This document shows positions 1 through 64,000 of a DNA stretch of 64,000 nucleotides, in pieces. This DNA comes from Ectobacillus funiculus (lineage in GTDB: Bacteria > Bacillota > Bacilli > Bacillales > Bacillaceae_G), in assembly GCF_004138295.1 (NCBI RefSeq), contig NZ_SCFM01000004.1, positions 310,001 to 374,000 on the forward strand, read 5' to 3'. Within the stretch, counting starts at the first letter, position 1. Each line of letters starts with the position of its first letter. The notes under the pieces were generated by a model. It ran no database searches. It was given only the letters and a program-made list of their open reading frames with translations, and was not told the DNA's origin. The position numbers and the translations under genes were made by a program.

Positions 1-11
1 ATTATATTGTT

Positions 12-18
12 CCTCCTT
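12..18 (-). promoter_or_regulatory. Shine-Dalgarno-like AAGGAGG at the window edge
   Basis: Read on the minus strand this is a full AAGGAGG, 11 bases from the first base of the window. It suggests that a minus-strand gene starts just outside the window. The start codon itself is not visible, so this is inference. Confidence 0.35.
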
Positions 19-220
19 GACAGATAAATATAATATGCTGTTCTTATTTTTCCCAGAAAAAAATAAAGAATTCACACATTATAAAACATCATAGGCAGTG
101 CATATCCCCCTTCGACGCTTGATAATATGTGAATTGGAATAAAAGTAAATCGTACGTATGTATTTACATTATATACCAAATGATATCCATCTGCAAGATA
201 AACTAACGGATCCATCATAT

Positions 221-275
221 AATCATATAATAAAAACCCTTTCACACGATAGGAAAGGGTTTTTATTATATGATT
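221..275. terminator. Strong hairpin terminator after the tRNA genes
   Basis: Two perfectly complementary 23-base arms (221-243 and 253-275) enclose a 9-base loop. The arms contain A-runs and T-runs on both sides, so the hairpin can end transcription in either direction. It most likely terminates the minus-strand tRNA cluster. Confidence 0.85.
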
Positions 276-303
276 CATACTGGCTAGGAAGACAAAATAA
301 AAA

Positions 304-376
304 TGGAGCCTAGCGGGATCGAACCGCTGACCTCCTGCGTGCAAAGCAGGCGCTCTCCCAGCTGAGCTAAGGCCCC
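304..376 (-). tRNA. tRNA-Ala (anticodon TGC)
   Basis: On the minus strand the sequence begins GGGGCCTTAGCTCAGC and folds as a cloverleaf. The acceptor arms are GGGGCCT and AGGCTCC, the anticodon loop is CTTTGCAC with anticodon TGC, and the T arm contains GGTTCGATCC. The CCA end is not encoded. It is the last of three clustered tRNA genes. Confidence 0.95.
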
Positions 377-441
377 GTTATCTACAGTACTATTTGAAAT
401 TTTAACCGAAAGTAAATATATTTCAAGACTGTATGATAAAA

Positions 442-513
442 AGCGGAAGACGGGATTCGAACCCGCGACCCCAACCTTGGCAAGGTTGTATTCTACCACT
501 GAACTACTTCCGC
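442..513 (-). tRNA. tRNA-Gly (anticodon GCC)
   Basis: On the minus strand it begins GCGGAAGTAGTTCAGTGG. The acceptor arms are GCGGAAG and CTTCCGC, the anticodon loop carries GCC, and the T arm is GGGTTCGAATCCC. CCA is not encoded. It is the middle gene of the tRNA cluster. Confidence 0.95.
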
Positions 514-521
514 GCATTGGA

Positions 522-604
522 TGCGGTCGGCGAGACTCGAACTCGCACGGGCTATGCCCGCCACCCCCTCAAGATGGTGCGTCTACCTATTCCGCCACGA
601 CCGC
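522..604 (-). tRNA. tRNA-Leu (anticodon GAG)
   Basis: On the minus strand it begins GCGGTCGTGGCGGAAT. The acceptor arms GCGGTCG and CGACCGC pair. The anticodon stem CCATC/GGTGG closes the loop TTGAGGG, giving anticodon GAG. A long variable arm is present, as expected for a class II tRNA. CCA is not encoded. Confidence 0.93.
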
Positions 605-720
605 ATGATAGTATCTACCAATGCAATTAGCTCCCTAATTGCATCTTTCACTTAAAAACTCTACTCTCGACACTTATATATTCTATCTAAAATATTATTC
701 AACGTCAATATAATTTGGAT

Positions 721-743
721 AAAACGAGGAGATTTCACTCCTC
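721..743 (-). terminator. Terminator at the end of the sleB operon
   Basis: A GAGGAG/CTCCTC stem with a 6-base loop is followed on the minus strand by GTTTT. It sits directly after the last gene of the sleB-ypeB-lipoprotein operon. Confidence 0.55.
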
Positions 744-746
744 ATT

Positions 747-1340
747 TTACCTCGTGTTCATATGAGAATTAGATTGATCATTCTGTTCGTTCTTTAATTT
801 TTGCTGTTCATTCTTGTGCATTTGGTCATCATTTTGTCTTGTAGAACGGATATTCTGATTTTCCAATGTATCATTTGGAACTTGCGGCATTACACGCCCA
901 ACAATCGCTGCCAGCTCCTCCATTACGCCTGCTGGCCTGCCACTTTGAAGCTGTCTTCTCATCCCCTGTAATCTTTCATACAGATCGGGATCTGCTACAA
1001 CAACTGCTTTTGCTCCGTTTGGATCATGCTGCAGGCTTTCCGCTACCGAATACTTGATTGTTTCTACTCTTGAACGATCTAAGTTTGCATCTACATCAAT
1101 ACCTACCACTGCATATGGACCGATAACAACAGCTGTTGCATCTTTCACACTCGGTATGCTTGCAGCTAAACTGCCCAAATGCTTAGCCACCTTTTCATTT
1201 GAGCGGTAATTCTCTTTACGAGCTGCCGTATTTTGTACAGAAACCTGCGTCTTCTCCTTATCATTACTAGCGCGATAATCAGCTTTTACACAGCCTGTCA
1301 AAAAGAAAAGCAACATACATAGATAGACAATGCTCCGCAT
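747..1340 (-). CDS. ylaJ: YhcN/YlaJ-type sporulation lipoprotein
   Basis: Probable spore lipoprotein. The N-terminus is a short hydrophobic signal ending in the lipobox LTGC, so the mature protein would start at a lipidated Cys. The middle resembles the YhcN/YlaJ domain (for example AVVIGPYAVVGIDVD and AVVVADPD); the tail is rich in Asn, Gln and Lys. An ATG at 1364 overlaps the end of ypeB, but AAGGAG lies 9 bases before the ATG at 1340, which I prefer. In the B. cereus group a gene of this type follows sleB-ypeB and is linked to germination. The choice of the symbol ylaJ over yhcN is by context. Confidence 0.75.
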   Translation of the reverse strand: MRSIVYLCMLLFFLTGCVKADYRASNDKEKTQVSVQNTAARKENYRSNEKVAKHLGSLAASIPSVKDATAVVIGPYAVVGIDVDANLDRSRVETIKYSVAESLQHDPNGAKAVVVADPDLYERLQGMRRQLQSGRPAGVMEELAAIVGRVMPQVPNDTLENQNIRSTRQNDDQMHKNEQQKLKNEQNDQSNSHMNTR

Positions 1341-1356
1341 GCTCTTCATCTCCTTC

Positions 1357-2697
1357 TCACTCATACACTGGCTCCACGTTTTGCAATTTCTTTACCTTTT
1401 CTTCAATACCACTTTGTGCATTAATAAAAATTTGATACGTATCTTTACCATAGACACCTAAAAACTCATAGCATAATACCTCTTTCTTAAGATTGCTCAC
1501 GATGATTGCCTGCCGTTCCTCCATCACCTTCACATTTTTGCTAATGCGTTTTCTTGCCTCTTCTACAGTTATAGCTGGTTTTGCAATAGTACGTTTCTTA
1601 TAGGACGATAAATAATCCTTTGCGGAAAAACCGATAATCCCCCCATCATCAAGGGCAACCTTCATTTGAATAGATTCTGGATAAATCCGAACCCCATTGA
1701 TGTTTGTCACATATGTAAACATTCCAATAGAGTCATACTGTGCGCTATCATATAGCTCCATATTTTCAAACTTATGTTCCTTTAAAAACTGAAGACCTTT
1801 TGCCCCCGCATCATTGAGGCTGATTTTTTGCCCCTGAATCTTCCTATTGTTCATAACCCAAATTGGATATCCTCCTTTTTTGGTAATATCCATGTATGTT
1901 ATGCTGTTCGGTTTTGGCTGCTGGATAGAGACGCTATAAAAGCGATTATTTGCCCCTTTCCCGCTTTGCTCGACAGACATTTGTTCCATTCCCTTAAGCC
2001 CAAGAAATTCCTTGGCAATTTTCTTGGCATCCTCTTTGGAAATCTCTCTGCCCTCTAAGCGAGAGAATCCTTTCTCGTCCTTTTCCATACTTGTAGCCGT
2101 TGGGCTGAAATCTGTTTCAGCGTAAGACGCTACATTTTTTTCCACCGTTTTTAAACCATCGATAATGGTATTATCAAGCGGCTTCTTATCCGCAGCAAGT
2201 GCAAGCTCTACATCCATCCATCGTAAATTATTCTTTAATACCAGACGCTGGACACCGCGCAACTCGTTTTGGATGTCTCCCGCCCTTTTATACATCTGCT
2301 CAAGTAATGTATACTCTTTTTCATTAAGCGGTTCTTTCTCCAAATCACGAATAGCTGTTTGATAACTAAAATCACCAATTTGCGCTAAAAAATCCTCTGT
2401 TTTATTGAATGGCAGCAATGTAAGTGGCAGCTGACCAACATCATTATGAGCATTTGAAGTGAGCCGCCATACTTCTGCAAGAGCGGGAGAAAGTGACGTA
2501 CGCGTGCTCATAGCAAGAGTAGCACCGATTTTGTCATGTAACAAATCAATTTCATACGTCAAATCATTAAACGCTCGCTGGTAGTTATTCTCGGCACGAA
2601 TCAGTACAGCATTTTTTTCTTGATGCTCTCGATACCCCCAATAAGCAGTACTAATAGCACCGATTGATAAAATCGTAATAAGTAATGCTCTGAACAT
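1357..2697 (-). CDS. ypeB: Germination protein YpeB
   Basis: YpeB (446 aa) is needed for SleB to be present and stable in the spore. One N-terminal membrane anchor (ALLITILSIGAISTAYWGY) is followed by a long helical domain. The second half carries PepSY-like repeats, for example KEDAKKIAKEFLGLKG and VTVEEARKRISKNVKV. It lies 15 bases after sleB and overlaps the first ATG of the lipoprotein gene, so the three are probably co-transcribed. Length and order match the known sleB-ypeB pair. Confidence 0.93.
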   Translation of the reverse strand: MFRALLITILSIGAISTAYWGYREHQEKNAVLIRAENNYQRAFNDLTYEIDLLHDKIGATLAMSTRTSLSPALAEVWRLTSNAHNDVGQLPLTLLPFNKTEDFLAQIGDFSYQTAIRDLEKEPLNEKEYTLLEQMYKRAGDIQNELRGVQRLVLKNNLRWMDVELALAADKKPLDNTIIDGLKTVEKNVASYAETDFSPTATSMEKDEKGFSRLEGREISKEDAKKIAKEFLGLKGMEQMSVEQSGKGANNRFYSVSIQQPKPNSITYMDITKKGGYPIWVMNNRKIQGQKISLNDAGAKGLQFLKEHKFENMELYDSAQYDSIGMFTYVTNINGVRIYPESIQMKVALDDGGIIGFSAKDYLSSYKKRTIAKPAITVEEARKRISKNVKVMEERQAIIVSNLKKEVLCYEFLGVYGKDTYQIFINAQSGIEEKVKKLQNVEPVYE

Positions 2698-2712
2698 TTT
2701 ATCCCCTCCATC

Positions 2713-3561
2713 CTATCGGCAAAAGATATGTTTGCCAATCTTTTTAATCTGAGGACGCCCCCAAATCCACTTACTTGTTGCGGTCTCCGGATTAAAATAA
2801 TATACCGCTCCGTCAGTTGGATCCCATCCATTAATCGCATCCAGTACCGCTTTTTTTGCATTTTCATTCGGTGTTAACCAAATTTGTCCATCAGCCACCG
2901 CTGTAAAGGCAAGCGGTTCAAAAATGACGCCATAAACTGTATTCGGGAAGGATGGACTGCTCACCCGGTTCAAAATGACTGCGGCTACCGCGACCTGTCC
3001 GATATACGGTTCACCGCGCGACTCCCCATATACTGCGTTTGCAAGCCATTGAATATCATTTTGTGAGAATCCACTCGGCACATTAGAAGCAGTCGTCTTC
3101 ACTGGCTGATTATTGGCACTTTGAGATTGACTTGCATTACCATTTGCTTGCCCTCCACTGCTTTTTACCTGCTGCTCCAGAGGCTTCCCGCCGTAATGCG
3201 TAAATTCATTTCCTTTCTGTATTTGTTCTTTTACAAATTGCTCATTATACTTGGATGCGTTTGTCAGCTTTTGCTTTGTTGTTGCTCCTGCCATCCCATC
3301 AACAGGTAACCCAAATTTCGATTGAAAATTGCGAACGGCCCAATACGTATTCCAGCCAAATGCACCGTCAATCCTACCGCTGTAGAATCCGATATATTGC
3401 AGACGAGCCTGCAATTCAATCACATCATCCCCAACCGCACCTCTTTGAATCACTTGACTTGAGAAAGCCTTTGCTTCCTTTTCATGAACGCTGCTTACTA
3501 AAACAAAAGCAAGGAAAAACGAACATATAAGCTGCGGCTTGAAGAAAGCTTTAGCGAACAT
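2713..3561 (-). CDS. sleB: Spore cortex-lytic enzyme SleB
   Basis: Lytic transglycosylase that degrades the muramic-delta-lactam cortex during germination. A cleavable signal peptide ending near AKA is followed by a peptidoglycan-binding domain (DDVIELQARLQYIGFYSG, DGAFGWNTYWAVRNFQ). After a Gln/Ser/Asn-rich linker comes the SleB-type hydrolase_2 domain. It contains YGESRGEPYIGQ, whose Glu is the expected catalytic residue, and GAVYYFNPETATSKWIWGR. The 282-aa length fits the family. It heads the operon with ypeB, its usual partner. In other Bacillus species this operon is driven by forespore sigma-G; I could not assign a clear promoter here. Confidence 0.96.
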   Translation of the reverse strand: MFAKAFFKPQLICSFFLAFVLVSSVHEKEAKAFSSQVIQRGAVGDDVIELQARLQYIGFYSGRIDGAFGWNTYWAVRNFQSKFGLPVDGMAGATTKQKLTNASKYNEQFVKEQIQKGNEFTHYGGKPLEQQVKSSGGQANGNASQSQSANNQPVKTTASNVPSGFSQNDIQWLANAVYGESRGEPYIGQVAVAAVILNRVSSPSFPNTVYGVIFEPLAFTAVADGQIWLTPNENAKKAVLDAINGWDPTDGAVYYFNPETATSKWIWGRPQIKKIGKHIFCR

Positions 3562-3715
3562 ATAGAAACCTCCCTAGGAACATCAATGTTTTATAACTAT
3601 TTTTTTGTAAAGAATGTTGTTTTATGTAAAGAATGAAGAAAAATCCATGAAAAGTATTTTTTATCACTTATTACAGTAAATGAAATTTTTAGAAAAGAAA
3701 ACAAACAGCTAAGCA

Positions 3716-4054
3716 CTATCTGTCTGTTTCTGTAAAGGTAATATATAGAACTTTTTCTGTTTGAAGCTCAAATTCAATCTCAATCAATACACCATATTCC
3801 CTCCCATTCTCTTGTAACCATAATTTAAATCTTTCCACTGCTACATTAGCAGTTTTTGTTTCCCGTCCGATATGAAGATAATCAATGATGTTTGCCTTTG
3901 GATATCGTTCTTTTGTTTTTTGCATAGCCAGAAGTCCCCATTTTGCATAGGCTGGAATTTGTTGATTTTCATATAACTCTGCAGCTTTGTCTAGATTAGG
4001 TAAGGTAAAAATAACAGTAAAACAGAGTATACAACATCTAACTATTTGTAACAC
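3716..4054 (-). CDS. DUF3889 (YqzG/YhdC-like) secreted protein
   Basis: Small protein with an N-terminal hydrophobic signal and the family pattern YAKWGLLAMQKTKERYPKAN followed by IIDYLHIGRE. This matches the DUF3889 family (B. subtilis YqzG and YhdC), whose function is unknown. I place the start at a GTG (4054) because AAAAGGGAG lies 9 bases upstream; the upstream ATG at 4081 has no ribosome site. A degenerate copy of the 134-bp repeat begins about 30 bases upstream. Function is not known. Confidence 0.7.
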   Translation of the reverse strand: MLQIVRCCILCFTVIFTLPNLDKAAELYENQQIPAYAKWGLLAMQKTKERYPKANIIDYLHIGRETKTANVAVERFKLWLQENGREYGVLIEIEFELQTEKVLYITFTETDR

Positions 4055-4084
4055 ATAGCATCGCTCCCTTTTTGTTACCATTAA

Positions 4085-4338
4085 TAAAGAAAACTCACCA
4101 ATTTACGAAGACAGAAACATAGCTGCACTTACACTTTGTTGATAAAATTTCCTGCTGCGTTGAGTTTACGGTTCATCTGATCATTTCTTCACGGTAGGTA
4201 TCATTTTCATTTCATAAAAGTTTAACCATTGAAAATGTCCCCTATTGTAATCTATATAAGTATGTATTTGTCAACTACAGTTAATGGTGAAAAACCGCGT
4301 TTGCTTCTAACTGGAGATTTATACTTTCCTACAGTGCA
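4085..4338 (+). repeat. 134-bp repeat, degenerate copy split by about 120 bp
   Basis: The left part (from 4085, TAAAGAAAACTCACC) and the right part (about 4296-4338, ending ACTTTCCTACAGTGCAAA) match the two halves of the interspersed repeat. They are separated by unrelated AT-rich DNA. The first hairpin (CTCGCC/GGCGAG) has decayed, so this looks like an old copy. Confidence 0.6.
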
Positions 4339-4374
4339 AAAAAGGGCCTATTGGCTTGTTTGGCAAAAGGCCCC
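4339..4374 (-). terminator. Terminator of the PduL-like gene
   Basis: The stem GGGCCT/AGGCCC is followed on the minus strand by a run of T. It lies just downstream of the phosphotransacylase stop codon and at the edge of the degenerate repeat. Confidence 0.65.
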
Positions 4375-4384
4375 TGCATCGTAA

Positions 4385-4954
4385 CTATAGGAGTAATTCT
4401 ACTGTATCGCCAGACTTTAAGCCGGCAGCATTCGCTTCATCCGTATCAATATGCATATCTAGAGCATATGTATCCTTTACTCGAATCAATACCTGATTAA
4501 AAATAAGTCCCCTTTCTCCTAGGACCTTCACACTTACATATTGCCCATCTCTCACACCAAAGGCTGCTGCGTCATCAGTTGTCATATGAATATGACGCTC
4601 TGCTATAATGACACCGTGGTCAACATTCATTTCTCCCCTTGGACCGATAATTGTAATGCCCGGTGTTCCTTCAATATTACCGGATGAACGGATTGGAGCC
4701 TTCACACCAAGAGCAAACGAATCCGTCTTTGAGATTTCAACCTGCGTCAAACTGCGAATCGGACCTAAAATACGGACGTGCTGAATTTCTGATTTTTGTG
4801 TACGGATCGTCACAGTTTCCTCTGCCGCGAACTCCCCAGGCTGCGATAGTTCCTTGAAAACCTTTAGTTCATAGCCTTCTCCAAATAACTGTTCTACATG
4901 CTCCTTTTTCAAATGAATATGGCGGTTTGATACTCCTATTGGAATGTGTTTCAT
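4385..4954 (-). CDS. pduL: Phosphate propanoyltransferase (PduL-type)
   Basis: Cofactor-free phosphotransacylase that interconverts acyl-CoA and acyl phosphate. The 189-aa protein has the two-fold PduL pattern: SNRHIHLKKEHVEQLFGEGY at the N-terminus, VDHGVIIAERHIHMT in the middle and DMHIDTDEANAAG near the end. The His residues in the two RHIH motifs are the expected metal ligands. AGGAGG lies 7 bases before the ATG. There is no N-terminal encapsulation peptide and no microcompartment or propanediol/ethanolamine gene nearby, so it probably acts in the cytosol. The substrate (acetyl or propanoyl) cannot be told from sequence. Confidence 0.9.
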   Translation of the reverse strand: MKHIPIGVSNRHIHLKKEHVEQLFGEGYELKVFKELSQPGEFAAEETVTIRTQKSEIQHVRILGPIRSLTQVEISKTDSFALGVKAPIRSSGNIEGTPGITIIGPRGEMNVDHGVIIAERHIHMTTDDAAAFGVRDGQYVSVKVLGERGLIFNQVLIRVKDTYALDMHIDTDEANAAGLKSGDTVELLL

Positions 4955-5085
4955 ACATTAGCCTCCTGCTATCTTGTTGTACATAGATAGTTTTCCCATT
5001 TTCTAAAAACCATGACAAAGAAACAAGCGATTTCACCGGACAGGCATTATATATAAGTAATATAAAAAAAAGGGAGAAATGAACA

Positions 5086-5355
5086 TTGGACGTATCTATT
5101 CCAAGATCGACAGATTTAGTGCTTCTTACTTTTGAAAAAAATCCTTTAGATTCAAGCTCAGGCTTTACAATCACAGATGCACGTGTAATTGGAAGTACAC
5201 AGCCTTGCTTCGGAGTAATTAAACCGGGAGGCTCACTTCGACAAGCGGTGAACTGTTTGCTGAAATATGGTTTTGAAGTGGAGTGTAAAGGAAGCTCTAC
5301 TAGTGTAAGTGGATTTATCTTGCTTCAACGCTCTGATTCAACCGACGATTACTAA
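5086..5355 (+). CDS. Hypothetical protein, 89 aa
   Basis: I do not recognise this protein. It starts at TTG, 11 bases after AAAGGGAG, and no ATG exists in this frame nearby. The sequence is a compact soluble protein with Gly/Ser-rich strands (for example GVIKPGGSLRQAVNCLLKYG) and no signal or membrane segment. It is transcribed away from the PduL-like gene and ends in its own terminator at 5375-5399, which supports it as a real gene. Confidence 0.6.
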   Translation: MDVSIPRSTDLVLLTFEKNPLDSSSGFTITDARVIGSTQPCFGVIKPGGSLRQAVNCLLKYGFEVECKGSSTSVSGFILLQRSDSTDDY

Positions 5356-5374
5356 AAGATATACCCCAATTTTC

Positions 5375-5399
5375 AAGGAGCCCTTTGGTTCCTTTTTTA
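5375..5399 (+). terminator. Terminator of the 89-aa gene
   Basis: An 8-bp stem AAGGAGCC/GGTTCCTT (one G-T pair) with a 4-base loop is followed by TTTT, directly downstream of the plus-strand gene. Confidence 0.75.
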
Positions 5400-5402
5400 T
5401 AC

Positions 5403-5433
5403 AAAAAAGAACACTCCTGTTAACAGGAGTGTT
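5403..5433 (-). terminator. Terminator of the patatin-like gene
   Basis: The 12-base arms AACACTCCTGTT and AACAGGAGTGTT are perfectly complementary, and on the minus strand a T-run follows. It lies 15 bases after the patatin stop codon. Confidence 0.75.
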
Positions 5434-5447
5434 GCAACGACTAAATA

Positions 5448-6299
5448 TTATCGGTATACCCAACGTTGTATGTCATCTTCATGCCTTTTGGCATCCTGAT
5501 AGCCTAATTCATACAAATCGACTAGCCTTTTCTCATTTCGCTCAATTCGACTGACAGGTAAGGTGACGCTCGGCTGAATGAGATAGCAGTTCCCTGCCGT
5601 CTGCTCAGAATTGAGAAACGATAGCGTTTTATTATACAACTCATACTGTTCGCCTAACAGGGAAGCCACCTGTGGATATTTTCGATACATCATCCGCACA
5701 AGAGAAGACAGCTTACTAGCTGGCTTTTGATAACCAGACGGTCTTGTCATAATGACAATATTTCTATGAAATCCATCCTGCTTTGCTTTTTGAAGCGGAA
5801 TTGGATCTACAATCGCTCCATCAAGCAATTGTCTGCCATCGTATTCAACAGGAGGGGCAATAAAGGGAAGCGAGCTAGAAGCCCGAATAATAGTAAGCAT
5901 ATCAGCTCCATGCTCCTGTTTATTATAATATACTGCTTCCCCAGTCTCACAATCAGTCGTACCTACGATGAACTGTTCACTCTCACTTAAAAATGTCTTA
6001 AAGTCAAACGGAATGATTTTATTTGGAATTTCGTCAAATAAAAAATCCATGCCAAACAACTGTCGCTTCAGAAATAAATTGCGTAGCGACAAGTAACGAG
6101 GATCTTTTACAAGCCCGGTGTTGACCTTCTTATTCCTGCCTTGTTGTCTAGATAAATAGGAAGCTGCCATACAAGCGCCTGCGGAAACACCAACTACATA
6201 TGGAAAAAAGAGATTTCGCTCCATAAAATATTCTAATACGCCTGCAGTATATAGTCCTCTCATTCCTCCGCCTTCTAAAACCAATCCTATGTCTTTCAT
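5448..6299 (-). CDS. Patatin-like phospholipase family protein
   Basis: Probable lipid acyl hydrolase (283 aa). The patatin elements are present in order: oxyanion loop GLVLEGGGMRGLYTAGVLEY at the N-terminus, nucleophile elbow GVSAG with the catalytic Ser, and LLDGAIVDPIP with the Asp of the Ser-Asp dyad. There is no signal peptide, so it should be cytosolic. It stands alone between two terminators. The natural substrate is unknown. Confidence 0.88.
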   Translation of the reverse strand: MKDIGLVLEGGGMRGLYTAGVLEYFMERNLFFPYVVGVSAGACMAASYLSRQQGRNKKVNTGLVKDPRYLSLRNLFLKRQLFGMDFLFDEIPNKIIPFDFKTFLSESEQFIVGTTDCETGEAVYYNKQEHGADMLTIIRASSSLPFIAPPVEYDGRQLLDGAIVDPIPLQKAKQDGFHRNIVIMTRPSGYQKPASKLSSLVRMMYRKYPQVASLLGEQYELYNKTLSFLNSEQTAGNCYLIQPSVTLPVSRIERNEKRLVDLYELGYQDAKRHEDDIQRWVYR

Positions 6300-6383
6300 A
6301 ATAAACCCTCTTTGGATGTATAATTCTTTTTTAGTGTACCGAAAGAAAGGAACAAAAACTAGTATTTTGAAGGATAAATAACC

Positions 6384-6430
6384 AAAAAAAAGCTAATCAT
6401 CTCTATATATAAGACGATTAGCTTTTTTTA
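6384..6430. terminator. Bidirectional terminator after gltD
   Basis: The arms AGCTAATC and GATTAGCT are flanked by an A-run on the left and a T-run on the right. It sits 16 bases after the glutamate synthase small-subunit gene on the minus strand. Confidence 0.8.
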
Positions 6431-6445
6431 TCTATATTTCTGACA

Positions 6446-7927
6446 TTATGGTAAGTTAGAAGCTCCCATTAAATAACGATCTACTTCACGTGCAGCTTCA
6501 CGGCCTTCATGAATAGCCCAAACGATTAAGCTTTGGCCTCTTCTTGCGTCTCCAGCAGCAAATACACCATCAACAGATGTCGTATATTTGCCATAAGCTG
6601 CTTTTACTTTGTTTCCGTTTTTCTCAACTGCAAATTGGTCAAGCACTTTTTGCTCTGTTCCTTCAAAACCGATTGCAATAAATACTAGCTGTGCTGGCCA
6701 AACTTTCTCAGTTCCAGGAATTTCTTTAAATACAACTTTTCCGTTCTCGTCTTTTGTTTTTTCCATTTGGATTGTGTGAAGTTCCTTCACGCGACCTTGC
6801 TCATCACCAACGATTTTTTTCGTTTGGATGCAATAGATGCGTGGGTCAGATCCGAACTTTGCTTCTGCTTCTTCATATGCATATTCCACAGTAAATGTTA
6901 ACGGATATTCTGGCCACGGATTATCATAAGCACGATCCTCTGGAAGCTCTGGGTGCTTACCGAATTGTACTACGCTGCGGCAATTTTGTCTAAGTGCTGT
7001 CGCAACACAGTCAGCTCCTGTGTCACCGCCACCGATTACGATAACGTCTTTTCCTTCTGCATCAATGAACTGTCCATCTGCAAAATTGGAATCAAGCAAG
7101 CTTTTTGTAGCAAGCGTTAAATAATCCATTGCAAAATGAATTCCCTCAAACTCACGTCCCTCCATTACAAGGTCACGTTGCTTTTGTGCTCCTGTACAAA
7201 GGATAACGGAATCAAAATCTGCTTTTAATTGCTCAGCTGTAATATCTTTTCCGATTTCTGTATTTGTCACAAATTGAATGCCTTCTTCTGCAAGCAGTTT
7301 CACACGGCGTTCAATAACTTCTTTTTCTAATTTCATGCTTGGAATTCCATACATCAACAAGCCGCCAATTCGATCTGCACGCTCGAATACTGTAACAGAA
7401 TGACCTGCTTGATTCAATTGGTCAGCAGCCGCAAGACCAGCCGGACCAGAACCAACGATTGCTATCTTTTTCCCTGTGCGGCTTTTTGGAATACGCGGCG
7501 TCATCCAGCCTTCTTCAAAGCCCTTATCGATAATAGCACGCTCAATGTTCTTAATTCCTACCGCTGGATCTGCAATTGATACTGTACATGATCCTTCACA
7601 AGGTGCAGGACATACACGTCCTGTAAACTCAGGGAAGTTATTTGTTTTCAGCAAACGATCCAACGCTTCTTTCCAGCGGCCGCGATACACAAGATCATTC
7701 CACTCTGGAATAAGGTTGTGTACCGGACATCCGGACGTTAATCCACGAATCTCCGTACCCATCTGGCAGAAAGGAGTCCCGCAATCCATACAGCGGGCTC
7801 CTTGTACTTTTAATGATTCGTCAGATAATCTGACAGAAAATTCTTTCCAGTCTTGAAGACGGGCAAGAGGATCACGTTCTTGTGCTTCTTCCCGTGCGTA
7901 TTCTATAAATCCGGTTGCTTTTCCCAT
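6446..7927 (-). CDS. gltD: Glutamate synthase (NADPH) small subunit
   Basis: Beta subunit of glutamate synthase (493 aa). It passes electrons from NADPH through FAD and Fe-S centres to the large subunit. The N-terminal cysteine clusters (CMDCGTPFCQMG, GCPVHN, CPAPCEGSC) bind 4Fe-4S. IAIVGSGPAGLAAADQL is the FAD Rossmann motif and VIVIGGGDTGADCVA the NADPH-binding one. The C-terminal GVFAAGDARRGQSL is typical. It starts 12 bases after gltA with a strong AAGGAGG site, so the two genes form one operon. It is called gltB in B. subtilis. Confidence 0.97.
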   Translation of the reverse strand: MGKATGFIEYAREEAQERDPLARLQDWKEFSVRLSDESLKVQGARCMDCGTPFCQMGTEIRGLTSGCPVHNLIPEWNDLVYRGRWKEALDRLLKTNNFPEFTGRVCPAPCEGSCTVSIADPAVGIKNIERAIIDKGFEEGWMTPRIPKSRTGKKIAIVGSGPAGLAAADQLNQAGHSVTVFERADRIGGLLMYGIPSMKLEKEVIERRVKLLAEEGIQFVTNTEIGKDITAEQLKADFDSVILCTGAQKQRDLVMEGREFEGIHFAMDYLTLATKSLLDSNFADGQFIDAEGKDVIVIGGGDTGADCVATALRQNCRSVVQFGKHPELPEDRAYDNPWPEYPLTFTVEYAYEEAEAKFGSDPRIYCIQTKKIVGDEQGRVKELHTIQMEKTKDENGKVVFKEIPGTEKVWPAQLVFIAIGFEGTEQKVLDQFAVEKNGNKVKAAYGKYTTSVDGVFAAGDARRGQSLIVWAIHEGREAAREVDRYLMGASNLP

Positions 7928-7939
7928 GACCGCTCCTCC

Positions 7940-10900
7940 TTACACCAAAACCGTTTTCTTTGTTTGTTTCGCAGTTTTCGTTTGACCGGTGTTAACTTCA
8001 AACGCTGCTTGGACTGCTTCTTCTTCGCTCATTCCTGTAGCCTTTAGTTCTTCGATTGTTTCAATTACACGTTTGTAATCGCTCGGAATGACCTTCACGA
8101 AGGAAGTCACCGCTTCGTTCCAATTTGCCAATACATATGCAGCCTTAGAACTTGCTGTATATTCGTAATGATTTACAATTAAATCTTTTAATTCTTTTAC
8201 GTCTGCTTCGCTTACTACGTCCTCAAGAAGCACCATTTCTTTGTTGCAAGAAGCAATAAATGCTTCTTTGTCTTCTGTTAACACATATGCGATACCGCCA
8301 GACATACCCGCCGCGAAGTTTTTACCAACAGAACCAATGATTACAACACGTCCGCCTGTCATATATTCACAGCCATGGTCGCCGACACCTTCAACAACAA
8401 CATTCACACCGCTGTTACGAACCGCGAAACGTTCCCCTGCTTTTCCGTTAATATAAGCTTCTCCGGATGTAGCACCATAAAATGCTACGTTACCTGCAAT
8501 AACATTATCTTCCGCAGCAAAGCTTGCCTCTGCATGTGGACGAACGATAATTTTACCGCCAGACAAACCTTTTCCTACATAGTCATTTGCATCGCCTTCT
8601 AAATGAAGCGTAATCCCCTTCGGAACGAATGCACCAAAGCTTTGACCTGCAGAGCCTGTAAAGTTCAATGTAATCGTATCTTCTGATAGACCTTCTTCGC
8701 CGTAGCGCTTCGTTACTTCGCTGCCAAGAATTGTTCCAGCAACACGGTTTGTATTGCCAATGGAGACAGAAATCTCAACAGGTTCCTTCTCGTTCAATGC
8801 TTTTTCAGCTAACGGAAGAATTTGAAGCATATCAAGCGATTGCTCTAACTTATGCTGTTGCGGATGCTTGAATGTACGTGATGCACCTTCTGCAACTTCC
8901 GGTTGGTAAAGCATTGGAGATAGGTCTAAATGCTTCGCTTTCCAGTGGGAAGCAGCACGCTCGCTTACTGTTAACACGTCTGTTCTTCCTACCATTTCAT
9001 CAAGTGTTCTGAATCCAAGCTCAGCCATTAGCTCACGTACCTCTTCTGCAACAAACATCATGTAGTTCACTACATCATCAGGGTTTCCTGCAAACTTTTT
9101 ACGAAGCTCTGGATTTTGCGTCGCTACGCCGACTGGACATGTATCCTTATGACATACACGCATCATAATACATCCTAATACAACTAGAGGAGCCGTTGCA
9201 AAGCCAAACTCTTCTGCTCCAAGAAGCGCTGCAAGTACTACGTCACGGCCTGTCATTAATTTTCCGTCTGTTTCCACAACTACACGATCACGTAATTCGT
9301 TGATCAATAATGTTTGATGTGTTTCTGCTAATCCAAGCTCCCATGGCATACCTGCGTGCTTAACACTTGTACGCGGAGAAGCACCTGTTCCGCCCTCAAA
9401 ACCGCTGATTACAATAACATCAGCTACACCTTTTGCTACGCCGGCAGCAATTGTTCCAACACCTGCTTTTGATACAAGCTTTACGCTGATACGTGCTGCA
9501 GGGTTTGCGTTTTTCGCATCATGAATCAACTGCGCTAAGTCTTCAATTGAATAAATATCATGGTGAGGTGGAGGTGAAATTAAGCCTACACCTGGTGTTG
9601 CGCCACGAACATCAGCAATCCAAGGATATACTTTTTGTCCTGGAAGCTGTCCGCCTTCACCCGGTTTCGCACCTTGTGCCATCTTCAACTGAATTTCGTC
9701 TGCATTTACTAAATAGTGGCTTGTTACACCAAAACGACCAGAAGCAATTTGCTTGATTGCGCTGCGGCGGAAATCACCATTTGCATCAGGAGTATAACGA
9801 GCTGGATTTTCTCCACCCTCTCCACTGTTGCTGCGCGCACCAAGTCTGTTCATCGCAATTGCAAGAGCTTCATGAGACTCTTCACTTAGAGCACCGTATG
9901 ACATTGCTCCTGTTTTAAAGCGGCGTACAATAGATTCAGCCGATTCAACTTCTTCTAACGGAATTGCTTTTTGTCCTTCTTTGAATGTGAACAAGTTGCG
10001 TAAGAACGCCATTTGTTCTTCATTAGCTAATTCAGAATATTTCTTGAATAACTCATAATCACCCGTACGACATGCTTTTTGCAGCAAATGAATCGTTCCA
10101 GGATTGAAAGCATGGTGCTCCCCATTTTTACGCCATTGGAAGTCGCTTCCTGCTTCTAATGTTTGTTCTTCATACACAGACTCTTGGAACGCTTTTTCAT
10201 GACGCATAAACGTCTCTTTCTCAATTACATCTAGGTCAATACCATCGATTTGAGAAGCTGTTCCTTTGAAGTATTTATTAATTACAGATTTCCCAATACC
10301 AATTGCTTCAAAGATTTGCGCACCACGATAGCTTTGTACAGTAGAAATACCCATTTTGGACATTACTTTTATAACGCCTTCTGTCGCAGCAACAAGGAAG
10401 CTCTTCTCTGCTTGTTCTTGGCTACCGGAAAGAACCTCGTCTTGAATTAAATGCTTGATTGTTTCAAATACTAGGTATGGATAAATTGCATCCACTCCAT
10501 AGCCGATTAGCATCGCAAAATGGTGAACCTCTCTCGCTTCGCCCGTTTCAACAATTAAACTTACCTTTGTACGCGTACCTTTGTCTACTAAATAATGGTG
10601 TAATCCACTTACAGCAAGAAGTGATGGAATTGCTGCATTATCTTTGTCTAGACCACGGTCAGATAGTACAAGTAGGCTTGCACCAGATTCAATCGCTTCG
10701 TCCGCTGCAGCAAATAGGTTTTGCATCGCCTGTTCTAAATTACCTTGGAATAGAATAGATAGTGTAGCTGATTGGAATTCCGGATATGAGTTATTGCAGA
10801 TACGTTCGAAATCTCCCTTAGATAAAATCGGGCTTTCTAAACGAATACGTCTCGCTACTTTTTCATCCGGATGCAATAAGTTACCCTCTGCTCCTAAGAA

Positions 10901-12511
10901 CGTTAAAGATGCTGTTACTGCATGCTCACGAATCGCATCGATTGGCGGATTCGTAACTTGCGCAAAGGATTGCTTGAAGTAATTGAACAATAATTGCGAT
11001 TGATTGGACAATACAGCAAGCGGTGCATCATTACCCATGGAAATAATCGGATCTTTTCCTTCTTGGACCATAGGCACGATATTTTTCGTTACTTCTTCAT
11101 ACGTATAGCCAAAAGCAACTTGAAGTTTTAATAAGTCTAGGTCAGATGCTTTTTCTTTTTGTACTGCAGGCAATTGTTCAACCGTTACCATCTGTTCTTC
11201 TACCCACTGACGGTAAGGCTTTTCTGTTGCCATTTGCATCTTAATTTCTTCGTCAGAAATGATGCGGCCTTCTTCTAAGTCAACCAACAACATCTTGCCT
11301 GGGCTTAAACGATCTTTGTATGCTACGTTCTCTGGTTCTACATCGATAACGCCTACCTCAGAGGACAAGATAATATAATCGTCCTTCGTTACGTAGTAAC
11401 GTGCCGGGCGAAGTCCGTTTCGGTCAAGAAGCGCACCGATTTGTTTTCCGTCTGTAAAGGAAATCGCAGTAGGACCATCCCATGGCTCCATTAAGCTGCT
11501 GTGGTACTCATAAAAGCCTTTTTTATCTTCATTCATTTGCTCATCATGAATCCAAGGCTCTGGAACCATCATCATTGCTGCTTGCACAGGCGTTCTGCCA
11601 GCTAGCACAAAAAATTCGAAGCTGTTATCCAGCATAGAGGAGTCGCTTCCGTTTGTATCGACTACAGGAACGACTTTGCTCAATTCTTCACCAAACACTT
11701 CGGAAACAAACTGTTTTTCTCTTGCCTTCATCCAGTTTACATTTCCACGAACTGTGTTAATTTCACCGTTATGGATTAGATAGCGGTTTGGATGCGCGCG
11801 CTCCCAGCTTGGGAATGTGTTTGTACTAAAACGAGAATGCACTAATGAGAATGCTGACTCAAAACGCTCATCCTGTAGGTCTAAATAGAAAGCACGAAGC
11901 TGCTCTGGTGTTAAAAGTCCTTTATAAACAATTGTGCGACTTGAAAAGCTTGGGATATAAAGGCCAATTTCTTCATTGCTCGCAATGTTTTCAAGTTGTT
12001 TACGAATGATATAAAGCTTCCGCTCAAATGCTGCTGCATCTACTACATCATCACTTGCGCCAATGATTACTTGTTGGATGTATGGTTGGCTTTCTCTTCC
12101 TGCTTTACCGATTGCATTAGGGTTAACAGGAACCGTTCTCCATCCAAGCAAAGTTTGGCCTTCTGCCGTAATGATTTCTTGTAGTGTGTTTTGATAAAAT
12201 TGACGCGCTGTTTCGTCCTGCGGGAAGAAAATCATCCCTACGCCGTAGCGTCCTTTTTCAGGGAAAGTAATGTCAGCACATACTGCTTTTAAGTATTCAT
12301 GAGGAATTTGCAGCATGATACCGGCACCGTCTCCAGTTTCCGGGTCGCTGCCTTGCCCGCCACGATGCTCCATTTGACAAAGCATGTGTAGTCCTTTTTC
12401 AACAATTTCATGTGTTGCTTTACCTTTTATATGAGCATACATACCGATTCCGCAAGCATCATGCTCGAAATCCGGATGATATAGTCCTTGTGGTTGGAAG
12501 TTTCTCTCCAT
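7940..12511 (-). CDS. gltA: Glutamate synthase large subunit
   Basis: Alpha subunit (1523 aa) making two glutamates from glutamine and 2-oxoglutarate. After a 19-residue propeptide comes the N-terminal nucleophile Cys20 (HDACGIGMYAHIKG) of the class II amidotransferase domain. The central and FMN-binding domains follow (GEGGENPARY, RISVKLVSKAGVGTIAAGVA). The cysteine cluster MMRVCHKDTCPVGVATQNP binds a 3Fe-4S centre. A GXGXG-repeat beta-helix lies at the end (GDHGCEYMTGGRVVIIG). Full length. It is divergent from the LysR activator gltC with a shared intergenic control region. Confidence 0.98.
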   Translation of the reverse strand: MERNFQPQGLYHPDFEHDACGIGMYAHIKGKATHEIVEKGLHMLCQMEHRGGQGSDPETGDGAGIMLQIPHEYLKAVCADITFPEKGRYGVGMIFFPQDETARQFYQNTLQEIITAEGQTLLGWRTVPVNPNAIGKAGRESQPYIQQVIIGASDDVVDAAAFERKLYIIRKQLENIASNEEIGLYIPSFSSRTIVYKGLLTPEQLRAFYLDLQDERFESAFSLVHSRFSTNTFPSWERAHPNRYLIHNGEINTVRGNVNWMKAREKQFVSEVFGEELSKVVPVVDTNGSDSSMLDNSFEFFVLAGRTPVQAAMMMVPEPWIHDEQMNEDKKGFYEYHSSLMEPWDGPTAISFTDGKQIGALLDRNGLRPARYYVTKDDYIILSSEVGVIDVEPENVAYKDRLSPGKMLLVDLEEGRIISDEEIKMQMATEKPYRQWVEEQMVTVEQLPAVQKEKASDLDLLKLQVAFGYTYEEVTKNIVPMVQEGKDPIISMGNDAPLAVLSNQSQLLFNYFKQSFAQVTNPPIDAIREHAVTASLTFLGAEGNLLHPDEKVARRIRLESPILSKGDFERICNNSYPEFQSATLSILFQGNLEQAMQNLFAAADEAIESGASLLVLSDRGLDKDNAAIPSLLAVSGLHHYLVDKGTRTKVSLIVETGEAREVHHFAMLIGYGVDAIYPYLVFETIKHLIQDEVLSGSQEQAEKSFLVAATEGVIKVMSKMGISTVQSYRGAQIFEAIGIGKSVINKYFKGTASQIDGIDLDVIEKETFMRHEKAFQESVYEEQTLEAGSDFQWRKNGEHHAFNPGTIHLLQKACRTGDYELFKKYSELANEEQMAFLRNLFTFKEGQKAIPLEEVESAESIVRRFKTGAMSYGALSEESHEALAIAMNRLGARSNSGEGGENPARYTPDANGDFRRSAIKQIASGRFGVTSHYLVNADEIQLKMAQGAKPGEGGQLPGQKVYPWIADVRGATPGVGLISPPPHHDIYSIEDLAQLIHDAKNANPAARISVKLVSKAGVGTIAAGVAKGVADVIVISGFEGGTGASPRTSVKHAGMPWELGLAETHQTLLINELRDRVVVETDGKLMTGRDVVLAALLGAEEFGFATAPLVVLGCIMMRVCHKDTCPVGVATQNPELRKKFAGNPDDVVNYMMFVAEEVRELMAELGFRTLDEMVGRTDVLTVSERAASHWKAKHLDLSPMLYQPEVAEGASRTFKHPQQHKLEQSLDMLQILPLAEKALNEKEPVEISVSIGNTNRVAGTILGSEVTKRYGEEGLSEDTITLNFTGSAGQSFGAFVPKGITLHLEGDANDYVGKGLSGGKIIVRPHAEASFAAEDNVIAGNVAFYGATSGEAYINGKAGERFAVRNSGVNVVVEGVGDHGCEYMTGGRVVIIGSVGKNFAAGMSGGIAYVLTEDKEAFIASCNKEMVLLEDVVSEADVKELKDLIVNHYEYTASSKAAYVLANWNEAVTSFVKVIPSDYKRVIETIEELKATGMSEEEAVQAAFEVNTGQTKTAKQTKKTVLV

Positions 12512-12567
12512 TCCGATGTCCCCCTTCTCTACCGCTCTATTCTCTATTTATCGCACTGAATATCTAC

Positions 12568-12596
12568 ATTGTAATTTCCCTTATCGATATAAACAA
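12568..12596 (-). promoter_or_regulatory. Candidate gltA promoter (-35 TTGTTT, -10 TACAAT)
   Basis: On the minus strand TTGTTT and TACAAT are separated by exactly 17 bases and lie about 57 bases before the gltA start codon. They are in the position expected for the vegetative gltAB promoter. The assignment is by consensus only. Confidence 0.6.
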
Positions 12597-12617
12597 TATA
12601 TAATTAAGATAATATTC

Positions 12618-12632
12618 ATCTCATTTTGATAT
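12618..12632. promoter_or_regulatory. Possible GltC binding box
   Basis: ATCTCATTTTGATAT is a near-palindrome with the T-N11-A shape bound by LysR regulators. It lies between gltA and gltC and overlaps the gltC leader, as Box I does in B. subtilis. This is inference from motif and place. Confidence 0.4.
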
Positions 12633-12648
12633 GAAAGGGGAACCAACA

Positions 12649-13554
12649 TTGGAATTACGGCAATTAAAGTATTTTGTAGAGGTAGCAAAACGAGAGCATA
12701 TATCCGAGGCTGCAGATGCGTTGCATATTGCACAATCCGCCGTAAGTCGACAAATTTCTAATTTAGAGGAGGAACTGGGGATCCCTCTACTTAAGAGGGA
12801 AGGCCGCAATATTAAGCTCACACCTGTTGGAAAGTTATTTGCGGAGCATGCAATAATCGCCTTACAAGCTATCGACAATGCTAAGCAGAAAATTGATGAG
12901 TACTTAGACCCGGAACGAGGAACAGTCCGAGTGGGGTTTCCTTCTAGCCTAGCTAGTCACATACTTCCTGAAGTCATTTCAGCCTTTAAAAAAGCATATC
13001 CAAATGTTAGCTTTCATTTGAGGCAGGGTTCGAACCATTTCCTCATGGATGCTATTAAACAAAGCGACATTGATTTAGCCTTTATCGGGCCGGCACCGAC
13101 ACGTGATCCTGATTTGCGCGTGGATGTTCTTTTCAAAGAGAAAATCGTTGCCCTGCTCCCAGATACACATCCTTTAGCAGCACAAACACATATCTCTCTT
13201 CGAATGCTTGCAAATGATTCCTTTATCTTTTTCCCAAACGGATTTATCCTCCGCAAGCTGGCAGTAGACGCTTGTTTGCAAGCGGGTTTCCATCCATCTG
13301 TTCCATTTGAGGGAGAAGATTTGGATGCCATTAAAGGCTTGGTTTCTGCAGGGATTGGTGTTACCCTGCTTCCTGAGGTTACGCTTTATGAGACGCTCCC
13401 GAAAAATACGGTAAGGATACAAATCCGCGATCCAGAGGTGACACGGAAGGTAGGTTTAATTTCCCCGCAGCACCGAGAGCTTGCCCCTTCTGAAAAGCTG
13501 TTTTACGACTTTGTTAAAGGCTATTTTGAGGGCTTGCTTAGCATCAATTTTTAA
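12649..13554 (+). CDS. gltC: LysR-type activator GltC
   Basis: Transcription activator of gltAB (302 aa). The N-terminal winged helix-turn-helix matches the start of B. subtilis GltC as I remember it: MELRQLKYF and HISEAADALHIAQSAVSRQI, then LKREGRNIKLTPVGK. The rest is a periplasmic-binding-protein-like effector domain. I choose TTG at 12649 rather than an in-frame start at 12631 because AAAGGGG lies 8 bases before the TTG and because this gives the family N-terminus. Divergent to gltA, as in other Bacillus. In B. subtilis, GltC responds to 2-oxoglutarate and glutamate. Confidence 0.93.
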   Translation: MELRQLKYFVEVAKREHISEAADALHIAQSAVSRQISNLEEELGIPLLKREGRNIKLTPVGKLFAEHAIIALQAIDNAKQKIDEYLDPERGTVRVGFPSSLASHILPEVISAFKKAYPNVSFHLRQGSNHFLMDAIKQSDIDLAFIGPAPTRDPDLRVDVLFKEKIVALLPDTHPLAAQTHISLRMLANDSFIFFPNGFILRKLAVDACLQAGFHPSVPFEGEDLDAIKGLVSAGIGVTLLPEVTLYETLPKNTVRIQIRDPEVTRKVGLISPQHRELAPSEKLFYDFVKGYFEGLLSINF

Positions 13555-13647
13555 GTTAGTCTCAAAGACCATACGTACCGGCTTCTATACTTTCTGTTTT
13601 AGTGTGAAATAAGCTAGGCTCCCCATTTTAGTCAATGTAAACCCGCA

Positions 13648-13684
13648 GCAATAGACGCCATGCATTGTGCCCGGCGTCTATTGC
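13648..13684. terminator. Shared hairpin between gltC and the thioesterase gene
   Basis: The 12-base arms GCAATAGACGCC and GGCGTCTATTGC pair perfectly around a 13-base loop between two convergent genes. There is no long T-run. Confidence 0.6.
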
Positions 13685-13691
13685 AAACCTT

Positions 13692-14207
13692 TTACGCTTC
13701 CCACGGTTTGGTTGTTGTCATAAAAGCAGCTAATTCTTTACTATGTTTTTTTCGTTCCTTGCGCATTTTTGTCCGTTCTGGGGCCGTTCGGTGCAAATAC
13801 ACCTCTTCTTCTGTTTCAGGTAAAACTGAAGGAATCGTTACCGGCCTCCCTTGTTCATCTAAGGCAACAAAGGTTAAAAATGCAGTAGCCGCAATCTTTC
13901 TCTCTCCTGAAAGCAAATTCTCTGCTGTTACCTTAACGAACACCTCCATAGATGTTCTTCCCGTGTACGTGACATATGATTCTAAACATACCGAATCAGA
14001 CTGCGTAATCGGATGCAGAAAATCGACAGAATCCGTTGAGGCTGTCACAGTTGATTTTCGAGAATGGCGAGCAGCTGAGATAGAAGCTATATCATCTATC
14101 CAACTCATTAACTTACCGCCAAACAACGTTTGATGGTTGTTTGTGTCGTTTGGGAATACACGACTTGTCTTAACTGCTCTACTCTCTTTACATGCGATTG
14201 CTTTCAT
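13692..14207 (-). CDS. Acyl-CoA thioesterase (hotdog fold, YkhA-like)
   Basis: Hydrolyses acyl-CoA to free acid and CoA (171 aa). The hotdog signature is FPNDTNNHQTLFGGKLMSWI, with Asn and Asp in the positions used by the acyl-CoA thioesterase (cytosolic BACH/YkhA) group, followed by VDFLHPITQSDSVCLESYV. The tail is Lys/Arg-rich and probably disordered. GAGGTGGAG precedes the ATG. Preferred chain length is unknown. Confidence 0.85.
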   Translation of the reverse strand: MKAIACKESRAVKTSRVFPNDTNNHQTLFGGKLMSWIDDIASISAARHSRKSTVTASTDSVDFLHPITQSDSVCLESYVTYTGRTSMEVFVKVTAENLLSGERKIAATAFLTFVALDEQGRPVTIPSVLPETEEEVYLHRTAPERTKMRKERKKHSKELAAFMTTTKPWEA

Positions 14208-14384
14208 TTCTCCACCTCTTTGATATGTAGCTTTCCTTATTACATCTCGCTTATCTGCACCGTGATAGTTTGATGTACAAATATCTTAATGAAACTATCC
14301 TATATTGTTTGTCATCATACAGCAACTCCAGCTTATACTCAAGCTTTTTCCTTTTCTCCACACATTTTGGTTTATGACCGCAAT

Positions 14385-14480
14385 GAGAAGATTCTCTACA
14401 GTTGCATTTACTATTCCTAAAATTCCCGGCCACGTCGAATGATTTCCAGCTGAAAATTTATACTTTCCTACAATGTTAAA
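14385..14480 (+). repeat. 134-bp repeat, 5'-eroded copy
   Basis: The right two thirds match the repeat consensus: a decayed GTTGCA...TTCCTAAAATT, then CGTCGAATG, then AAATTTATACTTTCCTACAATG. The left hairpin is not recognisable. The copy abuts the terminator of the signal peptidase gene. Confidence 0.6.
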
Positions 14481-14517
14481 AAGGGTGTTTCAAAAGACGA
14501 CTTTGAAACACCCTTTT
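14479..14517. terminator. Terminator of signal peptidase gene
   Basis: The 16-base arms (14479-14494 and 14502-14517) are perfectly complementary, with AAAA and TTTT at their outer ends. It lies 36 bases after the stop codon of the minus-strand gene. Confidence 0.85.
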
Positions 14518-14552
14518 CAACTTGGAATAAATACAAAATGAAAACAGCATAG

Positions 14553-15137
14553 TTATTTTGTCCAGGAAATTTCAAAAACCTTTTTCCCAAGCACATGATC
14601 TAAAGGAACATATCCAATCTGTCGACTATCACGGCTATTATTTCGGTTATCTCCCATCACGAACACACTGTCCTTTGGCACTACCCATTTTTCGTTAACT
14701 CCAACATACATAGCCTCTTTAATATACGATTCATGCAGCTCTTGTCCGTTTCGATACAGCTTATTTTGCCTAATTTCCAGTTCATCGCCCGGCTTTCCGA
14801 TCACCCGTTTCACATAAAGAGCGTGCCCTTCATCTTCTGAAGCTAAAAACTGCAACAGCGGGTTTTCTAGAAAATCATCCTTAACTGTGCGCTCCCTGTC
14901 GACACGACTATCAATAATCACGATATCACCGTAATCAGGCTCACGTGAGAAGGTGTGCGGTAATTTAGAGACAATAATTCGTTCCTGATCCGCCAAAGTA
15001 GGGTCCATAGAATGTCCCTCCACCTTATAGGGTTGAACAACAAAAACACTTACTACGATAGCGAGCGCCAAAGCGACCGCAAAAGAACTAATCCAACTCC
15101 ACGCCTCTCTTATCACTTTCTTCAACTCTCTATCCAT
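14553..15137 (-). CDS. lepB: Type I signal peptidase
   Basis: Membrane-bound serine protease that removes signal peptides (194 aa). One N-terminal transmembrane helix (about residues 17-35) is followed by the catalytic Ser43 in GHSMDPTL and the general-base Lys110 in YVKRVIGKPGD. The conserved MGDNRNNSRDSR box is near the end. This is the single-anchor SipS/SipT type typical of Bacillus. It stands alone with its own terminator. Confidence 0.95.
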   Translation of the reverse strand: MDRELKKVIREAWSWISSFAVALALAIVVSVFVVQPYKVEGHSMDPTLADQERIIVSKLPHTFSREPDYGDIVIIDSRVDRERTVKDDFLENPLLQFLASEDEGHALYVKRVIGKPGDELEIRQNKLYRNGQELHESYIKEAMYVGVNEKWVVPKDSVFVMGDNRNNSRDSRQIGYVPLDHVLGKKVFEISWTK

Positions 15138-15229
15138 CCTCTGCTCTTTTATAGCATATAACCAAGAGTATCATGGTAAAAGCCGCCATGACAACCTTTA
15201 TATACGGCACATACATAAAATGAGAAAAA

Positions 15230-15271
15230 TTTTAAAAATAGAGAACAGGCATATCGTTCAGAATATGCCTG
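15230..15271 (-). terminator. Terminator overlapping the uppP stop codon
   Basis: The arms CAGGCATAT and ATATGCCTG pair around the stop codon of uppP, and TTTTT follows on the minus strand. Confidence 0.65.
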
Positions 15272-16037
15272 CAAATTGCAACATAAGTATTATGACCCCA
15301 AGTCCACACGCATAATACGCAAATATTTTTAAAGAATGATGCTTTAAATATGAAATCATCCACGAAACTGCGATATAACCGAAAAAAGCTGCAGAGATTG
15401 CGCCGACAGCGAGAGATGTGCTTGAAATTGTCTCAGCCTTTCCTTTAAGTACATCAACGGACTGCAACATGATCCCTCCAACAATCGCTGGTGTTGACAA
15501 AAGAAAAGAAAAATAAGCTGCCGTTTCCCTGTCAAGCTTTCTCCAAAGAGCTGCCGTAATTGTCATACCGGAACGAGAAATTGCTGGAAAAATTGCAAAA
15601 GCTTGAAAAACACCAATAAACAAAGCATCCTGATATGTAAGATCTTCCATTTTCTTTTTTCCACTTTTCCCTCTTTCCGCTAAATATAAAAAAAGGCCTG
15701 TCGCTATAAACTCCCATCCGATTGTAATGCCCGTTTTAGAAATCTCCTCAAAAAAGTCCTTGAACAACAAGCCTATAATTATCGCCGGAATCGTCCCAAC
15801 TATTAATAAATAGGTCATCCTACTAAAAGGATTTCGTAAAATCTTGATAAATTCGTGTTTATAATAAGCAAACACAGCTATTAATGTCCCAATGTGAAGC
15901 ATTGTATCTAAAAATAGACCAGCTTCATCCAACCCAAACAGATGGCGACCTAAATATAAATGACCCGTGCTGCTAATGGGTAAAAATTCCGTTAATCCCT
16001 GAATGATCCCAAGCAAAAAAGCTTCTAGCCAGTTCAT
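15258..16037 (-). CDS. uppP: Undecaprenyl-diphosphatase UppP
   Basis: Integral membrane enzyme (259 aa) that dephosphorylates undecaprenyl pyrophosphate to recycle the cell-wall lipid carrier. The family motifs are present: LGIIQGLTEFLPISSTGHLYL near the N-terminus, with the catalytic Glu and Ser, and FPAISRSGMTI in the second half. About seven membrane helices are visible. An upstream in-frame start would add 28 unlikely residues. GGGAG before the ATG at 16037 and the family N-terminus MNWLEAFLLG decide the start. It lies close to sigI but is divergently transcribed. Confidence 0.95.
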   Translation of the reverse strand: MNWLEAFLLGIIQGLTEFLPISSTGHLYLGRHLFGLDEAGLFLDTMLHIGTLIAVFAYYKHEFIKILRNPFSRMTYLLIVGTIPAIIIGLLFKDFFEEISKTGITIGWEFIATGLFLYLAERGKSGKKKMEDLTYQDALFIGVFQAFAIFPAISRSGMTITAALWRKLDRETAAYFSFLLSTPAIVGGIMLQSVDVLKGKAETISSTSLAVGAISAAFFGYIAVSWMISYLKHHSLKIFAYYACGLGVIILMLQFAGIF

Positions 16038-16379
16038 ATAGCACTCCCTTCCTCCGCGATTCTCTCTCCTTGCTTGTACAGTATATGCAGCGTGTGTGTA
16101 CAGCATGTTTATCGAGTACAACTATCTCTAGACATGGGGCACTGACACATAGCTAGGCTATCAATCTATGTAAATTGTCCTTCATCTATTGTGACACTAT
16201 TGTTTCATTCCTAACAATCCGCTATTAACCTTGAAATCCAATCTAAGTAACTGATATTATGTTTAGTGGTTCATCTTCTTAATCTAACGCACAAGTGCCA
16301 TAGTCATACAATATAAAGAAAATCAGCACTGAGATTATTTTTTCATTTTATATAAAGCAAAGAAAGGAGGAGAGAGTTT
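16038..16379. other. Intergenic region between uppP and sigI
   Basis: About 340 bases of AT-rich DNA between divergent genes. It must hold promoters for both, but I could not assign a convincing -35/-10 pair. AAAGGAGG at 16363-16370 is the ribosome site of sigI. Confidence 0.5.
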
Positions 16380-17108
16380 GTGCTAACCCTACTATTAAAA
16401 GCTATTAAGCCCAAGGAAAGAATAGAGGAAGTTGTACTTCGCCTTCAAACAGGAGAAGGTGACAGCAACGCATTTATAGCTCAGTACCAGCCTTTCGTTC
16501 GAAAAGTCGTTTCTAATGTTTGCAAGCGTTACATAACGGAACAGGATGATGCATATAGTATTGGTTTGTTTGCATTCCATCAAGCTATAGAGAAATATTC
16601 CTATAAGAAGGGAAAATCATTTCTTGCATTTGCTGGGCTTCTTATAAAAAGAGATGTGATTGACTACATACGAAAAGAATTGCGTCAAAATCTTGTCTTT
16701 TTAAAAGAAGATCAGCAAGAGCAGAATTTGATAGATACAAAATTTTCTTTTTCCGAATATTTGAATAACTTAGAGAACGAGACCCGGAAAGAAGAAATTT
16801 TTCATTTTCAAAAGGTATTGGAGGAATTCCGCATTTCCTTTACAGATCTTGTAAGCGTTTCGCCGAAGCACAGCGATACAAGGGAACATTTAATAGAAAT
16901 TGCTCAAACAATTGTACAGGATGAACAAATGCTACAAGAACTCTTTCAAAAAAAAAGGCTCCCGTTAAAACAACTAGAAAGTCGGGTACGAGCCAGCCGA
17001 AAAACGCTGGAACGACATAGGAAATATATCATTGCTATATGTATTATTTCCAGCAGCGATTACACGCACATTAAGGAGTATGTAAAAGGGGGGATGAATA
17101 GTGAATAA
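16380..17108 (+). CDS. sigI: RNA polymerase sigma factor SigI
   Basis: Alternative sigma factor (242 aa) of the SigI group, which in B. subtilis answers heat and cell-wall stress. The region-2-like core is visible: YQPFVRKVVSNVCKRYITE, DDAYSIGLFAFHQAIEKY and FLAFAGLLIKRDVIDYIRK. The C-terminal helix-turn-helix region includes LESRVRASRKTLERHRKYI. It starts at GTG, 9 bases after AAAGGAGG. It overlaps rsgI by 8 bases, the usual arrangement in which the anti-sigma factor is translationally coupled. Confidence 0.95.
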   Translation: MLTLLLKAIKPKERIEEVVLRLQTGEGDSNAFIAQYQPFVRKVVSNVCKRYITEQDDAYSIGLFAFHQAIEKYSYKKGKSFLAFAGLLIKRDVIDYIRKELRQNLVFLKEDQQEQNLIDTKFSFSEYLNNLENETRKEEIFHFQKVLEEFRISFTDLVSVSPKHSDTREHLIEIAQTIVQDEQMLQELFQKKRLPLKQLESRVRASRKTLERHRKYIIAICIISSSDYTHIKEYVKGGMNSE

Positions 17109-18294
17109 AGGAACTGTGCTAGAGATTCAAAAGAAAAATATTTTGCTCCTTACTCGCGACGGAAGGTTTGTGAAATGCACAAAAAAGCAAGGAAGCTATG
17201 CAATTGGGCAAGAAATTATATTTACCGAGGAAGAATTGCTGCCAAACAGAACACATTTATTCAGCTCCCCCTTTTTGAAACCCATATTTATATTAATTTG
17301 TTGCTTCCTTACTTCATCTTTGTTTTTCTATGACGGGGAGCATGATAAAGTTATGGCTTACGTATCTGTCGATATAAATCCAAGTGTGGAAGTAAGCGTG
17401 GATAGCAACCTTCGCGTACTCCGCTTAGAGGCTTATAATGCAGAGGGTAAACAAATTCTAAAAGAGCTTACAAATTGGAAAAAGCAACCTCTATCTGATG
17501 TTATTGAACAGGTTATAAATCAATGCCAACTAGATGGATATCTAAGAAAAGGGACACAGGTTGCCCTTACCTCTGTTGTAGCCGACAATAATAAAGCATT
17601 TCAACAAAAGCTGGAACCCGTTTTACAAACGGTAAGAACAAAGTATGCGAAGGAAAGTGTATCGATAGTGCACCAAGAGGGGACTATTCAAATGAGGGAA
17701 AACGCCAAGGAATCAAACATGAGCACCGGCACTTATATGAAAAAAGAGAAAACTGAGAAATCTCCTTTGCTCATCCCGAAAGCACCTTCTCCTTCAGAAG
17801 AACGGCACGATTCCGATACCCCAGAAGAAACAGAAAAAGAACAGGTGAAAAAGGAAAAAGAATCATCGTACCAAGATAACAAGCATGGAGAACCAATTAA
17901 GCGGAATAAAGAACAGCTTTCTCAAACGAACAAAGCTGAAGAACAAATAAAACAAAACCATGAATCATCTTCTCAAACTGACAATCACAAAGAACCGATT
18001 AAACAGAATAATGGACAGCTTCCTCAAACAAACAAAGCTGAAAAACAAATAAAACAGAACCATGAGCAATCTTCTCAAACTGACAAGTACGAAAAACCGA
18101 TTAAACAGAACAATGGACAGCTTTCTCAAACGAACAAAGCTGAAAAACAAATAAAACAGAACCATGAACAACCTTCTCAAACCGACAAGCGCGAAAAACC
18201 GATTAAACAGAACAATAAGCAGCCTTCTCAACAGAACAATAAGCAGCCTTCTCAACAGAACAATGACAAAGAGGCGGGGGAAAAGAGAGCATAG
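17101..18294 (+). CDS. rsgI: Anti-sigma-I factor RsgI with repetitive tail
   Basis: Membrane anti-sigma factor (397 aa) that holds SigI. The N-terminal cytosolic RsgI_N domain (TVLEIQKKNILLLTRDGRFV) is followed by one transmembrane helix (PIFILICCFLTSSLFFY). Next is the conserved extracytoplasmic segment AYVSVDINPSVEVSVDSNLR, which in RsgI proteins undergoes autocleavage at an Asn-Pro; NP is present here. The last third is low-complexity and hydrophilic, with repeated IKQN and QLSQT units. It begins at GTG inside the end of sigI. Confidence 0.94.
   Translation: MNKGTVLEIQKKNILLLTRDGRFVKCTKKQGSYAIGQEIIFTEEELLPNRTHLFSSPFLKPIFILICCFLTSSLFFYDGEHDKVMAYVSVDINPSVEVSVDSNLRVLRLEAYNAEGKQILKELTNWKKQPLSDVIEQVINQCQLDGYLRKGTQVALTSVVADNNKAFQQKLEPVLQTVRTKYAKESVSIVHQEGTIQMRENAKESNMSTGTYMKKEKTEKSPLLIPKAPSPSEERHDSDTPEETEKEQVKKEKESSYQDNKHGEPIKRNKEQLSQTNKAEEQIKQNHESSSQTDNHKEPIKQNNGQLPQTNKAEKQIKQNHEQSSQTDKYEKPIKQNNGQLSQTNKAEKQIKQNHEQPSQTDKREKPIKQNNKQPSQQNNKQPSQQNNDKEAGEKRA
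17875..18268 (+). repeat. 51-bp tandem coding repeats in rsgI
   Basis: About seven units of 17 codons alternate between two versions: NKAEKQIKQNHEQSSQT and DKYEKPIKQNNGQLSQT. They form 102-bp higher-order units and end in two 8-codon NNKQPSQQ units. Near identity of the units suggests recent expansion. Confidence 0.85.
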
Positions 18295-18434
18295 GAAACC
18301 TTTCTATGTTCTTTTTCGATTATGCCAAGCCCCTTTATCAGGAATGAGAGAGGCTGGTTTTGTTACAGACAAGTAAAAGTGCTCCTCAGGAAAATCTGAC
18401 AAGAGTACCTAACAAAATAATTTCACTTCAGATA

Positions 18435-19163
18435 TTATCGAAACCAATTTGTTAATGTTATCATAGAAAGTAAGCCAAAAATAAAGGAAAAGGTTGCAGT
18501 TGTTTCATTTCCATCCCCATGGCTTTCTGGAATCAGCTCTTTATATACAATAAATAGCATTGCACCTGCAGCAAAAGCTAGTCCATAAGGAACAATGAAT
18601 AAAAACGCACCAGTAAAGTGAAAGCCTATCATTGACGAAATAAGTTCAATTAACCCGGTGATAGCAGTATATAAAAAGGCTTTAAAGCGACTCTCATAAT
18701 TTGATATAAGAAATAAAGCTATTAAAAACCCTTCCGGAATGTTTTGCAGTGCAATTGCAAAGGAAACAACCGGCCCTAAATCTTGATAATCACTGGCGTA
18801 ACTTACACCAACGGAAAGACCCTCAGGTACGTTATGAAGAGCTATGGCGATAAATAACAAGGGTGCACTTGTTTGAAATGATACAGTAGATGAGTGATCT
18901 AAATCTATATGAGGAAGATAATAATCTAAAAGTGTCAACACTAGTGTTCCTAAAATAATCCCGATTGAAAGTACCAATAAATTAGAAATTTTTAGTGTAG
19001 AAGGAATTAATCCATACGTAGCGGCAGCCACCATAATTCCAGCTGTATAAGCTAGCAAGTTATCTTTATGACGATGCGAAATGTTTTGTAAAAACACGGC
19101 AGGAACAGCCCCTAATATAGTACATATAGAAGATACAATGATTCCTATGTATACATCTTCCAT
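18435..19163 (-). CDS. ZIP-family divalent metal transporter
   Basis: Metal ion permease (242 aa, about eight membrane helices), probably importing zinc or a related ion. The helix-4 motif HNVPEGLSVGVSY and the helix-5 motif LQNIPEGFLIALF form the metal path. The second motif has Gln where many ZIPs have His. AGGAGG lies 6 bases before the ATG. There is no zinc-uptake regulator site that I can see. Substrate is inferred from family only. Confidence 0.88.
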   Translation of the reverse strand: MEDVYIGIIVSSICTILGAVPAVFLQNISHRHKDNLLAYTAGIMVAAATYGLIPSTLKISNLLVLSIGIILGTLVLTLLDYYLPHIDLDHSSTVSFQTSAPLLFIAIALHNVPEGLSVGVSYASDYQDLGPVVSFAIALQNIPEGFLIALFLISNYESRFKAFLYTAITGLIELISSMIGFHFTGAFLFIVPYGLAFAAGAMLFIVYKELIPESHGDGNETTATFSFIFGLLSMITLTNWFR

Positions 19164-19339
19164 AACATCCTCCTAATCCTATGCTTATCCCAATATATGT
19201 GAGGGATACTTGTGACATGCATTTAATTTCACTGTTCCCAGAATACTCGAACTCGCTTATCTAGCTTCATTTTCTTCAAAAGGACTTCCTTCGACCAAAA
19301 ATTAGGGTTTCAATAACTAATGCAGCTGTACGAGACCGC

Positions 19340-19477
19340 TAAAGAAAACTCACCGATTGGCGAGCCCTGCCCTTGGGCGAAGATAGAGGCGTAGTTGCAC
19401 TTATACTTTGTTCCTAAAATTTCTAACTACGCCGAACTGTCTTCCTGCTAGAAATTTATACTTTCTTAAAGTGTAAG
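19340..19477 (+). repeat. 134-bp repeat, near-consensus copy
   Basis: Starts TAAAGAAAACTCACCGATTG, keeps GCGAGCCCTGCCCTTGGGC and ends ACTTTCTTAAAGTGTAAG. It lies in the gap between the ZIP transporter and the MFS gene, next to a large inverted repeat. Confidence 0.9.
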
Positions 19478-19501
19478 AAAAGAAGACAAGGTCCGCCTTT
19501 T

Positions 19502-19574
19502 ATGGCAGCGTAGGGGTGGGCCGGAGTAAAAGGCGCTTTTTGCCTTTTGTGGAGGTTCAGTCCTACGCTGCCAT
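19502..19574. repeat. Nested inverted repeat (73 bp)
   Basis: The outer arms ATGGCAGCGTAGG (19502-19514) and CCTACGCTGCCAT (19562-19574) match perfectly. Inside them AAAAGGC and GCCTTTT (19528-19534, 19542-19548) form a second stem. It is not a simple terminator, because the outer stem has no T-run. No open reading frame is attached. Confidence 0.8.
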
Positions 19575-19628
19575 TTTGGGCCTTGGGAGCTAGACACCTC
19601 CCCGAAAAGTTATACTCTCTTATCCTGT

Positions 19629-19656
19629 AAAAAAAGATCGGCTTTCACCGATCTTT
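19629..19656 (-). terminator. Terminator of the seven-gene operon
   Basis: The stem AAAGATCGG/CCGATCTTT is followed by T-run on the minus strand, 7 bases after the MFS stop codon. Confidence 0.85.
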
Positions 19657-19662
19657 GATGGA

Positions 19663-21396
19663 TTATTCTGTTACTGCTGTATCTAGCGCTGCATCTACAG
19701 CACGCTTCCGTAAAAACAACAAACTTCCACTGCATACAACAGCCAATACTAAGCCGCTCCAAAAGGCCTTCGTCATTGCTTTTACTAAATATGTTTCCGC
19801 ATCATCTCTTATGTCACCTTGAATATCATTTACTTCCTTTTCAGTACTCTGCAGCTCCGCGTCCACTTTTGTTTCAATTTCCTTTTCCGCTTGTGGTGGC
19901 AGCTGAGCTCCTTGTGGCAATGTTTGCAGAACTTCTTGTTTTTTCTTTACAATAGTCTGTTGACGCAATTCAGCTGATATTTTAAATTCCCCCAGCTTTT
20001 TCGCTTCTTCAAAGAAGTTGCTTCTTTGTTTCTCCAGTCTTGCAATGGCTTGCTCTGTCACTTGAGAAGGTAACTCTGCTTTTTGGAAACGTGTTATCCC
20101 CTTATCTACTATTTCAGAAGAGTAAGTATTTAAAAAGCTCAGGGTGAGAGATACAAATAACGATACCCCGATTGCGCCTCCCATATTTCGTGATGTTGCA
20201 AAAATGCCCGAACCTAACGATACGTGTTTGTCTGATACAGACGCCGTACAAACTGTCACACTCGTAACCATGATAATACCTAACCCAGTACCGAGCATTA
20301 TCATTACAAAAACAAGATGTTTCAGGGATACATTCGCATCCAAATTAACTAACAATGCAAAGCCTGCAACTGTAAATATGTATCCCAAAACCATTGGCAT
20401 AAAATAACCAATACGATCAATCAAACGGCCAATCATAGGTGCTACCACAAGCATAACGGCCGAGAGTGGTGTAATCAGAAAGGAAGACTGTAAAGTGTCG
20501 TATCCTTTGACTTGCGTAAAATAAATTGGCAGCAGGATAAGTGTTCCCATCAAGAGTACACCACCCAAAAAGTTAGACAGAATTCCTCCGACATAATGCC
20601 GATTTTGAAAAATCGTGAAGTCTACCAGGGGCTGACGCACTTTTCTTTCTATTAATACAAATAATAGTGCCGACACTAAACTTATCCCAAAATACAGATA
20701 AATTACTTGAGAAGTCCATCCTAATTCTTCGCCTTGGAGAATCGCATAAGTAAGAAAATATAAGCCTGCACTAAGTGTCGCTATTCCCCAAAAATCAAGG
20801 CTAAACGGTGTCCGCACATCGTGATGCCCCTTAAATGCTATCCGTATGAAAGGATATGATAGAACGACAACCGGAACATTAATGTAGAAAACCCATCTCC
20901 AGTTGATATATTCAGTTACTACTCCGCCTAGACTCGGTCCAACAGCGACTGCCAATGCTCCTACCGCTCCCCAAATCCCCATTGCCAAGCCTGTTTTTTC
21001 TGGCGGCACCGCTGTACGCACAAGCATCATACTAGCAGGAATTATCATAGCCCCTCCAATTCCCTGAAGCACCCGGGCGACAATTAAAACTTCTTCGTTT
21101 GGTGCAATTCCGCAAAAAAAGGAACTGATCGTGAAAATGACAAGCCCTATCAAAAAGAAACGCGACCTTCCAAACATATCCGCAAGCTTCCCAAAGGTAA
21201 CCAGTAAAACTGCTAATGTAAGAACAAACGCATTGATGATCCAAGATGCCACACTTAGAGTGATACCATAATCTTCAATAATGGTTGGCAACGCTATATT
21301 TACGACTGTGCTGTCCAAGAACACAAGAAATAAGCCAAGACTGACTGCGAATACCTGTTTCAAACCACCGTATTGTACTGTCGGTTGATTTGTCAT
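19663..21396 (-). CDS. DHA2-family MFS exporter (EmrB/QacA type)
   Basis: Proton-driven multidrug or metabolite efflux protein (577 aa), last gene of the seven-gene operon. The 14-helix DHA2 pattern is clear: FLVFLDSTVVNIALPTI in helix 1, GKLADMFGRSRFF in the first loop and GAVGALAVAVGPSLGGVV in helix 5. Unusually, about 120 residues of charged helical sequence (about 420-540, rich in Lys, Glu and Gln) separate the last two membrane helices. This is much longer than the common loop. Placement suggests it exports the product of the upstream genes. The start has GGAGGGG upstream. Confidence 0.9.
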   Translation of the reverse strand: MTNQPTVQYGGLKQVFAVSLGLFLVFLDSTVVNIALPTIIEDYGITLSVASWIINAFVLTLAVLLVTFGKLADMFGRSRFFLIGLVIFTISSFFCGIAPNEEVLIVARVLQGIGGAMIIPASMMLVRTAVPPEKTGLAMGIWGAVGALAVAVGPSLGGVVTEYINWRWVFYINVPVVVLSYPFIRIAFKGHHDVRTPFSLDFWGIATLSAGLYFLTYAILQGEELGWTSQVIYLYFGISLVSALLFVLIERKVRQPLVDFTIFQNRHYVGGILSNFLGGVLLMGTLILLPIYFTQVKGYDTLQSSFLITPLSAVMLVVAPMIGRLIDRIGYFMPMVLGYIFTVAGFALLVNLDANVSLKHLVFVMIMLGTGLGIIMVTSVTVCTASVSDKHVSLGSGIFATSRNMGGAIGVSLFVSLTLSFLNTYSSEIVDKGITRFQKAELPSQVTEQAIARLEKQRSNFFEEAKKLGEFKISAELRQQTIVKKKQEVLQTLPQGAQLPPQAEKEIETKVDAELQSTEKEVNDIQGDIRDDAETYLVKAMTKAFWSGLVLAVVCSGSLLFLRKRAVDAALDTAVTE

Positions 21397-21413
21397 AGCC
21401 TTTCCCCTCCATT

Positions 21414-22574
21414 TTACAATTGCGTTGGAACATCCAATACAATCTTACCGATAAGCTCCTTTAACACTTCAGGTGTAGGGCCCATTACAGAACCTGCTTT
21501 GCTGTCCCTAATATAGCGTTCAATCGGAGAGTGCGCTGAGTACGCGTACCCACCACATACCTTTAGCCCTAAATCAGCCAATTGCATGGCAGCTTGACAA
21601 GCCATCACCTTGATTTCCAATGTACTTACCATATCCAATTGATTTAGTTCTAATTTCAGCACTACTGTATCTAACGCTTTTTCCGCCTGATCACAGATAA
21701 TTTTCATTTCTCCCACGATTTGCTGGATACTTTGAAAATTTGATAGATTCGTGTTAATATGCGCATAAAAACGTTTCTTGACATAGGATACGGACTCTTC
21801 ATAAATCGCTTTCGCAATTCCGATGTTTAACGCAGAAATACCGATTTGTCCCATCGGAAGCAGAGATTCCCTTACGATTTTAAATCCTTCTCCCTCTTTT
21901 CCAATGAGCATCTCTTCATCAAGCTGACAATCAATAGTCATCGGAGCACTTTGATTTCCGCGCAATCCCATCCCTTCCCAAATTCCCCCTAAGGTAATAC
22001 CAGGATGTTCCTTAGGAATCACATAAAAATTGCTTTGCATAGAATTCTTTGCGAAAGTGGCTTTGGAATTCGTTACGTATATATCAGCCTCTCCCGCACT
22101 TGTTACCATTATTTTATTCGTATTTAGCCGGAAATTCTTATCTATCTTTTCTGCCTGACTGACTGGTAGGAAAAAATAACATCCAGAACCCGCTTCACTT
22201 AAAGCGATGGTTGCCAAACGTTTCCCTTGTGCCATAAGCCCTAGCTGCTCTGATATATATAGCTGCTGCTTACCATATAACATGATAGACGCGGCTGATG
22301 TATGCTGCACATAAACAAGGGCTGTCGATGCACATGCTTGTGCTAGCTTTACTACAACTTCTTTGTATATACGAGGAGTCCCTCCCATTCCTCCAAGCTC
22401 TTTTGGAATCATAAGACCTAAAAGCCCCTCTTCTCCCAACGCAGCCAGATTTTCTCTTGGAAATGCTCGTTCCGTATCCCACTTTTTCGCATTAGGGATG
22501 AGGTAATCCACTACAACATCGTCCACTTTTTCCAGAATATCCGAGAGTGACTGTTGCAATTCCTGTGTCTTCAC
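21414..22574 (-). CDS. Acyl-CoA dehydrogenase family protein
   Basis: FAD-dependent dehydrogenase/oxidase fold (386 aa). An N-terminal helical domain (LGEEGLLGLMIPKELGGMGG) is followed by the ALSEAGSGCYFF strand region, where catabolic enzymes have LTEPxAGSD, and a C-terminal helical domain with GGYAYSAHSPIERYIRDSKA. The usual catalytic Glu region near the end reads SVMGPTPEVLKEL and no Glu is obvious at the family site. It may therefore desaturate or oxidise an unusual substrate rather than do beta-oxidation. Starts at GTG, overlapping the upstream U32 gene by 4 bases. Confidence 0.85.
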   Translation of the reverse strand: MKTQELQQSLSDILEKVDDVVVDYLIPNAKKWDTERAFPRENLAALGEEGLLGLMIPKELGGMGGTPRIYKEVVVKLAQACASTALVYVQHTSAASIMLYGKQQLYISEQLGLMAQGKRLATIALSEAGSGCYFFLPVSQAEKIDKNFRLNTNKIMVTSAGEADIYVTNSKATFAKNSMQSNFYVIPKEHPGITLGGIWEGMGLRGNQSAPMTIDCQLDEEMLIGKEGEGFKIVRESLLPMGQIGISALNIGIAKAIYEESVSYVKKRFYAHINTNLSNFQSIQQIVGEMKIICDQAEKALDTVVLKLELNQLDMVSTLEIKVMACQAAMQLADLGLKVCGGYAYSAHSPIERYIRDSKAGSVMGPTPEVLKELIGKIVLDVPTQL

Positions 22575-23443
22575 TTTACGGTCTCCTGTCTAATTTGTTT
22601 TGGAGAAAAGCGAAAATCATCGCAAATGGAGTCAACTTCAAACGACTCCTCTCCAGCCCATTCTTTGTTTTGTACCACGATATTGCCGTATACAATCAGT
22701 TCACCCAACCTTTGGCGATTCTCTTTTGCAATTCGTATCATAGTATCTTCAAATCTATTCCACCGTTGACGAGGCTCAATGTAAATCGCTTCATTGCATA
22801 AATGACCGCAATTTCCGACAGTTTCATTATAAGCGCGGGCTGTATGACAAGAACGGGACATCGATGCCATCGCATAGCCTAAAAAAGCATTAACAGCAAT
22901 GCCTTCCTTGCGAAGCGATTGAATAGACTCCTGCATTCCCGGTCCTATATCCAGATCAATTTCCTGCACTCCATATTGCTGGAGCAACACTATAATTGAA
23001 TCAGAGTCCACATTTACTTGAAAATACATTTGCCTAATGTCAGCAGTTTCGTTTTGTAAAATATCCTCGTACCATGGGCAATTTATAAAGCTATATACAA
23101 GCTGTCTTCCCAATGAAAAAGAAACATGCGACGGATTTTGTTGTGACACCAAATAATGAAGTGTTCCCCAGTCATTGACTACAATGTTAAGAGGAAGATG
23201 AAAGAGTTGCTGAACCTTTTCCATTACACGCCCAAAATGGGCTTCAAACAAGATAGGGAGTTCAATTTTAGCGTTCTTCCCTTGTTGTAAAATATATTGA
23301 ATATGCTCTTCGTTCAATCCCGCCATCTTATGAATACAACCCGAATGTCCCAAGCAAATAGTGTCATAATCCTCAAGGAAAAGACTCGATAATGTATACA
23401 GCTGATCATGATGAACTCTGAGTTCTTTTTTGGAAGTATTCAA
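22571..23443 (-). CDS. U32-family protein, UbiV-like
   Basis: Second of two adjacent U32-type proteins (290 aa). It has the cysteine pattern CX(14)CX(3)C in SCHTARAYNETVGNCGHLC and further Cys in TICLGHSGC, resembling the 4Fe-4S site of UbiV. UbiU/UbiV pairs carry out oxygen-independent hydroxylation in ubiquinone synthesis; Bacillaceae make menaquinone, so the substrate here must differ. The start is a TTG at 23443 with GGAGGG 6 bases upstream; an earlier ATG would overlap the previous gene by 49 bases. Function is inferred from family only. Confidence 0.75.
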   Translation of the reverse strand: MNTSKKELRVHHDQLYTLSSLFLEDYDTICLGHSGCIHKMAGLNEEHIQYILQQGKNAKIELPILFEAHFGRVMEKVQQLFHLPLNIVVNDWGTLHYLVSQQNPSHVSFSLGRQLVYSFINCPWYEDILQNETADIRQMYFQVNVDSDSIIVLLQQYGVQEIDLDIGPGMQESIQSLRKEGIAVNAFLGYAMASMSRSCHTARAYNETVGNCGHLCNEAIYIEPRQRWNRFEDTMIRIAKENRQRLGELIVYGNIVVQNKEWAGEESFEVDSICDDFRFSPKQIRQETVK

Positions 23444-23454
23444 GCTTCGCCCTC

Positions 23455-24414
23455 CTATACATACATTTGATTGGTGCGCGTAGGAAGATATGTGCAGCGG
23501 CACTTTTCACAAAACCTCGGTACCCACTTCATAACCCACATTAATTGTTCCTGCTCCATGATTTCCTTCTTGACTGCAATAGAAACGCTCTCAAGTCCAA
23601 GCTCTTTCCATTGCCGGAATACATCGACTACAAGAGAAAGAGAAACAGGGTTTGGGGCTTCTCTGCCTATAAATTTAATGGCGCGTACACCAGCCTCCAC
23701 AAGTTCTTCCAAATTGCACAAACTGCAGTCTGTTGCACTATCAAGTAACGTCATCTGACTCACTATACTGCCGTCTGGAAACTCTACACGATAACCAGAT
23801 CGTATCCCTTCGCCTATTTCAGCATTATTAGGACTCTCCCACAGCCGGCATGCTGCCGGCACGCTGCCGGTACCAAAGTTCCCGGTTATCATCATCTCAA
23901 GACCTTCTTGTTTCCAGCGCTTTATTTCTTCAAGCGTTGTACTATGCCCTACTGTAATACGAGCAATCCCCTTTTCGCGAAGCATACGGACTGCGTACTT
24001 ATTTACGGGAGCAATCGTTGATCCAGAAATGAAGGCTACACGCTTTTGAAAGCCCTTTAAAAGTTCCAGCGTTTGAAACGAAGAGACAGTCACAAAATCC
24101 ACTCCCAATTCAACAGCTTGGGCCACGTGCCCTATGTATAGCTGCTCAAGTTCCCGTGGAATATAGGATGCATTCGCCATAAAGATAACCTGAACGCTTT
24201 TCCTCTTGGCAAGATCCATCACTTCTTGAAGCGATTCCCAGTTTTCAAAGTGCGCTGGATATCCAGCAACGGTTTGGAAACGATTATCAAAAGAAAGCTG
24301 CTGGAGCAATGGATGTCGAACACCGACATAAATTTCATCAACTCCAGCTTCTAACATTTCCTGCAGCATAAACTTGGATCGTACAGGCGCAACAAGCTTT
24401 AATTGGTCTAACAT
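23455..24414 (-). CDS. U32-family peptidase-like protein, UbiU-like
   Basis: First of the U32 pair (319 aa). It has the U32 TIM-barrel strands (GVDEIYVGVRHP, GVDFVTVSSFQTLELL) and the family segment CSLCNLEELVEAGVRAIKF. Six cysteines (189, 230, 233, 302, 305, 307) can hold a 4Fe-4S cluster. The final FCEKCRCTYL cluster is beyond the usual four. U32 relatives (UbiU, RlhA, TrhP) act as oxygen-independent hydroxylases rather than peptidases. Its ATG directly follows the stop of the NifS-like gene, so the genes are coupled. Confidence 0.8.
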   Translation of the reverse strand: MLDQLKLVAPVRSKFMLQEMLEAGVDEIYVGVRHPLLQQLSFDNRFQTVAGYPAHFENWESLQEVMDLAKRKSVQVIFMANASYIPRELEQLYIGHVAQAVELGVDFVTVSSFQTLELLKGFQKRVAFISGSTIAPVNKYAVRMLREKGIARITVGHSTTLEEIKRWKQEGLEMMITGNFGTGSVPAACRLWESPNNAEIGEGIRSGYRVEFPDGSIVSQMTLLDSATDCSLCNLEELVEAGVRAIKFIGREAPNPVSLSLVVDVFRQWKELGLESVSIAVKKEIMEQEQLMWVMKWVPRFCEKCRCTYLPTRTNQMYV

Positions 24415-25596
24415 CTACACCTTCTCCTTTACTTGCGGAAGCATCTGTCGCAGCGTATATACAGACTGAGATAAACTTCGAATTAGGTAGTCTATATCTT
24501 CTCGTGTTGTGTACTTTCCAAAACTGATTCGCAGCGATGATTTAATTCTATCTTCAGAATGTCCTAATGCCTGCAAAACATGGGACAGCTTTACTTTCTC
24601 TGAACTGCAAGCGGATCCTACAGAAACTGCTATGCCGTATATCTCATTCAAAATTGCCGCCAATGCTTCGGAACGGATATGAGCAAATGCCACATTCAAC
24701 GTTCCTGGTAAGCTATGGCCGGTGTCTATTGTTCCATTTACATCGAAATCTGCTATTGACGTCTGCAACCTCTCCAACAAATAAGCCTTCAATTCTATCA
24801 TCTTATCGTATTGTACAGGCAGTTCCGCATACGCTAAGCTGCAAGCAACTCCAAATCCTATGGCCCCCAGCACATTTTCCGTTCCGCCACGCCAGCCATT
24901 CTCCTGACCTCCCCCATGTACTAAAGGCTGCAAGGATGTCGAGTCTTTCATATATAAAGCACCGACCCCCTTCGGTCCATATAACTTGTGAGAAGAAAAG
25001 GATAGCGCATCAACTCCTAAATCCGTTACATGTACAGGAACTTTCCCAACAGCTTGCACCGCATCTACATGAAAGAAAACATGGGGATTGATAGCCTTTA
25101 TCGTTTGAAGCATTTGCTTAATAGGTTGAATAGTCCCCGTTTCATTATTTGCCATCATAACTGAGACCAGCACCGTATTCGGACGCATTGCTTGCTCCAA
25201 GCTTTCAATTTGAACAATACCTTCTTGGTTAACAGGTAAATATGTGACCTCTACTCCTCTATTCTCGTAGAAGCGGCACACTTCTAAAGTAGCTGGATGC
25301 TCAATTTGCGTAGTAATAATATGGACATTTTCCTCTTCAAAAGCATGCAAATATCCCTTCAAAGCAAAGTTAACCGCCTCTGTTCCACTTGATGTGAAAA
25401 TAATTTGATTGTCTTCCCCTGCACCAATTAGCTTGCAAGCTTGTAATTTCGCTTCTTGCACTTTGCTTTTAGCTATTCGGCCAAGAGAATGAATGCTAGA
25501 GGGGTTCCCAAATGTACCAATATGCTCTTTTAAAACATCCACCACTTCCTCACGAAGAGGAGTGGTGGCATTGTAATCAAAGTATTTGCCAATCAT
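24415..25596 (-). CDS. Cysteine desulfurase (NifS/IscS family)
   Basis: PLP enzyme (393 aa) that takes sulfur from cysteine for Fe-S clusters or thio-groups. DYNATTPLREEV opens the fold, SFSSHKLYGPKGVGALY carries the PLP Lys (about residue 203), and VSVGSACSSEKVKLSHVL carries the catalytic Cys (about residue 330). GGGQENGWRGGTEN is also typical. It lies 12 bases after the scaffold gene. No iscR, sufB or sufD accompanies it, so it looks dedicated to this operon, probably to build the clusters of the U32 proteins. Confidence 0.93.
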   Translation of the reverse strand: MIGKYFDYNATTPLREEVVDVLKEHIGTFGNPSSIHSLGRIAKSKVQEAKLQACKLIGAGEDNQIIFTSSGTEAVNFALKGYLHAFEEENVHIITTQIEHPATLEVCRFYENRGVEVTYLPVNQEGIVQIESLEQAMRPNTVLVSVMMANNETGTIQPIKQMLQTIKAINPHVFFHVDAVQAVGKVPVHVTDLGVDALSFSSHKLYGPKGVGALYMKDSTSLQPLVHGGGQENGWRGGTENVLGAIGFGVACSLAYAELPVQYDKMIELKAYLLERLQTSIADFDVNGTIDTGHSLPGTLNVAFAHIRSEALAAILNEIYGIAVSVGSACSSEKVKLSHVLQALGHSEDRIKSSLRISFGKYTTREDIDYLIRSLSQSVYTLRQMLPQVKEKV

Positions 25597-25608
25597 AACG
25601 AGAGCCTC

Positions 25609-25965
25609 CTACACAGCCACTTGTTCAAGTTGAGTAAACAATTCGTGCAGAATGTACAGGCAATGCATTTGCGGAGGCTCTAGTTCCCCTAGCATTGCTT
25701 CACGTATATCAATAGGTGTGGCTATAATCTCTGATAGTTGCTTTCCGATGATATAATGAGCAAAAATATCTGCTGTGGCAAGAGATGTAGCACAGCCGTA
25801 TGCAGTGAATTTTGCATCCTTCACTTTTTCCTGGACAATGCGTAACTTTAAAAAAATCGTATCTCCACAAACTGAATTGCCAATTTTTAATTCCTGGTTC
25901 GCATTTGGCAACTCACCTGAATGTTTAGGATTACTGAAATGAGCTACAATGGTTGGGTTATACAT
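25609..25965 (-). CDS. IscU/NifU-type Fe-S scaffold protein
   Basis: Small scaffold (118 aa) on which Fe-S clusters are assembled. The three cluster cysteines are in place: Cys33 in NSVCGDTIFL, Cys58 in YGCATSLATAD and Cys102 in MHCLYILHEL. The Asp after the first Cys is kept. It lies directly before the desulfurase gene, the usual partner. The combination differs from the suf system that Bacillus species normally use for housekeeping. Confidence 0.9.
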   Translation of the reverse strand: MYNPTIVAHFSNPKHSGELPNANQELKIGNSVCGDTIFLKLRIVQEKVKDAKFTAYGCATSLATADIFAHYIIGKQLSEIIATPIDIREAMLGELEPPQMHCLYILHELFTQLEQVAV

Positions 25966-25978
25966 CCTCTTTCACCTC

Positions 25979-27157
25979 CTAAGGTGCAACTGTAGTTTTT
26001 TGAGCTTCTACTTCATCCATGTGCTTCTCTAGGTTAATGGCACAGCAACCAATTTCAGCACCTGGCACACGGGTAATGTAGACAACCTTTTGTCCATTCC
26101 GACCGCACTCACATGTATTTTCTTTTTCTAAATAAACGAGATCTTCCGTTAGAATGAACCCCGGATATGACAAAGATGTTGGATCCATAATTGCCAGAAC
26201 ACCGCGTCGGCCTTGCGGAACTTCTTTGCTTAAATCCTTTGGATCACGAAGAGAAAAATGAACCCATGGCGGTACATGTTTAGATTGCTTATCACACTCA
26301 ATTGCTAATAAGTTGGCTTCAACAAGACCGTACATATCACGGACATTTTCCTTAGGGATGCCTAGATACTCGGCACAGTCTTCATTAAACTGTGAACGAG
26401 GAATTTCCATACCAGAGAACTTCTTCCACCCTCCAAGATTTATTACCATGGTTCTTTTATCAAGCTTTAAGCGGATAGCATTTGTCTTCAAATACTTAAC
26501 AAGTTTATACACAAGGAAAGGAGGGCCAATGATATGACGGGTATGCATATTCTCCCATCGTTCCAGTACTTCAATAGCTTCTTGCGGCTTAAATGAAGCA
26601 CGCTTTACTAGACATTTTGTCGCATCGAATAGACCCGAAAGCATGTTTAAAGCCTTCACCATTCCCATCTCTGGCATTTCCTCTGGTGAAGGGAACAAAA
26701 ATAAAGCAGCGCCCCTGGAAAACATAAAGATGTCCCTGTACATCGCATAGAGGCTGAATATACTTCGGTCAACTGTCTCACGGTCACGGCGAGAAATACT
26801 AGGAATACCGCTTGTGCCTGTACTGCGCATTTCAAATTCAATGTTGGTTAATGAAGTAGATAATAAAAGATGAGAATCTGGTCTTTTAAAACTGGTGACT
26901 GGAATCAGAGGAATCTTATGTAGGTCTTTGAAGTCTTGAATGTCTGCTGGGGTAATATTGTTGTCGTCACAAAGCATTCGATAATACGCATTGTGTTCGT
27001 AATGATATCTGAAGTTCTCTGACAGCAAGTAACCCTTCATTTCGTTTACTTTTTGTTCCTCCCATTGAAATACGTCAGAAACAGATCCAATTACAGCCTT
27101 GACCGAATCGATTCCAACGTTATTCAAGCTCTCTAATACGGTGCGAACCTCTTTCAT
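25979..27157 (-). CDS. LuxE/PaaK-like acyl-protein synthetase
   Basis: ATP-dependent carboxylate-activating enzyme (392 aa) of the LuxE acyl-protein synthetase group, related to PaaK phenylacetate-CoA ligases. The AMP-binding loop reads MRSTGTSGIPS; MYGLVEANLLAIEC and PGFILTEDLVYLE match later adenylation motifs. A CECGRNG segment resembles the metal-binding C-x-C-G of this group. First gene of the operon, with AAGGGGG before the ATG. No luxA/B or luxC/D gene is near, so light production is not implied. It probably activates an acid that the later enzymes modify. Confidence 0.82.
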   Translation of the reverse strand: MKEVRTVLESLNNVGIDSVKAVIGSVSDVFQWEEQKVNEMKGYLLSENFRYHYEHNAYYRMLCDDNNITPADIQDFKDLHKIPLIPVTSFKRPDSHLLLSTSLTNIEFEMRSTGTSGIPSISRRDRETVDRSIFSLYAMYRDIFMFSRGAALFLFPSPEEMPEMGMVKALNMLSGLFDATKCLVKRASFKPQEAIEVLERWENMHTRHIIGPPFLVYKLVKYLKTNAIRLKLDKRTMVINLGGWKKFSGMEIPRSQFNEDCAEYLGIPKENVRDMYGLVEANLLAIECDKQSKHVPPWVHFSLRDPKDLSKEVPQGRRGVLAIMDPTSLSYPGFILTEDLVYLEKENTCECGRNGQKVVYITRVPGAEIGCCAINLEKHMDEVEAQKTTVAP

Positions 27158-27186
27158 AACAAGTCCCCCTTGATTTTAATTATTTT

Positions 27187-27195
27187 ATTATAACA
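27187..27195 (-). promoter_or_regulatory. Extended -10 element upstream of the LuxE-like gene
   Basis: TGTTATAAT on the minus strand, about 30 bases before the start codon. No good -35 lies at 17 bases, which fits a promoter that needs an activator or relies on the extended -10. Confidence 0.4.
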
Positions 27196-27331
27196 ACCAA
27201 AAGATATTAGTTTTATAACAATATGAGAATGCCAAAAACCAGTACCTTATAGTGTCATTACTGGGACATAACGTTAAACACATGGATAATTTAGCAAAGG
27301 TAAAAAATATTGTCAATATTCTATCTATTAT

Positions 27332-27388
27332 GTTCATTACGATTTACAATACCTTAATATCAATGTTTCTCCGGGTTCATTACGATTT
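27332..27388. repeat. Direct repeat pair, possible operator
   Basis: GTTCATTACGATTT occurs twice, at 27332 and 27375, 43 bases apart (about four DNA turns), each followed by a similar AT-rich tail. They lie about 180-230 bases upstream of the operon start. A role as regulator sites is inference. Confidence 0.5.
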
Positions 27389-28038
27389 GTAAACAATGTA
27401 ATTTATTCATAAACTGAAACAAAAAATTATATAAGAAAAGTTTATAATATAGTATTCTCTCTTTATACTTCTTCAAATTTAGCTATTTTCAAAATACTGA
27501 GTAATATATAGGTTTAGGGCAACGTAATTTTTTATAACGCTTTCATCCTTTGCATATAAAGAAACACACCTTTCCATTCTCTATTATTTCACTTTATAAA
27601 AGCTTACTATGCTGATTGGAATTTCTTGTTTTCAGCTTCTGCTTGCTCAAAATAACGAAGTATAATTCTGTGCAATTAAGTTCACTGATGCATCCCCCTG
27701 TTCCTTGCTCATCTTGCTATAGCCACCTCCCAAAAACTTATCGTCAGCTTCTTGCTAACTTTTTTATAAATTAATTTTATTTTTTTTGTGTTACAACAAA
27801 AATGAACTTTTACATAGTGCAATTCATAAGAAAATCTTTGATAATCCTATAGGCTAAGTTAAAAATTAGACCATCAACCTAAAAAAATTACATACTCTCA
27901 AAGCAAAAATGATTCTATGTTGACGTTTGTTGGTGGATTATACAATAAGTTAACATTTCTATCTAACAAGGAAGCCTTGACGGAGTGCTACAATAGGAGA
28001 TTTATTGGGAAAGTCATTCAAATGTTCCTGATTAGATA

Positions 28039-28079
28039 ACCTAAAAAACCTTGCTGCTACGCAGCAAGGTTTTTTAGGT
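28039..28079. terminator. Perfect 19-bp hairpin terminator
   Basis: The arms ACCTAAAAAACCTTGCTGC and its complement surround a 3-base loop. A-run and T-run make it work in both directions. It lies after the DUF1292 gene. Confidence 0.9.
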
Positions 28080-28102
28080 GTAATGTATAACATGTAGGCA
28101 TC

Positions 28103-28366
28103 TTACTCATCCATACTCCCCTCAAACGCAGCAGACACCTGTTCAAACTCCTCGTCACTCTCAATATGTGACAAATTCCCATCTTCTTCTACTCTAAAAA
28201 AGAAGATATCAATGTCTTCACCTGTTTCCTGTTGAATGTCTTCCACAAGACCAACAGCCACGTATTCCATTCCTTCGACATTCATAATTCCCAGAACCTC
28301 AAATTCCTGCTCCTGATCATCCTCATCGCTAAGAGTAAAAATTTCGCCTACTTCAATTTTTTCCAT
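28103..28366 (-). CDS. DUF1292 family protein (YrzB-like)
   Basis: Small acidic protein (87 aa) with the DUF1292 pattern: GEIFTLSDEDDQEQEFEVLG, then EYVAVGLVED and DIDIFFFRVEEDGN. The family is common in Firmicutes and its function is unknown. I start at the ATG at 28366 because AAAGGAG precedes it by 8 bases; the reading frame extends further upstream without a ribosome site. It is not next to the yrrL/yrrK genes that accompany yrzB in B. subtilis. Confidence 0.85.
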   Translation of the reverse strand: MEKIEVGEIFTLSDEDDQEQEFEVLGIMNVEGMEYVAVGLVEDIQQETGEDIDIFFFRVEEDGNLSHIESDEEFEQVSAAFEGSMDE

Positions 28367-28551
28367 ACAATATTCTCCTTTCACAGCAGAAAGATACAGT
28401 GTTCCAAACCGTATGCATACCAACATATGTTTCCATATAAAATCCAATTCATGCGCAAAAACAATAAATTCTTATTTCTTTAGAGAAAATCACTATTTGT
28501 TAGGTGCTTGTACAAATGTTTGCAACAGGCTTTTTACAGCTTGTAAGCATT

Positions 28552-28688
28552 CAAGAAAACTCGCTGACTGGCGAGCCCTGCACTTGGGCAAAGACAAAGG
28601 CGTAATTACACTTATACTGCATTCCTAAAATTTCCATCTGCGGCACATTCACTTCTAGCTGGAAATTTATCCTTTCCTACAGTGCAAA
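28552..28688 (+). repeat. 134-bp repeat copy
   Basis: Starts AAGAAAACTCGCTGACTGGC, keeps the first hairpin with one change, and ends CTTTCCTACAGTGCAAA. It lies between two small minus-strand genes. Confidence 0.88.
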
Positions 28689-28689
28689 A

Positions 28690-28718
28690 CAAAAAACCCT
28701 GCTTATGCAAGGGTTTAT
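28690..28718 (-). terminator. Terminator of the 96-aa gene
   Basis: The stem AAACCCT/AGGGTTT with a 9-base loop is followed on the minus strand by TTGTTTTG. It lies 23 bases after the stop codon. Confidence 0.65.
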
Positions 28719-28738
28719 TTCCAAAGGTCAGCATCTAT

Positions 28739-29029
28739 TTAGTGAAAAGCTTGTTGAATCGATTCTTCCACACCTTGTTCAATCTCTTCATACTGATCGA
28801 GCGCGGCCTTAAATAATTCCTTTGTTGTAATGTGTTCCACTTCTTCACCGTCTATATAGGAATAAAGCACGTACAACTCGTTATTATCAGCCTTGCTGCT
28901 AATAGCGTTTGCATCAACGTCCTTACCAATTTCCCAAATCCGCTGTTTATACCCGTGACAAAGATGAAGCGTGTGCACAATAACGGTGTTAGACATTCTA
29001 CTGCCAAACCACCTATCCCAAAGTCCCAA
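28739..29029 (-). CDS. Hypothetical protein, 96 aa
   Basis: I do not recognise this family. The protein is soluble and acidic at the C-terminus (about 96 aa from a TTG with GAGGGGG 10 bases upstream, or 85 aa from the internal ATG of MSNTVIVHTLHLCHGYK). It contains NELYVLYSYIDGEEVEHI. A dedicated terminator and a plausible ribosome site support a real gene. Confidence 0.55.
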   Translation of the reverse strand: MGLWDRWFGSRMSNTVIVHTLHLCHGYKQRIWEIGKDVDANAISSKADNNELYVLYSYIDGEEVEHITTKELFKAALDQYEEIEQGVEESIQQAFH

Positions 29030-29177
29030 TTAAGAATCCCCCTCTTATTTCTTACTCCTATCTTATTCTTATCATCTCATATCATTACACTGACGGAAAT
29101 ATCTTTTTGCAAATATCTTTGGATAAATTTATGAATACAAAAGTCCAGAAATGCCGGATTGCTATCCCATTTGCCCG

Positions 29178-31118
29178 CTATTTCTTTCTTTGCACTGCTA
29201 AAGCTTGAATAGCTATAACAATTTCAGGGTTCACAAGGGCGGACAAATCCCCAAGAGCCTCTCCTAAAAATGCTGCTTTAATAACGCGGCGCATTACTTT
29301 TCCATTGCGTGTTTTTGGCAGATCAGCAATGCAATGGATCACCTTCGGACAAAGCGCCTTACCAATGTGCGTGCTGACAAGAAACAGCAGCTCTTCTTGT
29401 AACTTCTTTGTATAAATGGCTCCTTCGCTCAGTACGACAAAACAATGACTCACCTCTCCCTTCCTTTCATCTGGTACCCCAATTGCCGCTGCCTCCACTA
29501 CGTCGGCATGCTGCACGAGAACAGATTCGTATTCCGCTGGTCCGATCCGCTTTCCAGCGATGTTTAGCGTATCATCAGAACGACCGGTAATAACGTACTG
29601 TTCTCCGTCAAATTTCACCCAATCACCGTGCACCCATTTATTTTTGTACCGGGACCAATACGTGTGGATGTACCGCTCATTATCCTCCCAAAAACTCTTT
29701 GTCATGCCCACCCATGGCTTTTCAATACAAAGCTCCCCTACCTCGCCAACAAGCGGGCGACCCTCTCCATCTAATACTACAGCTGCCATTCCTGGGAGTG
29801 GTGAGTTAAATCCCATCGGTGCAATCGGTTTTACAAGAACATTGCCGAAAATACCACCAGAGATTTCCGTTCCACCTGAGTAATTAAAAATCGGAAGTCT
29901 TCCTTTTCCAACAGTAGAAAATAACCAAATCCAAGGATCCAAGTTCCACGGTTCACCGGTAGAAGCAATTACCTGTAAGCTTGCTAGAGAATACTTCATG
30001 ACCCACTCATCTCCCTTTGCCATAAGAGAACGGATTAAGGTCGGTGAAATGCCTAAATGCGTAATTCGATGGCGATCCGTCATTTCCCACAGACGGTCTG
30101 CAGGAGCATCTGGCACTCCATCATACATCACCATTGTCGCTCCATTTATAAGCGCACCAAACAGCAGGAAAGGGCCCATCATCCATCCCATATCTGTTAC
30201 CCACATAAGACGGTCTCTTGTTTGCACGTTCATGCCAAATGCAGCATCGAAGGACGCCTTTAGAGGGAAGCCAGTATGTGTATGCACCGTCCCCTTCGGT
30301 TTCCCAGTTGTACCGGATGTATAAATCAGCATAAGCGGATCATCACTTTTCATCTCAAGTGACTGGCGCAAGGGCTTTGCGTTCTCTAATTGATTCCATA
30401 ATAGATCATATTTTTTGGGCGGACACACATTTCCTGCATACCGGACAACAACAACCTTTTCTACTGTTGCGCACTGCTCACAAACACGATCCACTTCAGC
30501 CTTTAATGGTATTACTTTTCCCCGGCGCATAAAGCCATCCACTGTTACAATCATCTTTGACTTTGCTGCCTGTACGCGTGCTGCCGCTGCCGCTGCCGCA
30601 AACCCCGAGAAGATGGGAGACACAATCGCTCCAATCTTCATAGCAGCCAGCATCACAACAGCCGTTTCTGGAATCATCGGCATATAAATTGTAATACGGT
30701 CACCCTTTTGAATTCCTTGCTGCTGCAGGCCGCCAGCAACACGACTCACCCACTCATCCAGCTCTTCATAGGTAAAGGTTCTACTTACTCCGCCTTCTCC
30801 TTCCCAAATGAGTGCAGGTTCTGTTCTTACTCCATTGTCTTTTATCCAGCGGTCTAGCGCGGATTCCACAACATTGCACGTACCGTTTACATACCATTTT
30901 GGAAAAGGAATACCATTTTCTAACTCCAGCACTTCAGTATATGCTTTCATCCAACGATAACCAATGGCTCGCTCCGCTTCCCCCCAAAACCAAGAAATAT
31001 CTTCAATCGATTTTTTATAAAACGTCTCATAATCAGTAAACCCAAGTGATGTCATCCATTGATGTAAGCGAGTGGATGACTTGTATTCTTCTGTCGGAAA
31101 CCAAACAGCCTTATTCAT
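29178..31118 (-). CDS. Acyl-CoA / acetoacetyl-CoA synthetase (AMP-forming)
   Basis: Adenylate-forming ligase (646 aa) that activates a short-chain acid with CoA. Motifs: LMLIYTSGTTGKPKGTVHTH (ATP loop), FNYSGGTEISGG, YVITGRSDDTLNIAGKRIGP and the C-terminal TRNGKVMRR with the acylation Lys. An N-terminal acetyl-CoA-synthetase-type domain is present. It ends the branched-acyl-CoA operon, though a terminator and a repeat copy lie between it and the carboxyltransferase gene, so it may be expressed partly on its own. In leucine breakdown such an enzyme would turn acetoacetate into acetoacetyl-CoA; this is inference. Confidence 0.88.
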   Translation of the reverse strand: MNKAVWFPTEEYKSSTRLHQWMTSLGFTDYETFYKKSIEDISWFWGEAERAIGYRWMKAYTEVLELENGIPFPKWYVNGTCNVVESALDRWIKDNGVRTEPALIWEGEGGVSRTFTYEELDEWVSRVAGGLQQQGIQKGDRITIYMPMIPETAVVMLAAMKIGAIVSPIFSGFAAAAAAARVQAAKSKMIVTVDGFMRRGKVIPLKAEVDRVCEQCATVEKVVVVRYAGNVCPPKKYDLLWNQLENAKPLRQSLEMKSDDPLMLIYTSGTTGKPKGTVHTHTGFPLKASFDAAFGMNVQTRDRLMWVTDMGWMMGPFLLFGALINGATMVMYDGVPDAPADRLWEMTDRHRITHLGISPTLIRSLMAKGDEWVMKYSLASLQVIASTGEPWNLDPWIWLFSTVGKGRLPIFNYSGGTEISGGIFGNVLVKPIAPMGFNSPLPGMAAVVLDGEGRPLVGEVGELCIEKPWVGMTKSFWEDNERYIHTYWSRYKNKWVHGDWVKFDGEQYVITGRSDDTLNIAGKRIGPAEYESVLVQHADVVEAAAIGVPDERKGEVSHCFVVLSEGAIYTKKLQEELLFLVSTHIGKALCPKVIHCIADLPKTRNGKVMRRVIKAAFLGEALGDLSALVNPEIVIAIQALAVQRKK

Positions 31119-31134
31119 ATTTCCCCATCTCCTT

Positions 31135-31256
31135 TAAAGACAACTTGCCAATTAGCGAGCCATTAGATCATAGTCGCACTTACACTGTATTTCTAAAATT
31201 TCCGACTATGTCGAATGACTTCTAGCTTGAAATTTAAACTTTCCTATAGTGTGAAA
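31135..31256 (+). repeat. 134-bp repeat copy, shortened
   Basis: Starts TAAAGACAACTTGCC and ends CTTTCCTATAGTGTGAAA. The right arm TTACACTGTA is intact. About 12 bases are missing near the first hairpin. It lies inside the operon, between two genes. Confidence 0.8.
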
Positions 31257-31281
31257 AAGCAAGTCCGGAGAGAGGACTTGC
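31254..31281 (-). terminator. Hairpin terminator after the carboxyltransferase gene
   Basis: The stem GCAAGTCC/GGACTTGC is followed by TTTTT on the minus strand, immediately after the stop codon of the carboxyltransferase gene. Confidence 0.7.
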
Positions 31282-32820
31282 TTATACTGGATATACTGGG
31301 TGCTTACGTTCTGTAAATATTTGATATTTGCTCCTATATACATCAAAACGGCGAATAAGCTCTTCTCGCAGTTGGTTGGGGTGGACAATGCCATCAACAA
31401 TCATCTCAGATGCAAGATGATAAATATCAATATCTTTTTTATATTCTTCTCGTTTTTCCTTTACAAAAGCTGCTCGTTCTTCCTCTCCAAGAGCAGCAAT
31501 TTTGTTTGCATACACAGCGTTTACAGCTGCTTCTGGCCCCATCACGGCAATCGATGCTGTCGGAAGAGCTAAACAGCAATCTGGCTCAAATGCAGGACCG
31601 GCCATCGCATATAACCCGGCTCCATACGCTTTACGGACAATGATTGAGATCTTCGGCACGGTTGCCTCGCTCATAGCGGCAATCATTTTGGCACCATGTC
31701 GAATAATACCCGCTCGCTCTACTTTCGTACCAATCATAAATCCTGGTACATCAGCCAAAAACAAAAGAGGGATATGAAATGCATCACAAAGCGCAATAAA
31801 TTTAGCAGCTTTATCCGCAGAATCTTGAAACAGTACACCACCCTTTATGCGAGATTGATTCGCTACAATTCCAATTGGTTTTCCATCAATTCGTGCTAAG
31901 CCTGTAATAAGTTCCTGCGCAAACAGCTTTTTAATTTCAAAAAATGTATCTTCATCTATAATACGGTGAATGAGGTCCATCATATTGAAAGGAGCATTTT
32001 GATTTTGTGGAATGATCTGCTCAAGGTTTTTTTCAAATATTTTCGAATCTTGGGGAGCTACTGACGGTGCTGTTTCCAAATAATTACTTGGGAAATACGC
32101 AATATACTGGCGGGCGAGTGATAGCGCTTCTTCTTCCGTTTTGCATAATACATCACCGCAACCAGATACGGAGCAATGCATACGTGCGCCTCCCATTTCT
32201 TCAAGTGTTACTTTTTCGCCGATAACCATCTCTGCCATACGCGGAGATCCAAGGTACATTGATGCATTGCCCTCGACCATCATGACGACATCGCAAAACG
32301 CAGGGATATATGCGCCTCCTGCTGCAGACGGGCCGAATAACAAACAAACTTGCGGCACTTTACCTGATAACTTTACTTGGTTATAGAAAATACGTCCTGC
32401 ACCTCGTCGACCTGGAAACATTTCGACTTGATCTGTAATACGCGCCCCAGCAGAATCAACTAAATAAAGAAGAGGAACACGCAACTTCTCTGCTGTTTCT
32501 TGAATACGCAAGATTTTTTCCACTGTACGAGATCCCCAAGAACCCGCCTTGACAGTAGAGTCATTTGCCATTACGCAAACAGTACGACCATGAATCTTTC
32601 CAATTGCCGTAATAACACCGTCCGCTGGAAGATCTTCACTATCGCAGTTTGCAAACATCGCATCTTCTGTAAAATCCTGATCATCAAACAATAATACAAG
32701 CCGATCACGAACAAATAGTTTTCCCTTTTCCTTATTTTGTTCATGGTACTTACTTGCACCGCCTTGCTTCGTTTTCTCTATTCGTTCTTTCAGCGTCATC
32801 TGTTTTTGCTGCTCTAGCAT
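31282..32820 (-). CDS. yngE: Acyl-CoA carboxylase carboxyltransferase subunit (YngE-like)
   Basis: Transfers CO2 from carboxybiotin to an acyl-CoA, probably methylcrotonyl-CoA (512 aa). The crotonase-type N and C halves are visible: VMANDSTVKAGSWGSRTVEK, LLFGPSAAGGAYIPAFCDVV and, in the C half, GVLFQDSADKAAKF, IVRKAYGAGLYAMAGPAF and VMGPEAAVNAVYANK. It sits with a biotin carboxylase, a biotinyl protein, an enoyl-CoA hydratase and an isovaleryl-CoA-type dehydrogenase, as in the B. subtilis yng operon. Propionyl-CoA as substrate cannot be excluded. Confidence 0.9.
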   Translation of the reverse strand: MLEQQKQMTLKERIEKTKQGGASKYHEQNKEKGKLFVRDRLVLLFDDQDFTEDAMFANCDSEDLPADGVITAIGKIHGRTVCVMANDSTVKAGSWGSRTVEKILRIQETAEKLRVPLLYLVDSAGARITDQVEMFPGRRGAGRIFYNQVKLSGKVPQVCLLFGPSAAGGAYIPAFCDVVMMVEGNASMYLGSPRMAEMVIGEKVTLEEMGGARMHCSVSGCGDVLCKTEEEALSLARQYIAYFPSNYLETAPSVAPQDSKIFEKNLEQIIPQNQNAPFNMMDLIHRIIDEDTFFEIKKLFAQELITGLARIDGKPIGIVANQSRIKGGVLFQDSADKAAKFIALCDAFHIPLLFLADVPGFMIGTKVERAGIIRHGAKMIAAMSEATVPKISIIVRKAYGAGLYAMAGPAFEPDCCLALPTASIAVMGPEAAVNAVYANKIAALGEEERAAFVKEKREEYKKDIDIYHLASEMIVDGIVHPNQLREELIRRFDVYRSKYQIFTERKHPVYPV

Positions 32821-32823
32821 GTG

Positions 32824-33612
32824 CTACTCCCCCTTATACAACGGTTTTCGCTTTTCTTTAAACGCTCGCAGTCCCTCTACCCGATCTTTTGTCCCAATTA
32901 CTTCTTCATACGCCTCTCGCTCCAGCTCCAATCCAGATTGTAAGTCCGTTTCGATTCCTTGGGAAATGGCACGTTTCGCCATTTTGACAGCAATCGGGCC
33001 GTTAATGACAATTTTTTCGGCGATTTCCATTGCTTTCTGCTCGAGTTCTGCCAAAGATACAACATGCTCTATTAATCCGTATTGATAAGCTTCTTCTGCC
33101 GATATCCGTCTTGCAGTATAAATAAGCTCCTTTGCACGGCCAAGTCCGATTAAACGCGGCAAACGCTGTGTGCCCCCAGCTCCTGGAATAATGGCTAATG
33201 AAGTTTCAGTAAGTCCGAGAATTGCAGTGTCGGAGGCAATGCGAATATCACACGCGAGGCTTAATTCCAATCCCCCGCCTAATGCAATCCCATTAATTGA
33301 CGAAATCACAGGCTGCGGAAGCGAAGCTATCATATTAATAGACGAGCGGATCATCGAAACTGCCTGACGTACCTGTTCTTCATTCATTCTAGCTCTTTCT
33401 TTTAAATCTGCGCCGGCACAAAATACCTTCTCTCCGGCCCCTGTTATAATAACAGCACGAATTTTCCGTTCTTCTTTCACCTGTCCCAAGGCAGCCTGCA
33501 GTTCTTCTAGCAGGGAGATCGACAACGCATTTGCCTGTTGCGGCCGGTTCAGAGTAATCGTTGCGATATGCGGCGCAATGTAGTCTAAACGAATATTCTG
33601 CCATCCAAGCAT
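32824..33612 (-). CDS. yngF: Enoyl-CoA hydratase (methylglutaconyl-CoA hydratase-like)
   Basis: Crotonase-fold enzyme (262 aa) adding water to an unsaturated acyl-CoA. GAGEKVFCAGADLKER forms the first oxyanion region, and INGIALGGGLELSLACDIR and LTETSLAIIPGAGGTQRLPR carry the two catalytic Glu positions. In the leucine route it would convert 3-methylglutaconyl-CoA to HMG-CoA. It follows the biotinyl protein gene after 12 bases, where other Bacillus operons carry an HMG-CoA lyase gene first. Confidence 0.9.
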   Translation of the reverse strand: MLGWQNIRLDYIAPHIATITLNRPQQANALSISLLEELQAALGQVKEERKIRAVIITGAGEKVFCAGADLKERARMNEEQVRQAVSMIRSSINMIASLPQPVISSINGIALGGGLELSLACDIRIASDTAILGLTETSLAIIPGAGGTQRLPRLIGLGRAKELIYTARRISAEEAYQYGLIEHVVSLAELEQKAMEIAEKIVINGPIAVKMAKRAISQGIETDLQSGLELEREAYEEVIGTKDRVEGLRAFKEKRKPLYKGE

Positions 33613-33624
33613 TCTATCACCTGC

Positions 33625-33837
33625 CTATTCGAGCTCTGCTAACACATCGCCTTCATTCACAAAATCCCCTTCGGCTACAAATAATGTAACCAATCTGCCA
33701 GATTGCTCCGCAGTAATCGGGATTTCCATTTTCATAGATTCCAGAATGACAATATCCTCACCTTCTTCGACCCTATCTCCGATACTTACAACAATTTTCC
33801 ATACACTCCCTGCCATTGGTGCATATACCTTTGCCAT
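33625..33837 (-). CDS. yngHB: Biotinyl carrier protein (YngHB-like)
   Basis: Small biotin-attachment domain protein (70 aa). VILESMKMEIPITAEQSG contains the biotinylated Lys in the standard MKM motif, and FVAEGDFVNEGDVLAELE closes the fold. I start at ATG 33837 because GAGGGGG lies 6 bases upstream; the longer frame to 33909 has no ribosome site, although it overlaps the stop of the biotin carboxylase gene. It shuttles CO2 between the carboxylase and carboxyltransferase. Confidence 0.9.
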   Translation of the reverse strand: MAKVYAPMAGSVWKIVVSIGDRVEEGEDIVILESMKMEIPITAEQSGRLVTLFVAEGDFVNEGDVLAELE

Positions 33838-33905
33838 ACTGTACCCCCTCTTCAAATCAAAATAGGCTTTACCACCCCATCTATCAATGGGGCGGTTCAA
33901 TAGAT

Positions 33906-35243
33906 TCATTTTTGGATAAGTCGCTTCGAAACAAAGCTTGTTGTATATATTCCGCTTTTAAACACCTCGTCCTGCAAGACTTGCAAAAGCATCGGAATAT
34001 TTGTTTTAATTCCTTCTATTTTTATTTCTTCAAGAGCCGCTCGCAGCTGCTGCATTGCCTCTTCTCGATTTGCGCCATGTGCAATCACTTTCGCCATCAT
34101 CGGGTCGTAAAATGGTGTAATTCTTAGTCCTTCTTCTAGGAAATGGTCAATACGAAGGGATGACGGCAGTTGAAGAAACTGAATTTCACCAGGTGAAGGA
34201 AAAAACGTCTTTGGATCCTCCGCATATATGCGCGCCTCAATCGCATGACCGTTTCTGTCTACTTCCCCCTGCGTAAAGGATAAGGCTTCTCCATATGCAA
34301 CGCGAAGCTGATGCTCCACAAGATCTAAACCTGTAATTGCTTCCGTAACGGGGTGCTCCACCTGCAGACGCGTATTCATCTCAAGAAAATAAAAGTTTTC
34401 CTGCTCATCGACTAAAAATTCAATTGTTCCTGCATTTTTATAGCCGATTGCCTTTGCGGCCTTGACAGCGATCTCTCCCATCTTACGCCGCGTTTGCTCG
34501 CTGACAAACGGAGATGGAGCTTCCTCTATCACCTTTTGGTTCCGGCGTTGCACCGAGCATTCGCGCTCCCATAGGTATACAGTATTTCCAAATGAATCTG
34601 CTAACACCTGTATCTCAATATGATGCGCATTTGTCACAAGCTTTTCCATGTACATTTCATCGTTTCCAAAGAAATTTTTTGCGCGTGTTTGATTATTTCT
34701 AAACGCTTGGATAAGCATTTGTTCATTGTCTACAACCTGCATTCCAATCCCTCCCCCGCCGGCAGATGCCTTTAGCATAAGGGGATACCCTATCGATTTT
34801 GCAATTTCTTTCGCTTCCTCCGCTGTAGGAATAGGAGCAACGATACCTGGTACGACAGGAACGCCCGCCTGTATCATCGTTTTACGTGATTCAATTTTGC
34901 TTCCCATCTGTGCTATCACATCAGCAGCAGGACCAATAAAGACGATTCCCTCTTCCTCACAGCGCTCGGCTAAGATTGGATTTTCCGACAGTAATCCATA
35001 ACCAGGGTGAATCGCCTCGGCCCTCGTTTTTTTGGCAATCTCAATGATTTTTTCCAGATTTAAATAACTCTCATGTACACGCGCCCCTCCAACTTCATAC
35101 GCTTCATCTGCCAGCTTCACATGCATAGCGGATACATCTGCTTCTGAATACACAGCCACGGTGGTAATCCCAAGACGCTTGCATGTTTTGATAATCCGAA
35201 CAGCAATTTCACCCCGATTCGCAATGAGAAGCTTAGAAAACAT
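33906..35243 (-). CDS. yngHA: Biotin carboxylase subunit (YngHA/AccC-like)
   Basis: ATP-grasp enzyme (445 aa) that carboxylates biotin. FSKLLIANRGEIAVRIIKTC opens the protein, KASAGGGGIGMQVV is the ATP-binding Gly loop, MEKLVTNAHHIEIQVLAD, ERECSVQRRNQKVIEEAPSP and FLEMNTRLQVEHPVTE are the metal- and biotin-site motifs. The start is the ATG at 35243 (AGGAGG 7 bases upstream); the frame extends 7 codons further. It is the operon-specific copy, distinct from the fatty-acid accC, which is normally paired with accB. Confidence 0.92.
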   Translation of the reverse strand: MFSKLLIANRGEIAVRIIKTCKRLGITTVAVYSEADVSAMHVKLADEAYEVGGARVHESYLNLEKIIEIAKKTRAEAIHPGYGLLSENPILAERCEEEGIVFIGPAADVIAQMGSKIESRKTMIQAGVPVVPGIVAPIPTAEEAKEIAKSIGYPLMLKASAGGGGIGMQVVDNEQMLIQAFRNNQTRAKNFFGNDEMYMEKLVTNAHHIEIQVLADSFGNTVYLWERECSVQRRNQKVIEEAPSPFVSEQTRRKMGEIAVKAAKAIGYKNAGTIEFLVDEQENFYFLEMNTRLQVEHPVTEAITGLDLVEHQLRVAYGEALSFTQGEVDRNGHAIEARIYAEDPKTFFPSPGEIQFLQLPSSLRIDHFLEEGLRITPFYDPMMAKVIAHGANREEAMQQLRAALEEIKIEGIKTNIPMLLQVLQDEVFKSGIYTTSFVSKRLIQK

Positions 35244-35254
35244 CTCCATCCCTC

Positions 35255-36400
35255 CTATCGACACCCGAGATGCCTTGCAATAACCAAGCGTTGAATTTCC
35301 GACGTCCCTTCTCCAATTTCCAATAGCTTAGCATCGCGCATATGGCGTTCTACCTCATATTCCTTCATGTAGCCATATCCTCCATGAATTTGCACCGCTT
35401 GATTCGCAGCCCGGCTTGCAGTTTCTGATGCAAAAAGCTTCGCCATTGCCGCTTCTTTTCCAAACGGCTTATTATGGTCCTTCAGCCAAGCTGCCTTATA
35501 TACCATATTCCGTGCAAGTTCAATCTCCATTGCCATGTCCGCCAGCTTAAACTGAATCGCTTGAAATGTTGAAATGCTTTTTCCGAACTGTTTTCGCTCC
35601 TTCGAATATTGAAGTGCCCTATCAAAAGAAGACTGCGCAATACCGACGGCCAATGCGGCAATTGAAATACGTCCGCCATCTAGTGTATACAAAAATTGGT
35701 TAAAGCCCTTTAACGGATCTCCCAGTATGTTTTCCTTCGGCACATGTACATTGTCGAGAATAATTTCGCAAGTATTAGAAGCGCGAACTCCCATTTTGTC
35801 GTACGGACTTGAGATCTTTAATCCTTTGCTATCCGTGGGCACAATAAAGGCGGAAATCCGTTTTTTCCCTCGTTCGTCTACACCGCTGTCAGCGGTTACA
35901 ATAACAGTCCCGGCATACTCTGCGTTCGTAATCCAGCACTTCTCTCCGTTAATTACATATTCATCACCAGTCAGAACCGCCCTCGTTTGTGTCCCTCCTG
36001 CATCTGACCCGGCGTTAGGCTCTGTCAATCCAAATGCCCCCAAGGTTTTGCCCAATGCCATTGGAACCAGATACTTTTGTTTTTGCTCCTCCGTACCAAA
36101 ATAATAAATAGGAGCTGCTCCGAGAGAAATCGTAGCCGCATAGCTGAGTCCTGTGCCACCACAAGCACGACCGATTTCTTCTACTGCGAGCGCATAAGAA
36201 ATCATATCTCCGCCAGAACCACCGTATTCTTCAGGAAACGGAATCCCCAGCAGTCCAAGCTCCCCTAGCTTTTGGAACGTCTCTTGCGGGAACTCACCCG
36301 TTTGATCATAGTATACTGCCTTTGGCGCAATCTCCTTTGCCGCAACCTCGCGAACCATATCTCGAATCATTTGCTGCTCATTCGTTAATGAAAAATCCAT
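35255..36400 (-). CDS. yngJ: Acyl-CoA dehydrogenase, isovaleryl/butyryl type (YngJ-like)
   Basis: FAD enzyme (381 aa) that oxidises an acyl-CoA to the enoyl-CoA. GAFGLTEPNAGSDAGGTQT and CWITNAEYAGTVIV bind flavin and substrate, GGYGYMKEYEVERHMRDAK is typical, and AKLLEIGEGTSEIQRLVIAR contains the catalytic Glu of the short-chain enzymes. It begins the six-gene branched-chain operon. AAGGGG precedes the ATG by 8-9 bases. In other Bacillus this operon is expressed in the mother cell during sporulation; I could not confirm a sigma-E promoter here. Confidence 0.92.
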   Translation of the reverse strand: MDFSLTNEQQMIRDMVREVAAKEIAPKAVYYDQTGEFPQETFQKLGELGLLGIPFPEEYGGSGGDMISYALAVEEIGRACGGTGLSYAATISLGAAPIYYFGTEEQKQKYLVPMALGKTLGAFGLTEPNAGSDAGGTQTRAVLTGDEYVINGEKCWITNAEYAGTVIVTADSGVDERGKKRISAFIVPTDSKGLKISSPYDKMGVRASNTCEIILDNVHVPKENILGDPLKGFNQFLYTLDGGRISIAALAVGIAQSSFDRALQYSKERKQFGKSISTFQAIQFKLADMAMEIELARNMVYKAAWLKDHNKPFGKEAAMAKLFASETASRAANQAVQIHGGYGYMKEYEVERHMRDAKLLEIGEGTSEIQRLVIARHLGCR

Positions 36401-36521
36401 CGTTCACACCCCTTATCATTTCTGCATAACAGCATATGATAACGAACCCCAACACAGATAATTTGAGCAAAAATGTCCTTAGTTTATTGTAAAGCGTATG
36501 CTAGTACAATAGTCTAAAAAA

Positions 36522-36553
36522 AATCCTACATTGTTCTACAACAATGCAGGATT
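36522..36553 (-). terminator. Terminator of the DUF523/DUF1722 gene
   Basis: The arms AATCCTACATTGTT and AACAATGCAGGATT pair with one mismatch and are followed by a T-run on the minus strand. Confidence 0.75.
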
Positions 36554-36580
36554 ACTTAAAAGGACGATACTCTTCTTATT

Positions 36581-37555
36581 TTAGTAGTCGCGTCCTTTTC
36601 CGGAATCAGTAATTTCCACCAACGCCTCAGGATACGGCTCGAAATATGTTTGTCTCAGTAAATATTGTTCTTCAAACCGAATAGCCCACGACCGCAGCAA
36701 AGTCAACACGCTGCTTAACGGAATTTTCTTCTCCTGATACTTTTGGAGAAGCGACAGAAAATGCTCCTTTTCCTCTTTCTTAAGCGAATCTTTAAAATAC
36801 CCAAAAATATGCTGACAAACATTAATATTGGATGTATAACGCGCCGCTCGCTTTAATAGTGCATATAAAGCCTGTTCATAAGCAGCAAACACATCTGCCA
36901 CCGGACGCTTCTCATGATTTGCGACAATTCGACCCATTTCCTTTAGCTTTGTCTGGTTATATGCCATAAACAAATATTTTTGATCCGCATGAAACTGCAC
37001 AAGACGCTTCATAGTTGGTTGCGATTTCAAGACTTTAAACTCAGTAATTGTAAAGAGCTTCGTAAAAAAATGCTCCCGAAGTGTAAAATTCTTGAGCCTT
37101 CCCTCCTCTTCAACCGCAAGATGGCCAAATCGCTCTATAACCTTTCCGCCAAACAAGCCGCTGCCTTTGCCGTTGCTGGGAGATTTATTACTTCCAGCAT
37201 ATATTTTAACATCGCGTGTACCGCAGCTTGGGGAGCGATTTTTTAAAAGAAAGCCATCTACATCAGGCAAAGAGCCTAAAAAACGTTCTGCAAACTGCTG
37301 CATCCGATCTGTTACATCTTCTCCAGTTGATGGCTGCACAAGCCGCTGCATCCCACTCTGCTTCTCCTCCACAATGCGAATGGTTTCCCGTGGTGTTCCG
37401 AGACCGATTTCCACCTCCGGACAAATGGGGATAAACCGCACATACGGCATTAGACTTTTTACAATTGGATCTGAGATAACGTCGCCATTATAACGACATG
37501 CATCAAATTCTAGACACTTACTTACTACAACTATTGGTTTGGAAAAAGTTCTCAT
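36581..37555 (-). CDS. DUF523-DUF1722 (YbgA-type) protein
   Basis: Two-domain protein (324 aa) of unknown function. The N-terminal DUF523 part has VSKCLEFDACRYNG, ICPEVEIGLGTPRE and FLLKNRSPSCGTRDVKIY, with several conserved cysteines suggesting a metal or Fe-S site. The C-terminal DUF1722 (YbgA) part is helical, with HADQKYLFMAYNQTKLKEMG. Fusions of this kind often occur near photolyase or DNA-repair genes in other bacteria; no such neighbour is seen here. ATG at 37555 is chosen because GGAGGG lies 5 bases upstream. Confidence 0.85.
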   Translation of the reverse strand: MRTFSKPIVVVSKCLEFDACRYNGDVISDPIVKSLMPYVRFIPICPEVEIGLGTPRETIRIVEEKQSGMQRLVQPSTGEDVTDRMQQFAERFLGSLPDVDGFLLKNRSPSCGTRDVKIYAGSNKSPSNGKGSGLFGGKVIERFGHLAVEEEGRLKNFTLREHFFTKLFTITEFKVLKSQPTMKRLVQFHADQKYLFMAYNQTKLKEMGRIVANHEKRPVADVFAAYEQALYALLKRAARYTSNINVCQHIFGYFKDSLKKEEKEHFLSLLQKYQEKKIPLSSVLTLLRSWAIRFEEQYLLRQTYFEPYPEALVEITDSGKGRDY

Positions 37556-37790
37556 ACAATCCCTCCGACATATAACTCCGTACGGTGTATCGTTTCTTTT
37601 TGATCCTATCACTGCAGTTTTAGCCAAAGAGCTCCTAGCTTCTCATATAAGCGACCTAGAAGGATATATTCTCTAGATAGTATCGTACACATATATACGG
37701 TATAAACCAAAATGTCTGCTGCACTTTTTGTACGAACCAGCGCCGTATCTATCCCTGCTGGGCAAATAAAACACCTGTCTATTCAAAACA

Positions 37791-37816
37791 AAAGGAATAG
37801 CATAAAGCTATTCCTT
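37791..37816 (-). terminator. Terminator at the end of the Gfo/Idh gene
   Basis: The stem AAGGAATAGC/GCTATTCCTT overlaps the stop codon of the minus-strand oxidoreductase gene and is followed by TTTTG. Confidence 0.65.
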
Positions 37817-38797
37817 CTTATCGCTCGGAAACGCAACACCAATTTGCTTGCGGGCTTCATCAATAATTTCCATCACAGCAAGCGAATTAGCATGAGAGTT
37901 TGTGGAAGATTCCAGCTTCCCTGCTTGAATCAGTTCAATAAACTCCTTTGCCTCATAAAACATTGAATCACCTTTTTGCGGTTGTGTAATATTCTCTACT
38001 GTTCCATTTCGATAATAAATTTCCACTTGTTCTGGTGTATTTACCTTATCTATTCTTATATTTCCTTCTTCTCCTTGTATCTCAAAAGGAATTGTGGAGT
38101 TTGTAATTTTCGAATACATAATAACGGCTTCCATCTCTTCATACTTCAGCAAAATACTGCCTTCGCCATCAACACCCGATTCAAGAAGCAGCCCGTTTGC
38201 TTGTACCGCAAGCGGTTTACCGAATAATACAACGAGCGGATAGATACAGTAAATCCCAATGTCTACCAAAGCACCATTTGAGAATGCTGGATTAAAGGCA
38301 TTCAACACAACACCTTGTTTATACGCATCATACCGAGAAGAGTATTGGCAATAGCTCGCCACATACCTGCGGACCTTTCCAATTGTATGTATATGCTGCT
38401 GCACAGTTTTAAAATTCGGAACAAGCGTAGATTTTAACGCCTCCATAAGCAGCACATTGTTTGCCTTTGCTGCCTGAATCATAGCTTTTACTTCAAAAGC
38501 ATTCGATGCGATTGGTTTCTCGCATAATACATGCTTGCCGTGATTCATGAAAAGAATAGCTTGCTCTGCATGAAATGAATTAGGACTAGCGATATATACT
38601 GCATCAATTTCTGAGCTTTTTGCCATGCTTTCCAAATCAGTAAATGTTAATGTTACGCCATACTTTGCGGCAAATTCCGTCGCCCGCTCACTCGTTCTGG
38701 AATACACAGCAGTCAGGGAAAAATCATCCAATTGACTCGCCGCTTGCAGAAACGACTCTGTAATCCAGTTAGTACCAACTAAACCAAATTTAACCAT
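37808..38797 (-). CDS. Gfo/Idh/MocA family oxidoreductase
   Basis: NAD(P)-dependent dehydrogenase (329 aa), probably acting on a sugar, inositol or related polyol. The N-terminal Rossmann start KFGLVGTNWITESFLQAA is followed by DAVYIASPNSFHAEQAI and HGKHVLCEKPIASNAFEV, in which EKP holds the catalytic Lys. The C-terminal alpha/beta domain contains NPAFSNGALVDIGIYCIYPL. AAAGGAG precedes the ATG. It stands alone, so the substrate cannot be inferred. Confidence 0.9.
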   Translation of the reverse strand: MVKFGLVGTNWITESFLQAASQLDDFSLTAVYSRTSERATEFAAKYGVTLTFTDLESMAKSSEIDAVYIASPNSFHAEQAILFMNHGKHVLCEKPIASNAFEVKAMIQAAKANNVLLMEALKSTLVPNFKTVQQHIHTIGKVRRYVASYCQYSSRYDAYKQGVVLNAFNPAFSNGALVDIGIYCIYPLVVLFGKPLAVQANGLLLESGVDGEGSILLKYEEMEAVIMYSKITNSTIPFEIQGEEGNIRIDKVNTPEQVEIYYRNGTVENITQPQKGDSMFYEAKEFIELIQAGKLESSTNSHANSLAVMEIIDEARKQIGVAFPSDKKE

Positions 38798-38933
38798 AAA
38801 TTTATCTCCTTTATTTATATTAGCTTTTATTATTGTACTTGTTTACGGAGAATACTTCCATATTTTACGCCATCTTCACCTGACAAACTTACATATGATT
38901 GACAAATACTATGTATTACAGGAGGTGATACAC

Positions 38934-39086
38934 ATGGGAAACAATCAAGATCCATTTGTAAAGAAAAAGCAGCATGCAGACGGTGAATATGATAAAAAGA
39001 CGGTGACAATCGATAATAACGGCAATTACGCTCTGAACGCACCTACAAACAGCGAGATTCTCCGGTCAGACAGAAATCGAAAGTAA
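38934..39086 (+). CDS. Small hydrophilic protein, 50 aa
   Basis: I do not recognise the family. The peptide is highly hydrophilic and probably unstructured (MGNNQDPFVKKKQHADGEYD at the start, Asn-rich middle). A strong AGGAGG lies 7 bases before the ATG at 38934, which excludes the longer frame from 38895. It precedes the OsmC gene by 35 bases on the same strand and may be co-transcribed. Confidence 0.7.
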   Translation: MGNNQDPFVKKKQHADGEYDKKTVTIDNNGNYALNAPTNSEILRSDRNRK

Positions 39087-39121
39087 AGCACTATATTACG
39101 TAGTGTAGCAGGAGGAATCAC

Positions 39122-39550
39122 ATGAAAATGAACATAACTTGGACTGGGCAAATGTCCTTTTCTGGCAGTGCTCCATCAGGACATGAAATTAAAATGGATG
39201 CAGCAACAGACATAGGAGGACAAAACAGCGGTCCGAGGCCTACAGAACTCCTTTTACATGCAGTAGCCGGCTGCACCGGCATTGATATTATTTCTATTTT
39301 GCAAAAAATGCGTCTCAACCCGAGCTCCTTCCATATAGAAATAGATGGTACACGAGCAGAGGAGCATCCAAAACGCTTTACAACCATTCATATTTTATAT
39401 GCGCTTGAAGGAGAGCTGCCCGAAGAAAAAGTAGTGCGGGCTATTACATTATCAAAAGATAAATATTGCTCTGTTTCCCATTCACTGAACGCGGATATTT
39501 CGGTTAGCTATTCAATAAATGGCACGATAGGATCACAGCTGATTCAGTAA
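39122..39550 (+). CDS. OsmC family protein
   Basis: Peroxiredoxin-like protein (142 aa) of the OsmC/YhfA group, which reduces organic hydroperoxides. The two redox cysteines are Cys51 in HAVAGCTGIDIISIL and Cys116 in DKYCSVSHSLNADI; an Arg and Glu of the active site are in GPRPTELLLHA. AGGAGG precedes the ATG. Its stop codon TAA is formed at the junction with the following repeat element. Confidence 0.9.
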   Translation: MKMNITWTGQMSFSGSAPSGHEIKMDAATDIGGQNSGPRPTELLLHAVAGCTGIDIISILQKMRLNPSSFHIEIDGTRAEEHPKRFTTIHILYALEGELPEEKVVRAITLSKDKYCSVSHSLNADISVSYSINGTIGSQLIQ

Positions 39551-39679
39551 AGAAAACTCGCTGATTGGCGAGCCGTTGGGCGAAGGCAGAAGCGTAGTTG
39601 CCCTTACACTATATTCCTAAAATTTCCGACTACATCGAATGACTTCTAGTTGGAAATTTATACTCCCTTACAGTGTAAA
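39548..39679 (+). repeat. 134-bp repeat copy providing the osmC stop codon
   Basis: The element starts TAAAGAAAACTCGCTGATTG, and its first three bases are the stop codon of the OsmC-like gene. The CTCGCTGATTGGCGAG hairpin and final CTTACAGTGTAAA are present; about 8 bases after the first hairpin are missing. Confidence 0.88.
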
Positions 39680-39883
39680 CAAACGAGGACAGTTCTCCGA
39701 ACGATGAATTGCTTTTACTTCATTGCTCGGAGGATCTTTCCCCTGCACCGAGCCAACAATGTACTGAAACAAAGCACTTTTTATTCCTCACTTTTCCATC
39801 ACGAAATTCACCAATTTATGGTATCATTTTAGGTAGTCCTATTTGCAGCTATCATTCAAACTAAAAAAGCAGGTGAATTTTGC

Positions 39884-40441
39884 ATGAGAAAATGGATATC
39901 AATAACAGAAAAGCGCAATTTCTTAAAATGGTTTTTAGACAATCATCGCCTGAAATCTACGGACGCACGCAAAATATTGGAATTTATCATACACCGTCCT
40001 CATCTTTTGGAGAACCTCTCCTTTGTTGATAAAATAAAGCCTCGCGAAAAAACAATAGTTGTTTCAAGTATGCAATCAGATGAAAGCGGCTTTGCCTTTT
40101 ACGACCGTTATCGAAAAACAGAAGATGTATCACAAGCTTTACATGACTTAACGCTCAATCCATCTGAAAAGGTAAATCTCATTTTAAATTTCTACGGAAA
40201 ATTATTAAATCATCGTTACTTACAAATGCTAGACTCTCCTGAAGCTGATTCCATTCATTTGTACGAGCAATCAGAACGTCACGCAAGAGCAGCTGAAGCC
40301 CTCATTGAAAAAATTTCACATGAGCAGGAAATAGAAAGGGTTAAGCGGCAAATTGACGAGGCCTTAGACAAAAATGATAGATTGTTATTTGAACAGCTAG
40401 TGTCAAGACTTCAGGAGCTAGACAAAAAGCGAACTGGATAA
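39884..40441 (+). CDS. ypiB: UPF0302 family protein YpiB
   Basis: Cytosolic protein (185 aa) of unknown role. WISITEKRNFLKWFLDNHRL and ARKILEFIIHRPHLLENLSFV match the UPF0302 N-terminal domain. A short IDEALDKNDRLLFEQL segment at the end matches the IDEAL motif of the family. In B. subtilis ypiB lies next to ypiA and the qcr genes; here it is isolated. A copy of the 134-bp repeat starts exactly at its stop codon. Confidence 0.88.
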   Translation: MRKWISITEKRNFLKWFLDNHRLKSTDARKILEFIIHRPHLLENLSFVDKIKPREKTIVVSSMQSDESGFAFYDRYRKTEDVSQALHDLTLNPSEKVNLILNFYGKLLNHRYLQMLDSPEADSIHLYEQSERHARAAEALIEKISHEQEIERVKRQIDEALDKNDRLLFEQLVSRLQELDKKRTG

Positions 40442-40576
40442 AGAAAACCCGCCGATTGACGAGCTCTGCCCTTGGGCGAAGACAGAGGCGTAGTTGCCCT
40501 TACACTTTATTTCTAAGATTTCCAACTACATCAAACTGTCTTCCTGCTAGAAATTTCTACTTTCTTAAAGTGTAAA
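40439..40576 (+). repeat. 134-bp repeat copy providing the ypiB stop codon
   Basis: Starts TAAAGAAAACCCGCCGATTG, with TAA as the stop codon of ypiB, and ends CTTTCTTAAAGTGTAAA. It is followed by a bidirectional terminator. Confidence 0.88.
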
Positions 40577-40587
40577 ATAGAAAAACA

Positions 40588-40630
40588 AAAAGGCGGACAG
40601 TTGCCGAGCCTGTCCGTCCTTTCGTTTTTT
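40588..40630. terminator. Bidirectional terminator between ypiB and the HAD gene
   Basis: The stem AAGGCGGACAG/CTGTCCGTCCTT (one bulge) is flanked by A-run and T-run. Confidence 0.75.
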
Positions 40631-41421
40631 TATTTATTATTAAGCTCAGCAAGAATAGGATACAATTCCTCTAAATGCTTAATTTCATAGCTAGGGATTA
40701 CTTCGTTTCGCTCTTTATCATGACGATTAATCCAAACGGACGTAATTCCAACGCGAGACGCTCCAAGAATATCTGTCATTAAATTATCGCCAACCATAAT
40801 CACGTCATCTTTTTGAAGACCCATTAATTCTAAGGCGTGCTCAAAAATGGATGGATCTGGCTTACCTCTTCCAAAAGCACCAGAGATCACGATCTGGTCA
40901 AAATAAGGAACCAACTCAGGTGTAATATCAAGCTTTGTATTTTGTAAATCCGGTGAGCCGTTTGTTAATAATAGTAGCTGATATTTTCCCTTTAACTCAT
41001 CCAACACCTGGAATGTTTCATCATATACAAACGGACTCTTACGGCGCTGTGCAGGGAACATTTCCGCTAGCTCTTCACCAAATGCAGGATCATTAATCCC
41101 AAATGCTTGAAGTCCCTTCGTCCACGCATCTTTTCGATATGTCGGAACAATTCCCTTCATTTTACGGAAATTATCATCATCGTCTAGGAAGTTCCCCCAT
41201 AGTCCTTCAAATGGATTAATACCAATCATTTGTGTAAATTCATACGTTTCATAAGAGGCATACAGTTCTCTTGCTTCCTTGCGAACCGCTTCTTCAAACG
41301 CCTCAGGATCGATTCCGTATTTTTGTTGTGCGGCTTGGCATGTTGCCTTAAAAGCTTCCGCTACGCTCTTTTGATCCCAAAGAAGCGTATCATCAAGGTC
41401 AAAAAAGATTGCTTTAATCAT
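40630..41421 (-). CDS. HAD-superfamily hydrolase
   Basis: Mg-dependent phosphatase of the HAD superfamily (263 aa). Motif I is [12 protein letters not shown] with both catalytic Asp residues, motif [12 protein letters not shown], motif III Lys in [15 protein letters not shown] and motif [15 protein letters not shown]. The cap is helical (subfamily I). AGGAG lies 9 bases before the ATG at 41421; the frame continues 18 codons upstream. The substrate is unknown. Confidence 0.9.
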
Positions 41422-41604
41422 CGTCGTATACTCCTGTCTCTTTCTTTTGTTTTTCTTAAAAGTTTTATGATTCAAACATAAGATTACAAGGAGTTTCGCA
41501 ATAAGTAAATAGTAACGTTACATATACATACGGTTTATAATTAAAAGTCTTTTCTTTCATGTATATAACAAACCTTGTTCGGCTACAGATACAATGTCTG
41601 AATT

Positions 41605-41836
41605 CTAATTCTCCCTTATAGAATTCATTCCTTCTATTGGCAGATGTATCGTAACCGTCGTTCCCTTTTCTACCTCACTGTCAACTTCTATTCTCCCTTT
41701 ATGCTCTTCAATAATTTTAAAGCATACCATAAGACCTAAACCTGTACCTTTTTCTTTATTTGAGTAAAATGGTTCCCCAAGACGACTCAATTTTTCCTTT
41801 GTAATACCGCAGCCCTCGTCCTTCACTATCTTGTTA
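41605..41836 (-). pseudogene. Histidine kinase, C-terminal fragment only
   Basis: Only the end of a HATPase_c domain remains: KDEGCGITKEKLSRLGEPFY (G1 box) and KEKGTGLGLMVCFKIIEEHKG (G2 box). The dimerisation domain, His box and N box are missing. The open frame runs upstream to 41836, where the tandem repeat array begins. No other part of the kinase lies beyond the array, so the rest was deleted rather than interrupted. No response regulator is nearby. Confidence 0.85.
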
Positions 41837-41970
41837 TAAAGAAAACTCGCCGATTGGCAAACCCTGCCCTTGGGCGAAGACAGAGGCGTAGTTGCACTTA
41901 TACTGTATTCCTAAAATTTCTCGCTATGTCGAATGCTCTTCTAGCTAGAAATTTATACTTTCTTACAGTG
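41837..41970 (+). repeat. 134-bp repeat, tandem unit 1 of 3
   Basis: Exactly 134 bases from TAAAG to the next TAAAG. It starts TAAAGAAAACTCGCCGATTG and ends ACTTTCTTACAGTG. The copy abuts the truncated histidine kinase. Confidence 0.95.
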
Positions 41971-42104
41971 TAAAGAAACCTCGTCGATTGGCGAACCCTG
42001 TTCTTGGGCAAAGACAGAAGCGTAGTTGCACTTATACTGTATTCCTAAAATTTCTCGCTATGTCGAATGCTCTTCTAGCTAGAAATTTATACTTTCTTAC
42101 AGTG
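41971..42104 (+). repeat. 134-bp repeat, tandem unit 2 of 3
   Basis: Exactly 134 bases. It is nearly identical to unit 1 in its second half (from TTGCACTTATACTG onward) but has different bases in the first hairpin. Confidence 0.95.
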
Positions 42105-42243
42105 TAAAGAAAACTCGTCGATTGGCGAACCCTGTTCTTGGGCAAAGACAGAAGCGTAGTTGCACTTATACTTTGTTCCTAAAATTCCTCACTGCGTCAA
42201 ATGAACTTCTAGCTGGGAATTTATACTTTCTTAAAGCGTAAAA
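42105..42243 (+). repeat. 134-bp repeat, tandem unit 3 of 3
   Basis: The first half is nearly identical to unit 2. The second half differs (TTTGTTCCTAAAATTCC, GGGAATTTATAC) and is closer to solo copies. It ends the array. Confidence 0.93.
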
Positions 42244-42632
42244 AAGTAAGGTGCTTTTCTTAAATACTGTCTATGAAATAACATCAATCATTAAATATAA
42301 AAAGGATGTACTCTCTTTCAGCATACCTTATCCTTCTGCCAATCTCTAGTGTAACATTGAAAAACAAGTTATATATTGATATATGAAACGACAAGAAATT
42401 GTCAGTCTGGAATAGAGTATTTTGAGTTGATTGTGTGTATGCGTATTGCTGAAATTAGGTTTGACGGCAGGATTCATCGATGAGCTCCAGAGAAGCACTA
42501 CTCCTGAGTAATCAGTTAGAAATGATTTGTAAACATTCCTCATTTAATATTTCTTGCCTACCAAATAGTAATTGATTTTATTGATTTGTTTCCTTTTAAT
42601 AATATCCATTCTAGGGATAAGCGGTTACGTAA
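42244..42632. other. Non-coding scar region with regulator remnant
   Basis: No complete gene. At about 42414-42465 a short plus-strand stretch reads FELIVCMRIA, matching the XRE regulator remnant at 43210. The rest shows no recognisable structure. Confidence 0.55.
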
Positions 42633-42642
42633 GTCAGTATGA

Positions 42643-42776
42643 TTATACTTGTATAACAAATCGTGTCCGGCTGCAGCCATCCTTCTGCTTCGTTACTTCC
42701 AAAACAGCTAGAAGCGCATGTTTTAACTCTTGCACGTGGGAGATTACACCAATCAGACGACCCGACTTTTGTAAGC
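42643..42776 (-). pseudogene. Duplicate of the sbcC 3' end
   Basis: On the minus strand it translates KSGRLIGVISHVQELKHAL and onward to FVIQV and stop, the same last 40-odd residues as the intact SbcC that ends at 43482. There is one visible amino-acid change (Pro to Leu) and several silent changes. Homology stops sharply at 42776. It is a direct duplicate lying about 840 bases downstream of the real gene end. Confidence 0.92.
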
Positions 42777-42789
42777 CTTATTCACTTAA

Positions 42790-43158
42790 TTAATACTGAA
42801 TATCATTAGAATTCTCCTTATTTCTCAACGTCCTAAATGCTACACATCCAGAAATAATCTGTAGTAATGATGGGATGAACATAACGAACATAGACAAAAT
42901 CAATAATATCGTACCAATTACAATCATAATGATTCCATAAACAACATTGTTGATTCTGTTGACAAAGCAACTTAAAACTATTGAGGCAGATTGCATTATA
43001 AAATACACAAAAATTAGAATTAGCACACCAAATTGAGTATCGGCATCATTTGAATAAATGTACGGGTCAAATATAAGCATTAAGAATAAGAATCCCGTTA
43101 TAAGTAATCCTAAAATTCCACCAATCAATCCAGTAACAAGTTCAGCAGTTCTTTTCAT
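42790..43158 (-). CDS. DUF4064-like membrane protein
   Basis: Small membrane protein (122 aa) with about four helices (TAELVTGLIGGILGLLITGF, FGVLILIFVYFIMQS, VVYGIIMIVIGTILLILSMF, FIPSLLQIISGCVAF). The pattern fits DUF4064 proteins of Firmicutes, whose function is unknown. GGGAG lies 8 bases before the ATG at 43158. It is flanked by the two copies of the sbcC 3' end, so it was probably brought in by the rearrangement. Confidence 0.65.
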   Translation of the reverse strand: MKRTAELVTGLIGGILGLLITGFLFLMLIFDPYIYSNDADTQFGVLILIFVYFIMQSASIVLSCFVNRINNVVYGIIMIVIGTILLILSMFVMFIPSLLQIISGCVAFRTLRNKENSNDIQY

Positions 43159-43209
43159 AAGATGCACTCCCTTTGATTTGTTATGGAGTTGTATAAAGTA
43201 TTCACACTA

Positions 43210-43305
43210 GTGTATTTTGAATTGATTATATGTATGCGTATTGCTAAAGCATTAGAAATGCATATGGAGGATATATGGATAGATGAAGAAAACCCTGCCA
43301 ACTAA
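43210..43305 (+). pseudogene. XRE-family regulator, C-terminal remnant
   Basis: About 31 codons ending in TAA read FELIICMRIAKALEMHMED then IWIDEEN, the typical last helix of small Cro/CI-type (XRE) regulators. The DNA-binding part is missing and there is no ribosome site. A shorter copy of the same segment is at about 42414. Confidence 0.6.
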
Positions 43306-43315
43306 TGGCAAGGTT
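43291..43315 (+). terminator. Hairpin after the regulator remnant
   Basis: The stem AACCCTGCCA/TGGCAAGGTT has one mismatch and overlaps the stop codon of the remnant. Confidence 0.45.
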
Positions 43316-43481
43316 CATCTTATTTCTAATTAAAAAACAAAACATAGACAAAAGAAGGATTCATTTACAAGATGGATAAAGTTTTTTATTCGTTATTCAT
43401 CGAACATTACGAATTCCCAGGAGTAGTAAATATCTTATTAAACTGTTGTGCGGTCTAGTTGTGTACCTCTGTTGCATATGA

Positions 43482-46400
43482 CTATACCTGTATCACAAAC
43501 CGTGTTCGACTACAGCCATCCTTCTGTTTTGTTACTTCCAAAACAGCTGGAAGCGCATGTTTTAACTCTTGCACGTGGGAAATTACACCAATCAGACGAC
43601 CCGACTTTTGTAAGTCTATTAGCGTGTCGATTGCCTTTACAAGCGATTCTTCATCAAGAGATCCGAAGCCCTCATCAATAAACATCGTTTCGATGGAAAT
43701 GCCTCCCTCATAAGATTGAATCACATCTGCCATCCCGAGCGCCAGACAAAGAGATGCGTTAAACTTTTCGCCGCCAGATAGTGTTTTTACATCGCGTGTT
43801 TGTCCGGTATACGCATCATACACATCTAGTCCGAGACCGCTTTGACGAAGTCTCTTTTCCACCCTATCGCTTCTTTTTAAATAAAACTGACCGTTTGAAA
43901 GCTTACGAAGCCGCTCATTTGCTGCCTGCACAATATGCTCTAAATATTCAATAAGGATATATCGTTCAAAAGAAATCCGGCTCTCATTATCGCCTTTGAC
44001 AGCCTCATACAAATCAACAAGCTCATGAAAAACAGTTTCTTCTTCTTGAATGTCCTCATCAATTCTGCTAATATTCTCTGCAGTTTGTTTTATATATTGA
44101 AGGGTCATCATTGTATGCTGACGCTGTTCCTTCGTTTGTTCTGCTTGTTGTCGCAGTTCTTCGATTGTCCCCAGTAATTCCTCTACATTAGTTCGTTTTT
44201 CATTCGTTAGCTCACTGCGCAACTCCTCGATTTGTTTGGAAAGCAACTGTACTGCTGAATAGTAGGACTCGATTGTTTGCTGCAGGGACAGAATTTGCTC
44301 TTGGGGCCTTTTCGCAGCTTGATAAGCGGCTTCATCTATGAAACTGGCCTGCCGCAGGCTTGCCGCAAAACGCTCATATCGTTGACTTTTTTGCTCTTGA
44401 GCTTCCTTTAGCTGCCGCAGCGCGGAGCCATAGTCTGCTTGGATTTGAAATCTTTCCTTTGTCACTTGCTCATACTGCCGCTCTGCTAGCTTCCAGCTCT
44501 CCTCCAACGTCTGAATCAAACTCTCTGCTTCTTGATATTTGCTGTTCCACATACTCATATTGGAAATATGCACTGGAATTCTCGTTTGATCATGCTTATA
44601 GGCAACCTGCTCCTCCATGTACGAACGCTCCATATGCTGCAGGTGAGCTTCGATTTGTCCTTTATCGTTCTGCAGCTTTTCTATATGCGCCTCGAGCTCT
44701 TGGATTTTTAGCTTTATATCATTCCGTATAGTTTCCTTTTGCCTCAAGATCTCAATTTTTTCAGATAATTGTGTTCCTTTTTTCATGAGCATCTCATATT
44801 CTTGTGTAGCTTCGGCACGATGATAGCCGCGTTCTTCAATCTCCCGTGCCTTGTCTTCACAATCCTTGCTTGCCGAGTGCCAGATTCCCTCGTATTGAAA
44901 ATACTCTTTCTCCGCCTGCTCCCGCTTGCTGCGAAGCTGTTGCAGTTCATCCTTATGAATTCCCTGTTCACGGAATACCGCTTTATTCGGGTGGGAAGTA
45001 CTTCCACATACAGGACAATGACAACCGTCCTCTAGCTGCAGCGCAAGATGTCCAGCCTGTTCTGCAAGCCCTGCCTTTTCAGCTGCTTCATATTTCCTTT
45101 GCCACTGCTCGGCCACACTCTTCGCCTGTAATAGATGAGCCTCTTGCTCTTTCACATATTGCGAAGCTTCCAGGTATACTTTGAGCGCTTTAAAATCCTC
45201 CCGTAATGCCGCTCGCTCTTCAAGCATTGCCGCATAGTCACGTAACAACTCATCAAGCTGTTGCAGCGCTTGAGTTAGATTCTTACGTTGTTCTAAGCTT
45301 CTTTGCTCCTCTTGGACAACAGCCTGAAGCCGCTCTTTCTCCTTTTGCAGCTTCTTCTCTGTTTCCTTTAGCTGCAGCTCTTTGGAGGCGAAGGTTTCTA
45401 AAATAGGCTTTAGCTCTGTCAAAGCTTCTCTGTTTCGCTTTGCTTCCTCACGCAGCGGTTCCTTCATTTTTTCAGCGTTGTACAATTGCTCAGTCCTTTG
45501 GAAACGCTGCTCTATTTCTGTTTGTTTCCCGTGCAGCATAGCAACCCTTGCTTCTGCTTGCCCAGCGATGTGAACAGCCTCCAGATATGTGTCCTCAAAT
45601 GGCACAAGACGGTTTGCCTTCTCGCCAAGCTGCAGTTCCTGCTGCTTTTGCTCCATCACTTGACGATCAAGAAGCAGCTGTTCATAGCGTTCTTCCTTCA
45701 ACTGTAAATCTAGTAATCTATCATTGACTGCTTTAGCCCTATGATAGAATTCCTCTTTTTCCGCAAGCTCCTTTACTTGCAATTCCGTCTTCTTTGTCAA
45801 TGCTGCCAATAGACTTTGATAAAAGGCCTGTTCTTCTTCTAAGGCTTGCAGCACTTGATAGCTGTTTACACTCTCTTGTTCTGTAAGCTCTTTTAAAAAA
45901 GACGACTCACGTACAGGAAGCTGCATCGCGTTCCGTATATAAATATCGCGTTCCTTCCTCTTGCCCTGCAGCTTGTCGTGCAGTGCCTTCCGTTTCCCAT
46001 CCAATAGCTCCCTCATAAGCTTATAGCGGTCTGTTTTAAAAATACGGCGCAAAATCTCCTCTTTATTTTCTGTTTCAGAAGTCAGCAGCTTACGAAATTC
46101 CCCTTGCGGAAGCATTACAATTTGACTAAATTGATGCTTATTTAGACCTAGCAGCTCTTCTACCTTTCGATTGATATCGGTCACGTGAACACGGTCCACG
46201 CACGGCACCTGCTCTTCTCCAACAATTTCGTAAAATTCAATCGTTCCGCCTGTTGCCGTTTTATTTCCTTTCTTTTTATGCGCCATTTGCCTCATAATCC
46301 GATATACCCGGTCTCTAATAGCAAATATAAGCTCAACGCTCGTATGCACATGATCCTCAGCAAAGTGACTGCGCAGCATAACAGCATCATTCCGCTCTTC

Positions 46401-46574
46401 ACCGCTTGCTTCTCCATAGAGCGCATAACAAATCGCATCAAAGATTGTTGTTTTTCCAGCACCTGTGTTCCCTGAAATTGAAAATAAGCGATGCTCACCC
46501 AATTCTTCAAAATCCACAATTTCCTTCCCTTTATATGGTCCGAACGCATTCATAATAAGTCGAATCGGCTTCAT
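43482..46574 (-). CDS. sbcC: DNA double-strand break repair nuclease, ATPase subunit SbcC
   Basis: SMC/Rad50-like ATPase (1030 aa) that works with SbcD to cut hairpins and blocked DNA ends. Walker A is GNTGAGKTTIFDAICYALYG near residue 35. Two long coiled coils flank the zinc hook CPVCGSTSHP (about residue 515). The C-terminal half has LSGGEKFNASLCLALGMA (signature) and MFIDEGFGSLDEESL (Walker B). It overlaps sbcD by 4 bases. The last 45 codons are duplicated downstream. Confidence 0.97.
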   Translation of the reverse strand: MKPIRLIMNAFGPYKGKEIVDFEELGEHRLFSISGNTGAGKTTIFDAICYALYGEASGEERNDAVMLRSHFAEDHVHTSVELIFAIRDRVYRIMRQMAHKKKGNKTATGGTIEFYEIVGEEQVPCVDRVHVTDINRKVEELLGLNKHQFSQIVMLPQGEFRKLLTSETENKEEILRRIFKTDRYKLMRELLDGKRKALHDKLQGKRKERDIYIRNAMQLPVRESSFLKELTEQESVNSYQVLQALEEEQAFYQSLLAALTKKTELQVKELAEKEEFYHRAKAVNDRLLDLQLKEERYEQLLLDRQVMEQKQQELQLGEKANRLVPFEDTYLEAVHIAGQAEARVAMLHGKQTEIEQRFQRTEQLYNAEKMKEPLREEAKRNREALTELKPILETFASKELQLKETEKKLQKEKERLQAVVQEEQRSLEQRKNLTQALQQLDELLRDYAAMLEERAALREDFKALKVYLEASQYVKEQEAHLLQAKSVAEQWQRKYEAAEKAGLAEQAGHLALQLEDGCHCPVCGSTSHPNKAVFREQGIHKDELQQLRSKREQAEKEYFQYEGIWHSASKDCEDKAREIEERGYHRAEATQEYEMLMKKGTQLSEKIEILRQKETIRNDIKLKIQELEAHIEKLQNDKGQIEAHLQHMERSYMEEQVAYKHDQTRIPVHISNMSMWNSKYQEAESLIQTLEESWKLAERQYEQVTKERFQIQADYGSALRQLKEAQEQKSQRYERFAASLRQASFIDEAAYQAAKRPQEQILSLQQTIESYYSAVQLLSKQIEELRSELTNEKRTNVEELLGTIEELRQQAEQTKEQRQHTMMTLQYIKQTAENISRIDEDIQEEETVFHELVDLYEAVKGDNESRISFERYILIEYLEHIVQAANERLRKLSNGQFYLKRSDRVEKRLRQSGLGLDVYDAYTGQTRDVKTLSGGEKFNASLCLALGMADVIQSYEGGISIETMFIDEGFGSLDEESLVKAIDTLIDLQKSGRLIGVISHVQELKHALPAVLEVTKQKDGCSRTRFVIQV

Positions 46575-47728
46575 CGTCGCCCTCCTTCCCGCTCACGTAC
46601 TTCGTCTAGCACTTCTAAAAAAATTTGCTGCTTCACATCTGACAATTCGTTCCCCCGCATTTCTCTATAAAAGGCCTTTAACAAGGACATATCATCCATT
46701 TGATGACGGGATGCAGCTGCTTCTCCTGTATCTGTCTTTCCTTGCTTATGCAAGACTCGTTCGACATGCATTGCATTCGGATACACAGTGCGAATTTTCT
46801 CCATTGGTTGCAAAACAGGATTTTCATCCAATAATCTTACAAATACATAATCTGCACAAATTTCATGACGCAGCAGCTCATCTAGCTTAGCTTCCACAGT
46901 TCTCATCTCACGCAGCGGCTTCAGTTCCCGCTTTTCTATCGTGATATCCCCTTGTCCATTCAATTCCACAATATAAAAACCCTTTTTATGGTGTTCTTCC
47001 GAAATGGAATATTTCATAGGCGAGCCCGCATACCGAATTTTCTCCTCACGTATGTAATGGGCCTGATGCAAATGCCCAAGTGCCGTATAATGAAAGTGCT
47101 TAAAATAATGACTATTCACATATTCAACGCCACCTATTGATAACGGTCTCTCGCTTTCACTCGTATTCTCCTCCATCTCTCCCGATGGCGTTACAAAGGC
47201 ATGTCCAACAAAAATATGGCGAGCTTCCTGGTCCATTGTTTCAGCAATCGTATTTACAAGAATACGCATTGCATCATCATGACTGCGCACATCATCATTT
47301 TTTAATTTATATCGAACAACACTTGGATCTGCATATGGAATTAAATGAATATGAACCTTCCCGTGCTCATCCACAAGCTCTACTGGTTCATACGGATATT
47401 GAAACTGTCCAGCAAGATATAAACCTTGCGCCTTCATCAACTCGCTTCCGAAATGGATCCGATCGGGACTATCGTGGTTTCCCGCAATTGCAAACACAGG
47501 AGTTTGTAAATCAATCGTAATCGTTCTTAATGTCCGATTAAGTAAATCAACAGCCTCAGTCGGAGGAATAGCCCGGTCATACAAATCCCCCGCAATGATA
47601 ACAGCGTCAGGCCTCTCTAGCCGAATGGCTTCTACAAATTGATTCAGTACAAACTCCTGGTCCTCTGTCATATACACACCATGAATTAATTTTCCTAAAT
47701 GCCAATCTGCCGTATGAAAAAACTTCAT
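46571..47728 (-). CDS. sbcD: DNA repair exonuclease SbcD
   Basis: Mre11-type Mn-dependent nuclease (385 aa). The phosphoesterase motifs are in order: HTADWHLGKLIHG, VIIAGDLYDRAIPP, FAIAGNHDSPDRI, IFVGHAFVTPSG and YTALGHLHQAHYI. GAGGAG precedes the ATG. It is the partner of SbcC, encoded in the same operon with a 4-base overlap. Confidence 0.97.
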   Translation of the reverse strand: MKFFHTADWHLGKLIHGVYMTEDQEFVLNQFVEAIRLERPDAVIIAGDLYDRAIPPTEAVDLLNRTLRTITIDLQTPVFAIAGNHDSPDRIHFGSELMKAQGLYLAGQFQYPYEPVELVDEHGKVHIHLIPYADPSVVRYKLKNDDVRSHDDAMRILVNTIAETMDQEARHIFVGHAFVTPSGEMEENTSESERPLSIGGVEYVNSHYFKHFHYTALGHLHQAHYIREEKIRYAGSPMKYSISEEHHKKGFYIVELNGQGDITIEKRELKPLREMRTVEAKLDELLRHEICADYVFVRLLDENPVLQPMEKIRTVYPNAMHVERVLHKQGKTDTGEAAASRHQMDDMSLLKAFYREMRGNELSDVKQQIFLEVLDEVREREGGRR

Positions 47729-47746
47729 GCCTTCTCTCTCCTCATC

Positions 47747-47986
47747 TTAGTTGACAGAATGAAGAGAAACGAGTTGATAACGGAGAATCGTTTTTCCTTC
47801 ATTCCAAACAATCATTTTCGGTACAGCCTTCCCGACTGCTTCTTTTTCAGTTTTATATATAGGTACTGTCTCTTCTAATGGGTATACATGATAACCATCA
47901 AGCCGAAGTTCAAATAAATTGTCCTCTGCGTCAACACGCACTTCTAAATCATGAGAAACGATATGGGTATGCATTTCAAAATTCAT
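47747..47986 (-). CDS. DUF2584-like small protein
   Basis: Small protein (79 aa) with RLDGYHVYPLEETVPIYKT and KTILRYQLVSLHSVN, which resembles DUF2584 of Bacillus. Function is unknown. ATG at 47986 is chosen because AAAGGGG lies 9 bases upstream. It precedes sbcD by 18 bases and may be co-transcribed with it. Confidence 0.6.
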   Translation of the reverse strand: MNFEMHTHIVSHDLEVRVDAEDNLFELRLDGYHVYPLEETVPIYKTEKEAVGKAVPKMIVWNEGKTILRYQLVSLHSVN

Positions 47987-48126
47987 TTGCTTCATCCCCT
48001 TTATTTTACAGTTCTTCTTATTAATCTTATCTCGTCAAAGAACAGATGACAAGATAAGAGAAAGTACAAGTCTTCTCACTACGCTTGTTTTATAAATTCC
48101 CCTTATGCCAAATTGCCTTTACAGCA

Positions 48127-48148
48127 TAAAAGCACCCCGAAGGATGCT
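48127..48148 (-). terminator. Terminator-like hairpin
   Basis: AGCACCC/GGATGCT with one mismatch around a GAA-type tetraloop is followed by TTTTA on the minus strand, after the 62-aa gene. Confidence 0.55.
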
Positions 48149-48151
48149 CTC

Positions 48152-48340
48152 TTATCTGTACAGTTTTAAAGCTTTTAGGTCCTTTAAAATCTGATGATAT
48201 GATCCTTCAATCCCTTCTTTAACATGATCCAGTTCTGCTGCGCTCTCCTTTAGGATATCAACATTTTCCCGTATCCTTCTCAAAGCATCAACAAAACATT
48301 GATCCCTTTCACTTTGTGTAATAACCCATTGTTTTTTCAA
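48152..48340 (-). CDS. Hypothetical small helical protein, 62 aa
   Basis: I do not recognise it. The sequence is helical and charged (SERDQCFVDALRRIRENVDI, then LKESAAELDHVKEGIEGSYH). A TTG at 48340 gives KKQWVITQ as N-terminus and has GGGGG about 10 bases upstream; the frame also extends to 48385 without a better site. A terminator follows. Confidence 0.55.
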   Translation of the reverse strand: MKKQWVITQSERDQCFVDALRRIRENVDILKESAAELDHVKEGIEGSYHQILKDLKALKLYR

Positions 48341-48629
48341 TCCCCGCCATCCCCCTTCCTTAATCCTATTGTATTTTGACTGCATGGGCGAATTTCCATT
48401 TAATTGACTTTATGTTTGTATCAAAATATAAACATCGTCCACTTACACACTTATATGTTTACATAATAATATTATTATCAACCTCATATATAATCTGAGA
48501 TGTTGCCTCTCCGAAACACTCTTATCCTGCTCCTAAAAAACTACTTTTGCACAACAATGTTTGTATAGACCCACTCAATTCTTATCTGTTACTCTTATAC
48601 AGGAACATTTTTGCGAAAGGTTGTGTGAT

Positions 48630-49511
48630 ATGCACATGGAAGCATATTCTCATAAAAAAGCAGACCACGGTGCGATTGTTAGTATTGCCGCCTACATATT
48701 TTTATCAGCAATAAAGCTGACTGTGAGCTACATTACCGCATCAAGCGCTCTTCGCGCAGACGGCCTGAACAACTTAACAGATATCGGGGCATCCCTCGCC
48801 ATACTAATCGGCTTGAAAATTTCTAGAAAACCACGTGATCATAATCACCCATACGGTCATTCCCGTGCCGAACAAGTCGCTTCTCTAGCAGCTTCCTTTA
48901 TTATGGCAAGCGTAGGAATTGATGTAATGATTGGAGCCGTGCGTTTATTCTTTCAAAGTGAACAAACAACACCTAGTGTAACAGCAGCATGGGTAGCTAT
49001 ATTTTGTGCGGTCGTAATGTACGGCGTATATTTATACAATATGGCTCTTGCAAGGCGAACAAAAAGCAAAGCACTTGAAGCCGCGGCAAAGGATAATCTT
49101 TCCGATATGCTTGTTAGCATTGGCACAACAATTGGCATCATTGCCTCCCAATATGGGGTACCGATGCTTGATCCAATTGCAGCACTTATCGTTGGGATTA
49201 TCATCTGCAAAACAGCATGGGATATATTCAAAGATGCTTCTCATTTATTAACAGATGGCATTGATCCGGGTGAGATGGAATTATATAAACATACAGTAGC
49301 TATGGTGAACGGGGTCAATAAAATTACGGACATCAGAGGCCGCATGTATGGAAACGAAGCTTATGTGGACATTACAATTGAAGTAAACGCAACTATGGAT
49401 GTAATAGAAAGCCACCGCATTACAGATGAAATTGAAGAGCTTCTAAAACAAGAACATCAGATTCTCCATTCCCATATTCACGTAGAACCAAGTAAAACAA
49501 AACATCAGTGA
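48630..49511 (+). CDS. Cation diffusion facilitator, probable Mn/Fe exporter
   Basis: Six-helix metal exporter (293 aa) of the CDF family. The metal-site motifs are ADGLNNLTDIGASL in helix 2 and AAKDNLSDMLVSIG in helix 5; the N-x-x-x-D pairs resemble the manganese-type CDFs (B. subtilis MneP/MneS) rather than the zinc H-x-x-x-D type. HNHPYGHSRAEQ is in the first loop, and a cytosolic domain with HIHVEP ends the protein. AAAGG lies 9 bases before the ATG at 48630. The stop codon lies within an IS200/IS605-like end sequence. Confidence 0.88.
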   Translation: MHMEAYSHKKADHGAIVSIAAYIFLSAIKLTVSYITASSALRADGLNNLTDIGASLAILIGLKISRKPRDHNHPYGHSRAEQVASLAASFIMASVGIDVMIGAVRLFFQSEQTTPSVTAAWVAIFCAVVMYGVYLYNMALARRTKSKALEAAAKDNLSDMLVSIGTTIGIIASQYGVPMLDPIAALIVGIIICKTAWDIFKDASHLLTDGIDPGEMELYKHTVAMVNGVNKITDIRGRMYGNEAYVDITIEVNATMDVIESHRITDEIEELLKQEHQILHSHIHVEPSKTKHQ

Positions 49512-49553
49512 ACTACCACGAACCTAAAGGTATCGTGGTTTTACGCCCACAAA
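49507..49553 (+). mobile_element. Solo IS200/IS605-family end
   Basis: CCACGAACCTAAAGGTATC with a TCGTGG arm forms a 6-bp hairpin followed by TTTTACGCCCAC. About 47 bases match, in reverse orientation, the end at 60775-60822. It starts at the stop codon of the CDF gene. No transposase is attached. Confidence 0.7.
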
Positions 49554-49555
49554 TA

Positions 49556-49696
49556 TAAAGAAAACAGAAGCCTCGCCGATTGGCGAGCCTTTAGACGAAA
49601 ATGGAGACGTAAGTGCACTTGCATTGCATTTTATGCTTAAGCTTTTCCACTACGTTAAATTAGCTTATAGCTAAGAATCCATATCTCCTTAAAATA
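49556..49696 (+). repeat. 134-bp repeat, diverged copy
   Basis: Starts TAAAGAAAACAGAAGCCTCG and keeps the CTCGCCGATTGGCGAG hairpin exactly, but the second half is heavily changed. Confidence 0.75.
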
Positions 49697-49714
49697 AAAA
49701 ACAGCTTTAAGATT

Positions 49715-49856
49715 AGAGGCTGCTGAAACAGTCATTGCTTTGAGCACGTTAAAAAATTTTATTCATATACAAAGAAAAGAAGTTATCCATCTACATGCAG
49801 TTGCAGTAGTTGTCTAGCTTCTTTTCTTTGTTAAATAGACTTTTTCAGCATCCTCT
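49715..49856. mobile_element. MITE-like element with terminal inverted repeats
   Basis: The left end AGAGGCTGCTGAAACAGTC and the right end (complement AGAGGATGCTGAAAAAGTC) match at 17 of 19 bases. A second perfect 13-bp pair, CAAAGAAAAGAAG and its complement (49770-49782, 49818-49830), lies inside. The 142-bp unit has no ORF. It sits directly downstream of the PAP2 gene and could also act as its terminator. Confidence 0.6.
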
Positions 49857-49861
49857 TGATG

Positions 49862-50491
49862 CTAAGCTGTTTTTTTAGAAAAAAATTGATGAAACAAAAT
49901 GCACAGTATAAGCCAAGCCCCTCCTGCTGCACAACCCGCAAGAATATCAGTGGGATAATGTACCCCTAGGTATACACGGCTTAAAGTAACCGAAAAAATC
50001 AACAAGGAAGCCACTGTAATAATAATCGCTTTCTGTCGAAGCTCCAAACGATGCTCTGTAATTGCCAAATAAGCAATAAAGCCGATAAACGCTGTCGCAT
50101 TCATCGCGTGACCGCTCGGAAAACTATAACCTGTGGCAGTTACAAGTGTATGAATGTCGGGTCGTGCACGCTCAAACCAAGACTTTAGTGCAAAGTTCAA
50201 ATAACGGGAACCATATAAACTAACAACTAGCAAAGCAACAACTAACCAGCGTTTTCGAATCAAAAAATACAGTGCCAGCAAACAAACAAGCGGCGCATAC
50301 AGTCGAATGGAGCCTATATCTGATATAAGCCTAAAAAACATAGTAAACATGTCATTGCGAAAAGAGTGGATGTATTTACTCACCGCTACATCAGTATAAA
50401 CGAGAACTGCTGTTTCATATGTACTCGCCATGCCAATAAAAACACCCGCGCAAAGTATCATCCACTCTAGTAAACGTACGCGTTGTTTCAT
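49862..50491 (-). CDS. PAP2-family phosphatase (YodM-like)
   Basis: Membrane lipid phosphatase (about 210 aa, six helices), perhaps acting on undecaprenyl pyrophosphate or phosphatidylglycerol phosphate. The three PAP2 motifs are present: KSWFERARPD, SFPSGHAMNAT and SRVYLGVHYPTDILAG. Several start codons compete (TTG 50503, ATG 50500, ATG 50491); GAGG is best spaced for the last. B. subtilis yodM lies near yozD-yodN-yozE, and relatives of those genes are about 2 kb away here. Confidence 0.88.
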   Translation of the reverse strand: MKQRVRLLEWMILCAGVFIGMASTYETAVLVYTDVAVSKYIHSFRNDMFTMFFRLISDIGSIRLYAPLVCLLALYFLIRKRWLVVALLVVSLYGSRYLNFALKSWFERARPDIHTLVTATGYSFPSGHAMNATAFIGFIAYLAITEHRLELRQKAIIITVASLLIFSVTLSRVYLGVHYPTDILAGCAAGGAWLILCILFHQFFSKKTA

Positions 50492-50515
50492 CGCTCTCAT
50501 CAACCTCGCTCAAAT

Positions 50516-50554
50516 AAAAAATAGAGGGGTTCTTAGCTTCCCCTCTATTTTTTA
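50516..50554. terminator. Terminator of spo0M
   Basis: The stem AAATAGAGGGG/CCCCTCTATTT is perfect, with A-run and T-run on either side. Confidence 0.85.
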
Positions 50555-50563
50555 TTTTATGCA

Positions 50564-51328
50564 TTAACAATATTTTTTTATCATCTGTTCTAATCTATGT
50601 GCAAGTGTTGCCACATCAGAAGGTGTAACTGTGAAGCGAACACGCGTCTCGTCTAAATCTAGCGCCTCAGAAAATAAGCCTGCTAATCCTTTTGCTTTCC
50701 TATCAATCTCCATAATAAACTCCAGCTCATTCAGGGAACGCGGGAAAACAAGGAGCTCTAACTCATCTAGCTTTCGGTAAAACGGACCTGATACAGGTAA
50801 AAACTCAAGCTCCTGCGCAAAAGGAACGCTGCCTCGCAAACGGTGCGGCAGCTCTTCGCATTCTGCTTGGCGTAATCGGAAGCCAAGGCTCTGTACGGCC
50901 TGCATTACGTCACTCATAAGAGTACCCGGCAGCACTTGAATATAGTCCGTATCGCTTGGATCCATGCTATGTTTAATATCTAACCCCGTACGGATCCATA
51001 CTTTTTTGAGACCGAATGTTAAAGGTGTTTCAATAGGTAACGTAAAGGAAAATGGCACCTCTCGCTTTTCTCCCGGCTTGACCACAAGGGGATCTGTTAA
51101 GCGAATTTTCGCCAAGTCCTGTGTAATTGATACTTTTCGGTCATCTGACTCTCGTGTATACGTAGTAGAAAGTGTAAGGTAAATACTATCAACATTTTGT
51201 TCAACAGCGCCGCCAGCAATATGGACAATCCCCTTCACTTCTTCTCCCACTGCCCATTCATCGCGCTGCAATACTGTATCAACCTTAGCTGCCCCAATGC
51301 CGACACTTGCTAAAAATCTTTGAAACAT
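50564..51328 (-). CDS. spo0M: Sporulation-control protein Spo0M
   Basis: Arrestin-like cytosolic protein (254 aa). KVDTVLQRDEWAVGEEVKG and LVVKPGEKREVPFSFTLP match the Spo0M N-terminal beta-sandwich, and the C-terminal half has FPRSLNELEFIMEIDRKAKG. In B. subtilis Spo0M influences sporulation and interacts with the cytoskeleton or division apparatus. Its start lies 19 bases inside the end of the kinase gene, so the two are translationally coupled. Confidence 0.93.
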   Translation of the reverse strand: MFQRFLASVGIGAAKVDTVLQRDEWAVGEEVKGIVHIAGGAVEQNVDSIYLTLSTTYTRESDDRKVSITQDLAKIRLTDPLVVKPGEKREVPFSFTLPIETPLTFGLKKVWIRTGLDIKHSMDPSDTDYIQVLPGTLMSDVMQAVQSLGFRLRQAECEELPHRLRGSVPFAQELEFLPVSGPFYRKLDELELLVFPRSLNELEFIMEIDRKAKGLAGLFSEALDLDETRVRFTVTPSDVATLAHRLEQMIKKYC

Positions 51329-52125
51329 ATACTTCTCTCCTTTTCCATTGTTTCAATATGATTCATCAGTTCCTCTGCATTTTCATACGGCGTTGTTATA
51401 CGCAGCATACGCATAATTATGCTTCTCCCGTCATGAGATAGGGGCAGCTCTTCATACCAAGGACGTTCCTTCTTTGAAACAGGTGTATAGCCCGAATACA
51501 ACAAAAAGAGAAGAAAATGTCCTAGCGCATAAAAGTCGCTGCGATAATGAACCTCTCGCATATATTGCTTCTCACCAAAAAAGGTTTCCTCTCTTGTATC
51601 CTTCTCACCCATGCGGCAGGCTAAACCAAAATCAACAATATAGATCCGCCCGCCTTCCGTTAAGATATTTGGAATGCGCAAATCTCTATGAATAATACCC
51701 TGTTTATGAAAATGCGAAACAATCCTCAAAATATCGTAAATAATGGAAAATGCCCTCTCCTCAGTATACACGTGCTGCTCTTCAAAAATGAGCTGCTCAA
51801 ATGTTTTTCCCTGTATGTAGGTCATTACAAAAAACGGCTCATCATTCCAAACAAAGGAATGAAACAACTGCGGAATACAAGAATGCTTGATTTCCTGCAA
51901 AATTGCTTGCTCATTCTGAAATGATTTTCTTCCCGACGCAAGCTTTTGTTTACTTTTCCGCAGCTGTTTTAGCACCTTTTCTTCCCCTGTGTTCAAATCA
52001 GTAACGCGATACGTAAATCCGTAGCTTCCCATGCCAATTACACTTTCGATGCGATAATACAGTAAAACAGTACCCAGTTTCAGCGGTCTATCAAAAATAC
52101 TGGAGATACGCGAAAAAAACGTCAT
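51310..52125 (-). CDS. Serine/threonine protein kinase (YbdM-like)
   Basis: Soluble Hanks-type kinase (271 aa). The lobes carry GMGSYGFTYRV (Gly loop), KVLKQLRK (ATP Lys), NEQAILQEIKH (helix C Glu), IIHRDLRIPNIL (catalytic loop) and YIVDFGLACRMG (DFG). All catalytic residues are present. The catalytic loop reads HRDLRxxN, with Arg in place of the usual Lys. No transmembrane or PASTA domain is present, unlike PrkC. The gene overlaps spo0M and begins 1 base into the stop of the His-rich peptide, so it may phosphorylate or be controlled together with Spo0M (inference). Confidence 0.9.
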   Translation of the reverse strand: MTFFSRISSIFDRPLKLGTVLLYYRIESVIGMGSYGFTYRVTDLNTGEEKVLKQLRKSKQKLASGRKSFQNEQAILQEIKHSCIPQLFHSFVWNDEPFFVMTYIQGKTFEQLIFEEQHVYTEERAFSIIYDILRIVSHFHKQGIIHRDLRIPNILTEGGRIYIVDFGLACRMGEKDTREETFFGEKQYMREVHYRSDFYALGHFLLFLLYSGYTPVSKKERPWYEELPLSHDGRSIIMRMLRITTPYENAEELMNHIETMEKERSICFKDF

Positions 52126-52316
52126 TAGCTACTAAAGAAGCTAGAAAAAACACTATGGCTTTTATGCTTCTTTTTATAATGACCATGACCATAATGGTGA
52201 TGATTTCCATGATGGTGATGATTTCCATAATGATGGTGCTTCTTGTAATCACTGCTAGAATAAGAACGATATTTATGACTTTGTCCCAATAAGGCTTTAA
52301 GTAATTTCTTTAACAT
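52125..52316 (-). CDS. Histidine-rich small protein, 63 aa
   Basis: The first 12 residues form a basic amphipathic helix (MLKKLLKALLGQ). The rest is dominated by His, Tyr, Lys and Gly (YKKHHHYGNHHHHGNHHHYG). The His runs suggest metal binding, or an unstructured spore-coat-like role. GAGGTGAAGC precedes the ATG. It is the first gene of a three-gene set with the kinase and spo0M (stop/start overlap TAATG). Unrecognised family. Confidence 0.75.
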   Translation of the reverse strand: MLKKLLKALLGQSHKYRSYSSSDYKKHHHYGNHHHHGNHHHYGHGHYKKKHKSHSVFSSFFSS

Positions 52317-52435
52317 TGCTTCACCTCATTCTCACATTTGTCTCTATTATAACAGTTGTTAGAAGTCGAAGGTTGTTACAATTTCGTAAAACAGAAATGA
52401 AAAACGACGAGTGCAACCCGTCGCTACTTTCGCTG

Positions 52436-52612
52436 TTATTCTTCTTCCTCAAAAATTTCATCAATCATGCACTTTTCAAGTAAGTAATCAAATGTGATAT
52501 CTGCCAGCTCCTCCATTTCCTCCGGCTCTGGCACGTATCCCCTTCGGATTAATTGATTGTAAAAGAATTCGGCAATCTCTTCCGTATCAATGACCACTTC
52601 AATTTCTTTCAC
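52436..52612 (-). CDS. yozD: YozD-like small protein
   Basis: Acidic helical peptide (58 aa) with VVIDTEEIAEFFYNQLIRRG and ELADITFDYLLEKCMID, matching B. subtilis YozD as I remember it. Function unknown. I choose GTG at 52612, which gives the family N-terminus KEIEVVIDTEE and has AAAGGGG 8 bases upstream; earlier starts are too close to that site. Confidence 0.8.
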   Translation of the reverse strand: MKEIEVVIDTEEIAEFFYNQLIRRGYVPEPEEMEELADITFDYLLEKCMIDEIFEEEE

Positions 52613-52768
52613 ATTCATCACCCCTTTATTTCTGTTTTATGAGGGAAAATGAAATTTATGTGTACAAACGAAAAAACATTTTTTTAATTGGCTTAGTATG
52701 TACCAGTCATATCAAACCATGCCTGTGCATACCCATGTAGTACAAGCTATTAAAGGGGGAACGATGTT

Positions 52769-52951
52769 GTGGAAAAAAATAGCATGATTGACTGGAAAGC
52801 AGAGGAAGACACATCACGTCTGACCGTATTTGCTAATGAACACTTCGATATGTGGACCGATCGTATGATAAAAGCTCTCGTTATCTTTTTAACTATAGTG
52901 GGCATACCCTTCACAATACATGTGTTATTGCAATTTCTCTTCTCTCTCTAA
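52769..52951 (+). CDS. Small membrane protein, 60 aa
   Basis: Single-span peptide: a charged N-terminal half (DWKAEEDTSRLTVFANEHFD) followed by one membrane helix (ALVIFLTIVGIPFTIHVLLQ). It starts at GTG with AAAGGGGG 9 bases upstream. I do not recognise it. It is the only plus-strand gene in this stretch. Confidence 0.65.
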   Translation: MEKNSMIDWKAEEDTSRLTVFANEHFDMWTDRMIKALVIFLTIVGIPFTIHVLLQFLFSL

Positions 52952-52957
52952 ACATGA

Positions 52958-53620
52958 TTACTTCTTTTTGGTTAGTTTTGTTAAGTAACTGAGAACCAAA
53001 TCCATCACAATTTTGTACTCTTCATCTTGAAATGTGTGATACAGCTCTCTATAATCATTATATACATCAAGTAAGCCATTAATAATTTCTGTACGGTTGG
53101 TTTTAATTCCAACACGTTTAGAATTATTGACAGATTTGAGTTTTTCAAGGTCGAGCTTGTTAATACCTGTTTTGTCATTTTTCAGCTTCTTTAATATACT
53201 ATTTGCCGCTTGAGCATTTGCTAGGAGTGTAAGATCAGATTCGTCCGCCTCGAGCCACTCACCGTCTGTAATGCGAGACAACTCATAAATTGTATCTTCC
53301 CATGCATCATTTTTATAACGCCAAACTTCCGTACGATAGCCAACTACCCGAAATACATCTTTTTCATATCCAGTTACCTGGACAAGATCACCGAAGGTAA
53401 ACTTATAATGCAGTTCAATCCATTCTTTTTCCACATTCCGTCCCTCATAATCTGTTATTAGTTGTAATGTATGCTCCACGTAAATACCATCGTGATTATT
53501 CACTTCATATAGATATACACCATCGAGCATCTTTACGTTCGTAATTTTGCCAACGGTTCCATACAATGTAATCACGACTATATCGCCAATGCTATATTTA
53601 GGTTGTTTTTTCTTAGTCAA
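52958..53620 (-). CDS. yodN: YodN-like hypothetical protein
   Basis: Soluble protein (220 aa). The N-terminal half has two or three SH3-like beta modules (YSIGDIVVITLYGTVGKITN, FTFGDLVQVTGYEKDVFRVV), and the C-terminal half is helical (INGLLDVYNDYRELYH). It lies between yozD-like and yozE-like genes, the position of yodN in B. subtilis; the name is given by synteny. TTG at 53620 is chosen for AAAGGAG 9 bases upstream; the longer frame to 53710 has no ribosome site. Confidence 0.7.
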   Translation of the reverse strand: MTKKKQPKYSIGDIVVITLYGTVGKITNVKMLDGVYLYEVNNHDGIYVEHTLQLITDYEGRNVEKEWIELHYKFTFGDLVQVTGYEKDVFRVVGYRTEVWRYKNDAWEDTIYELSRITDGEWLEADESDLTLLANAQAANSILKKLKNDKTGINKLDLEKLKSVNNSKRVGIKTNRTEIINGLLDVYNDYRELYHTFQDEEYKIVMDLVLSYLTKLTKKK

Positions 53621-53740
53621 TGTATTTCTCTCCTTTTGTGAGTCGTGATTGAAGAGTGCTGTGACGATAACAGTATATGCGCTCGCTGCGAAAACGCTTA
53701 TTATACACACGTATGTAAAAAAGAATTTTTCGATTTTTTC

Positions 53741-53874
53741 TAAAGAAAACTCGCCGATTGGCGAGCCCTGTTCTTGGGCGAAGACAGAGGCGTAGTTGCA
53801 CTTACACTTTGTTCCTAAAATTTCCTGCTACGTCGAATTTGCTTCTGGCTGGAAATTTATGCTTTCCTACAGTG
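53741..53874 (+). repeat. 134-bp repeat, tandem unit 1 of 2
   Basis: Exactly 134 bases, starting TAAAGAAAACTCGCCGATTG and ending GCTTTCCTACAGTG. The CTCGCCGATTGGCGAG hairpin is perfect. It lies between yodN-like and yozE-like genes. Confidence 0.95.
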
Positions 53875-54009
53875 TAAAGAAAACTCGCCGATTGGCGAGC
53901 CCTGCTTCCCGGGCGAAGACAGAGACAGCGTTGTCCTTACACCTCCTTAAAATTTCCACATATATCCAATTGTCTTCCGACTAAAAATTTATACTTCTTA
54001 AAGTGTAAA
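53875..54009 (+). repeat. 134-bp repeat, tandem unit 2 of 2
   Basis: Joined to unit 1 at TAAAG. The first hairpin is perfect, the second half has diverged (TTGTCCTTACACC, TATACTTCTTAAAGTGTAAA). Confidence 0.92.
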
Positions 54010-54043
54010 AAAACAGCACACTCTCTTACCGGAGTGTGCTGTT

Positions 54044-54259
54044 TTATGCTTCTGTAACATAATAATCCCATGCTTCATCAAATATAGCCATAGTCAGCAA
54101 TAGGCCGCTTAACTCGAGATATGAGCTAATTTCGTCATAATCTGATGATTGCTTCGGAAAGCTATAGTCTTCATAAATTTTAGTTGCAAGCTGCGTCATA
54201 CTGTCTGTTTTACGACCATCCCTGTATTTCATCATGTAATGATAGAATGACTTATTCAT
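54044..54259 (-). CDS. yozE: YozE family protein (UPF0346)
   Basis: Small SAM-like helical protein (71 aa). SFYHYMMKYRDGRKTDSMTQ, YEDYSFPKQSSDYDEISSYL and AIFDEAWDYY match the YozE family, whose role is unknown. AAAGGAG precedes the ATG. Synteny with yozD and yodN supports the name. Confidence 0.92.
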   Translation of the reverse strand: MNKSFYHYMMKYRDGRKTDSMTQLATKIYEDYSFPKQSSDYDEISSYLELSGLLLTMAIFDEAWDYYVTEA

Positions 54260-54416
54260 AGAAATTCTCTCCTTTTTTGTTTACTTATTATACATGCCGT
54301 CCAAGAAAAAAACTAGCATGTATGATGAGGAACAAAAATCGTTCTTGCTTAACGGATACAACTGTCTAGCTGTTATCGATATAATTGTTGCTCCTTTCAA
54401 GCATATATGTAGATAA

Positions 54417-54443
54417 CTGCGCCAAGCAAACAGCTTGGCGCAG
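54417..54443. terminator. Hairpin after clpE
   Basis: The stem CTGCGCCAAG with its perfect complement surrounds a 7-base loop, 10 bases after the clpE stop. There is no strong T-run on the minus strand. Confidence 0.6.
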
Positions 54444-54453
54444 CATTTTATCA

Positions 54454-56562
54454 TTATAATTTCGCAACTTGAAGATTACCACCTGCTGCGAACACACGAA
54501 TACCCTCCACATTATCCTCCAAAAGAAGATCTGCTACAGCATCTTCTATCTTTTCCTGCATAACGCGGCGCAACGGACGCGCACCGAATGCTGGATGATA
54601 GCCGATTTCAGCAATTATTTGCATTGCTTCTTCTTCCACAGCCAGTTCAATGTGCTGTTCATTTAGATTCTCTTGTAGTTCCTTAAATAGAAGTCGAACA
54701 ATCCTCACTAGGCTTTCTCGTTCCAAATGATTGAATGGAATGATTCCATCAAAACGGTTCAAAAATTCCGGTTTAAAATAAGCAGTTAAGGAATCTAGGA
54801 GATTGCTATACTGCTCTTGTCTGGATGCAGCAAATCCAACAGTTGCTTTTTTATCAGTCACACCTGCGTTGCTTGTCATAATAATGATTGTATCCTTAAA
54901 GTTAACAGTGCGCCCCTGACTATCCGTCAAGCGACCGTCTTCTAATATTTGCAGGAACATATGCTGTACATCTGGATGTGCTTTTTCAATCTCATCAAGC
55001 AGAATAAGACTATACGGCTTTCTTCGGATCTTCTCAGTCAACTGACCTGCTTCCTCATGACCAACATAGCCTGGTGGAGAACCGATTAGCTTAGAGACAG
55101 AATGTTTCTCCATGTACTCACTCATATCAAGACGAATCATCGCTTCTCGATCACCAAATACTTCCTCTGCCAGCGTTTTAGCAAGTTCTGTTTTCCCAAC
55201 CCCTGTTGGCCCTACAAATAGGAAGGAGGCTGTCGGTCTTGTTTTAGATTTTAGACCAGCCCGGCCGCGGCGTACAGCCTTTGCCACCTTCTCGACAGCT
55301 TGCTCCTGCCCAATTACTCTCTCTGTTAGACGCTGCTGTAGAGTTTGCAGCTTTTGTTGTTCCTGCTGCTGTAGCTTACTTACAGGAATACCCGTTTTTT
55401 CTTCAATAATATGTTCAATATCCTGCACGGTTACAACTGCATCTGATTGCTCTGCGCTTTGTAATTTTTCAAGTAAGCTCTTTTCCTCATCGCGAAGCTG
55501 AGCTGCTTTCTCATAATCTTCTTTCTCCGTCGCTTTCGCTTTTTCCGCACGAACATGATTTAATGCTAGCTCAAGACTTGCTGCCTCCTTATTGCCTCCG
55601 CGCAGATTCACTTTTGAACCAGCTTCATCCAGGAGATCAATCGCTTTATCTGGCAAATAACGGTCCTGAATATAACGATTCGAAAGCATTACGCATGCTT
55701 GGATAACCTCATTCGGAATCTGAACTTGATGATAACGCTCATACTGCTCTTTCAAGCCCATTAAAATCGAAATGGCCTCCTTTACAGATGGCTCATTTAC
55801 CATAACGGGTTGAAAGCGTCTCTCTAATGCCGCATCCTTTTCAATGACACGATACTCCTTCAAAGTCGTTGCACCAATAACCTGGAGCTCACCGCGTGCC
55901 AATGCTGGTTTTAAAATATTCCCCGCATCCATGGAACCTTGAGCAGAGCCCGCCCCTACAATTGTGTGAATTTCATCAATAAACAAAATGATGTTATCGT
56001 TTCGCTGCAGCTCCTCGATCAATTGCTTCATACGCTGCTCGAATTGCCCGCGAACCCCTGTATCAGACACTAAGGAAGCAACATCCAGTACGTAAACTTC
56101 CTTATTCCGCAATTTAGCTGGAACCTTTCCTTCGACAATGCGCATCGCTAATCCCTCTGCAATCGCAGTCTTACCAACACCAGGTTCCCCAATTAATACA
56201 GGGTTATTTTTATTTCTTCGATTCAAGATCTCAATAACTCGATCAATTTCCTTCTCTCGGCCAATAACAGGATCAATACGGCCACGTTTTGCTGCGTCGC
56301 TTAAATTGCGTGCGATTTGTCCAAGCAAACCGCTTTCCTTTACTGCTTGTCCCTTTTCTTCTTCCATATTCGGCATTCCTTTTGATGCGCCTCCTTCAAA
56401 TAGATTAAAGAATCCACCAAATGGATTTCCTCCCATTGAGAATACGCTCTGTCTTTCCTTTTCATAGCAAGCATGACAGAGATGCTTTTCACTTTTTTGA
56501 CCATTTACGCGAATATTTACTAATACAGCAGCCATTTGTTGACCACATGCTTGACATTTCAT
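54454..56562 (-). CDS. clpE: ATP-dependent Clp protease ATPase ClpE
   Basis: Hsp100 unfoldase (702 aa) that feeds substrates to ClpP under heat or disulfide stress. An N-terminal zinc finger (Cys3, Cys6, Cys29, Cys32) distinguishes ClpE from ClpC. Two AAA domains follow, with Walker A loops [15 protein letters not shown] and [15 protein letters not shown], and a UVR-like coiled coil between them ([20 protein letters not shown]). AAAGGAG precedes the ATG. A CtsR operator lies 50-75 bases upstream. Confidence 0.97.
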
Positions 56563-56613
56563 ATCACGCCACTCCTTTTCTCTATATATCCATCTATTAA
56601 AATGAAAGTCGTT

Positions 56614-56636
56614 TTTGACTTTGACTATCTTTGACC
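56614..56636 (-). promoter_or_regulatory. CtsR operator of clpE
   Basis: On the minus strand the sequence reads GGTCAAA-GAT-AGTCAAA, an exact match to the CtsR heptad direct repeat (RGTCAAA-NAN-RGTCAAA), and a third GTCAAA follows at once. It lies 52-74 bases upstream of clpE, so the gene should be repressed by CtsR until heat stress. Confidence 0.88.
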
Positions 56637-56697
56637 TTATGTGTAGTCTATTTTAATGATTTTATAATAATTATCAACTGGTATTTTCTGCAACTCC

Positions 56698-56725
56698 AAA
56701 AACCTCCCTATATGTGGGAGGTTTT
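56698..56725. terminator. Terminator of the sspH-like gene
   Basis: The stem AAAACCTCCC/GGGAGGTTTT with an 8-base loop lies between the sspH-like stop and the clpE promoter. Confidence 0.75.
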
Positions 56726-56784
56726 GCTTGCTATTCTGGTAATGAAATAAGTTGTCTCGATATGAAGGATCTACAGGCTTTCCT

Positions 56785-56964
56785 TTAATACTCGACTAAA
56801 TGATCTACCATCACATTTTGCTTCTTTTCTGGCTGATCAAGAGGATAAATTGTAGCAGTTCCATTTTGCTCATCTACCTTCTCGATATAAATTTGATGAC
56901 CATCAAACGTTACATTTGCCATAACTGGTGAAGCTGCAATGTCTTTTGCACGTTGCTTATCCAT
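56785..56964 (-). CDS. sspH: Small acid-soluble spore protein, H type
   Basis: 59-aa spore core protein on the minus strand. It begins MDKQRAKDIAASPVMANVTF, then DGHQIYIEKVDEQNG and ATIYPLDQPEKKQNVMV, which matches the H-type SASP family (SspH). These minor proteins accumulate in the forespore under sigma-F or sigma-G in B. subtilis. AAGGGGGG precedes the ATG. I located it by translating the gap directly. Confidence 0.9.
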   Translation of the reverse strand: MDKQRAKDIAASPVMANVTFDGHQIYIEKVDEQNGTATIYPLDQPEKKQNVMVDHLVEY

Positions 56965-57310
56965 GTAATGTCCCCCCTTATGATTTGATACCTGTTATAG
57001 TCTTTTCACAACATGTGCTTGTTATTCTTATTTGAAGGAGAAGCTGCGGAAAAAAATCTACGGAGACTGCTGAAGAAAATAAATTGTGGATATACCACTC
57101 AATAATTAATTAACACATTGGTCCTATTAGGTTCATCCCGACTAAGACTGGACACAAAAAATCCTGATTCTTACTTACTAATAAGGGAAGCAGGATTTTT
57201 CCAAAAAACTATTCAGTATGGGAGCTTTTGTTATTAAGACTACCGTACGGCCTATATTGGGATCATCTCATTCAGAAAAATGAACATTACCTCATTTATA
57301 AAATATAAGA
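56965..57310. other. Intergenic region between sspH-like and bglA genes
   Basis: About 345 bases. It holds a hairpin at 57157-57200 and the sspH ribosome site (AAGGGGGG). A forespore promoter for sspH is expected here, but I cannot point to a clear one. No further gene is seen. Confidence 0.5.
57157..57200 (-). terminator. Terminator-like hairpin after the glucosidase gene
   Basis: The arms AAAAATCCTG and CAGGATTTTT are perfect, with a loop that can form a short CTTA/TAAG inner stem. It lies 111 bases downstream of the minus-strand gene. Confidence 0.6.
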
Positions 57311-59061
<1,751 letters not shown>

Positions 59062-59701
59062 ATGAAGAAATTATTATTGATTTATTTTGTTATTTCCGCT
59101 AACCATACTGGCTGAACCAATTGGTGCCGTGGCTCAACCACAAGAACATTGCATTAGCCAATCTGAGGTAAAATTCGAAAATGAATTCAGGAAACTTTGG
59201 ATTGATCATGTATTGTGGACGAGTAATTATATTACAAGTGCAACAACAGCAGGGGCAGAAGACCAAAAGCAGGTGTTGTCAAGACTGCTGAAAAATCAAG
59301 AAGATATTGGGAATGCTGTGAAGCCGGTCTACGGGGAAAAGGCAGGGAACAAACTTACGGAGTTGCTTAAGGAACATATTATTATTGCCGGCAAGATTGT
59401 AGACGCGGCTAAAGCCGGAAAGAAAGCCTTGGTGAATCAGCTAAACAAAGAATGGTATAAAAATGCTGATGATATAGCAGCGTTCCTTAGCAGTGCCAAC
59501 CCTTATTTAAAAAATGAAAATCTAAAAAAGTTGCTGTATATGCATCTAAAATTGGTGACAAATGACTTATCTGCAAGCTTAGCAAAGGATTGGAATGCAA
59601 GAATCGTTGCGATTGATGAAGGGGTCTCACATATAATCCTAATGGCAGATACTATCTCCGCGGGAGTTGTGAAGCAATTTCCGCAGAAGTTTAATAAATA
59701 A
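59062..59701 (+). pseudogene. Secreted protein with frameshift in the signal peptide
   Basis: A strong ribosome site (GGAAGGAG) precedes ATG 59062, which starts MKKLLLIYFVIS but hits a stop at codon 18. The mature protein (about 190 aa) continues in the next frame from about 59087, LFPLTILAEPIGAVA, so a one-base frameshift splits the signal peptide. The mature part (KLWIDHVLWTSNYI, NQEDIGNAVKPVYGEKAGNK, HIIIAGKIVDAAKAG) belongs to a helical family found in Bacillus, sometimes mislabelled acetylglutamate kinase. It is either a recent pseudogene or a sequence error. The terminator behind it is intact. Confidence 0.75.
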
Positions 59702-59705
59702 TCTT

Positions 59706-59736
59706 AAGAATCTCCAGTAGAGTGCTGGAGATTCTT
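59706..59736 (+). terminator. Terminator of the frameshifted gene
   Basis: The stem AAGAATCTCCAG/CTGGAGATTCTT with a 7-base loop is followed by TTT directly after the stop codon. Confidence 0.8.
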
Positions 59737-59799
59737 TAAAATTTCCAACTACGTCGAATTGGCTTCCAGCTAGAAATTTATACCTTCTTAAAGTGGAAA
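59736..59799 (+). repeat. 134-bp repeat, 3' half only
   Basis: From TAAAATTTCCAACTACGTCG to TATACCTTCTTAAAGTGG, matching the right half of the repeat. It abuts the terminator stem. Confidence 0.8.
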
Positions 59800-59801
59800 A
59801 T

Positions 59802-59832
59802 AGGCGTATCCAGCAAAGTGTTGATACGCCTT
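59802..59832. terminator. Hairpin between convergent genes
   Basis: The stem AGGCGTATC/GATACGCCT with a 12-base loop, preceded by AAAAT and followed by TAAAG. Confidence 0.5.
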
Positions 59833-59903
59833 AAAGCTGCATTGTGAAACAACATGTGTCGTCGCATTAGTAATACTTATCTTCAGTTATTTTCAATTCA
59901 ATA

Positions 59904-60680
59904 TTACATATTAGCCTTTTTCTTTCTTCGCCCCATTCGGGTTTCTCTAGTTTCTTCATGGATAAACTCTGTTTCTATATCTTGTTTCTCTTCTGCTGAT
60001 CCATACTGCTCCATATTCTCCTCTTGCCTCGAGTCATGCAAGCGGGTTGTTTGCTGTACCGGGGATTCATATCGACGAGATTTTGATACTTTAATACCAA
60101 ACTTCGGTAGACTCGGAATAGGAATTGTAATATTCCATCCCTTTCGCTGTTTTTTCTGTTTCGGTTTATTCGGTTTCCGCCCCTTTTCGCGTTTAGGAGA
60201 AGGTTTTGTTATATGTCCCAGCCATCCCCCAAATAAAAATCCAATCCCGAATGGCAGCAAATATATTTGTTCTGACGTAGTTACATACATAATATGCTGC
60301 AGTGCTTCTAACGAACCGACCTGTTTTACATCCCATAATAAGAATGCCCATAATCCAAGCAATCCTATCGTAATCGCATACGTACGAAACCGGAACAAAA
60401 ATGGGATAATAGCAATACATGCCGAGATTTTCATATTTTCCAAGAGGAAACTTGTCGTTATATACGGGTTTCGAAGCAATAACAAGAATGTAATAAATAC
60501 AGCATATGCTATCCAGCTAAATACTCGCCAATTGGTTTGTTTAGCGAAATAACTTCCCAAACTAATGAAAAATAACAGTCCTCCCACAACTAGTGATAAT
60601 GTAAGAGGGAATTGTTTCATAACACCTGCAATTGGAAACAGGCAGCTGAGTACCATTAACAGTACATCCAGTTTCTTCAC
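59904..60680 (-). CDS. Membrane protein of unknown function, 258 aa
   Basis: About five N-terminal membrane helices (VLLMVLSCLFPIAGVM, LTLSLVVGGLLFFISLG, FSWIAYAVFITFLLLL, YAITIGLLGLWAFLLW, YLLPFGIGFLFGGWLG) are followed by about 100 residues of highly basic then acidic, probably disordered cytosolic tail (KREKGRKPNKPKQKKQRKG). It starts at GTG with GGAG 4 bases upstream. I do not recognise the family. It stands alone. Confidence 0.7.
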   Translation of the reverse strand: MKKLDVLLMVLSCLFPIAGVMKQFPLTLSLVVGGLLFFISLGSYFAKQTNWRVFSWIAYAVFITFLLLLRNPYITTSFLLENMKISACIAIIPFLFRFRTYAITIGLLGLWAFLLWDVKQVGSLEALQHIMYVTTSEQIYLLPFGIGFLFGGWLGHITKPSPKREKGRKPNKPKQKKQRKGWNITIPIPSLPKFGIKVSKSRRYESPVQQTTRLHDSRQEENMEQYGSAEEKQDIETEFIHEETRETRMGRRKKKANM

Positions 60681-60773
60681 ACTTCTCCATTCCTTTCAAG
60701 TTACTATCTGTCCTACTTTTACATTATAAAGAATTTCGAAGTAATTTTCTTATCTTTTCTATAATTTTATATT

Positions 60774-60967
60774 TGTGGGCGTAAAACCACGATACCTTTA
60801 GGGTCGTGGTGGTTCACTGTTATCTAGATCTATGGTCTTTTCTGCTTTCATTTTCCCTAATAATCGGTATGACAAACGATTCGGCTCAAGCGCAAAAGCA
60901 ATAGCCCTTTGTCAACATATCTATCGCTACGACACCATCCCATCCCTAAAGGAATGGGTTTTCACGC
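60774..60967 (-). mobile_element. IS200/IS605-derived mini-element
   Basis: About 195 bp with two hairpin ends: CCCATCCCTAAAGGAATGGG (60939-60958) and CCACGA/TCGTGG with CCTAAAGG (about 60786-60812). These are the subterminal palindromes typical of IS200/IS605 elements. On the minus strand a remnant reading frame inside (LEPNRLSYRLLGKMK, ending at a TAA in the hairpin) looks like the tail of a lost ORF. There is no transposase. It inserted into, or replaced the end of, the GAF-PAS gene. Confidence 0.75.
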
Positions 60968-62696
60968 TTCGTTGGCCGCTTCCAGTTCTCTCGAACGCAG
61001 CCTTATAATAGGTCGGGAGAATGACATCAACTTTTGTTCCTTTCCCCAGTTCACTATTTTTTTTGCCATAATAAGGAACATTCTCAAACTGAAAATAAGA
61101 AAGAGCAGAATCGTTCGCTTCAAGCCATCTTCCTTCACCATCTTTAAGGATAACCACGTCAGGCATCGCATTAATTAAAGTACGTAATCGTTTCTCGCTT
61201 TCTTTCAATGCTTCTTCCATTCGTTTATGCTCCGTAATATCCCTTAAGATGGATACGAAAGCTGTCACATTTCCTTTCGCATTTACAATTGGGGAAACAA
61301 AGCTGCTAACATCAATAAGACTTCCATCTTTTCGTTGCCTAATCGTTTCAAACGACATCACATGCCTGTTATTCACTATTTTTTGAAGGATTTCTGTATA
61401 TTTGGCAACTAAAAAACTGGGAATGATAGGTTTTTTTCTTCCTATTACTTCTTGTTCAGTCCAGCCAAAGACTTCTTCAAATGCTTGATTCACTTTTATG
61501 ACATTATGCTTTAAGTCGAAAATAATAATAGAATCCACCGTATTTTTAAGGAATAAGTCCAATTGTTGTCTGGTCGATTTCAAATCTTCTTCTATTTGCT
61601 TATTTTTGGTAATGTCTTTTACACTTCCATAAACTCCAACAATCTCGTTGTCTATGAAAATAGGGAAATTATTTACCTCTAAATCTATTCGGTATCCATT
61701 TTTGTGCCTAATCGCCACCTCATATTCCTGCTGCTTTCCTTTCATTGTTTTTTCTAAATATTCCATTCCCCTTTCCAGGGATTCTGGAAGAAATAGTGAT
61801 GGAAGCGAAATCTCTTGAAGCTCTTTAACCGTATAACCAATCATTCTTTCCAAAGCCGGATTCACATCCAATAAATTTGCCTGTAAATCACAAGAATAGA
61901 TTCCGTCAGGATTATGATCAAAGAGAGATTTATAAAAATCGGGCAACTGAATCAATTTTTTCTCCACAGCTTGTTTCTTATCATTAAGATTGCGGATTAT
62001 AGCCCCGCTATTTAAGCTATTTGTACTTGATAAAGATGGAAGCGTTGCATCCATCACACCTGTGAAGGAAGATTTTGCAGCAAAGTATATGCCCTTAAAA
62101 CTTGTTAAGGTTGGAGGAATAACATAAACAATGGCACCGATAGGCATTCCTCCATAGATATACGGGGTTAGCTCAAAACGCCAGGTCCCATTTAAATGTT
62201 CACATTCCCCATACATCCTTGACGTTAAGGGTAATGATCGAGAAGGAATGCTGATCAAGAAATGGTTCGAATCAATCAAAGCTTGTTCATATAATAAAGG
62301 CGATGCTTTCATCACCTTCCCTCCTCGATCTAAAACGGCTAAACAGGACTTTGACTGCCAAGAAATATTTCTGCTTTGATAATATTTGAGCAGCTTAAAT
62401 CGTTCCCACTTTACTTGCTTGCGCAGCATCCCATTTACATCTTGTGCCGCTGAAGCTACGACTGATAAAATATGAGGATGGTTGACTGCCCATAGCCCTG
62501 CCATGTTAATGACTCCCAAAGTTTTTTGGGTAGCTGGATCACGGATAGGAGCAGCTGAAAATGTCCACTTTTGTAACTCTTGGCAAAAATGTTCTCCAGC
62601 AAACACTTGAATCGGAGAACCGATAACAATTGCTGTTCCAATCGCATTCGTACCTGCGTTATGTTCTGCCCAAGATGAACCAGCGACAAAATTCAT
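60927..62696 (-). pseudogene. GAF-PAS-PAS-PAS sensor, truncated at both ends
   Basis: 589 codons. The frame begins inside a GAF domain of the AcoR type (SSWAEHNAGTNAIGTAI, ELQKWTFSAAPIRDP). It continues with a linker and three PAS domains (FDHNPDGIYSCDLQANLLDV, LKNTVDSIIIFDLKHNVIKV, INAMPDVVILKDGEGRWLEA) with PAC segments. The first half of the GAF domain is missing and no ribosome site precedes the ATG. The last 14 codons are encoded by the IS200/IS605-like end, so the third PAS and the output domain (kinase, GGDEF or sigma-54 ATPase) are lost. A shortened functional protein is unlikely but not excluded. Confidence 0.8.
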
Positions 62697-62909
62697 ATCT
62701 TGGAATATATATAATATATCTGGAAAATATTACTTGAGATGTCGTTTCAAATCCTCATAGAAATTCTCTCGTGGCCCGATGCAGCATCCCTCTTTTGCCA
62801 ACAGCCGAGAGGAATGCTTTTATTTGTCTTAACACACAGATATTGTCCACTAATACATTTTTTAAAAATTAAAGCCCTGATCTTCTAAATGCTAGGCAGG
62901 AAACAGAAG

Positions 62910-63155
62910 TTATGAGAAGTTATGTTTTGTTACAAATATTAGAAAAGAGCGCCTAAAACAGCGCCCTGAGTAGTATTGTCTCTTTCGAAAATTCAAATAA
63001 TCATTCCAAGGTTCTTTGTAGATGTTCAAATTACTATTACATTCAGAATCAACAATTTCTTTAAGCAGGTTTGTCGTCTCTATTACGATTTTCTCTTGTT
63101 CATTGCTTTGCTCAATTATCTTTAAAATTATTTTTGTTACTCGTTTATTCTTCAA
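62910..63155 (-). CDS. Hypothetical protein, 81 aa, doubtful
   Basis: The first 57 residues are helical and hydrophilic (TKIILKIIEQSNEQEKIVIE). The last 20 (GRCFRRSFLIF) are read through a hairpin that resembles a terminator (GAGCGCC/GGGCGCT around 62945-62965). The frame may therefore be shifted near its end. It starts at TTG with only a weak AGG upstream. Unrecognised. Confidence 0.35.
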   Translation of the reverse strand: MKNKRVTKIILKIIEQSNEQEKIVIETTNLLKEIVDSECNSNLNIYKEPWNDYLNFRKRQYYSGRCFRRSFLIFVTKHNFS

Positions 63156-63229
63156 AAATACCTAAATTCATTTTCTGTAGCTGAGGGCATTTAATTGCTT
63201 TACCTTGATGGCGATGTGGCCCTACCCTA

Positions 63230-64000
63230 CTAGTTTTGAATCATAATATCTTTTGCTTCCGCCCATGCGCCTATAGGAGTTACTTTATACGTTGCCTCCG
63301 GCTGCAATGAACCATTATTTAAAATATCGAAAGTTCCGGTTGCTCCTTTTCGCGAAGTGAATTTGTATTGGGCGATAAGCTCAGATCCGCCTTCCGCTGT
63401 AAGCTTGACTTGACGCAAGGCGAATAGTTCATCTTTTGGATCTTCTGTCAAAGTAATTTCAACGCTTGTTGCATTAATTTGTTTAGCGGATTGAATAACA
63501 AGCGGAGCAACTTCCTTCGTTGTAAATTTGCTTTGTCTTACAGTTGCCCAATCAGCTGTTACTGTGTAAGTTATTCCCGGCTGCAGTGTTTGTCCGGCAG
63601 GTAAACGGAATTTGGGAGCTTGTCTGCCATCTGTAGCTTGTGTAAATGGGACATAACTCGCTACAATCGGCTGTCCTCCATCTGGAGTGATTGTTACTTT
63701 TTGATCCCTTAAGGAAGGAATGATGTCATAGCGTACTCCATTGTATTTGTTGTGTTTATTAAGAGTAACAGCCAAATCTCCTACTTTATCTGCATCTGCC
63801 GCCACTACATATTGATAATCAAGAATACCATCTGTCCGGAAAGACTCAAGTTCAAACGTATCGTTTGTTACTTGCCGTACTGAGTTTAGTTCTATTTTTT
63901 TTTCGCTCCCGATGAATGTACGCACTTTTTTCCCTTTATAAGTTAATGTATATTTCTCCCCGGGCTTTTGCACAGAGACCGGTACGATATATGTGGACTT
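63230..64000 (-). CDS. Surface (S-layer-like) protein, 3' end only
   Basis: Partial: the frame is open to the window edge (257 codons visible). It consists of repeated beta-rich Ig-like modules of about 80-90 residues with alternating patterns (VRQVTNDTFELESFRTDGIL, LQPGITYTVTADWATV, INATSVEITLTEDPKDELFA, LQPEATYKVTPIGAWAEA). No anchor motif is seen at the C-terminus. This resembles the C-terminal domains of Bacillus S-layer and other surface proteins, whose SLH domains would be at the missing N-terminus. Confidence 0.7.
   Translation of the reverse strand, partial: KSTYIVPVSVQKPGEKYTLTYKGKKVRTFIGSEKKIELNSVRQVTNDTFELESFRTDGILDYQYVVAADADKVGDLAVTLNKHNKYNGVRYDIIPSLRDQKVTITPDGGQPIVASYVPFTQATDGRQAPKFRLPAGQTLQPGITYTVTADWATVRQSKFTTKEVAPLVIQSAKQINATSVEITLTEDPKDELFALRQVKLTAEGGSELIAQYKFTSRKGATGTFDILNNGSLQPEATYKVTPIGAWAEAKDIMIQN

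Follow-up and report, generated by a model that had tools for sequence, protein, structure and literature searches.

A rare seven-gene operon of Ectobacillus funiculus combines a LuxE-family ligase, IscU- and NifS-like proteins and a U32 pair and may produce an exported small molecule

Introduction

The described systems closest to the locus analysed here include those that form thiocarboxylates, such as the systems with ThiS/CysO-type carriers and those for thioquinolobactin and PDTC. Another is UbiU–UbiV, a pair that hydroxylates ubiquinone precursors without O2. According to PMC6747719, each protein binds one 4Fe-4S cluster, UbiV through the motif CXnCX12CX3C and UbiU through the ligands CX6CX16CX38C. 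Here, we describe a seven-gene operon of Ectobacillus funiculus located in a 64,000-nucleotide stretch of contig NZ_SCFM01000004.1 (positions 310,001 to 374,000; referred to as the window, and numbered from its first letter). An original prediction, made from the sequence alone, knew of no described pathway with such a combination of genes; in the parts of the openly licensed literature that were available, we likewise recognised no paper describing it.

Results

Organization and distribution of the operon

The operon comprises seven open reading frames, all on the minus strand, between positions 19663 and 27157, with recomputed gaps of 13, 12, 0, 11, -4 and 17 bases and a purine-rich stretch resembling a ribosome-binding site upstream of each gene. 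An intrinsic terminator (19622..19662, minus strand), comprising a hairpin and a T-run, follows gene 7 (-13.5 kcal/mol, z -3.56; 3 of 200 shuffles equally good). This hairpin is absent from the list produced by the consensus scan. Strand, gaps and terminator were all recovered as the original prediction had given them, and profile searches and alignments agree with its naming of the products as a ligase, an IscU-like and a NifS-like protein, two U32 proteins, an acyl-CoA dehydrogenase (ACAD)-like protein and an exporter.

Ahead of gene 1 lies a consensus match to a promoter, TTGACA-17-TAAATT with TG ahead of the second hexamer (27288..27316, minus strand), a type of site no commoner here than in shuffled sequence. 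Immediately upstream of it is an exact 14-nt direct repeat, AAATCGTAATGAAC in operon-strand letters (27332..27388, minus strand; starts 43 nt apart), whose copies are possible regulator sites. An Rfam search of positions 18200-29200 gave no match.

Four Lysinibacillus genomes carry the full operon in identical gene order, with 51-77% identity, and the ligase is matched in 4 of the 32 Lysinibacillus genomes. Because the same order is kept in these four, we consider the operon to be more than a chance arrangement; the joint occurrence in other taxa proposed as a check of the original prediction was found, and this conservation supports its view of a biosynthesis-and-export type of operon. The operon is nevertheless rare, being whole in five of the examined genomes (that of the window and the four of Lysinibacillus) and complete in no further sampled genome searched with gene 1, 4 or 5. 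No relative was found on viral contigs searched with LuxE and no match on plasmids searched with genes 4 and 5, while a phage search with gene 1 returned one distant unannotated match (24%). Despite this sporadic distribution, base composition, the sole check on horizontal transfer, gives no sign of recent transfer: the G+C content of the operon is 42.1%, compared with 40.5% for the remaining window, and the four Lysinibacillus operons deviate by at most 0.3 points from their own flanks.

A LuxE–IscU–NifS triad is shared with Priestia plasmids

The first three genes have equivalents, in the same order, on Priestia megaterium/aryabhattai plasmids (2 of 15 Priestia records examined), with identities to the window of 56-57% for LuxE, 38-40% for IscU and 47% for NifS. 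A tblastn search of 21-25 kb in these two records matched neither U32 nor ACAD nor DHA2 exporter; the neighbours of the triad are instead an ACP, a fatty acyl-AMP ligase, an FMO-like oxidoreductase, and CMD and DinB proteins. In the plasmid search with IscU, the Priestia proteins scored 94-99 bits and the rest at most 75 among the 40 listed of 94 records.

Gene 1 (25979..27157, minus strand) encodes a 392-aa acyl-protein synthetase/ligase of the LuxE family (PF04443, 175.5 bits against a curated cut-off of 24.9), which matches the solved LuxE 7xc6 with an E value of 2.8e-45 and falls short of the NCBIfam LuxE cut-off (167.8 vs 550 bits). Its Cys372 occupies the column that we take to be the acyl-accepting cysteine of LuxE, a cysteine in all 23 rows that reach this column (24 aligned). 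Directly before it stands an additional cysteine, Cys371, whose equivalent is found in 7/7 LuxE rows linked to the triad and in 0/16 of the other rows reaching the column. C349, C351, C371 and C372 are invariant across the seven triad-linked rows, and none of the remaining 25 LuxE loci has a NifS or IscU match nearby in the stretches examined. The CxCG half of this pattern also occurs in the LuxE relatives L012, L013 and L050-L054, which have no NifS or IscU match nearby. All seven CC-bearing proteins fall in a single clade, and hence one ancestral event may account for the correlation between CC and the triad.

Gene 2 (25609..25965, minus strand) encodes a 118-aa IscU/NifU-N-like protein (PF01592, 78 bits) that does not reach the NCBIfam IscU cut-off (52.8 vs 192.4 bits). 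It retains C33, D35, C58, H101 and C102, invariant in all five aligned rows, of which the three cysteines and the aspartate presumably form the scaffold assembly site of IscU/NifU; where IscU has LPPVK, which we take to be its HscA motif, gene 2 reads EPPQM. Since the canonical scaffold residues are kept, gene 2 may act in Fe-S assembly. The product of gene 3 (24415..25596, minus strand; 393 aa) is a NifS/IscS-type cysteine desulfurase (PF00266, 270.3 bits; TIGR03402, 416 bits) with the SAC(330)S loop and the PLP lysine Lys204, C330 and K204 being invariant in 5/5 aligned rows. Elsewhere, the genome encodes a second NifU_N protein, adjacent to a gene of the NifS family, and has three more NifS-like genes. 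The original prediction had proposed Fe-S assembly dedicated to the U32 pair: the IscU-like and NifS-like identities hold, but the dedication is weakened by these further genes and by the Priestia triad, which has no U32 genes nearby in the two records examined.

A UbiV-like protein is paired with a very divergent U32 protein

Gene 4 (23455..24414, minus strand; 319 aa) encodes a very divergent U32 protein, with a PF01136 score of 42.5 bits that is low, if above the cut-off of 22.4. Gene 5 (22571..23443, minus strand; 290 aa, TTG start at 23443) has no Pfam match and scores below the NCBIfam UbiV cut-off (16.1 vs 275 bits, E 0.006). Plain HMM searches with gene 4 scored the 838-aa U32 protein of the same genome at 47.8 bits, followed by E. 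coli RlhA (28.4), TrhP (23.5) and UbiU (9.5), and those with gene 5 placed E. coli UbiV (0.6 bits) below the same 838-aa protein (4.9 bits). As these scores count against a clear UbiU/UbiV identity, we turned to profile-profile and tree tests, in which we ourselves assigned six rows, from the window genome, Lysinibacillus and Parabacteroides, to their groups and left out one retrieved U32 region (L080).

In these tests, gene 5 groups with UbiV in the tree (support 98/99) and is matched by hhalign to UbiV with a probability of 74 and an E value of 2.8e-5, compared with 0.01 or worse for the UbiU, TrhP, YrrN and RlhA groups. Its C36, C199, C212 and C216 align with C39, C180, C193 and C197 of E. 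coli UbiV, the CXnCX12CX3C pattern described for UbiV (PMC6747719). Gene 4 is placed with UbiU at 45/77, while grouping with RlhA is not rejected (p 0.287) and grouping with TrhP is borderline (p 0.0477); its profile-profile scores are 102 for RlhA, 93 for UbiU and 77 for TrhP. The NCBIfam models point in the opposite direction to the plain HMM, with UbiU (32.7 bits, under its cut-off of 440) ahead of TrhP (15.2 bits). Six cysteines of gene 4 (C189, C230, C233, C302, C305 and C307) are conserved in 5/5 rows. Among them, C233 alone falls in a ligand column of UbiU (C232) and C189 lies near UbiU C176, a counterpart judged by eye; the other two UbiU ligands have none. The original prediction of a UbiU/UbiV-like pair is therefore supported for gene 5, which groups with UbiV rather than with the RNA hydroxylases or collagenase-type U32 proteins, and weakened for gene 4 by its 45/77 support and two absent ligands.

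With alignments of three sequences as input, AlphaFold gave poor models (mean pLDDT 58.9 for gene 4 and 52.3 for gene 5), in which the cysteine regions were unreadable. The low-confidence model of gene 4 found the U32 protein Mk0906 (5d88) first in Foldseek (E 1.6e-7); that of gene 5 found nothing at E <=1e-3, with Mk0906 seventh at 3.7e-3. When the gene 4 profile was searched against PDB sequences, most matches were designed armadillo repeats, which we regard as noise.

The flavoprotein lacks the usual catalytic glutamate

Gene 6 (21414..22574, minus strand; 386 aa, GTG start) encodes a flavoprotein of the acyl-CoA dehydrogenase fold (PF00441, PF02771, PF02770). Aligned to solved ACADs, it has MGPT at YEGT and LPMGQIG at the LDGGRIG region, and the catalytic glutamate is absent from both the YEGT and the helix G positions, which we take to be its usual sites; the lack of an obvious catalytic Glu had been noticed in the original prediction. 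Five aligned plasmid relatives (31-38% identity) lack the YEGT-position glutamate too. The best NCBIfam models, Rv1679/FadE16 (300 bits) and acryloyl-CoA reductase (172.7 bits), are not sulfur-related, and the 3-sulfinopropanoyl-CoA desulfinase model comes third (142.5 bits, under its cut-off of 600). Two of the five ACAD relatives examined adjoin sfnG, ssuD and msuE; the other three (Rhodococcus, Mycolicibacterium and Miltoncostaea) have no clear sulfur context. Finally, gene 7 (19663..21396, minus strand; 577 aa) encodes an exporter of the DHA2/EmrB type (TIGR00711, 308.6 bits against a cut-off of 230.2; Pfam MFS).

Discussion

We tentatively favour a reading in which the operon serves small-molecule biosynthesis and export, the ligase, NifS and IscU together making a thiocarboxylate and the other proteins modifying it before export. 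The product is probably an undescribed small molecule and possibly contains sulfur. We infer that gene 1 would activate a carboxylic acid with ATP and keep it bound to Cys372 through a thioester, as in LuxE, while NifS would take sulfur from cysteine and the IscU-like protein would relay it as a persulfide to gene 1, probably onto Cys371. Attack of this sulfur on the acyl group could then give a thiocarboxylate or another S-acyl product. Genes 4 and 5 might hydroxylate substrate or product independently of O2, in the manner of UbiU–UbiV, gene 6 might perform an oxidation or a C-S step for which a glutamate base is not required, and gene 7 would export the product.

Sulfur transfer is preferred because the Priestia triad, in the two records examined, has no U32 genes nearby and because the triad-linked ligases carry the extra Cys371. 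It also fits this triad and the further NifU_N and NifS genes of the genome better than dedicated Fe-S assembly does, and is in line with the operon synteny, the intact NifS and IscU residues, the UbiV-like gene 5, the two ACAD relatives near sfnG, ssuD and msuE and the third-ranked desulfinase model. Counting against it, a sulfur-acceptor protein, a thioamide enzyme and an ATP-pyrophosphatase are all absent from the operon, the CC-bearing LuxE proteins belong to one clade, gene 2 keeps its scaffold residues, gene 4 lacks two UbiU ligands, the best models for gene 6 are unrelated to sulfur and its three other relatives have no clear sulfur context, and the Priestia evidence comes from 2 of 15 records. 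Those scaffold residues (C, D, C, H, C) would instead be expected if, in line with the original prediction, the U32 pair received its 4Fe-4S clusters from IscU and NifS; the pair would then hydroxylate the LuxE-activated acid to a product that may be sulfur-free. The complete UbiV motif of gene 5, the six invariant cysteines of gene 4 and the cluster carried by each of UbiU and UbiV (PMC6747719) speak for such a role; it leaves C371 unexplained and accords poorly with the two Priestia records and the additional NifU_N and NifS-like genes, and we regard it as rather unlikely.

The four invariant cysteines of the triad-linked ligases could also form a metal-sulfur site, with IscU and NifS serving the LuxE-like protein itself. 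Gene 1 is indeed the partner common to the operon and the Priestia cluster, in part by construction, as the loci were found via LuxE. C372 is an unlikely cluster ligand, given that it is the general acyl-Cys column, and the CxCG half persists in relatives without NifS or IscU nearby, which makes this proposal improbable. We give equally little credence to a catabolic or tailoring island, in which ligase and flavoprotein would break down an acid or render it harmless, with the exporter expelling a toxic compound. DHA2-type exporters are often efflux pumps and the distribution is sporadic, but the canonical beta-oxidation glutamate, a hydratase and a thiolase are all missing from the operon, which has dedicated sulfur genes, and the ACP and fatty acyl-AMP ligase of the Priestia version resemble an assembly pathway.

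More broadly, although we consider it doubtful, LuxE–IscU–NifS could be a previously undescribed mobile module for sulfur incorporation, in which a vicinal-cysteine synthetase makes a thiocarboxylate with persulfide delivered by a repurposed Fe-S scaffold in place of a ubiquitin-like carrier. Its partner in this operon would be a UbiUV-like hydroxylase that works without O2 and belongs to neither quinone nor RNA metabolism, and the two would give a secretable sulfur metabolite. If so, it would represent a new bacterial route for sulfur into acyl groups. We know of no earlier UbiUV-like hydroxylase outside quinone and nucleic-acid metabolism, and the pair would then be, to our knowledge, the first. 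A LuxE protein with CC beside IscU and NifS also offers a search handle for new natural products in Bacilli.

Compared with LuxE, the bioluminescence ligase that joins long-chain fatty acids to protein, gene 1 shares the Pfam family, the 7xc6 match and the acyl-Cys column, but the Pfam profiles of the seven genes reveal no LuxC reductase partner, and it has the extra C371, the CxCG motif and NifS and IscU neighbours. It is 28-30% identical to a LuxE-type ligase on an E. coli K-12 plasmid that adjoins acyl-CoA reductase and acyl transferase genes. Like UbiU–UbiV, genes 4 and 5 form a tandem pair in the same order, with gene 5 grouping with UbiV and keeping the four cluster cysteines; unlike them, they are only 22% (gene 4) and 19% (gene 5) identical to the E. 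coli proteins, gene 4 lacks two of the four UbiU ligands, the operon has no UbiT, and the host is presumably a menaquinone maker. Gene 6 has the Rv1679/FadE16-type family as its top model but stays below that model's cut-off of 600 bits. The Priestia triad corresponds to genes 1-3 and differs in the company it keeps. Finally, the operon shares with thiocarboxylate systems an acyl adenylate and a cysteine desulfurase as sulfur source; it has neither ubiquitin-like carrier nor E1-like enzyme, for which the acyl-cysteine of LuxE would substitute.

Organisation and conservation of the operon

The seven minus-strand genes (19663-27157) encode a LuxE-like ligase, an IscU-like and a NifS-like protein, two U32 proteins (U32a, gene 4; U32b, gene 5), an acyl-CoA dehydrogenase (ACAD)-like flavoprotein and a DHA2 exporter. 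The recomputed intergenic gaps (13, 12, 0, 11, -4 and 17 bases) are identical to those of the original prediction, and the proposed terminator corresponds to a hairpin with a T-run at the 3' end of the operon. Each of the seven genes is preceded by a purine-rich, ribosome-binding-site-like stretch, and the best start of gene 5, supported by its relatives, is a TTG at 23443. Using a consensus scan, we located a promoter-like site, TTGACA-17-TAAATT, about 130 bases upstream of gene 1; as a class, such sites showed no excess over shuffled sequences (23 observed, 26.6 expected). Directly upstream of this site, the two exact copies of a 14-nt direct repeat lie at 43-nt spacing (window positions 27332-27388), within the gap of about 0.95 kb separating gene 1 from the next upstream gene, which encodes a DUF1292 protein. 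The repeats are possibly binding sites for a regulator.

Gene 4, used to scan genome contigs, yielded two Lysinibacillus loci, and an alignment search with the LuxE-like protein found matches in 4 of 32 Lysinibacillus genomes. At all four loci the seven genes are present and their order is that of the window, confirming the co-occurrence that had been proposed as a check. Lysinibacillus strains with the operon include L. parviboronicapiens BAM-582. Identities by aligned piece were 76-77% for LuxE, 64-65% for IscU, 55-57% for NifS, 59-60% for U32a, 51-54% for U32b, 68-71% for ACAD and 62-72% for the exporter (MFS), whose gene is split over two frames at one Lysinibacillus locus (L019, 13188-13496 and 13475-14908), the other six genes being open. 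The window genome was the sole match among 60 relatives (searches with genes 5 and 1), among 398 genomes of its class (genes 4 and 1) and among 398 genomes of its phylum (gene 4), while 4 of 250 genomes matched in the family of Lysinibacillus, namely the same four. Each of the sets for class, phylum and family samples a larger group evenly, and that for the class did not include the Lysinibacillus carriers; the counts therefore indicate rarity rather than absence. The operon is real and conserved, and it is rare. Our searches of openly licensed papers returned no described pathway with this gene set, in line with the original remark that none was known, and by these searches the operon is undescribed.

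Pfam assigned gene 1 to the LuxE family (PF04443, 175.5 bits), gene 2 to NifU_N, gene 3 to the NifS-type aminotransferase fold, gene 6 to the ACAD domains and gene 7 to MFS; the U32 match of gene 4 was low (42.5 bits, cut-off 22.4), and gene 5 had no match in Pfam. Gene 7 scored above the NCBIfam cut-off for the EmrB/DHA2 subfamily. All NCBIfam models listed for genes 1-6 (for gene 3, the best 25 of 29) scored below their own cut-offs, so none of these genes reaches a listed equivalog cut-off.

The U32 proteins and the flavoprotein

Residues C36, C199, C212 and C216 of gene 5 align with UbiV C39, C180, C193 and C197, which are reported to be the 4Fe-4S ligands, with the motif CXnCX12CX3C (PMC6747719). 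By profile, gene 5 matches UbiV as a group (probability 74, E 2.8e-5), with no match to the UbiU, TrhP, YrrN or RlhA groups (E 0.01 or worse), and it joins UbiV in the tree with a support of 98/99; E. coli UbiV was missed by a plain HMM built from gene 5 (0.6 bits). Gene 4 belongs to the U32 proteins; its first Foldseek match, from a low-confidence model, is Mk0906, and the protein lies about as near to RlhA as to UbiU (hhalign scores of 102 and 93). In the tree it is placed with UbiU at a support of 45/77, a grouping with RlhA not being rejected (p 0.287) and one with TrhP being borderline (p 0.0477). With a plain HMM, E. coli UbiU came out below RlhA-type and TrhP proteins, whereas in NCBIfam the UbiU model scored above TrhP. 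At most two of the four UbiU ligands are matched: C233 falls in the same column and C189, by eye, nearby. All five gene 4 sequences keep C230 and, at the C-terminal end, a CEKCRC motif; these cysteines might complete a cluster. Both lineages have very long branches, with at least 3 changes per column. Of the proposed UbiU/UbiV-like pair, gene 5 is supported as UbiV-like, and the UbiU-like label of gene 4 is weakened.

In alignment with acyl-CoA dehydrogenases of solved structure, MGPT of gene 6 replaces YEGT, the site of the catalytic Glu in the short-chain enzymes, and the alternative helix position has no Glu either; the lack of an obvious catalytic Glu noted originally therefore holds at both. 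Plasmid matches at E 1e-30 or better numbered 19 records, and the YEGT-position Glu is absent from all five relatives examined (31-38% identity). Two of these, from Methylocystis, adjoin sfnG, ssuD and msuE; the other three, on actinobacterial plasmids (L070, L072 and L073), adjoin genes for PhnD-like binding proteins, two of them near radical-SAM genes. The sulfur context of these relatives is suggestive and not general.

The LuxE-IscU-NifS triad and the ligase cysteines

Plasmid matches to the LuxE-like protein comprised 62 records, 15 of them from Priestia; among the 30 matches listed, 14 were Priestia at 57-59% and the remaining 16 were at 30% or less. For gene 2, with 40 of 94 records listed, the Priestia IscU-like proteins reached 94-99 bits, and none of the others exceeded 75. 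Both Priestia records from which gene content was taken (L010 and L011) carry the ligase, IscU-like and NifS-like genes in the order of the window, with a CMD-family gene, a fatty acyl-AMP ligase, an FMO-like oxidoreductase and an ACP (Pfam) upstream of the ligase. As tblastn of the two stretches (21-25 kb) gave no U32, ACAD or MFS match, the triad behaves as a unit that is inherited separately from the U32 genes.

The Priestia cluster as a whole (L010 8421-15254; L011 6417-13245) has the order TetR, CMD, fatty acyl-AMP ligase, FMO-like, ACP, LuxE, IscU, NifS and DinB, and it has the look of a small-molecule pathway not described before. L010 has its acyl-AMP ligase annotated in two pieces; in L011 it is the FMO-like gene that appears as two ORFs.

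Comparing 31 loci with LuxE-family genes, we found NifS and IscU matches adjoining the ligase at six, four from Lysinibacillus and two from Priestia; the other 25 had no such match, though at three of these LuxE itself was not matched at the cut-off, and some of the stretches are short. In an alignment of 24 ligases including that of the window (five long frames left out), the last cysteine column, which we take to be the acyl-cysteine of LuxE, is Cys in 23 rows, and one row ends before it. The residue immediately before this column is Cys in all seven triad-linked rows (C371, next to C372, in gene 1) and in 0 of 16 others; in a separate alignment, a Streptomyces relative left out of this count (L022) carries Ser at that residue. 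The seven ligases form one clade, so the association of CC with the triad may reflect a single event. Some ligases that lack the triad carry the nearby CxCG motif too, so this motif is not specific to the triad. The window genome has a second LuxE-family gene of another type (G000:C82:215464-216459; L047, L055); it has GC where the acyl-Cys lies, and the 18 kb covered there contained no NifS or IscU match.

Possible role of the operon

The most economical reading is that the operon is a biosynthetic pathway. Genes 1-3 would couple acyl activation to sulfur mobilisation: with the acyl group on one cysteine of the vicinal pair and a persulfide on the other, a simple route to a thiocarboxylate may be envisaged, after which the O2-independent hydroxylase-like pair, the base-less flavoprotein and the exporter would act. 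We put forward sulfur transfer to the acyl group tentatively, as somewhat short of an even chance. The original prediction instead had IscU and NifS supplying Fe-S clusters, a role that we consider less probable: if they served solely to load the U32 proteins, there would be no obvious reason for Priestia to keep them where no U32 match was found. The window genome encodes one other NifU_N protein adjoining a NifS-family gene, plus three further NifS-like genes. There is thus no evident need for an Fe-S system reserved to the two U32 proteins, although such a role keeps some probability. Sulfur transfer is favoured over Fe-S supply.

Downstream of the operon in two Lysinibacillus loci (L007 15006-19717; L019 15105-19772) lies a transglutaminase-core gene, followed on the opposite strand by a polyprenyl-synthetase-like gene together with genes for a histidine kinase and a response regulator; in L007, Pfam assigned three of the four genes. 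We take this arrangement to resemble ComQ-ComA-ComP quorum sensing.
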